Shown in pieces: positions 1 to 34,396 of a DNA stretch of 34,396 bases. The translations under genes were made by a program, and so were the position numbers. The notes under the pieces are model-generated. The model made no database searches. It was given only the letters and a program-made list of their open reading frames with translations, and had not been told where the DNA came from. Every line of letters begins with the position of its first letter. Within the stretch, counting starts at the first letter, position 1. This DNA is from an uncultured Clostridia bacterium. Lineage in GTDB: Bacteria; Bacillota; Clostridia; Christensenellales; UBA1242. The DNA is taken from the NCBI GenBank assembly GCA_904397185.1, contig CAJFOL010000030.1, positions 1 through 34,396 on the forward strand, in the 5' to 3' direction.

Positions 1-61
1 CTATCATGCCTACAATCTGAAGACATTCGAGTGCTATCCCCGCTATTGTTTCTACTTCCAT
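1..61 (-). CDS. 5' end of a minus-strand gene truncated by the window edge (MEVETIAGIALECLQIVGMI...), product unknown
   Basis: ATG at 61 (minus strand) preceded by AAAAAGGAGCAAAT, a good Shine-Dalgarno; frame open to the window edge. Confidence 0.5.
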   Translation of the reverse strand, partial: MEVETIAGIALECLQIVGMI

Positions 62-273
62 ATTTGCTCCTTTTTCGTTAATTTTGTATATCAAATGTAT
101 ATCATTTATACTACAAATTTGTGTTTTACGAAGAGATATCAAGGTTTTAACACAACAAAAAATGCCTAAACACTTTTTGGTTTTAAGCACCCTGCACTTC
201 ACTTTATTTATACTCTTATAAACTATAAATCTGAAAACAATAACGGCAAACAACCTCTTCAATAGATTAATAG

Positions 274-371
274 AATTTTTGAGGTATAAGGTATTAAGGT
301 TTTTTGAAACTAAACTGAAAACAGCCTTTTCATTTTATAAAATTTTCGAGGTATGAGGATTAAGGTTTTGA
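274..371. repeat. Two imperfect direct copies of AATTTT(T/C)GAGGTAT(A/G)AGG..ATTAAGGTTTT
   Basis: Copy 1 at about 274-306, copy 2 at about 341-371, read directly from the sequence. Confidence 0.55.
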
Positions 372-739
372 GGTATTTCCCCTTAGTTTAAAATATAATG
401 TCTAATCAATAACAAAAGATAAAAGTCTAGATAATAAGTCTCTATATAACTCTATTATAAAAAAGATATAAAAGATATATTTGTCGAGAATATTTATGTA
501 AAAATATCCATTGTAAACAATAATAACTGTGTTTATTTTTATTTCATAAAAACAGGATACCCCCTACTATTGAAAAACATCAAAGCACTAACCCTATCAA
601 TAAAAAACTAACTGGCAAGGTAAACCTAATTGAACTACAAAACTACCAAGATATAGCATTTAATCTAGCGATGCAAATAAAATTCGTAAAATAAAAAATA
701 TAATATTACTGGCAAAAAAGTCTACTTAAGTCACAAACA

Positions 740-1345
740 TTACAAGACTCTGTTAGTCAATAAAAATGAATAATTCTTTAGTTCTTTCCTTAGTAACTTA
801 TAATTGGGTAAAAATTTCTCTACTAAAGACCAAAATTGCTTTGAGTGATTAAATTCTTTACTATGGCAAAGTTCATGTGTGATAACATATTCACACAACT
901 GTATAGGTAAGATTAAAATTTTCCAGTTTAATCTCATATTTTTATTGTTATCAAGATACCCCCAAACTCTTTTTGAGTTAGTTAGATTTAATGATTTATA
1001 ATATAGTTTATATTTATTTGACAATCGTTCTACAATTGGACTTAGATATTTTTCAAATGCCTCTGCATAAAATTTTTCTTTCTTCCCGCTATATTCTATT
1101 TCTTTACCAAATAAATAGACATAAGACTTAAAATCATACTCCTCTTTCTTCAAACACATTTCTTTGACCTTATCTAATTGTCTGTTGATCCATTTTTGCT
1201 TTGAAACTATAAATTCCTGTATCTTTTCATTAGATAAATTCTTTGGTGCTTTAACCACGAGTTGTCCATTATCTGTTACTTTTAAACTTAAATTTTTATA
1301 TCTCCCTTTATATAGTTTAATATCAATAAAATTTAAAATATTCAT
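740..1345 (-). CDS. YgjP-like (DUF45/M48-type) zinc metallopeptidase
   Basis: HELCHSKEFNHSKQFW matches the HExxH...NHSxxFW signature of the YgjP family; likely start is MNILNF at 1345 rather than 1363, because a -10 box lies at 1353-1358. Confidence 0.85.
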   Translation of the reverse strand: MNILNFIDIKLYKGRYKNLSLKVTDNGQLVVKAPKNLSNEKIQEFIVSKQKWINRQLDKVKEMCLKKEEYDFKSYVYLFGKEIEYSGKKEKFYAEAFEKYLSPIVERLSNKYKLYYKSLNLTNSKRVWGYLDNNKNMRLNWKILILPIQLCEYVITHELCHSKEFNHSKQFWSLVEKFLPNYKLLRKELKNYSFLLTNRVL

Positions 1346-1352
1346 AATCTTT

Positions 1353-1381
1353 ATTATACACAATTACCCTAAATATCGCAA
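1353..1381 (-). promoter_or_regulatory. sigma-A-like promoter TTGCGA-17-TATAAT for the ygjP-like gene
   Basis: minus-strand hexamers at 1376-1381 (-35) and 1353-1358 (-10), spacer 17. Confidence 0.5.
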
Positions 1382-1412
1382 AAGTTTTTATATCATTTCA
1401 CAAAAATTTTCG

Positions 1413-1433
1413 CTAGTATGCATTGCATACTAG
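1413..1433. repeat. Perfect palindrome CTAGTATGCA-T-TGCATACTAG in the divergent intergenic region
   Basis: 10-bp arms around one central base, read directly. Confidence 0.9.
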
Positions 1434-1466
1434 TTTTATGTTTTTATAAAAATTAATCAAAATTTG

Positions 1467-1495
1467 TTGACTAAACATTAATATTAGATTATAAT
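1467..1495 (+). promoter_or_regulatory. sigma-A-like promoter TTGACT-17-TATAAT for the PadR-TM gene; the -10 is embedded in the perfect palindrome AGATTATAATCT (1486-1497)
   Basis: hexamers and spacer read directly; start codon at 1514 with AGAGG upstream. Confidence 0.65.
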
Positions 1496-1513
1496 CTTCT
1501 TAGAGGTAAAAAT

Positions 1514-3349
1514 ATGGATCTTTATGCAAAAGGACAACTTTCTTTTTTGATACTAACCTGCTTACTAGAGCGTGATTTTTATGGGTTAGATTTAATTAGC
1601 GAAATATATAATAAATCCAATGGGAGAATTGAACTTAAAAAACCTAGTGTTTATTCAAATCTTACTAGGATGGAAAAACAAGGATATGTTTCATCTTATT
1701 TGAAAAATAGTGAATTAGGACCAAATAGAAAATATTACTCTGTTACAGAACGTGGAAGGTCATTCTATCAAGACTTGAAAGATTATTTTGACAGAAATAA
1801 TATTGACGTTTTTAAAGACTTCAAAGATTTTGAAGCCAACTCTTCTAACACAGTTAATATAAATGAAACAAATGCTCAATATAACAATGTTAATTATTTT
1901 GCTCAGTCTCATACTGATGAATCTAGTGTAGACAATGAGCAGTTGCAAGACGATAGCCAACAAAGTGGCAATAAAAATATTGATACAGAAGAAAACGATT
2001 ACTTTGATTTCTCAGGGCTGGATGAACAATCACCAGAAGTTAAGCAAGATGATAATATAAACAAGAATGTTACTCAACAAAGTTTATCAAATGAAGATGT
2101 CCAACAAACTGAAACTGTAAATGGCAATACTTTTCAAACAAATACATATTCTATAAAATCATTACTAACTACAACCAATATAAATAGTTACGATAAAAAT
2201 GATTTTGTCAATAAAGTAAATGTCGAAGACAATAAAATACAACCTCAACAATCAGTTACGGATAACAGTAATACAGAAACCACTACTAAAAAAGATGATG
2301 CGGTTTTCTTAAATAACAAAGACGTTGAAGAGTATAATAAAAGACTTTATGACATATCCAAAGACATTAACCGTTACAAGAGAAAGAAAAGTTTTGCAGA
2401 GGACCAAATCGCTTTTCAAGTTGATAATTCTTCCCCTATTAGTGAGGCTAATGAACGGAAAAGAACTAACATTGAAGACTTTAAAAACTCAATACTTGAA
2501 AACAAAGGTAAAGTAGATAGTTACGACTATTCAAAGCAAATGGCCTATCGATTCAATAAAGAAAATCGGACATATCAAGATGTCCTTAATGGCAATAGTC
2601 AAAAGAAAGAAGAAAAACCTGATGATGGTAAATTTATCACTGGTAGATTAGATGTAAGTCAAGTAGAACATGCTCGTAAAATTGAACCACCAAGGTTAAA
2701 AATAATCACTGAAAATTCCAATCGTGATAATTATAATATGCCAGCACCAAAACGGGATAAATCTATAGACCCATCACACAAAGAAATCTTATCTAGACTT
2801 TACTCGAAAACAAAAAATTCTGGCAATGATGAAATCCGTGATGATGCAATTTATGACTACAACGACTTGAAAGATTTTTACGATGACCAAAACATTTCAT
2901 TTAGTGAGTACCAAAAGCCAGCAGAAAGAGTTGAACATAACACAAACAAGTTATATCTTATAATATCAGTCGTCACCTTCTTAGTGTCAAGCATTTGCTC
3001 AGCCATTCTATATGGAATATTAGCAGGCTCAAACCTAATCAACAATTCAACAAATTTCTTATATATATTATTACCTTCACTGCTTATTATAGATATTTTA
3101 GTCACATTCTATAATTATAAAAAATATAAAAGTTGGATGCCAAAACCTATTCTACAACAATGGAAAATATGGTGCATTGCTCTTTTAATTTCAGCAGTAG
3201 TAGTTGGGCTAAACTTTATTTGCGGATTAACTCCAGCAAGATTCTCAGAGTTTGCAACAACTACATTTCTTCCGATAATACTTTCATTTATTATTTTCCC
3301 AATGAGATATTATATTAAAAGATTTTTACTTATAAAATACTGGAAATAA
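1514..3349 (+). CDS. PadR-type winged-helix regulator with long low-complexity linker and C-terminal multi-TM domain (611 aa)
   Basis: N-terminus LSFLILTCLLERDFYGLDLISEIYNKS...KKPSVYSNLTRMEKQGYVSSYL...RKYYSVTERGRSFYQDL is PadR-like; ~350-aa N/D/Q/K-rich middle; C-terminus with about four hydrophobic segments. Confidence 0.85.
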   Translation: MDLYAKGQLSFLILTCLLERDFYGLDLISEIYNKSNGRIELKKPSVYSNLTRMEKQGYVSSYLKNSELGPNRKYYSVTERGRSFYQDLKDYFDRNNIDVFKDFKDFEANSSNTVNINETNAQYNNVNYFAQSHTDESSVDNEQLQDDSQQSGNKNIDTEENDYFDFSGLDEQSPEVKQDDNINKNVTQQSLSNEDVQQTETVNGNTFQTNTYSIKSLLTTTNINSYDKNDFVNKVNVEDNKIQPQQSVTDNSNTETTTKKDDAVFLNNKDVEEYNKRLYDISKDINRYKRKKSFAEDQIAFQVDNSSPISEANERKRTNIEDFKNSILENKGKVDSYDYSKQMAYRFNKENRTYQDVLNGNSQKKEEKPDDGKFITGRLDVSQVEHARKIEPPRLKIITENSNRDNYNMPAPKRDKSIDPSHKEILSRLYSKTKNSGNDEIRDDAIYDYNDLKDFYDDQNISFSEYQKPAERVEHNTNKLYLIISVVTFLVSSICSAILYGILAGSNLINNSTNFLYILLPSLLIIDILVTFYNYKKYKSWMPKPILQQWKIWCIALLISAVVVGLNFICGLTPARFSEFATTTFLPIILSFIIFPMRYYIKRFLLIKYWK

Positions 3350-3353
3350 TCGC

Positions 3354-3415
3354 AAAAAAGACCGAATAAAAAATTAAGTAAACATAATTTAAGTTTGCAA
3401 TAATCGGTCTTTTTT
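3354..3415. terminator. Bidirectional intrinsic-terminator-like inverted repeat AAAAAAGACCGA...TCGGTCTTTTTT between convergent genes
   Basis: 12-bp arms 3354-3365 / 3404-3415; loop of about 38 nt is unusually long. Confidence 0.6.
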
Positions 3416-3435
3416 AATTTCCAATTCTTAGTTAT

Positions 3436-4050
3436 TTAATTATGTCTCTTTATTTTAAACATAGAGAATAATAAATCACCTAACATAAATACAATTAAAA
3501 TAATAAGTGAAATTATAAAAATATAAGATACAGAGTTTTGAAAAACGGTACATAGTAATGTAATTGCTAGCGAAGATATCAATGCCCCTATTGTGATTGA
3601 TATAAAGGCATAGTGTATATTCAGATTTGAAAGTCCAGCAATTAAACTACCCGTCCAAACACCTGTAAGAGGTAATGGAACTGCAACCAGAGCGGTTAAT
3701 GCTACATATTTTTTAAATTCTGATGTTTGCTTTTGAATTGCTTGACCTTTAAATTTATACTTTTGTAAAAATTTATTTATCACAAACCCTGTCGTTTTTT
3801 GTTTAAGTTTTCTTATAATTAATATTATCAAGTAACAAGGTATAATTGAGCCAAAAAACGATAATAAAAATGCTGTCAAAGGTTGTAGTGCATTATCGCT
3901 CCAAATCGCAGTATTCATTGCAAGTGGTATTGATATTTTACTTTCAAGAGTTGGACACATCGCTACTAAAATCACAGCAAGCCATACACAATTTGAAAAG
4001 TTTTCACCTATAAATCCTATAAAGTTATCCATATTATATTTTATTAGCAA
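3436..4050 (-). CDS. Small multi-drug export protein-like membrane protein (COG2426 type)
   Basis: Hydrophobic protein with MCPTLESKISIPLAM... and VALTALVAVPLPLTGVWTGSLIAGL motifs typical of the family. Confidence 0.7.
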   Translation of the reverse strand: MLIKYNMDNFIGFIGENFSNCVWLAVILVAMCPTLESKISIPLAMNTAIWSDNALQPLTAFLLSFFGSIIPCYLIILIIRKLKQKTTGFVINKFLQKYKFKGQAIQKQTSEFKKYVALTALVAVPLPLTGVWTGSLIAGLSNLNIHYAFISITIGALISSLAITLLCTVFQNSVSYIFIISLIILIVFMLGDLLFSMFKIKRHN

Positions 4051-4170
4051 TTAATAAACATATGACTAAGAAAATGTTAATTATTTTATATGAATCTACT
4101 TAATTTAAATTATATTATCGGAAGCCGAACTTGCTTGCAAGAGTGAGGATTATGGTCATACATACTATGT

Positions 4171-4253
4171 GATGAGTGTGTGAAGCAGACAAATTCGCTA
4201 GAATTTATTAAAATTTTATGCTAATTAAATTTTATCATCACATAGTTTATAAA
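4171..4253 (-). repeat. Intergenic repeat copy A (element shared with 11495-11578)
   Basis: Its reverse complement TTTATAAACTATGTGATGATAAAATTTAATTAGCATAAAATTTTAATAAATTCTAGCGAATTTG aligns nearly base-for-base with copy B. Confidence 0.85.
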
Positions 4254-4263
4254 GCAGACATGA

Positions 4264-4291
4264 AAAATGCACTCATAAATGAGTGCATTTT
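4264..4291 (-). terminator. Intrinsic terminator downstream of rny
   Basis: AAAATGCACTCA-TAAA-TGAGTGCATTTT hairpin with T-run on the minus strand, just past the rny stop. Confidence 0.85.
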
Positions 4292-4303
4292 AATTTATAT
4301 AGG

Positions 4304-5893
4304 TTATTTTGCTGTTTCGGTAACTCTACTCTCCCTAATAACAACAACTTTAATCTGTCCTGGATATTGCATTTCATTCTCGATACGTTTAGCGATATCC
4401 TTTGCCAAAACAAATGATTCATTGTCACTAACTTGGTCAGGTTTTACAATTATTCTAACCTCACGGCCTGCCTGAATTGCATAAGATTTTTCAACACCTT
4501 TAAAATCATTGCATATACTTTCAAGTTGTTCCAGTCTCTTGATATAATTCTCAAAACTTTCTCGTCTCGCACCAGGTCTTGAACTTGAAATTGCATCAGC
4601 AACTTGTACAATGACTGCCTCAACACTTTGGAATGGAACATCACCATGATGTGCTTGAATACAGTGAATTACAGCATCGGATTCTTTATATTTCTTCGCA
4701 AGGTCAACACCGATAGTCACGTGAGTCCCCTCAATTTCATGGTCAAGTGCTTTTCCTATATCATGTAATAATCCACCTCGTTTGGCTATTGCAACATTTG
4801 CTCCAAGTTCGGTAGCAAGAAGTCCAGCAATAATAGCGGTTTCAACACTGTGCTTTAAACAGTTTTGTCCATAACTTGTCCTGTACTTAAGCCTACCTAA
4901 AACTTTTACAAGTTCTGAGTTTAAATTGTAAATGCCAACATCATTACAAGCATTTTCACCCGCTTCTTTGATTGTCCTATCAACTTCTTTTGTCGCTTTA
5001 GCAACGACTTCTTCAATTCTTCCAGGATGAATTCTTCCATCAAGAATAAGTTTTTCAAGCGCAATTCTAGCAATTTCCCTACGAACTGGGTCAAAACTTG
5101 AAATTGTTATTGACTCTGGAGTGTCATCTACTATAAGTTCGACTCCTGTTGCACTTTCAATTGAACGAATATTTCGTCCTTCTCTACCAATAATCCTACC
5201 CTTCATGTCGTCACTAGGAAGAGCAACACTTGTAACTGTCGTCTCTGAAGTAAGATCAGTTGCACATTTTTGAATAGCAGTCACCACTATTTCTCGTGCA
5301 ATCTTGTCTGCATTATTTTTAGTTTCTTCTTCGACTCTCTTAATAATTGCACCAGCATCTTTTTTGGCTTCTTCGGTTACATTTTCAAGTAATATATCCT
5401 TTGCCTCTTTTTTTGTAAGCCCAGATATTTTCTCTAGTTTTTCTAACATTTGGTCTCGAATCTGCTCTTGTTCTTTTATCTTATCTTGCAAAACTATTTT
5501 AGTATTTTCTAGTTGAGACTTTTCGTTCTCTAGTTGTGTTGACTTTGTATCCAAAGTCGTTTCTTTTTTAGTGAGGTACTCTTCTCTTTGGTCAAGTCTT
5601 TCTTCTTGTTTTTGAAGTTCTCCACGTCTTTCTTTCACCTCATTATTGGCTTCATCCCTAATTTTTTGGGCTTCATCTTTAGCCTCAATAAGTGATTCTT
5701 TCTTTATGCTCTTTGCTTCTGCATACGCCTCTTCAATTATCTTTACAGCATTTGATTTACTTTTATCAAGTTTTTTGTTTATGACAATTTTATAAATTAT
5801 AGCCCCAAGTACTGCCCCAACAATCAAGGCAACTACTCCACTAACTACACCGGCGGTCACAGCAGCATCGCATAATATGCTTAAACTGCTCAT
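4304..5893 (-). CDS. rny: Ribonuclease Y
   Basis: N-terminal TM, long coiled coil, KH region ([29 protein letters not shown]) and HD domain ([24 protein letters not shown]). Confidence 0.98.
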
Positions 5894-5909
5894 TTCTTGT
5901 CCCCTTTTA

Positions 5910-5927
5910 ATGGTATAATACTACCAT
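5910..5927 (-). promoter_or_regulatory. Inverted repeat ATGGTA-N6-TACCAT at the predicted rny transcript 5' end
   Basis: 6-bp arms read directly, just downstream of the -10 box. Confidence 0.5.
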
Positions 5928-5931
5928 AATA

Positions 5932-5960
5932 ATTATACATGATAAAAGAATATATGTCAA
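5932..5960 (-). promoter_or_regulatory. Consensus sigma-A promoter TTGACA-17-TATAAT for rny
   Basis: minus strand: -35 at 5955-5960, -10 at 5932-5937, spacer 17. Confidence 0.85.
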
Positions 5961-6048
5961 ATAAATCAATAAGAAAAATTTAGTAAATTTAAATTTTAAA
6001 GTATCGAGTTTTATTATTAGTCTATAACCCTAATTTTTTCAGTATCGA

Positions 6049-6065
6049 TTTTCTGCAGCAGAAAA
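6049..6065. repeat. Palindrome TTTTCTGC-A-GCAGAAAA downstream of the MBL gene
   Basis: 8-bp arms around one base; AGTATCGA(G/T)TTTT also occurs twice nearby (about 6000 and 6041). Confidence 0.7.
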
Positions 6066-6075
6066 AAATTATTAT

Positions 6076-6882
6076 CTATAAAATTTTTATTTCCTCCATA
6101 TCATTTGGGACATAGACTTTTCTATTAAAATAATCTTTTGCTTCATCTAAATATAGTTCTTGTCTTTGATCTCCATGAGTGTCTTCTGTATGATAAAGTA
6201 TTAGATTTTTAATGTTGAGTTTATTCATAACCTCGCTAACACTCTTTGTTGTAGAATGATTCTTTTCATATGCATGAAAAATGTTTTCTTCTTTTTCAAG
6301 GCAAAATGCTTCGTGAGTTACATAATCATAATTTTTAATTTTTTCATACAAAACAGGATTTAAGGTTTCATCGCCAAGGAAAGCAAAGGTTTTATTGGAT
6401 AAAACACATTCAAAACCAAACTGTTTTGTACCCCTTGCCATTATGTCAAAAAATGCGTAGTCAACACCATTTATGGAATACCTATCGTTATCGTTTAAAA
6501 TATGAAAATTAAAGTGCGAATATATAATATCCATGAGGCTACTTGGCAAAATATATTTTGCTATCTCCTTAATCGATTGATAGACAACATCGTTGCAATA
6601 TATATTTATTTTTTCAATATCATTTTTGCCTTTTAAATACTGGCTAATTTTCTTAAAATACCAAAACAGTCCAAGTATATGGTCTGTGTGAGAGTGAGAA
6701 ATAAAAATATGTTTTATCATGCGATAATCAATCTCAGCAAGTCCTAATCTCTTTATAATTTCAATACTCCCACCAGTGTCTACTAAAAAATCACCTTTTT
6801 CATTTTGAATAACAAAACAAGTATTATATAAATCCATCGTTCCGCCATTCCCAACACCTAAAAATACAAGTTTAGTTTTCAT
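6076..6882 (-). CDS. MBL-fold metallo-hydrolase (RNase Z-like)
   Basis: ISHSHTDHILG motif (HxHxDH) plus FAFLGDETL and ILYHTED segments. Confidence 0.85.
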   Translation of the reverse strand: MKTKLVFLGVGNGGTMDLYNTCFVIQNEKGDFLVDTGGSIEIIKRLGLAEIDYRMIKHIFISHSHTDHILGLFWYFKKISQYLKGKNDIEKINIYCNDVVYQSIKEIAKYILPSSLMDIIYSHFNFHILNDNDRYSINGVDYAFFDIMARGTKQFGFECVLSNKTFAFLGDETLNPVLYEKIKNYDYVTHEAFCLEKEENIFHAYEKNHSTTKSVSEVMNKLNIKNLILYHTEDTHGDQRQELYLDEAKDYFNRKVYVPNDMEEIKIL

Positions 6883-6921
6883 ATTACCCTCATAACAAAA
6901 AAAGTCTAAACAAATTAATCA

Positions 6922-8079
<1,158 letters not shown>

Positions 8080-8111
8080 TTAATTTTATTCTTTCAAAAT
8101 TTTATTGATTT

Positions 8112-8177
8112 TACTATATATACTATTATGTCTTGCATACGTAATAGTATATATAGTATTATGCAATGCATAATACT
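8112..8177. repeat. Tandem palindromes: 17-bp-arm TACTATATATACTATTA...TAATAGTATATATAGTA, then AGTATTATGCA-A-TGCATAATACT
   Basis: Perfect arms 8112-8128/8142-8158 and 8155-8165/8167-8177. Confidence 0.9.
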
Positions 8178-9223
8178 TAATAAATAAACATTGCATCACC
8201 AAAAGAGAAAAATCTATAATGCTCTTGAACTGCTCCCTTATAGATCTGCATAGTTTCATCATACCCTGCAAATGCTGAAATAAGCATTATAAGTGTACTT
8301 TCTGGGAGATGGAAATTAGTAATCAATGCATCGACAAATTTGAATTTGTATGACGGATATATAAATATGTTTGTTTCTCTCTTCTGTGGCATAATCACAC
8401 CCCTCTCGTCAGCACAACTTTCAAGTACTCGGACAGAAGTGGTTCCAACAGCAATTATCCTTCGCCCATCACTTTTTGCCTTGTTTAATTTGTATGCATT
8501 CTCTTCGGTCATTTCAATATACTCGCTATGCATATCATGGTTTAAAATGTTATCTTCTTTTACGGGTCTAAACGTTCCAAGTCCAACGTGCAACAAAACT
8601 TCGACTATTTCCACACCCTTATCTTTGATTTCTTGTAAAAGTTCTGGTGTAAAATGGAGACCTGCCGTAGGTGCCGCAGATGAGCCCTCAACTTTTGAAT
8701 ATACAGTTTGATACCTTTCTTTGTCCTTTAATTTTTCATGTATGTATGGTGGAAGTGGAACTTGTCCTACTTCGCTTAAACGTTCTTCGAACACTCCATC
8801 AAAATCAAATTGTATAGTACAACCGCCATACTCACCTTTTGACAAGATGACACATGACAAATTTTGACTGAATGTTACTTTTGTCCCAACAGACAATCTT
8901 TTAAAGGGTTTTGCTATAGCCTCCCAAGTTTTTAGGTCAATTCGTTTTTGAAGTAAAATTTCAATCTTTGCTCCCGTCTCCTTATATCCATAAAGCCTTG
9001 CAGGCAATACCCTTGTATTGTTTATAACAAGCACATCTCCTTCATGCAAATAATCTACTATATCTCTAAAAATTTTATGTTCTATTGTTTTTGCTTTTCT
9101 ATTATAAACCAAAAGTCTAGAACTATCACGTGGCTCAACTGGTGTTTGAGCAATCAGTTCTTCTGGTAAATCATAATAGTAACTACTTTTTAAAAATAAA
9201 TCTTTATTATTTATGTTAGTCAT
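8177..9223 (-). CDS. queA: S-adenosylmethionine:tRNA ribosyltransferase-isomerase
   Basis: [47 protein letters not shown] and [21 protein letters not shown]. Confidence 0.98.
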
Positions 9224-9321
9224 AATTTGTTTTCTCTCTTAAATAAACATATTTCAACAATTTATAAATCTTTTTTATTGTACATTTAAGCACTTTTATA
9301 TCTATATTTGTACTTATTCCT

Positions 9322-10332
9322 TTAATTCTTGCTTTCATATGGCAAACCAAAATGTTTGTATGCAGGTTCCAAAGCAATCCTCCCTCGAGGAGTTCTAGAA
9401 ATAAATCCAAGTTGTAGTAGATACGGCTCGTAAACATCTTCAATAGTAGATGCATCTTCGCTTATAGTTGCCGAAAGTGTGTCAAGACCAACTGGACCAC
9501 CTCCAAATTTATTTATGATAGACAACATTATTTTTCTATCAATAGTATCTAGTCCCAACTCGTCAATCTCCATTATTTCAAGTGTTCTGTTGGCAATTTC
9601 TTTGGTTACATGTCCTTCGCCCAAAACTTGAGCATAATCCCTCACCCTTTTTAGGAGCCTGTTTGCAATACGAGGAGTCCCCCTTGACCTTTTGGCTATC
9701 TCAAGACTGGCATCCTTATCCATTACAACTCCTAAAATTTTTGCAGAACGGTCTATGATAACCGACAACTCTTCCGTTGAGTATAGTTCAAGTCTGCAAA
9801 TCACACCAAATCTATCACGTAGCGGGTTTGTAAGCATGCCTGCACGTGTGGTTGCACCTATCAAAGTAAACGGCTTAATTTTTAGTCTCATGTTACGAGC
9901 AGATGGTCCCTTGCCTACAATAAAGTCCAGTGCAAAATCTTCCATTGCAGGATACAAAATTTCTTCCACTGTTTTATTCAATCTATGAATTTCATCAATA
10001 AACAGGACATCATTTTGGTTTAGATTTGTTAAAATTGCAGCAAGGTCAGCGGCATGCTCTATTGCAGGACCTGAAGTGACCTTAAATTGAGAGCCAAGTT
10101 CATTTGCAATAATGTGTGAAAGTGTAGTTTTTCCAAGTCCTGGAGGGCCATATAGCAAAACATGGTCGAGACTCTCTTTACGTTCTTTAGCCGCTTTTAT
10201 GTAAACAGAAAGCGATTCTTTGACCTTAGTCTGCCCAATATATTCATCAAATGTGGTAGGTCTAAGCGAATTTTCTATTTCTGCATCTGTCAAGTTTTTG
10301 GTGCTTGTGATAAATCTTTCATTACCTTCCAT
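9322..10332 (-). CDS. ruvB: Holliday junction DNA helicase RuvB
   Basis: Walker [49 protein letters not shown]. Confidence 0.98.
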
Positions 10333-10931
10333 TATCCCTTATACCCCCTCAGTGATTTAGAAATAATCTCTTCCGCTGTTGCATTATTCCCAGCATTTGC
10401 CCTAGCAAGCATATATGCCTCATTTTTAGAAATGCCAAGGCTGATAAGTGTATCAGTCGCCATCTGCACAGCATCCTCATCATAGTTAATATCATAAGAA
10501 GAGTTTTGCTCAGCATTGCCGAATGCTAAGGCAGTTATTTTATCCTTTAGTTCAAGGCAAATTCGCTCAGCAGTTTTCTTACCTAAACCTTTAATCTTTG
10601 AAAGCAATTTTGTGTCTTCATTGGCTATTGCTACTGTTAAATCTGATATGCTTAAACCTGACAATATTGATATTGCCATTTTAGGACCAACTCCATTTAC
10701 AGTTATTAACTTATAAAACAATTCTCTTTCTTCAACAGTTGAAAAACCAAAGAGCGACACACCATCCTCTCGCACAGCCATGTATGTATATATTTTTGCA
10801 CTTTCTCCTTGATAAGGAAGGCTTACTAGTGTGTTATTTGATACATTCAACTCAAAACCAATGCCATTAACATCAATGACAAGCAAATTTTCTCTCTTTT
10901 CTTCTATAACTCCAACTAAAAATGATATCAT
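10332..10931 (-). CDS. ruvA: Holliday junction branch migration protein RuvA
   Basis: [23 protein letters not shown] and [22 protein letters not shown] helix-hairpin-helix motifs. Confidence 0.97.
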
Positions 10932-10968
10932 TTTATTTCTTCCCCTTTAATAAACATTGAAACGATAG

Positions 10969-11457
10969 TTACACTTTGTTTTGATTTAAACTTGGACTTG
11001 TTTGACTATGGCAAATAGCGACTGCAAGTGCATCTGCAGCATCATCTGGTTTTGGTATTGAATTAAGCCCCAAAATTGCCTTAACCATGTATTGAACTTG
11101 TGCTTTTTCTGCTCGTCCCTGTCCTGTAAGTGCTTGTTTTATTTGAAGCGGTGTGTATTCATAAATGTTTCCGCAATATTTTTGACAAGCAAGAACAATC
11201 ACACCTCTCGCCTGGGCAACTTGGATGATGGTCTTTTGATTTTTAAAATAAAAAAGTTCCTCAATTGCCACGACCTCTGGCTTAAATTTATCAAATAAAT
11301 ATTTGAGGCTAGCATCTATCGCTTCTAGTCTCACTGGCAAACTATCTTCCTTTGGTGTCGTTATTGCACCATAATCAACAACCATATCTTTTTTTGATGT
11401 GTCGATTATACCATAACCTATTATTGCATAACCTGGGTCTATTCCTAAAATTACCAT
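10969..11457 (-). CDS. ruvC: Crossover junction endodeoxyribonuclease RuvC
   Basis: MVILGIDPGYAIIGYG, VVAIEELFYFKNQKTI, PDDAADALAVAICH. Confidence 0.97.
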   Translation of the reverse strand: MVILGIDPGYAIIGYGIIDTSKKDMVVDYGAITTPKEDSLPVRLEAIDASLKYLFDKFKPEVVAIEELFYFKNQKTIIQVAQARGVIVLACQKYCGNIYEYTPLQIKQALTGQGRAEKAQVQYMVKAILGLNSIPKPDDAADALAVAICHSQTSPSLNQNKV

Positions 11458-11463
11458 GTATAT

Positions 11464-11492
11464 ATTTTACAATATACATTCAAATATGTCAA
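11464..11492 (-). promoter_or_regulatory. sigma-A promoter TTGACA-17-TAAAAT placed immediately before the ruvC ATG
   Basis: minus strand: -35 at 11487-11492, -10 at 11464-11469; ATG at 11457. Confidence 0.7.
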
Positions 11493-11494
11493 AT

Positions 11495-11578
11495 TTTATA
11501 AACTATGTGATGATAAAATTTTATTTGCATAAAATTTTATTAAATTCTAAAGAATTTGGTGCTTTGCCCACCAGCACA
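11495..11578 (+). repeat. Intergenic repeat copy B
   Basis: TTTATAAACTATGTGATGATAAAATTTTATTTGCATAAAATTTTATTAAATTCTAAAGAATTTGGTGCTT matches the reverse complement of 4171-4253. Confidence 0.85.
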
Positions 11579-11715
11579 AGTTTAAATAAAAGTCAGCCTC
11601 GTTCAAATGTGACTTTACCACAATTAACTGTATAAACTTTTAGAAGTAATATTTTTTAATTCAGTTATCCCTCCTCAAAACCTAAATATATCTTCTCAAA
11701 AAATAAAAATGGTAG

Positions 11716-11985
11716 TTACATACCATTTTCATCTTCATCATTTTGTTTGTTTTCATCATCTTTACTTTCATCTTGCTCTTTAGCATCTTTCTTATTCTTT
11801 TTTTCGACTGGTGGGAAAAAAGATAATTGAGCCCGACCATCACCAGATGCAATTTCATACAAGCCTGCATTTTTAATCATCTCGCCCGTCTTTTTCTCTT
11901 CTTTTACTTTTTGGTCATTAAGCCAAAGTTCATGCAACCAATCTTCTCGGTCTTCTTCCCATTTTGTGTAATCATTCCAACCCAT
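11716..11985 (-). CDS. Small acidic-tailed protein of unknown function (89 aa from MGWNDYTKW)
   Basis: AGAGGAGAAAAT RBS precedes the internal ATG at 11985; K/D/E/N-rich C-terminus; promoter TTGATA-17-TATACT at 12033-12061. Confidence 0.65.
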   Translation of the reverse strand: MGWNDYTKWEEDREDWLHELWLNDQKVKEEKKTGEMIKNAGLYEIASGDGRAQLSFFPPVEKKNKKDAKEQDESKDDENKQNDEDENGM

Positions 11986-12032
11986 ATTTTCTCCTCTGTT
12001 CATTTTATAAAGAAATATCTTTATTCTAGTTT

Positions 12033-12061
12033 AGTATATCATATTATTATGATTTTATCAA
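12033..12061 (-). promoter_or_regulatory. sigma-A-like promoter TTGATA-17-TATACT for the small acidic protein
   Basis: hexamers and spacer read directly on the minus strand. Confidence 0.6.
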
Positions 12062-12140
12062 TAACTTTTTTAAAAAAAATTCAACTTTTCGTTTAATACA
12101 TTTTATACACAATCAATGTCTAATGCTAAAAAATAAAATA

Positions 12141-12174
12141 AAAAAAGTTTCAATGAAAACATTAAAACTTTTTT
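12141..12174 (-). terminator. Intrinsic terminator of yebC overlapping its stop codon
   Basis: AAAAAGTTT-c-AATG-aaaa-CATT-a-AAACTTTTT hairpin with T-run on the minus strand. Confidence 0.7.
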
Positions 12175-12910
12175 ATTCTTCATCTTCTGGAAGGTTTACA
12201 TTATGATAAACTTCTTGTACATCATCAAGATCTTCAAGAGTATCTATCATTTTTGTGAATTTAGATAATTTTTCTTCATCTAAATCGATATATGAGTCTG
12301 GTATCATACTAGTCTCTGCACTAAGTACATTATAGCCAGCATTTGACAATGCATCACTTAATTTATTATGCTCATTTGGTGATGTTATTATTTCAAAATA
12401 ATCGTCGTACTCAACAACATCAAGGGCACCTTCATCTAGTGCAGTAAGCATAAGTTCATCACCGTTCACTTTGTCATTTTTTTCAACGTCAACGACACCT
12501 TTTCTTTGAAAAAGATAACTAACACAGCCATTAGACCCTAGTGAACCACCAAATTTATCAAATGCATGTCTAACATCGCCTGCTGTTCTATTCTTATTAT
12601 CAGTCAAACACTCCACAATAACTGCAGAGCCACCACTGCCATAGCCTTCATATGTACAACTTTCGTAATTTATCCCAGAAAGTTCCCCTGCGGCTTTTTT
12701 AATACTTCTTTCTATTGTATCGTTAGGCATATTGTTTTGTTTAGCCTTTGCAATTATATCTTTCAACTTTGGGTTAGATACTGGGTCCGATCCACCTGCT
12801 TTAACACAAACAGCAATCTCTCTACCTATCTTAGTAAAAATCTTACCACGTGCAGCATCACTTTTACCCTTACGTGCTTGAATGTTGTGCCATTTAGAAT
12901 GTCCTGACAT
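12173..12910 (-). CDS. yebC: YebC/PmpR family protein
   Basis: [32 protein letters not shown] signature. Confidence 0.97.
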
Positions 12911-12939
12911 ATTTTTCTCCTTTATAAAAATCCATAACT

Positions 12940-12968
12940 ATTATATTAAAAATGTAATTAATTGTCAA
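12940..12968 (-). promoter_or_regulatory. sigma-A promoter TTGACA-17-TATAAT for yebC
   Basis: minus strand: -35 at 12963-12968, -10 at 12940-12945. Confidence 0.8.
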
Positions 12969-12969
12969 A

Positions 12970-13704
12970 TTATTGATTAAAATTATTTTTAGAAATCTCA
13001 TACATAATTATAGAACCTGATACAGATGCATTTAAACTTTCAACATTATTTTTCATAGGGATAGATACCGAAGTTTCGCAAATGCTTGATATCTCTTTTG
13101 ATACCCCCTGTCCTTCGTTTCCAACAACAACTCCAACAATGTCTTTGGCAGAAAAGTCAAATATATTTACTCCGTGCATATCCGCCTTTAAAAGGTCTAG
13201 TTTCCACTGCTTAGCGAGTTTTATAAAGTCATTTCTTGATAACTCCATGACTTTTATATTAAAAATTGTTCCAACACTGCTTCTAATAAGTTTAGAGTTT
13301 GTAACTTTTACACTATCCACTAAATAAACATATTCAAAACCACAAGCACAAGCGGTTCTTATCAAACTCCCAACATTACCTGGATCTTGCAAACCATCTA
13401 TAATGAGGTAGTTAGTTTTTGGCTTTCCCACTATATGTGGTAGGTATTCTGCAATGCATACTACTCCCTGTGGTGTTTTGCTGTCTGAAAGTTGTTCTAT
13501 AACCTTTCGCTCCACTATGTAAAGTATATTGCTGTAATCTTCAAATAGATATGCTTTATCGCTTTCAGCAAAAATATATAATGGCTTTACACCTTTTTGT
13601 AGAGAATCTTTAATAATCTTTATATTATCCAAAAAAAGCAAATAACTATTTTGTCGTTTTTGCTTTTTTAGGTCTTTAATTAAGTTGATATTTGCTTTTT
13701 GCAT
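12970..13704 (-). CDS. TrmH/SpoU-family RNA methyltransferase
   Basis: IDGLQDPGNVGSLIRTACACGF, VVGNEGQGVS and SIPMKNNVESLNASVSGSIIMYE motifs. Confidence 0.92.
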   Translation of the reverse strand: MQKANINLIKDLKKQKRQNSYLLFLDNIKIIKDSLQKGVKPLYIFAESDKAYLFEDYSNILYIVERKVIEQLSDSKTPQGVVCIAEYLPHIVGKPKTNYLIIDGLQDPGNVGSLIRTACACGFEYVYLVDSVKVTNSKLIRSSVGTIFNIKVMELSRNDFIKLAKQWKLDLLKADMHGVNIFDFSAKDIVGVVVGNEGQGVSKEISSICETSVSIPMKNNVESLNASVSGSIIMYEISKNNFNQ

Positions 13705-14045
13705 TATTTAACTTGTCCTACAAGTGCAGAAAAAGCCTCTGGTTCTCTAACAGCCATATCAGCGAGAACTTTTCTATTTAAATCAATTCCCTTACTCTTA
13801 AGTCCTGCAATAAACTTAGAATATGAAATGCCATTTTGTCTGCAACCAGCATTGATTCTTGTAATCCAAAGTGCTCTAAAGTTTCTCTTTTTGATTTTAC
13901 GTCCAACATATGCATATTGTCCGCTTCTCATAACTTGTTGCTTTGCTGTTCTATAAAGTTTAGATTTTGCTCCTCTATAGCCTTTAGCACTTTTAAGAAT
14001 AGAACGACGTTTCTTAACTGCATTAACCGCTCTCTTTACTCTCAT
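13704..14045 (-). CDS. rplT: 50S ribosomal protein L20
   Basis: [67 protein letters not shown]. Confidence 0.98.
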
Positions 14046-14055
14046 CTTTTACCTC

Positions 14056-14250
14056 CTACTTAGCCAAAAGGGATTTGATATTCTGTACATTCTTTCCTGA
14101 AATGTATGATCCCTTTCTTAATTTTCTCTTGTTTGATTGTGACTTCTTTGTAAGGAAGTGTCCTTTTCCTGGTCTTGCAAACTTAACATTTCCGTTTGCT
14201 GTTAAATGAAAACGTTTTTTGCATCCACTATGAGTTTTTTGTTTTGGCAT
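14056..14250 (-). CDS. rpmI: 50S ribosomal protein L35
   Basis: MPKQKTHSGCKKRFHLTANGNVKFARPGKGHFLTKKSQSNKRKLRKG. Confidence 0.98.
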   Translation of the reverse strand: MPKQKTHSGCKKRFHLTANGNVKFARPGKGHFLTKKSQSNKRKLRKGSYISGKNVQNIKSLLAK

Positions 14251-14265
14251 AGTCTTTATCTCCTT

Positions 14266-14766
14266 TTACTTAGTTTTCTTTGGACTTACAACTACAAAAA
14301 TATTTCTTCCAAGAAGTTCAGGTTCTTTATCTGGTGAACCAAGGTCTTGCAGACGCGAACAAAATTCTTTGACTACCTCTATCGCCTTCTTCACATATGC
14401 TTGTTCTCTTCCTTTCATTCTTAAAGTAATCTTTACTTTGTTTCCCTCTTTAAGAAATTTGGAAGCACTTGCAATGCGGTATGCAATATCATGCTCTTCA
14501 ATAGTCATAGAAAGACGTACTTCTTTTACTTCAACTATCTTTTGTGCTTTCTTTATCTCCTTATCTTTTTTGAGAGATTCATACTTGTACTTACCATAGT
14601 CTAATAGTTTACATACTGGTGGAGTAGCATTGCCTGACATCATAACAAGGTCAAGATTTTTGTCTTCAGCAATGGATAAAGCCTCTTCTCGAGACACAAT
14701 ACCAAATTGTTCTCCATCCTCTCCAATAAGTCGCACTTGAGGTGCAGATATTTGTTCGTTTGTCAA
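14266..14766 (-). CDS. infC: Translation initiation factor IF-3, TTG start
   Basis: MTNEQISAPQVRLIGEDGEQFGIVS... PPVCKLLDYGKYKYE; codon at 14766 is TTG, preceded by AAGGAATTA. Confidence 0.97.
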   Translation of the reverse strand: MTNEQISAPQVRLIGEDGEQFGIVSREEALSIAEDKNLDLVMMSGNATPPVCKLLDYGKYKYESLKKDKEIKKAQKIVEVKEVRLSMTIEEHDIAYRIASASKFLKEGNKVKITLRMKGREQAYVKKAIEVVKEFCSRLQDLGSPDKEPELLGRNIFVVVSPKKTK

Positions 14767-14927
14767 TAATTCCTTAAAAATAGTTGTATTCCCCTTTTAA
14801 ATAAAAATTTGGTGGAAGCATAAAATTCCACCAAAAAAATAAATCAAATTAATAATTAAAATGAAATAATTTTTTAACCTAATCAAGCCTATTGCCGACT
14901 GGTGAGAAGTGGAACTTCTACTTTCAT
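14767..14927 (-). ncRNA. infC-rpmI-rplT 5' leader with candidate transcription attenuation
   Basis: ~160-nt leader from promoter TTGACA-17-TATTAT (14934-14962) containing AGAAGTTCCACTTCT hairpin and the terminator above. Confidence 0.65.
14802..14835 (-). terminator. Attenuator-type terminator in the infC leader
   Basis: minus strand TTTGGTGGAA-TTTTATGC-TTCCACCAAA followed by TTTTTATTT. Confidence 0.8.
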
Positions 14928-14933
14928 GTGCAT

Positions 14934-14962
14934 ATAATATCATACTTTTTTCTTAATGTCAA
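14934..14962 (-). promoter_or_regulatory. sigma-A promoter TTGACA-17-TATTAT for infC
   Basis: minus strand: -35 at 14957-14962, -10 at 14934-14939. Confidence 0.8.
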
Positions 14963-14970
14963 CTGTTTTT

Positions 14971-15555
14971 TCAAAAATTTAAAAATTTATTTAAAAATTT
15001 GGCCAAATTCAAAATTATTCTATTAGAATTTTTAAGTGCCCGTTCTTTCATTATTGCCTTAAAAAAAATTGTAATTCCAGCAATTAAAGCGGAAGTCGAA
15101 ATTGAAACCAACATGACAATATTAGCATTATTTATATCATTTGTCAAAGCCACAACTATACAGGCACCGCCCGCTCCACATAATGTGCTACAAATATCAC
15201 CCACCACATCAGCACAAAATGAGCAAACTTTCTCTGAATTTTCACATAACTTTATCCCAATATCTGCCCCTATCTTTTTCTCTTTTGCCCAAGACCTAAA
15301 TGTCTCTATATCTGCACTTGCCACTGCAATGCCTATCATATCAAAAAATACAGATACAAATATAAAGAAGATTATTCCTATAATTGCAATTAATGTTCCC
15401 ATTTTTGAAAGCAAAGTTTGACTTAAAAAGCCAAAGAAAAGCGACATAAACACTGCAATAATAAACATCCTAAATGCCCAGAGACACTTCCTTGAGGCTA
15501 TACTTTGCACTTTGATTCGCTTTTTATTTTCTGCTTGCAATCGTTTCTTTTTCAC
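14971..15555 (-). CDS. Conserved membrane protein of unknown function (distantly resembles clostridial proteins annotated CorB/DUF21-like)
   Basis: About four hydrophobic segments, FDMIGIAVASADIETFRSWAKEKKIGADIGIKLCENSEKVCSFCADVVGDICSTLCGAGGA. Confidence 0.6.
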   Translation of the reverse strand: MKKKRLQAENKKRIKVQSIASRKCLWAFRMFIIAVFMSLFFGFLSQTLLSKMGTLIAIIGIIFFIFVSVFFDMIGIAVASADIETFRSWAKEKKIGADIGIKLCENSEKVCSFCADVVGDICSTLCGAGGACIVVALTNDINNANIVMLVSISTSALIAGITIFFKAIMKERALKNSNRIILNLAKFLNKFLNF

Positions 15556-15593
15556 AATGTAGTATATGCTTCTTATTATGCTAATATGAAAAT

Positions 15594-15800
15594 TTAAACT
15601 TCCTCGAGTGTATCTAAAGTCTCTCTTATTTCAGTGAGTTTCCCTTTTGCTTTATCAAGTTCTTTATAACAAATCTCTATAAGAGATTTTGATTTAGTCA
15701 TAAGTTTAATCACCTCTTCCATTGGAAGAGTTCCACTTTCTATCTTCTCAATAATCGAATTTAATTCTTTTGATGCTTCTTCGTAAGTCATCTTTTCCAT
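15594..15800 (-). CDS. xseB: Exodeoxyribonuclease VII small subunit
   Basis: MTYEEASKELNSIIEKIESGTLPMEEVIKLMTKSKSLIEICYKEL. Confidence 0.95.
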   Translation of the reverse strand: MEKMTYEEASKELNSIIEKIESGTLPMEEVIKLMTKSKSLIEICYKELDKAKGKLTEIRETLDTLEEV

Positions 15801-15802
15801 AA

Positions 15803-16978
15803 TTATTCTCCTTTTATTGGTCTTGCTTTTATCTTCCCATCAATAAAGTTGATTGTCAAGTCATTATCTTTATTTAATTGTGTAAGGCTTAAAACTGAAA
15901 TATTATTTTGTTCTATCTTCGCATATCCTTGAGATAGTATCTTTTTAGGGTCGATATTTTTTATAGTTGTTTCTATTAATCCTAAGTCATAATATTGCTG
16001 ATTTATAAAACTTTCACAACTATTTAAAAAATCATACTTCTTGTTATTAAAATTATTTTCTTCTTTTACAAGCCTCTTCTCAATAACATTAAACAATTTG
16101 TAATTGATCATATTGAAGGCATTTATATTTTTATTTATGATTTTCTTTACTTCGCTATATAAAAGTTCGAACATACCCCACATTTCTGCACGTTTACCAC
16201 TCAAATCAAAAGTCAATAGTTCTGCCGCCGCTGAAGGTGTTGGAGCCCTTAAGTCACTTACGAAGTCTATTATGGTATAGTCTGTTTCATGTCCAACAGC
16301 CGAGACTATTGGCTTTGGGCAGTTGTAAGTCGCACTTGCCACAACTTCTGTGTTATATGCCCAAAGGTCTTCTAAAGAACCACCACCTCGAGCAACCACT
16401 ATAACATCAATTTTATCATATTTACCCATAACTTCTATTGCATGAGCGATTTCATTTTCTGCATTTAAACCTTGGACTTTAGTGTTATACAAAACGATAT
16501 CGACCATTGGATTACGACGCCAAGCCACATTTTTAATATCTTGAATTACCGCACCTTCTTTAGAAGTTATAACACCTATACGTTTGATTTCACTTGGTAT
16601 TTTTTTCTTATGATGCTCGTCAAAAAGTCCTTCGTGTTGCAGTTTGTCTTTTAATTTTAAAAACTGTTCATATAATTCGCCTAAGCCCACTTTTTCAAGT
16701 TTAATTACATTAAAATTCAATCTGCCACCTTTTATATAATAATTAGGTGAACCTGTCACTATAACTTTATCTCCCTCCTTAATATCAATAAACAGATTAG
16801 GATAAAAAGATACACATGAGAGAGAAGAACTCTCGTCCTTTAACGAAAAATAAAACACATTACGAGACGAACTAATACCAAAAATTTCTCCAACAACTGG
16901 TATGTTGTGGAGAAGTTCTTCGGCATCAAAAATTTGCTTAATGTAGGTATTTAGTTTTGTGACAGTTATTGCTTCCAT
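15803..16978 (-). CDS. xseA: Exodeoxyribonuclease VII large subunit
   Basis: RIGVITSKEGAVIQDI, VIVVARGGGSLEDLWAYNTE, VSAVGHETDYTIIDFVSDLRAPTPSAAAEL. Confidence 0.97.
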   Translation of the reverse strand: MEAITVTKLNTYIKQIFDAEELLHNIPVVGEIFGISSSRNVFYFSLKDESSSLSCVSFYPNLFIDIKEGDKVIVTGSPNYYIKGGRLNFNVIKLEKVGLGELYEQFLKLKDKLQHEGLFDEHHKKKIPSEIKRIGVITSKEGAVIQDIKNVAWRRNPMVDIVLYNTKVQGLNAENEIAHAIEVMGKYDKIDVIVVARGGGSLEDLWAYNTEVVASATYNCPKPIVSAVGHETDYTIIDFVSDLRAPTPSAAAELLTFDLSGKRAEMWGMFELLYSEVKKIINKNINAFNMINYKLFNVIEKRLVKEENNFNNKKYDFLNSCESFINQQYYDLGLIETTIKNIDPKKILSQGYAKIEQNNISVLSLTQLNKDNDLTINFIDGKIKARPIKGE

Positions 16979-16986
16979 ACATTCCT

Positions 16987-17385
16987 TTATTCTTCTTTAC
17001 TATTTAAAGATTTTACAATTGTAGATAGCACTCCATTGACAAATTTACCACTATTTTCGGTCGAATATTTTTTTGCAATTTTCACTGCTTCATTTATGAC
17101 TACTTGATAAGGTGTTTTGATATACTTTATTTCCGCTATTGCCTCACAAAGAATAGCGAGGTCAACTTTATAAACCCTATTTAATTCATATCCAACGAGA
17201 TGTGATGATATAATTTCTCTTATTACTTCTTTATGGTCATCATAACATTTGATAATATCATTTGCAAAACTCACATCTTCTTCTTTCTTTAAAGATGCAA
17301 AAAACTCTTCGTCAGTGAAATTATCTTTGACGAAAAGTCTTTCAAAAATCAATTTAAAAGCAAGTTCTCTAGCATCCGCTCTCAT
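16987..17385 (-). CDS. nusB: Transcription antitermination factor NusB
   Basis: RADARELAFKLIFERL... PYQVVINEAVKIAKKYSTENSGKFVNGVLSTIV. Confidence 0.93.
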   Translation of the reverse strand: MRADARELAFKLIFERLFVKDNFTDEEFFASLKKEEDVSFANDIIKCYDDHKEVIREIISSHLVGYELNRVYKVDLAILCEAIAEIKYIKTPYQVVINEAVKIAKKYSTENSGKFVNGVLSTIVKSLNSKEE

Positions 17386-17747
17386 TGCATAACCTCATCG
17401 CAAGCAACACCATAAACATGGACATTTATCTTCCCTGGTTTTATTCCCACCATAGTGTTTAAAGAATTTTTTATATTTTCTTGTATTCTATATGCCACAT
17501 CGGGGACACTATAACCAATATATACTCTAACATAGACATCCACGTTTACTACACCATTTGTATCGAATTTGATGCTCACACCCTCATTTTTAGGCTTGCA
17601 TATCTTTTTATAAAAAGGTAGATAATCATTGGTAAGCGATTCTACTCCATTAATCTCTTTTGTAGCAAGATTAATAATAGAGAGAAGTATATCCCTATCT
17701 ATCTCCACCTTTCCTTTCTTTTGCAGAGTTGTATTATTTTTAACCAT
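17382..17747 (-). CDS. Asp23/Gls24 family envelope stress response protein
   Basis: Asp23-like body: VNVDVYVRVYIGYSVPDVAYRIQENIKNSLNTMVGIKPGKINVHVYGV. Confidence 0.9.
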   Translation of the reverse strand: MVKNNTTLQKKGKVEIDRDILLSIINLATKEINGVESLTNDYLPFYKKICKPKNEGVSIKFDTNGVVNVDVYVRVYIGYSVPDVAYRIQENIKNSLNTMVGIKPGKINVHVYGVACDEVMQ

Positions 17748-17766
17748 TGTACTCTCCTACTTTAGT

Positions 17767-17796
17767 AGTATAGCACATTACAATATCTTTTTGCAA
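17767..17796 (-). promoter_or_regulatory. sigma-A-like promoter TTGCAA-18-TATACT upstream of the asp23-nusB-xseAB block
   Basis: -35 at 17791-17796 abuts the spoIIIAH stop; -10 at 17767-17772. Confidence 0.55.
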
Positions 17797-18267
17797 TTAT
17801 TCTACAGGAATAATTTTGATATTTTCAAGGCTTATATTAAGTTGTGATTGGATAATTTCAACTATTTGTGCAACTTCCGCCTCAGTCAATTCGCCTGATT
17901 TAACTACTGCATTAACATCAGTATCAGAGATAGTTACCACACAATCTTCAAAACCTTTTGCCTTTATAAGCCCTTCTACGACAAGTTCTTGTTCCATTTG
18001 CTCTATCAAAGCAAGTTTAGCACTTTCTGCAGTGGCAATCGCTTCCGCTGATGAGGTCTCATTTGCAATTATTGCATCATAATAGAGCATTTCTTGGTCT
18101 CTTGTTGATTCTCTATCAGAGCGATAGGTTTGGAAATAACTTGATGTAGTTGTCGAATTGTTGTTACTATTTGAAACAGAATTGTTAAGCACAACATTTA
18201 AGTATCCAGTCACTCCTAGAAGCAACACCATAACAGCGATAATAATAATTTTTGTTCTCTTTTTCAT
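17797..18267 (-). CDS. spoIIIAH: Stage III sporulation protein AH
   Basis: Single N-terminal TM and EATASAE/SpoIIIAH-like C-terminal domain; position at the end of the spoIIIA cluster. Confidence 0.88.
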   Translation of the reverse strand: MKKRTKIIIIAVMVLLLGVTGYLNVVLNNSVSNSNNNSTTTSSYFQTYRSDRESTRDQEMLYYDAIIANETSSAEAIATAESAKLALIEQMEQELVVEGLIKAKGFEDCVVTISDTDVNAVVKSGELTEAEVAQIVEIIQSQLNISLENIKIIPVE

Positions 18268-18279
18268 ATCTACTCCTTT

Positions 18280-18819
18280 TTAACTTCCTTCAAATATATT
18301 TATCTTTGAACTTTCAATGTTTGTTATAGTCTGAATAATTGATATCATATTCATTTTAACTGAAACATTGTCTGCTCCCTGTGCTACTACCACTATCCCG
18401 CCAATGACTGGATAGATTTCTTCTATTAGTATTGGTTCGCCATCGACCATTACCACATTTGTTGTCGTTACCGTCGTGCCATCAGAGGTTGTCCGTACTT
18501 CTTCCTCGGTTGCATAAACGTACTCAAACCCCTTTTCAAGTGTGACTATAACACTGACTTCGCCTGTTCCTTTTACCTTTGCTAGTACACTCTCTAATTT
18601 ATTTTCAAGATTTGCAACATATTCCTGTGAAGAAGAAATATTTATGCTTAAATTGTCGTCTTCTGTCACTTGGCTGTTGCTACTTGCTGGTTTTAATGAG
18701 ATAAAGTAGATTATAGCAATAATCACTGCTAGTCCAACCGCCAAATATATCTCAATATGTTTTACCTTTTTTATCTTTTCGTATAAGATTTTAAATCGTT
18801 TTTTAAAGTCATCCATCAT
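18280..18819 (-). CDS. spoIIIAG: Stage III sporulation protein AG
   Basis: YVANLENKLESVLAKVKGTGEVSVIVTLEKGFEYVYA...; context. Confidence 0.9.
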   Translation of the reverse strand: MMDDFKKRFKILYEKIKKVKHIEIYLAVGLAVIIAIIYFISLKPASSNSQVTEDDNLSINISSSQEYVANLENKLESVLAKVKGTGEVSVIVTLEKGFEYVYATEEEVRTTSDGTTVTTTNVVMVDGEPILIEEIYPVIGGIVVVAQGADNVSVKMNMISIIQTITNIESSKINIFEGS

Positions 18820-19327
18820 ACAATATACTCCCCCTATCTATTTGCAAATGAGATTGAATTATATCTGTAATATCATCTTTAATCTTTGCTATATTTTTAT
18901 GCTCGGCATTTTCACTTATTACTAAATTTGTAATATCGACAGTAATCGACTCAAATTTCATGGCATTATCAAAAATATCGCAGTCAATATATATTTTTAC
19001 ATTTTCGTAGCCGTGTAACTGTATATCATTCTCAATCTCATCTCTTACTATATTTATTTTATCTAGGTTTAATTGATAGATATAGTCCTCATCAACCGCC
19101 ACATTATCGTAATCGAAAATATTAGAAAAATTAATTTCCTTACCAATTAAATTTGGTATTGGCATAATAATGACAAGTATAATAACAAATGAAAAAATAC
19201 CCTTTATATATCTATTCATTTGTCCGTCTGGTAACATAAGTTCCACTATAACTGATAGACATATAATGCCCGCTATTGACATTATCCATGTTGATATATC
19301 ACCAATCATCTTTTGCCTCCTATACAA
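18809..19327 (-). CDS. spoIIIAF: Stage III sporulation protein AF
   Basis: Two N-terminal TMs, MIGDISTWIMSIAGIICLSVIVELMLPDGQMNRYIKGIFSFVIILVIIMPI; context. Confidence 0.9.
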   Translation of the reverse strand: MYRRQKMIGDISTWIMSIAGIICLSVIVELMLPDGQMNRYIKGIFSFVIILVIIMPIPNLIGKEINFSNIFDYDNVAVDEDYIYQLNLDKINIVRDEIENDIQLHGYENVKIYIDCDIFDNAMKFESITVDITNLVISENAEHKNIAKIKDDITDIIQSHLQIDRGSILYDG

Positions 19328-20579
19328 TATTTGCCGAGCACATGATAAGTCCTAACATGATAAAATAAATAAATGCTACTCCAATTAACAACACTATTAA
19401 CAGCACCATACTTTTAGAAAGTGAAGAAATAAAGTTTGCAATCTGCTTATTCCCAAGCGGCTCAACAATTCCCGCTATCAATTTTAACGCGAGCATGAAA
19501 AGAATTAACTCAATAAGTGGTGAAAGAATTGTCGCAAGAAGTAAAAATAGCCCTGTTGCACCTATCGCATTTTTAATTAAATTAGACGATAATAGTATCA
19601 ACCCCATCCCATCACTTAAATATGACCCAAGGAGCGGTATATATGACTTGATTGCATACCTTGCGGTCCTTATAGAAATGCCATCTATTGACCCTGCAGT
19701 TATGCCTTGTATTGACAAAAATGCAGTGAAGATTGTAAATATAAGCCCTGTAAGCCATTTAAAAGTACTATTGAAAAAAGATGTGAATTTTTCAAGTTTT
19801 ACATTATTTGATAAATTGGAGACTATGCTAAATACAACTGAGAAAATAAATATTGGTAGAAGTACATAGGTAAATAAGTTCAATATAGTTCCCGTAAGTA
19901 GTGCCATCGCTGGCTGATAGACACTCACCGATGTCGTTCCACCTATAGCCGTTAGAAAAGTTAAAAGTAAAGGAAATATTGCATCCATTTGAGCCTTCAT
20001 AGACTGCAGAGCATTTGTTGTTAAGGATACCATTCTAACTGTTATTGATAGAACCAGCACAACAATTACACCATACGTCACAAAATGAATGATATTAGAA
20101 ATTGATTTACCATTATTGTAGGGCTTTATCCCTTGTATCATACTGCCAATCAGCGAGACCGCAATTATTATTGAAATAATCGGCAATAATGACAGCAAAT
20201 TTTCAAAGAAAATATTTATAAGTGCATCCCACAAACTTGTACCATCTTCAAAATCACCACTTATTAATTTTTGAAGTTTATCTAGGAAACTACTGCCTCC
20301 AAAAATTGCAAGTTCTCCTTCAGTCAGTGCATTTAATATGTCCTCAAAAGAAGAAAAATCTAGGTCTGATAGTTGACTGTCTATCTCGTCCTGGAGTTCC
20401 TGTTCTATATCTTCTGTCGTTTCCTCTTGAGACTGATTATACATAACAGTGCTTTCTGCACTTGATAATCGTCCTGCAGTCGGGCATAACAAGAAAAAAG
20501 CCAAAACGCAGACAATAAATATAAATTTTGTAGGTCTTTTAGCTCTTAAGTTTATTATCTTTTTCTTAAATTTCTTCAT
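19320..20579 (-). CDS. spoIIIAE: Stage III sporulation protein AE
   Basis: Polytopic protein with QMDAIFPLLLTFLTAIGGTTSVSVYQPAMALLTG; context. Confidence 0.95.
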   Translation of the reverse strand: MKKFKKKIINLRAKRPTKFIFIVCVLAFFLLCPTAGRLSSAESTVMYNQSQEETTEDIEQELQDEIDSQLSDLDFSSFEDILNALTEGELAIFGGSSFLDKLQKLISGDFEDGTSLWDALINIFFENLLSLLPIISIIIAVSLIGSMIQGIKPYNNGKSISNIIHFVTYGVIVVLVLSITVRMVSLTTNALQSMKAQMDAIFPLLLTFLTAIGGTTSVSVYQPAMALLTGTILNLFTYVLLPIFIFSVVFSIVSNLSNNVKLEKFTSFFNSTFKWLTGLIFTIFTAFLSIQGITAGSIDGISIRTARYAIKSYIPLLGSYLSDGMGLILLSSNLIKNAIGATGLFLLLATILSPLIELILFMLALKLIAGIVEPLGNKQIANFISSLSKSMVLLIVLLIGVAFIYFIMLGLIMCSANIV

Positions 20580-20968
20580 GACGGCAATAACTCCATGATT
20601 ATTTGGAGAATATTTGTAATAATTGGAAGTGCCATCACAAGAATAATTATTTTCCCGCCAAGAAGCACTTTATCACCAAGTCCAGAATTGCCTGTATCTG
20701 AGCATATTCCAGCGGTAAATTCTATTAAATATCCTACCCCTATTATTTTTAAAAGCAATGTGTATAGATTTGAATTAACACCGCTAATGCCTATAATATT
20801 TCTTAAAACTTCAAAGACGTTTGACAAATAATCGACAACCATAAATAAGATTATCAATCCGCCTACTATTGCAATTATTACAGCAAAATCTGCTCGCACA
20901 GGTCTTATTATCATGGTTGCAAGACAGGTAATAAGACCTATTGCTATGATTTTAAAAATTATTTCCAT
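20576..20968 (-). CDS. spoIIIAD: Stage III sporulation protein AD
   Basis: Small polytopic protein, LLKIIGVGYLIEFTAGICSDTGNSGLGDKVLLGGKIIILVMALPIITNIL. Confidence 0.95.
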   Translation of the reverse strand: MEIIFKIIAIGLITCLATMIIRPVRADFAVIIAIVGGLIILFMVVDYLSNVFEVLRNIIGISGVNSNLYTLLLKIIGVGYLIEFTAGICSDTGNSGLGDKVLLGGKIIILVMALPIITNILQIIMELLPS

Positions 20969-20974
20969 AATCTC

Positions 20975-21169
20975 CTAAAAATTAAATATAGTCTTTAATG
21001 TATTAAATAAATCTCCTACCAAATTTAACACCATAATCAGCACAATAATAAGTCCAGCAAGTGTTGCAAGTGTTGAGATTTCATCCTTGCCTGTTTGCTT
21101 TAAAATCTGACCTACAATAGCGGTTAGAAGTCCTATAGCCGCTATTTTAAAAATTACTTCTACTCCCAT
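20975..21169 (-). CDS. spoIIIAC: Stage III sporulation protein AC
   Basis: 64-aa MGVEVIFKIAAIGLLTAIVGQILKQTGKDEISTLATLAGLIIVL. Confidence 0.95.
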   Translation of the reverse strand: MGVEVIFKIAAIGLLTAIVGQILKQTGKDEISTLATLAGLIIVLIMVLNLVGDLFNTLKTIFNF

Positions 21170-21176
21170 ATTTCAC

Positions 21177-21671
21177 CTAAATAAATATGACGACTACAAT
21201 TAGCCCAACTATCAATCCTAATTTTATCGACAATGCCCCATACTTTTTGTTCTCTTGAGTGGTGGTCGAAACAAGTTCATCAAATCTCATTTGAAAGTTT
21301 TTTATTTCCTTTGATTGACTATCAACGTCACTTCTTCCAAGTGATTTAAAAAATGTAAAAATCAAATCTTTTTCATTGTCTTTCAAAAAATTAATACCTT
21401 TAAATAGACTATCCTTATCAAGAGGGACCTCTTTATCTATAAAGGCAATGTAATTTTTATCAATTCCTTTCAAACTATTTTTATTTTTGTCATCAAGGTT
21501 TAAAAAAATATTTTTTAGCCTTTCTCTTGAATAATTTATTTCTATATCAAATTTTTGACAAAGGTATAATAAAGATTGAAAAAAATTGGCACGTATTTTA
21601 TATTTTTTAGAGAAAGCATAGCCGACAAATGTACAGATACATACTATAATAATTAAAAAAATATACTTCAT
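21177..21671 (-). CDS. spoIIIAB: Stage III sporulation protein AB
   Basis: N- and C-terminal TMs, SLGRSDVDSQSKEIKNF, KKYGALSIKLGLIVGLIVVVIFI; context. Confidence 0.92.
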   Translation of the reverse strand: MKYIFLIIIVCICTFVGYAFSKKYKIRANFFQSLLYLCQKFDIEINYSRERLKNIFLNLDDKNKNSLKGIDKNYIAFIDKEVPLDKDSLFKGINFLKDNEKDLIFTFFKSLGRSDVDSQSKEIKNFQMRFDELVSTTTQENKKYGALSIKLGLIVGLIVVVIFI

Positions 21672-21683
21672 AATTCACACCCT

Positions 21684-22589
21684 TTAAATCCTAATTCTTG
21701 AAAAATTTTCGTTGTATATCCCTTCCAAAGTACCTGGCCCATTCCTAAGAGACAAAAGAACATATCGCTCAAATAATTTGTTTTGTATAACCTTTTCAAA
21801 ATTTGGCTTATTTAAAAAACTATCAATACTATCACAATGGACAGAGGCAAACACCGTAACACCGCAGTTGATTGCATACTCAACAGCATCCACATCTTCT
21901 TTTTGACCAAGTTCATCAGTAACAATAATATTAGGACTCAATGCTCTTATGCCATTTTCAAAACCCACCTCTTTACGTGCAAAAGATATCTTGTCAGAAA
22001 AATTTCCAATGCTCCCAGATGTTCCTATATCAAGTTCTCCTCGTTCATCTAAAACTAGCACATTGTAAGCAAAATTTCGCTCTGATAGTTGACATATAAA
22101 ATCACGCAAAAAAGTTGTCTTACCACCTCCTGGCGGTGAGAGAACAAGTGTGTTATAAATCTTATTTTCTTCTACTAGATAATCAAATGCCGACAGCGAA
22201 CAATTTTTTATTTCATGTGGCAACCTTATGTTTACACTTGAAAAATTTGTCATCGTCTTTATCTTTCCATTTTCTTCAACAAGGTCTCCGCCTATACCTA
22301 ACCTTATACCACCTTTTGTGACAATGAAACCACGTTTAATCTGTTCATTCACCGAATAAATGGAACATTCACTAGCCCTAAAAATGATATCTTCAATCAT
22401 CACTTTGCTGGCAAACAATGCCTCTTTCAAGTTTGAAGTTATGCCATTATAACCTAAAAATGTACGTTGATTACCAATTAAAAGAACAATAGGTTTTTCC
22501 GCTCTTATTCTAATTTCATTTATAGAATTTAAATTAACTCTTTTTGAAAGTATATTATAAATATCGTCCGATAAAATTTTATCTAACAT
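21684..22589 (-). CDS. spoIIIAA: Stage III sporulation protein AA (secretion ATPase)
   Basis: Walker A LSPPGGGKTTFLRD, VLDERGELDI, VTDELGQKEDVDAVEYAINCGVTVFASVH. Confidence 0.96.
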   Translation of the reverse strand: MLDKILSDDIYNILSKRVNLNSINEIRIRAEKPIVLLIGNQRTFLGYNGITSNLKEALFASKVMIEDIIFRASECSIYSVNEQIKRGFIVTKGGIRLGIGGDLVEENGKIKTMTNFSSVNIRLPHEIKNCSLSAFDYLVEENKIYNTLVLSPPGGGKTTFLRDFICQLSERNFAYNVLVLDERGELDIGTSGSIGNFSDKISFARKEVGFENGIRALSPNIIVTDELGQKEDVDAVEYAINCGVTVFASVHCDSIDSFLNKPNFEKVIQNKLFERYVLLSLRNGPGTLEGIYNENFSRIRI

Positions 22590-22671
22590 ACTCCATCTCC
22601 TTGCATTAATCTATGAGTGGTAATTTTAATCTTTGCAGTAACGACAAATTAAGTCAAAATTTTAAAAAAAA

Positions 22672-22692
22672 GTCTGACCATATTAGTCAGAC
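22672..22692 (-). terminator. Intrinsic terminator downstream of the ArsR-like gene
   Basis: minus strand GTCTGAC-TAATATG-GTCAGAC followed by TTTTTTTT. Confidence 0.85.
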
Positions 22693-22711
22693 CTTAATAT
22701 TTTAATTTTAT

Positions 22712-23218
22712 TTAGTTTATCCTATTTATAAGTTTTCCAGCACCCTCAAAAATTAAAATTATACTGCCCATAAATTTTGCCGAGATATGATAAATATCAT
22801 TGTATTTTGCAATAACACCTACCTTTTCAAGATATGAAAGATGATGATAAATCTTACCCGTGGTTGAAAAATTTAATATTTCCATCAAATCTTTAGCAGT
22901 ATACGACTGTTTCATTAACTGTTTGATAATCTCAATACGTTCCACACTTGAAAAGGCATCAATGATATTTGCAAGTTCGGTTGAATCGTATTGCAATATT
23001 TCGTCAATAGTAGAGACATTCGAGCCAAAAATAGAGCCTGTACGTCCGTCTTTAGTCTTATAGTTGCCAGCATAAATAAATCTCCCATTTTCCAAATTCT
23101 TTGGGTCTGTCAAATCTTTATAACCCACTTTTACGACATCTTCCCTGTCTTTGCCTTCTAATGCCAGAATTCTCTTTTCTAGTTCTTCTAGTCTTGTTAC
23201 AATTTTGTTTTCTTCCAT
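22712..23218 (-). CDS. ArsR-type winged-helix transcriptional regulator with N-terminal coiled coil
   Basis: AFSSVERIEIIKQLMKQSYTAKDLMEILNFSTTGKIYHHLSYLEKVGVIAKYNDIYHIS; ATG at 23218 has AAGGAGGTAAGA upstream, preferred over the 23290 start. Confidence 0.8.
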   Translation of the reverse strand: MEENKIVTRLEELEKRILALEGKDREDVVKVGYKDLTDPKNLENGRFIYAGNYKTKDGRTGSIFGSNVSTIDEILQYDSTELANIIDAFSSVERIEIIKQLMKQSYTAKDLMEILNFSTTGKIYHHLSYLEKVGVIAKYNDIYHISAKFMGSIILIFEGAGKLINRIN

Positions 23219-23246
23219 TCTTACCTCCTTATTATTTATTATTTTT

Positions 23247-23266
23247 ACGGAATTACGTATTTCCGT
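23247..23266. promoter_or_regulatory. Near-perfect 20-bp palindrome ACGGAATTACGTATTTCCGT at the predicted +1 of the ArsR-like gene
   Basis: 18/20 self-complementary positions; read directly. Confidence 0.75.
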
Positions 23267-23272
23267 AATTAC

Positions 23273-23301
23273 ATAATACAATAAAAACAAATACTTGTCA
23301 A
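23273..23301 (-). promoter_or_regulatory. sigma-A promoter TTGACA-17-TATTAT for the ArsR-like gene
   Basis: minus strand: -35 at 23296-23301, -10 at 23273-23278. Confidence 0.8.
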
Positions 23302-23368
23302 TAGTTTTTATAATTTTTTAAAAAAATATATGAAATTTAGGAAGGGAATATTACATTATTTACCAAAA

Positions 23369-23402
23369 AAGACCTAATCTAGCAACTAGTTGCTTGATTA
23401 GG
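23369..23402 (-). terminator. Terminator-like compound hairpin ACCTAATC-t-AGCAACTAGTTGCT-t-GATTAGGT with flanking A/T runs
   Basis: Outer 8-bp and inner 7-bp complementary arms; T-run on the minus strand. Confidence 0.65.
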
Positions 23403-23429
23403 TAAAAAATACTAAAACTATTTCAAAAA

Positions 23430-23502
23430 CCTACACCCCAATTGTTGACAAAGAGTCAACTATTTTTAAGATTTGCACCCAATTATTGACCAAGAGCCTA
23501 TT
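23430..23502. repeat. Imperfect direct repeat CACCC(C)AATT(G/A)TTGAC(A/C)AAGAG(T/C)C, two copies
   Basis: Copies at about 23434-23458 and 23476-23499, read directly. Confidence 0.75.
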
Positions 23503-23506
23503 AAAA

Positions 23507-23537
23507 AAACACATTGACAAACAATACCAATGTGTTT
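23507..23537 (-). terminator. Intrinsic terminator of efp
   Basis: AAACACATTG...CAATGTGTTT arms; T-run on the minus strand after the second arm. Confidence 0.75.
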
Positions 23538-23569
23538 AGAAATAATCAATTTATGTTTTCAATACCAAT

Positions 23570-24130
23570 TTATTTAACTCTTTCCATATAACTTCCATCA
23601 CGAGTGTCTATTCTTATCTTATCTCCGATATTGATGAATAGTGGAACATTAAGTACATACCCTGTCTCAACCTTTGCTGGTTTTGTTGTCGACTTTGATG
23701 TATCTCCTTGGATACCAGGTTCACAGTCTACAACTTCAAGTTCTACAAAATTTGGTGCATAAACTGCAAATGGGTTGCCCTTATAAAAATACATTGTACA
23801 ATTCTCATTTTCTTTAATAAAGTTGAGTGCATCTTCTACACTTTCTTTATTAAGTGGAATTTGGTCATAAGTTTCAGTATCCATGAAATAGTAAATATCG
23901 CCATCATTATAAAGATAAGTCATTTCTTTCTTTTCAATAACAGCAATTTGAAATTTATCAGATGGATTGAACGTAGTTTCTTTCACTTGACCTGTCATGA
24001 CATTCTTTAATTTTGCCCTTACAAATGGTGAACCTTTTCCTGGTTTAACGTGCAAAAATTCTACTACAGAATATACGGCACCATCCCATTCAAAAGTTGT
24101 CCCTTTTCTAAAATCTCCTGCAAATACCAT
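23570..24130 (-). CDS. efp: Elongation factor P
   Basis: [42 protein letters not shown]... [31 protein letters not shown]. Confidence 0.98.
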
Positions 24131-24182
24131 AATAATCTCCTTATAAGTAATTTTTATCCTTTATATTCTAGCACATAAAATG

Positions 24183-25040
24183 TCATTTGTCTAGTGTTTT
24201 TAGATATATTTTTTTCATAATTAAAGCATCATGTGGCATTTTATCCATAGATTCGCAAATGACACGAGGTGAAAGATTGTATTCTACTAATACTTCAGCC
24301 AAAGGGTCAAATTCTGGTCCATAGATGCTATCATCATAATTTAAATGCTTTATCTCACCTTTGGCTCCATATTGAATTTTTGAAAAATGAATATGGCAAT
24401 TATTTGTTCGATCGAAGCCTAATTTCTCAATACAATAATCAAGTATCCTTTTATAATCATCTTTTGTTTTTAATGAACCTTGTTCTAATGAATTTATATG
24501 CCCAAAGTCAAATGTTGGGACCAAATGTTCATTAACCTTACATAAGTCAACCACTTCGCTATATGTCCCAATTTGCATAGTTTTTCCCATTGTCTCTGGA
24601 CATAGCAACAAGCCGTCAAGAATACCTTCTTCATCCATTTTGTTAAATGTTTCGTCAAAACGTTTATTTGTAAGTTCTAATGCCTCCTCTCTTTTGAGTT
24701 TACCACATGAAGCAGGATGAAATATAAGTCTATCTGCTCCAAATGCTCTTAGAAATTTTATCCCAGTATAAATGTAACCTTGTGTCTTTTGGTACATAAC
24801 CTCATCTGGGTTTGCAAAATTGATATAAAAAGGTGCATGAAGTGATAACTTTATATCATGATCTTTAAATAATTGTCCTGCTTTATTTGCAAGTTCGCTA
24901 GACATATTATACCCATGTCCAAAGGAATACTCATAAGCATCAAGTCCGTAGTTTTTTACCCATTCTGGAACTTCTAAAATCGACTTATGACCTTGCTCAT
25001 AAAATTCATTTCCACAACCTGACGGTCCAAATAAAACCAT
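24183..25040 (-). CDS. Endonuclease IV-like (AP endonuclease family 2 TIM barrel) protein
   Basis: LSLHAPFYINFANPDE, LIFHPAS, LLCPETMGKTMQIGTYSEVVDLC, PTFDFGHINS, HIHFSKIQYG metal-ligand pattern. Confidence 0.88.
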   Translation of the reverse strand: MVLFGPSGCGNEFYEQGHKSILEVPEWVKNYGLDAYEYSFGHGYNMSSELANKAGQLFKDHDIKLSLHAPFYINFANPDEVMYQKTQGYIYTGIKFLRAFGADRLIFHPASCGKLKREEALELTNKRFDETFNKMDEEGILDGLLLCPETMGKTMQIGTYSEVVDLCKVNEHLVPTFDFGHINSLEQGSLKTKDDYKRILDYCIEKLGFDRTNNCHIHFSKIQYGAKGEIKHLNYDDSIYGPEFDPLAEVLVEYNLSPRVICESMDKMPHDALIMKKIYLKTLDK

Positions 25041-25062
25041 AAATTCTCCTTTTTTAATTTAA

Positions 25063-25090
25063 TTAAGTGTTGCAACTTAAGTGCTACAAG
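25063..25090. repeat. Tandem 14-bp imperfect repeat ATTAAGTGTTGCAA/CTTAAGTGCTACAA upstream of the endonuclease IV-like gene
   Basis: Read directly from the sequence. Confidence 0.6.
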
Positions 25091-25293
25091 AAATTGTGAT
25101 ACAAAAATTTGATTAGTAGTCATGCATTAAACCTACAAAATTACCTAAAATGAATTAATCTAATTTAACAACTTTATGCTTAAAATTTTTTAGTCCTTAA
25201 TATTTTTTAGTTACAGTTATAAAAAATTTTATTAATTTCGTTAAATAATTCATATATCCATTGACAATACAAATTTAACACAAAACATCTATT

Positions 25294-26148
25294 TTAAATT
25301 AGCCTTATCTTAAATGACATTTTCCCTTCTACTACTTTAACATTACCTAGATATTCACCATTGTTATAAGCCCTAAACTCGCCATCTTTATTAAAGTCAA
25401 TATTCACCCCATTTAATAATTTACTTGCTTCCTGCTCGTTTAATTTAATAGCATCCAATGATGAAAAAATAGAATCAAGTTTGATTATTTCATATTTTCC
25501 ATTTTTTATATCTTCTAGTGTGTATGAGTTTTTTATATCAAAATTTCCACATTTTGTACGTTGTATGTATAGCATAATACCATATGTAGATAATAATGAT
25601 GCCATATCACGTGCAATAGAACGAATATAGGTACCACTTGAGCAATGGATAACAAACTCAAAAGTGTTTTTATCTACTTTAGATTTAATGTCTATTGTAT
25701 AAATTTCTATTTCTTTCGGTCTTAAACTTATATCAGTTTTACCTTGTCTTGCAAGGTCATAGGCTTTTTGTCCATTTATTTTCTTCGCAGAATATATGGG
25801 TGGAAGTTGTAGCTGTTTCCCTATCAATTTAGGTAAAATTTTTATAATGTCATCTTTTGAAATTTCTATATTTTTATCTTCTTCTGTAATTTCCCCTTCA
25901 GTATCAAGAGTATCAGAAGTCACTCCAAATTTGAAGATAGTCCTATATATCTTATCTTTACCTAAAAAGTAATCAAAAAGTTTTGTTCCTTTGCCTAATG
26001 TTACAGGCAACAATCCTTCTCCAAGTACGTCAAGTGTCCCTAAATGTCCAGCCTTATCTGCATTTAATAGATGTTTAACTTTATTGACAACACTATTCGA
26101 TGATATACCCTTCTCTTTATTTACTAATATAATCCCATTCAACTTCAT
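25294..26148 (-). CDS. truB: tRNA pseudouridine(55) synthase TruB
   Basis: GIILVNKEKGISSNSVVNKVKHLL...KAGHLGTLDVLGEGLLPVTLGKGTKL; CSSGTYIRSIARDM. Confidence 0.97.
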   Translation of the reverse strand: MKLNGIILVNKEKGISSNSVVNKVKHLLNADKAGHLGTLDVLGEGLLPVTLGKGTKLFDYFLGKDKIYRTIFKFGVTSDTLDTEGEITEEDKNIEISKDDIIKILPKLIGKQLQLPPIYSAKKINGQKAYDLARQGKTDISLRPKEIEIYTIDIKSKVDKNTFEFVIHCSSGTYIRSIARDMASLLSTYGIMLYIQRTKCGNFDIKNSYTLEDIKNGKYEIIKLDSIFSSLDAIKLNEQEASKLLNGVNIDFNKDGEFRAYNNGEYLGNVKVVEGKMSFKIRLI

Positions 26149-27110
26149 TTCGACATTCTTTGCCTTTTAGCCTCATTTATTATTTGGTCTTTAAATTCAT
26201 TTATATCATTTGCACCTTTCTTTATTCCTGCAGCATTGATATGCCCACCTCCGCCAAATTTTGTAGCAATATCTCTTACATTATAGCCATACTTGCCACG
26301 CAATGAAACACTATAGAAATTCGGCGATTGTTCAATTATACTAAATGATATGTTAACTCCATCCATAGATAAAAGATCGCTACTATAAAAGCCACAATCA
26401 TCTTTTACAGCATTAAAATCTTCTAACGTCTTAAGAGTGACCAAACAATATGCTATATCACCTTCTAACTTAAAGTTATTAAGAAGATACTTTTCAAGTT
26501 CGATATCTTTTTTTGTTTTTGTCTTGTACACTATTTCATTTATATTTGTTATATCAGCATTTGCTTTAACACACTTGTAAGCAGTATAAAATGAGCCTGC
26601 ATTGACATTAGTATTAACAAACGAATTTGTATCACCTGTTAAACCAATAAAAATTAAAGAAGCAATCTTCTCTGTAAAATCAATCTTCATTGTCTTTATT
26701 AAACTATTAACGACTTCACTACATGAACTATAGTTTGGTTTTCTATACGTCAAGTCACCTTTCAAACTATCACTTGAATGATGGTCAAGAACTATTTTTC
26801 TCCTGCCATTACAAAAAATATCAGCAAAATCTCCAAGTAATTCTGGTGATGATATATCGGTTGAAATCATTAGGTCATAATCTTTCCCTGTAAAATCATT
26901 TTTATATGGGTTCTCGCCTATCAACTTGAGATTACGTTCATTAATATCATCTTTCAAAAAAACGTCAACATCCTTACCCAACTGTTTGCAAGCATAGTAC
27001 AATGCCAATGAAGAACCAAAAGCATCTAAATCAGGGTTTTTATGAGTAAATATAGCAATACTTTTTGCATTTTTTATTTCTTGTGATATTTCTTTTAATG
27101 ATGAATTCAT
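26145..27110 (-). CDS. nrnA: DHH/DHHA1 phosphoesterase (NrnA-like oligoribonuclease/pAp phosphatase)
   Basis: THKNPDLDAFGSSLAL, VLDHHSSD, GLTGDTNSF, FGGGGHINAAG. Confidence 0.94.
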   Translation of the reverse strand: MNSSLKEISQEIKNAKSIAIFTHKNPDLDAFGSSLALYYACKQLGKDVDVFLKDDINERNLKLIGENPYKNDFTGKDYDLMISTDISSPELLGDFADIFCNGRRKIVLDHHSSDSLKGDLTYRKPNYSSCSEVVNSLIKTMKIDFTEKIASLIFIGLTGDTNSFVNTNVNAGSFYTAYKCVKANADITNINEIVYKTKTKKDIELEKYLLNNFKLEGDIAYCLVTLKTLEDFNAVKDDCGFYSSDLLSMDGVNISFSIIEQSPNFYSVSLRGKYGYNVRDIATKFGGGGHINAAGIKKGANDINEFKDQIINEAKRQRMSK

Positions 27111-27116
27111 ATAAAA

Positions 27117-27482
27117 CTACTCCTGTCCTTCGTCTTTTGGAATATTTAAGGTGCTTAGTATTTGATTAATTCTTAGTTCTGCTTGTGTACCTTTATCAAG
27201 TTCAAAAATAAGTTTAGGAATTGAAGGCATTTTAAGCATATGTGCCAATTCTCTTTTGATAAAACCTTCAGACTTTTGCAAAACATTTATAATCTCCTTT
27301 GCCTTATTTTCATCATCATAGTCAAATGATATTTTCACTCTGCACGTTTTAAAATCAGGTGCAACCTTTGCTTCGCTAACATACAACATTGGACTAATAC
27401 GAGGGTCATTCAATTTGTTTTGAATGATATAGCCTATATTTTTTTGTATTTGACTGTTTGCTCTTTCAAATCTTAACGACAT
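27117..27482 (-). CDS. rbfA: 30S ribosome-binding factor RbfA
   Basis: RFERANSQIQKNIGYIIQNKLNDPRISPMLYVSEAKVAPDFKTCRVKISF. Confidence 0.96.
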   Translation of the reverse strand: MSLRFERANSQIQKNIGYIIQNKLNDPRISPMLYVSEAKVAPDFKTCRVKISFDYDDENKAKEIINVLQKSEGFIKRELAHMLKMPSIPKLIFELDKGTQAELRINQILSTLNIPKDEGQE

Positions 27483-27494
27483 ATTATCTCCTTT

Positions 27495-27527
27495 AAAAAT
27501 AGGATAAGAATAAATCTTACCCTATTA
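27495..27527 (-). terminator. Hairpin between infB and rbfA, terminator-like
   Basis: minus strand AATAGG-g-TAAGA-ttta-TTCTTA-t-CCTATTTTT. Confidence 0.55.
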
Positions 27528-27563
27528 TTATACTAAATATTAATTTTATTTCAAAATGATTAA

Positions 27564-30044
27564 CTACCTTTTAACAACTTCTTTTGAATAAAATTCAATT
27601 ATATCGCCTTCTTTATAGTCAATATTATCCTTAAGTTTGATACCACACTCAAATCCCTTATTGACCTCAGCCTTTTCATCTTTAACAATTCTTAATGACT
27701 CAACTGTTGTCTTTCCTATTTCTTCATTGCCTCGTTTAACCACTGCTATTGCATTTCTTGTCGCCTTTCCATCTTTGATGTAACTACCAGCAATTTTACC
27801 TGCAGTTGAAAGTTTAAATACCATACGAATTTCAGCACTGCCAATGTATATCTCTTCGTATTTAACACTTAACATACCATTTATGGCTTTAGTCACATCA
27901 TCGACAACTTCATAAATTATTTTGTATTCCTTAATTTGAACTTTATTAGTCTCTGCGAGTGCTTTTGCTTTTGTCACTGGTTTTTGATTAAAGCAAACAA
28001 TGATTGCACCTGTGGTCTGTGCCAAAATAACATCACTTTCAGTAACTGCACCTGCACCACTATGGATAACATTTACCTTTGCCTCTTCATTTCTTATAGC
28101 AAGTAGTGACGATTTTAATGCCTCAACTGAGCCCATTGTATCTGCCTTTATGATTATGTTTAAATTCTTTAAGTTGCCTTCATGAACCATATTCATAAAG
28201 TTATCAAGTGTTACTCCAGACGAATGAGATGCCCTTTCCTTTTTAATCTTATCAATTCTTTCTTGTATAACCTGTTTAGACAAAGATTCATCAACTGCAT
28301 ATACCTCATCACCAGAAGAAGGGACATCGTTAAGTCCGAGTATCTCAACTGGTGTGGATGGTAAAGCCTCTTTAACTGGTTTACCCTTGTCATTAAACAT
28401 CGCTCTTACCTTACCATAAGTTATACCAGACATAATAGAATCACCAACGTGAAGAGTACCATTTTGCACGATAATCGATGCTACTGGACCTCTATTTTTG
28501 TCAAGTTCTGCTTCAATAACAACCGCTGTAGCCATTTTATTTGGATTAGCCTTTAATTCTAGCATTTCACTAACTAGTAAAATGGTCTGCTTTAAATCAT
28601 CGAGTCCCATGCCTGTTTTTGCAGAAATAGGTACACATATAGCATCACCACCCCACTCTTCTGGCAACACTCCATTTTCAGCCAATTGTTGTTTGATTCT
28701 TTCAGGATTTGCCTCTGGCTTATCCATCTTATTTATGGCAACAATAATTGGAACGTTTGCGGCTTTAATGTGATTTATTGCTTCAATAGTTTGTGGCATA
28801 ACACCATCATCGGCTGCTACAACCAATATAGCAATATCTGTTGCCTTTGCACCACGAGCCCTCATTGCAGTAAATGCTGCATGACCTGGTGTATCAATAA
28901 ATGTTATCTTTTCTCCATTGAATGATATTTGATAAGCACCTATACTTTGAGTTATCCCACCTGCTTCTCCTGCAACAACATTTGTTTTTCTAAATGCATC
29001 GAGAAGAGATGTTTTTCCATGGTCAACATGCCCCATAACAGCCACAATTGGCGGACGTTTTACTAAATCTTTTTCATTATCTTGACTTGAAGCACTTTCA
29101 ATAAGTTTTTCTTCGTAGGACTTGTCAATTTTTAACTCTAGAGTTATACCAAAATCACTAGCAATAAGTTCTGCCGTCTCATAATCTATATTTGAATTGA
29201 TTGTTGCCATAATCCCAAGAAGCATAAGTTTCTTGACAATTTCTGTTACTGGTTTGCCTATCTTCTCACTAAAGTCCTTGATTGTTATTTCTTTAGCAGT
29301 TAAAACAGCATGTTTGATTGCTACGGCATTTTGTGTTTGTTGTACTTCCTTTTTCTTCTTTACACTCTTCCTTGAGCCAAACGAAACTTCTTCAATACCA
29401 TTTTCATCTTCTATAAAAACATTATTTCGTCTTTGTTCTTCTCTTCGTTTAAGTCCACCGCCTTTACGTTCTTCGTTATTGGACTGTTTTTTAGCATATT
29501 TTGTCTTATTTACATAATTTCTTTCATTTTTTAGTTCAATTTCTGGCATTTCATTTCCAGCGAACGAACGATAGTTATTTCCTTTCGCTGAAACAAAATT
29601 ATTGTTGCCAAATTTTTTATTTTGAGGATTATTCTTATTAAAGGAGTTATAAGGTCTATTGTCTTTCTTATCTTTATTAAAAGGTGTTTTATTAAACTTG
29701 CCATCATTATTTCTAACAGGTTTATCTGTCTTAAAATTCTTTTGATTATTCGAATTTTCAAATTTTTTATAGGTTTGTTTGTCTTGTTTTTTCTCATCAA
29801 TAAAGGTAGGTTCAGACGTTTTTGTCTCAACTTTTTCCACCTTTTCCACTTCAACAGGCTCTTGTTTTACTTGAGATTTCATAAGAATCTCAGTCTCAAG
29901 TTGTTTTCTCCTGTTTGACAGTTCTTTACCAAAGTTTTCAACTTGCGATTTCGTATTCCTAATATCTCTCAGTATTTGGTTTATCTCGCCTTCTTTTTGT
30001 AGTTCGTGAATTTTTCTTAAATTTTGTAATGATTGATTAGCCAA
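27564..30044 (-). CDS. infB: Translation initiation factor IF-2
   Basis: [70 protein letters not shown]; Asn/Lys-rich N-terminal linker. Confidence 0.99.
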
Positions 30045-30056
30045 TATTAACTCCTT

Positions 30057-30344
30057 TTATTCCTTTATAATATTGTAAATTATGTCGCTTAGATTTTTAT
30101 TCTTTATTGCAATGAGTTTACAATTTGTCATATTCATTAAAGTTGAAAGATTTTCTATAGAAACTATTGGAACATCTTTCGTTTTGAGTCTTTCAATAAT
30201 TTTTAGGGTATTCTTTCCTGCATCTTCATCATATATTATAAGATATAACTTTTTTTTATAATTATATAACTTGTCTCCGCCAATTATAACATAACCTGCC
30301 TTTTTTGCTATATTTATATAACTTTGCAATTTATATCTATCCAA
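30057..30344 (-). CDS. L7Ae/L30e/S12e/Gadd45-family RNA-binding protein (YlxQ-like)
   Basis: YINIAKKAGYVIIGGDKLYNY...LIIYDEDAGKNTLKIIERLKTKDVPI; position between ylxR and infB. Confidence 0.88.
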   Translation of the reverse strand: MDRYKLQSYINIAKKAGYVIIGGDKLYNYKKKLYLIIYDEDAGKNTLKIIERLKTKDVPIVSIENLSTLMNMTNCKLIAIKNKNLSDIIYNIIKE

Positions 30345-30588
30345 GAATTACTCCCTTAATTTTTTCATATACAGCATCATCTATGTTAGTTTTGAAAGTT
30401 TTATTTAAAAGTTTTTGCTTTTGAAGTTTGTCGATACAATCTTTGCTTTTGCAAACATATGCACCTCTTCCGTTTTGCTTTCCACTTTCATCAACAAATA
30501 TATTACCTTCTTTATCCTTTACGATGCGAAGAAGTTCTCTTTTATCCTTCATCTCTCGGCAGGCAATACACATCCTAAGTCTTTCCAT
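30337..30588 (-). CDS. rnpM: YlxR family protein (RnpM)
   Basis: RMCIACREMKDKRELLRIVKDKEGNIFVDESGKQNGRGAYVCKSKDCI. Confidence 0.94.
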   Translation of the reverse strand: MERLRMCIACREMKDKRELLRIVKDKEGNIFVDESGKQNGRGAYVCKSKDCIDKLQKQKLLNKTFKTNIDDAVYEKIKGVILG

Positions 30589-30595
30589 ATGTCAC

Positions 30596-31759
30596 CTATT
30601 CTTCGTCATCATCAAGTGGAGTTATTTCTTCAAGGTCTTCAAGGTCACTAAGTCCTTGGAATGCATCTTCGTCATTAAGTTCAGTAAGTTCGTACTCAGG
30701 TTCTTTAACCTCAGGAGCAACGATTGAACTCTCAGGTTTAACTTCTATTTTCCACCCAGTGAGTCTTGCAGCAAGTCTAACATTTTGCCCGTTTTTGCCT
30801 ATTGCAAGAGAAAGTTTATCATCAGGTACAATTACTCTAGAAGAATGTAAACTCTCATTTGTCTCAACACTAATTACCTTGGCAGGACTTAATGCTTTTG
30901 CTATATACTCTAATGGGTCTTCGCTATATTCAATTAGGTCTATTTTCTCGCCATTAAGTTCAGCGGTAATTGTATCAATACGTTGTCCATGAAATCCAAC
31001 ACAGGTCCCAATTGGGTCAAGATTAGGTCTATCAGTGTATAATGCAACCTTTGTCCTATTCCCAGGGTCTCTCGCAATATTCTTAATAACTATCTCTCCT
31101 GATGCAACTTCTGGAATTTCAAGTTCAAAAAGTTTTCTAACAAAACCAATATTACTTCTTGTAACTTGTATTTGAGTACCTTTAAATGAATCCTTAATTT
31201 TCTTCACGTAAACTTTAACTCTATCTCCAACGTTAAATTTTTCGCCTGGAATTTGGTCTGATGGTAGCATTACACCCTCAGTATTAGTGTTTGATATTTG
31301 CACATAAACGGTGCCGTTGTCGATACGTTTAACAATTGTAGTTAAAAGTTCATCCTCTTTTTCTGACAACTCAGACAAAGCCATTTGTCTTTCCATCTCT
31401 TTAAGTTTTTGCATAACAACTTGTTTTGCAGTTTGGGCAGCAATTCTACCAAAATCTTTAGTAGATTCTTCCGTAGTGACAATATCTCCCACCTTATATG
31501 ATTTTTTAATAAGTCTTGCTTCGGCAAGAGATATTTCCTTATCAGGATCATGCACTTCATCAACAACAGTTTTGTATGAATAAATCTTTATTGTCGCTTT
31601 CTCTGGATTAAGTTTTACCATTGCAGATTTTGCTTCGCCATACATTTTTTTGTAAGCAGATGTTAATGCACTTTCAAGAGTTGCAATAAAAGCCTCCTTA
31701 TTGATTTTCTTCTCACTTTCTAAGTCTTCGAGTGCTTGAAAAAAGTCTTTGTTAATCAT
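30596..31759 (-). CDS. nusA: Transcription termination/antitermination protein NusA
   Basis: S1 and KH regions: IARDPGNRTKVALYTDRPNLDPIGTCVGFHGQRIDTITAELNGEKIDLIEYSEDP; VIVPDDKLSLAIGKNGQNVRLAARLTGWKIEVK. Confidence 0.98.
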   Translation of the reverse strand: MINKDFFQALEDLESEKKINKEAFIATLESALTSAYKKMYGEAKSAMVKLNPEKATIKIYSYKTVVDEVHDPDKEISLAEARLIKKSYKVGDIVTTEESTKDFGRIAAQTAKQVVMQKLKEMERQMALSELSEKEDELLTTIVKRIDNGTVYVQISNTNTEGVMLPSDQIPGEKFNVGDRVKVYVKKIKDSFKGTQIQVTRSNIGFVRKLFELEIPEVASGEIVIKNIARDPGNRTKVALYTDRPNLDPIGTCVGFHGQRIDTITAELNGEKIDLIEYSEDPLEYIAKALSPAKVISVETNESLHSSRVIVPDDKLSLAIGKNGQNVRLAARLTGWKIEVKPESSIVAPEVKEPEYELTELNDEDAFQGLSDLEDLEEITPLDDDEE

Positions 31760-31772
31760 TTTTATTCTCTCC

Positions 31773-32234
31773 TTAAAATTTTATTATAGGCACAATATGT
31801 GCAATTTTATTTCTTACAAAATCAATGTTTTCACCATTAATTTCCATAACTATATTGTTTTCATCGAAGTTCTTTAATATACCCTCATATTTTTTCTTCC
31901 CATTTGTTTTTGCAAATAAGGTTATTTCTATTTCTTTGTCAACATTTCTCTTTAAGTCTCTATCTGTTTTTAATGGTCTATCAAGTCCTGGCGAACTCAC
32001 ACTCAATATATATGGGCTATTATCTGTTGGGTTAAGTTCTTCTAATAGTCCATCAATAGATTTTGATACCATTTCGCAATCTTCAATCTTTATGCCATCT
32101 TCTTTGTCGATATAGAAAGTCAAATTCATTCCATCTGATTTTTTTACATATTCAACTTCTACGACCTCGTAGCCCATATTCTCAATAAATGGTACCACTT
32201 TCTCTTCGCATATTGTTTTTACTTTACTTGCCAA
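31773..32234 (-). CDS. rimP: Ribosome maturation factor RimP (likely TTG start at 32234; ORF track gives ATG at 32246)
   Basis: ENMGYEVVEVEYVKKSDGMNLTFYIDKEDGIKIEDCEMVSKSI...YILSVSSPGLDRPLKTDRDL; GGAGG at the track start has ideal RBS spacing to TTG. Confidence 0.93.
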   Translation of the reverse strand: MASKVKTICEEKVVPFIENMGYEVVEVEYVKKSDGMNLTFYIDKEDGIKIEDCEMVSKSIDGLLEELNPTDNSPYILSVSSPGLDRPLKTDRDLKRNVDKEIEITLFAKTNGKKKYEGILKNFDENNIVMEINGENIDFVRNKIAHIVPIIKF

Positions 32235-32256
32235 TATATCCTCCATTTACGAAGCA

Positions 32257-32283
32257 GGGAGCGATGCAAAATTGCACGCTCCC
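32257..32283 (-). promoter_or_regulatory. GC-rich hairpin GGGAGCG-a-TGCAA-AA-TTGCA-CGCTCCC in the rimP-nusA operon 5' UTR
   Basis: 12 complementary pairs with one bulged base, between promoter and RBS. Confidence 0.8.
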
Positions 32284-32301
32284 CACTTTCAAGTCATTAA
32301 T

Positions 32302-32330
32302 ATTATAACAAATATATAATAAGAAATCAA
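32302..32330 (-). promoter_or_regulatory. sigma-A promoter TTGATT-17-TATAAT for rimP-nusA-rnpM-...-infB
   Basis: minus strand: -35 at 32325-32330, -10 at 32302-32307. Confidence 0.7.
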
Positions 32331-32357
32331 GTGTTTTTTAAAAAAATATTAATTTTT

Positions 32358-33926
32358 TTATTTATCCGCATCTTTTGGTTTCTTTTTATTTAATTCCATA
32401 AGGACCTGTGCAGTTGCATAAGCATCATTAAATGCCCTATGTGCCCCTTCCAATTTTAGTCCTAAAAACTTGACAACTGTACCAAGTTTATAGTTGCTTG
32501 GATTGATATTCGCTTGTTTTGCAACAATATAAGTGTCTATAACAGTGTTCGCAAACGGCAAATGCAGTTTGTTTGTAATTTTTTTCACAAATTTTAGGTC
32601 AAATCCTACTATGTTGTATCCGCTTATTATACAATCTTTAGACCACTCATAAAAATCAATTATCACATCCTCTATCTTTGGTGCTTTTGCCACCATTTCA
32701 TTTGTGATATGTGTAAGTTGTTGGACCTCTAAAGGTATAGGATTCTTTGGCTTTGCAAAACTAGAAAATCTCTCAGTAACTTCTCCATGGTCTATTTTTA
32801 CGGCACCTATTTCAGTTATTTCGCACAAATCAGGGTCAAGCCCAGTAGTTTCAAGGTCGAATACAACAATATTATTTTTAAGAATAAAATCATTATATGC
32901 CGCTTTTTGGTCAAACAAAAATGATTGTGTACTTCTTGGAAGCAAATCAGGAAAAACAACTTGTTTATGATTTTGGAATATTGCCTCTACTGTAAGGTCT
33001 TCCTCTTTCTTCGCCTCTTCATAACATGGACTTGCAAGCGATATCTTTCTTATGTAATATGTTAGTTTTCCATTTATACCTGGCTTTAAATCACCAACAC
33101 AAAGAATGAAAAACTGTTCTTCCAAACTATCAAGAGTTTTTTCATGGGTTTTAGGGCAAAAGTAGACACAGTCGATACTTCCTTCAATATCCTTTAAAAC
33201 AAAAGAAAATAAAGATTTTTCCTCTCCAGCATGCTTTCCCTTTTTAAGTACATATTTTTTTTGTGCTTTGTTTGATATAAAACCTGCCAAAATCACTGAT
33301 GCCTTTTGTTTTTGATTATCCTTTATGTATTCTGGCTTTGGTATGATGTCTCCACCTACCAATTTTTTTTCTATCACAACGTTATACCTTCTTGCTTTAG
33401 TAAGAGTTGGCAGTATATCATCACACTCTATCTCGTCTGGCAGACTCTCTTCATTTTCAATAATGTCAATAGAAAAATTTGCAATATACAATTTATCTAG
33501 ATAATCTTTTAGCATAGACTTTAATTCAAAATCATCAATTAAAGATACAATGTCCTGATTTAATTTTATTTGAATATTAACATCTAACTGTTGACTTTGT
33601 ATTGAAATGTTTTCAAGAGAAATGTATGGCAAAAGCCCTTTCTTATGTTGCTCAAAAAACTTTACAATATCATCTAAGATTAGACGAGCATCAAGATAAC
33701 TTTTCTTTAATTTTACTTTAACTTCTCCATTAAGGCTCAAATAATTTTTAATAAAATCTTCTATTTCTTTTTTATCTTCTCCTGATATTTCATCAATCGT
33801 ATAAGGATATAAAAAAGTTATTGTGCAGAGAGCAAGTTTTTCTTCATACACAATACTATAAAATTTTAAAAAATTGTATTTATTATTAAAATTTTTATTT
33901 AAAAGTTCTTTAATGTCAATCATCAA
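32358..33926 (-). CDS. PolC-like protein with N-terminal and OB-like regions plus DEDDh 3'-5' exonuclease, no PHP or polymerase domain (522 aa)
   Basis: OB-like segment ASVILAGFISNKAQKKY...SLFSFVLKDIEGSIDCVYF; exonuclease motifs IVVFDLETTGLDPDLCEITEIGAVKI, GYNIVGFDLKFV, HRAFNDAYATAQVL; located between rseP and rimP, the usual polC position. Confidence 0.85.
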   Translation of the reverse strand: MMIDIKELLNKNFNNKYNFLKFYSIVYEEKLALCTITFLYPYTIDEISGEDKKEIEDFIKNYLSLNGEVKVKLKKSYLDARLILDDIVKFFEQHKKGLLPYISLENISIQSQQLDVNIQIKLNQDIVSLIDDFELKSMLKDYLDKLYIANFSIDIIENEESLPDEIECDDILPTLTKARRYNVVIEKKLVGGDIIPKPEYIKDNQKQKASVILAGFISNKAQKKYVLKKGKHAGEEKSLFSFVLKDIEGSIDCVYFCPKTHEKTLDSLEEQFFILCVGDLKPGINGKLTYYIRKISLASPCYEEAKKEEDLTVEAIFQNHKQVVFPDLLPRSTQSFLFDQKAAYNDFILKNNIVVFDLETTGLDPDLCEITEIGAVKIDHGEVTERFSSFAKPKNPIPLEVQQLTHITNEMVAKAPKIEDVIIDFYEWSKDCIISGYNIVGFDLKFVKKITNKLHLPFANTVIDTYIVAKQANINPSNYKLGTVVKFLGLKLEGAHRAFNDAYATAQVLMELNKKKPKDADK

Positions 33927-33934
33927 TAGATATT

Positions 33935-34396
33935 TTATAACAGAAAATGCAATAAGTCAACTAAAATCACAAAACCAAACAATATAAACAGCCCAATGGC
34001 ATGAATCATATTTTCTGTTTCTCTCTTTATTGGTTTCTTTCTTATCGCCTCAATAGTAGTAAACAACACATGAGAACCGTCAAGTGCTGGTATCGGCAAT
34101 GCATTAAAAATAGCAAGATTTGCTGAAATAAGTGGAATTAAAAGCAAGACATTTGCAAAGTTTGTTTGAGTAAAAGTTGCTATTGTTTGAATTGTAGTTA
34201 AAGGTCCGCCAATAGAAGATATAGGCAACTGGAATGTTATCAAAAGCCATAAAGATTTTAGTACAACCCATGCAAGTCCAAAAGCAAAAGGTACTGCTCT
34301 TTCCAATGCCTCACCAAAGGAATATACATAAGCGCTGACTTGACTGTCAAGGCAATAGACATATGAGGTGACATACTCCCCATCTATGACGTTTCC
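33935..34396 (-). CDS. rseP: RseP-type site-2 protease, C-terminal part, truncated by window edge
   Basis: FANVLLLIPLISANLAIFNALPIPALDGSHVLFTTIEAIRKKPIKRE...; frame open from 34306 to the window end. Confidence 0.9.
   Translation of the reverse strand, partial: GNVIDGEYVTSYVYCLDSQVSAYVYSFGEALERAVPFAFGLAWVVLKSLWLLITFQLPISSIGGPLTTIQTIATFTQTNFANVLLLIPLISANLAIFNALPIPALDGSHVLFTTIEAIRKKPIKRETENMIHAIGLFILFGFVILVDLLHFLL

Follow-up and report, generated by a model that had tools for sequence, protein, structure and literature searches.

The intergenic region beside the rny gene, in the 34,396-nucleotide stretch of DNA from an uncultured Clostridia bacterium that was analysed as a whole (hereafter the window), raises the question of what kind of repeat lies there and how it reached this position. 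A first-pass annotation, made from the sequence alone, had proposed that positions 4171-4253 (copy A) and a second site of the window (copy B) are copies of a MITE-like or REP-like mobile element, the former inserted next to the rny terminator. Small mobile repeats that encode no protein shape many bacterial genomes, and the mode of movement is known for very few of them. The family described here offers several handles in this respect: a fold maintained through compensatory changes, ends that can be defined, a joining site and an orientation that are both fixed, and a genus-wide hairpin that is also present in elements linked to tRNA genes. The best overall explanation, to which a probability of about 0.7 is assigned, is a mobile DNA element of 140-155 bp, folded, non-autonomous and without protein, which is restricted to one genus.

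The similarity between the two sites was confirmed, as positions 4190-4253 align with 11495-11558 over 64 nt at 92% and the shared core ACTATGTGATGATAAAATTT (20 nt) occurs exactly twice, the expectation in shuffled sequence being 0.03 even when 3 mismatches are tolerated. The inverted 12-mer ACTATGTGATGA was found at 4164-4175 (+) and 4235-4246 (-), with a further occurrence at 11502 (+). The AAATTC-N4-GAATTT stem with its two loops (TAGC and TAAA) and the direct repeat AAGCAGACA at 4183-4191 and 4252-4260 are directly visible in the sequence. The limits of both copies had to be redrawn, the ends of copy A being defined by about 84 aligned copies. Copy A extends well beyond the 83 nucleotides first reported (Table 1), its 3' third, consisting of P5 and the tail CTTCCGATAATATAA (4110-4163), having been overlooked. 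The inverted repeats, originally described as terminal, consist of a left arm located at one end and a right arm internal to the element; the true ends form a direct repeat of TATAA. Copy B, regarded as a fragment of about 65 bp, is a decayed full-length copy. On the element strand, the parts follow each other in the order TATAA, ACTATGTGATG, P2, P3, P4, CATCACATAGT, the linker ATGTATGACCATC, P5 and the tail TCCGATAATATAA. P1 is an 11-bp stem formed around P2-P4, and P5 is a fourth hairpin built around a 20-nt motif. The first of the two AAGCAGACA copies is located inside P4 of copy A, at a place where P4 of most other copies displays a different base, and the second lies outside the element and shows no sign of belonging to it. 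The presence of this repeat in P4 and in the left flank may be due to chance or to local conversion.

Table 1. Coordinates of the element copies, their parts and the neighbouring features (window positions unless another contig is named)
Feature	Position	Strand	Basis or remark
Copy A, complete 142-bp element	4110-4251	-	Own match 100%; 94% to family consensus over 1-142; ends from about 84 aligned copies
Left terminal TATAA of copy A	4247-4251	-	5 bp common to neighbouring copies in arrays; exact overlap in 17/18 adjacent pairs
P1 left arm ACTATGTGATG	4236-4246	-	Pairing in 92.7% of cells (59 copies), with compensatory changes
Hairpin P2	4208-4235	-	97.2% of cells paired; two alternative versions
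Hairpin P3, AAATTC-TAGC-GAATTT	4191-4206	-	TTTTGC..GCAAAA version in other copies; read from copies
Hairpin P4	4176-4190	-	GTGTGC..GCACAC or ACACAA..TTGTGT in other copies; two-sided changes in 6/6 pairs
P1 right arm CATCACATAGT, internal to element	4164-4174	-	Partner of 4236-4246
Hairpin P5	4123-4150	-	97.6% of cells paired in family; 5/6 pairs covary across element types of the genus
20-nt motif TCACYCTTGCAAGCAAGTTC within P5, common to several element types of the genus	4127-4146	-	19/37 genus genomes, 0/24 outside
Right terminal TATAA of copy A	4110-4114	-	End alignment, flank scan, array junctions
rny intrinsic terminator-like hairpin, outside element, adjoining copy A	4264-4291	-	Read from sequence
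rny (RNase Y)	4304-5893		Neighbour of copy A
Copy B, full-length but decayed, with the other version of P5; lies upstream of ruvC	about 11497-11652	+	Whole-length alignment to L042, an element of another species
ruvC	10969-11457	-	Copy B upstream
Putative dif	L396:1186-1213 = G171 contig 1, about 121186-121213 (about 121 kb)		

The host assembly (1.19 Mb in 128 contigs, fragmented and 75% complete) was searched with the copy A region and returned 34 matches at E below 1e-6. About 27 of these run into a contig end, which indicates that the repeat itself is one cause of the assembly breaks and explains part of the fragmentation. Matches were also obtained in 19 of 61 relative genomes, all of them among the 37 genomes of the host genus, and none was present in 24 other families of the order (0/24). 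In seven of the 19 genomes the matches are all short and partial and mostly fall in the P5 region, and the number of matches per species within the genus ranges from 0 to more than 20. The named relatives retrieved via RNase Y are MAGs of uncultured gut Clostridia. This is a dispersed repeat family restricted to one genus of such organisms. The element codes for no protein, and no gene is clearly interrupted by any of the 71 extracted copies, which are intergenic, upstream or downstream of genes, in both orientations relative to them and often located just past gene ends. A phage, plasmid or viral origin was discarded, as no copy was found in the viral contigs, phages and plasmids searched. 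Rfam returned no gathering-level match in the window, and tRNA genes alone passed the gathering scores in six element loci.

The rny / Sm_multidrug_ex gene order is kept in relatives and, in those displayed, the intergenic region contains no element, with the exception of L064, where a diverged copy is found between the two genes at another position and in another orientation. The site of copy A is empty in spite of this conserved order. At a second locus, G028 carries a 143-bp copy where four relatives show a gap of about 15-25 bp. Such empty sites were compared between species rather than strains and thus do not give the exact pre-insertion sequence of any copy. The proposal of a mobile, MITE-like element inserted beside the rny terminator is upheld by the many dispersed copies, the defined ends and the lack of an element at this site in relatives where the order of the genes is conserved; copy A showed neither a restriction to two copies, nor a lack of defined ends, nor orthologous conservation. 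The element is very likely a non-autonomous mobile DNA element. The ruvC-yebC intergenic region contains an element both in L152 (G029 contig 1, near 58 kb) and in the window at the site of copy B, in the same orientation and at different positions; either an independent insertion or an ancestral copy could account for this pair.

The fold of copy A is much better than that of shuffled sequences, with z -4.6 as DNA and z -2.9 as RNA. Pairing statistics were calculated from an alignment of 59 copies built without structure. Paired bases were found in 94.6% of cells, when a control using slid pairing partners reached at most 44%, and 171 cells display changes on both sides versus 60.6 in shuffles. 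The hairpins have alternatives that are unrelated to each other and yet paired. Two versions, differing on both sides of the stem, were seen for P4 and for the inner part of P2, and two versions also occur for P3 and P5. The combinations of these versions differ among copies, which shows that reshuffling of the modules has taken place. No RNA-like wobble bias is apparent in this alignment, as 32 G-T cells were counted versus 35 A-C cells; from these modest counts we infer that it is the folded DNA that matters, unlike what conservation as RNA would produce, and recognition of folded DNA rather than RNA is somewhat favoured.

All 18 adjacent element pairs are arranged head-to-tail, none being in opposite orientation, and the two members overlap by exactly 5 bp (TATAA) in 17 pairs and by 4 bp in one. 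In 13 of the 18, the members belong to different subtypes with 61-87% identity; these arrays are therefore elements joined end to end, and a local tandem duplication is ruled out as their source. Single copies favour TAA before and (A)TTA after TATAA. The target-site duplication that the annotation had suggested defining could not be detected: left and right flanks of 46 single copies showed no concordance under 2142 boundary settings, a scan weakened by the decayed ends of old copies. In L353, a nearly identical recent copy, TATAA on the left and TATTG on the right are unlike a target-site duplication, the right terminal bases being variable even in such a young copy.

Insertion is probably free of target-site duplication, orientation-specific and directed to element ends. 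In the mechanism proposed here, a recombinase or single-stranded DNA transposase encoded elsewhere in the host would recognise the folded element by P1-P4 on the left and P5 on the right, and would insert it, always in the same orientation, at degenerate TAA-TATAAA-TTA sites. The end of the element itself would be the best target site, in such a way that new copies attach to old ones. No enzyme that moves the element was found; a site-specific recombinase of another kind than Xer or an HUH-type enzyme acting in trans would be the candidates.

Several other explanations were considered. A conserved functional UTR or regulatory RNA, such as an rny 3'UTR or terminator element, would agree with the strong conserved fold, with copies often lying immediately beyond gene ends and with the recurrence, in low-copy species, of P5-bearing relatives next to the same tRNA and close to the same hisS-like gene. 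For copy A, the empty orthologous sites refute a conserved UTR; for the family an RNA role is improbable in view of the placement both upstream and downstream of genes in either orientation, of G-T cells no commoner than A-C cells, of a match number so variable across the species of one genus and of the absence of any Rfam match. Also unlikely is a classical MITE mobilised by a DDE transposase (IS630/Tc1-like or similar) and flanked by a TATAA or TA target duplication. The size, the A+T-rich ends, the TATAA at both of them and the intergenic dispersal are what such a MITE would display, and insertion into a flanking duplicate could generate arrays with a single shared TATAA. Its termini should nevertheless be inverted repeats of one another, which they are not, the left and right flanks lack concordance, and DDE insertion into TATAA should give both orientations where 18 of 18 adjacent pairs have the same one. 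The annotation had suggested looking for a full-length element that carries a transposase; the flanking regions fetched contain no longer element sharing these ends, and an autonomous partner elsewhere in the genomes may have been missed. The arrays could more generally be read as the product of a TATAA target-site duplication combined with a strong target preference, which would likewise leave a single common TATAA between copies and would leave the single orientation unexplained.

Single-stranded DNA transposition in trans by an HUH/Y1 enzyme (IS200/IS605 or RAYT-like) fits all the formal features, namely subterminal hairpins, no target-site duplication, insertion 3' of a short target and fixed orientation, and IS200-type genes were observed in three congeners (G008, G022 and G171), all of which carry the element. 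This remains a doubtful candidate, since a scan of the host genome (75% complete) and of 22 of the 36 congeners of the first search detected no Y1 transposase gene (PF01797) in the host or in 20 of these congeners, and only unrelated IS200 in the two others, since the IS200 copies seen have end hairpins of their own, different from those of the element, and since the right terminal bases vary as noted for L353. Reverse transcriptase was rejected as the mover, as none was found in the host genome and its presence does not track the element. An Xer/dif-dependent (IMEX-like) element would be in line with the copy-copy junction, which resembles the Firmicutes dif in about 21 of 28 bases, and with the flanks: the fit of those on the right to an XerD-like arm peaks exactly at the register expected (mean 4.66 of 11 versus about 3.7 at other offsets), and so does the fit of those on the left to a XerC-like arm at its own register. 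This mechanism is very improbable all the same, because searches of the genus detected no recurring canonical dif, nor did a looser search in ten genomes, because a putative dif of the genus is unlike the element junction, and because insertion at scores of scattered places would not be expected of XerCD. It is largely ruled out provided that this putative dif is the real one, and another tyrosine recombinase is possible.

The putative dif is a 28-bp near-perfect palindrome, TATTCGCAAAA-CCTGTC-TTTTGCGAATA, located at a sharp GC-skew switch of G171 contig 1, and is probably an unusual dif site of the genus. An alternative form, TATGCGTAAAA-CTTGTG-TTTTACGCATA, displays compensatory changes in the arms. 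The site was also observed in L070, L073, L077, L081, L083, L091, L100-L102, L113, L116, L117, L119, L120, L166, L178 and L186, often within 3 kb downstream of rny.

The family is similar to other tiny mobile repeats of bacteria, but its folded design is unusually well conserved; the general properties of such repeats are reviewed in PMC2229807, those of REPs in PMC3733652. In terms of behaviour, the nearest system is bcr1-bcr3 of the Bacillus cereus group. These repeats are MITE-like and lineage-restricted, TTTAT motifs recur in them, and a mechanism akin to site-specific recombination has been suggested for them (PMC6542083, PMC3446304). In the bcr group A repeats, the 5-bp TTTAT motif is found at the ends and between tandem copies (PMC6542083), as TATAA is common to junctions in 17 of 18 pairs here, and the BCRs (100-400 bp) are likewise short, lineage-restricted, intergenic, high-copy and MITE-like. 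They differ by an unrelated host and by TTTAT instead of TATAA, whereas the present family has modular hairpins with alternative versions and a P5 shared with tRNA-linked elements; the likeness is one of behaviour alone and no homology is claimed. The MITE-type repeats RUP, Correia/NEMIS, ERIC and CIR are also shorter than 200 bp, without protein and mostly intergenic, with A+T-rich, TA-containing ends (PMC2229807), but the present family has no terminal inverted repeats, no detectable target-site duplication and no transposase with matching ends. Rickettsia palindromic elements are comparable in size (105-146 bp), in their predicted long stem-loops and in their genus specificity (PMC2229807); they are often fused in frame inside genes, unlike the copies described here. 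REPs mobilised by RAYT (GTAG/CGTC REPs, PMC3733652) are palindromic and presumably moved in trans, as here, but the element is far longer and multi-hairpin.

The class names are to be understood accordingly. As in MITEs (under about 600 bp), the element is short, non-coding and present in many copies, with more than 30 host matches. The MITE hallmarks of terminal inverted repeats and target-site duplication were not found, the P1 inverted repeat having one arm at the left end and the other inside the element, and 'MITE-like' describes how the element works and not its membership. The term REP-like does not hold in a strict sense: instead of a 20-40 bp palindrome with a GTAG or CGTC tag, copy A is a 142-bp multi-hairpin element without such a tag at the hairpin feet, and no RAYT-type Y1 transposase was found in the host genome. 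Subterminal hairpins, lack of target-site duplication and single orientation are those of an IS200/IS605 derivative, although the ends are not shared with an IS200/IS605 element. For an IMEX, the core should match the host dif, and it does not match the putative one of the genus.

The 20-nt motif of P5 is also present in other elements of the genus, and the reversed control pattern gave 0 matches. These other elements include tandem units of 60 bp and 114 bp (L253 and L248, respectively) and elements located beside tRNA genes (L044, L045, L047, L223 and L227). The latter are laid out as X, hairpins, reverse complement of X, P5 and X again, where X is the tRNA 3' end. The stem on either side of the motif covaries across element types, with 40 two-sided cells versus 12.9 in shuffles. 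In a 151-genome sample of the order, a P5 covariance model found matches in 7 of 7 congeneric genomes and in none of the 144 others. What links these kinds of elements is the common hairpin P5, and a common enzyme is suggested by it. We would only tentatively propose that one recombination system, specific to the genus, moves small folded DNA elements of several kinds; it would recognise all of them via P5 with TCACYCTTGCAAGCAAGTTC, join elements end to end at a short core and also place relatives at tRNA genes. A number of the P5 sites linked to tRNA genes or to hisS occupy the same place in several species; some of them are therefore probably old and vertically inherited.

A few individual arrangements were observed as well. 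Beside one tRNA gene, several species carry P5 elements, either single or in tandem, with arms that reproduce the 3' end of the tRNA; their location in the genome seems to be the same (L044, L045, L047, L223, L227 and L340). In L248 (G005, minus strand), four P5 units of about 114 bp lie in tandem upstream of a hisS-like gene, with the motif at 1491, 1604, 1718 and 1832 of the reverse strand, and G026 and G064 carry a P5 unit at a seemingly corresponding place. In L249 and L252, P5 cores seem to be inserted within tRNA-like sequence (5' half, T-arm-like), tRNA-like fragments being found on both sides.
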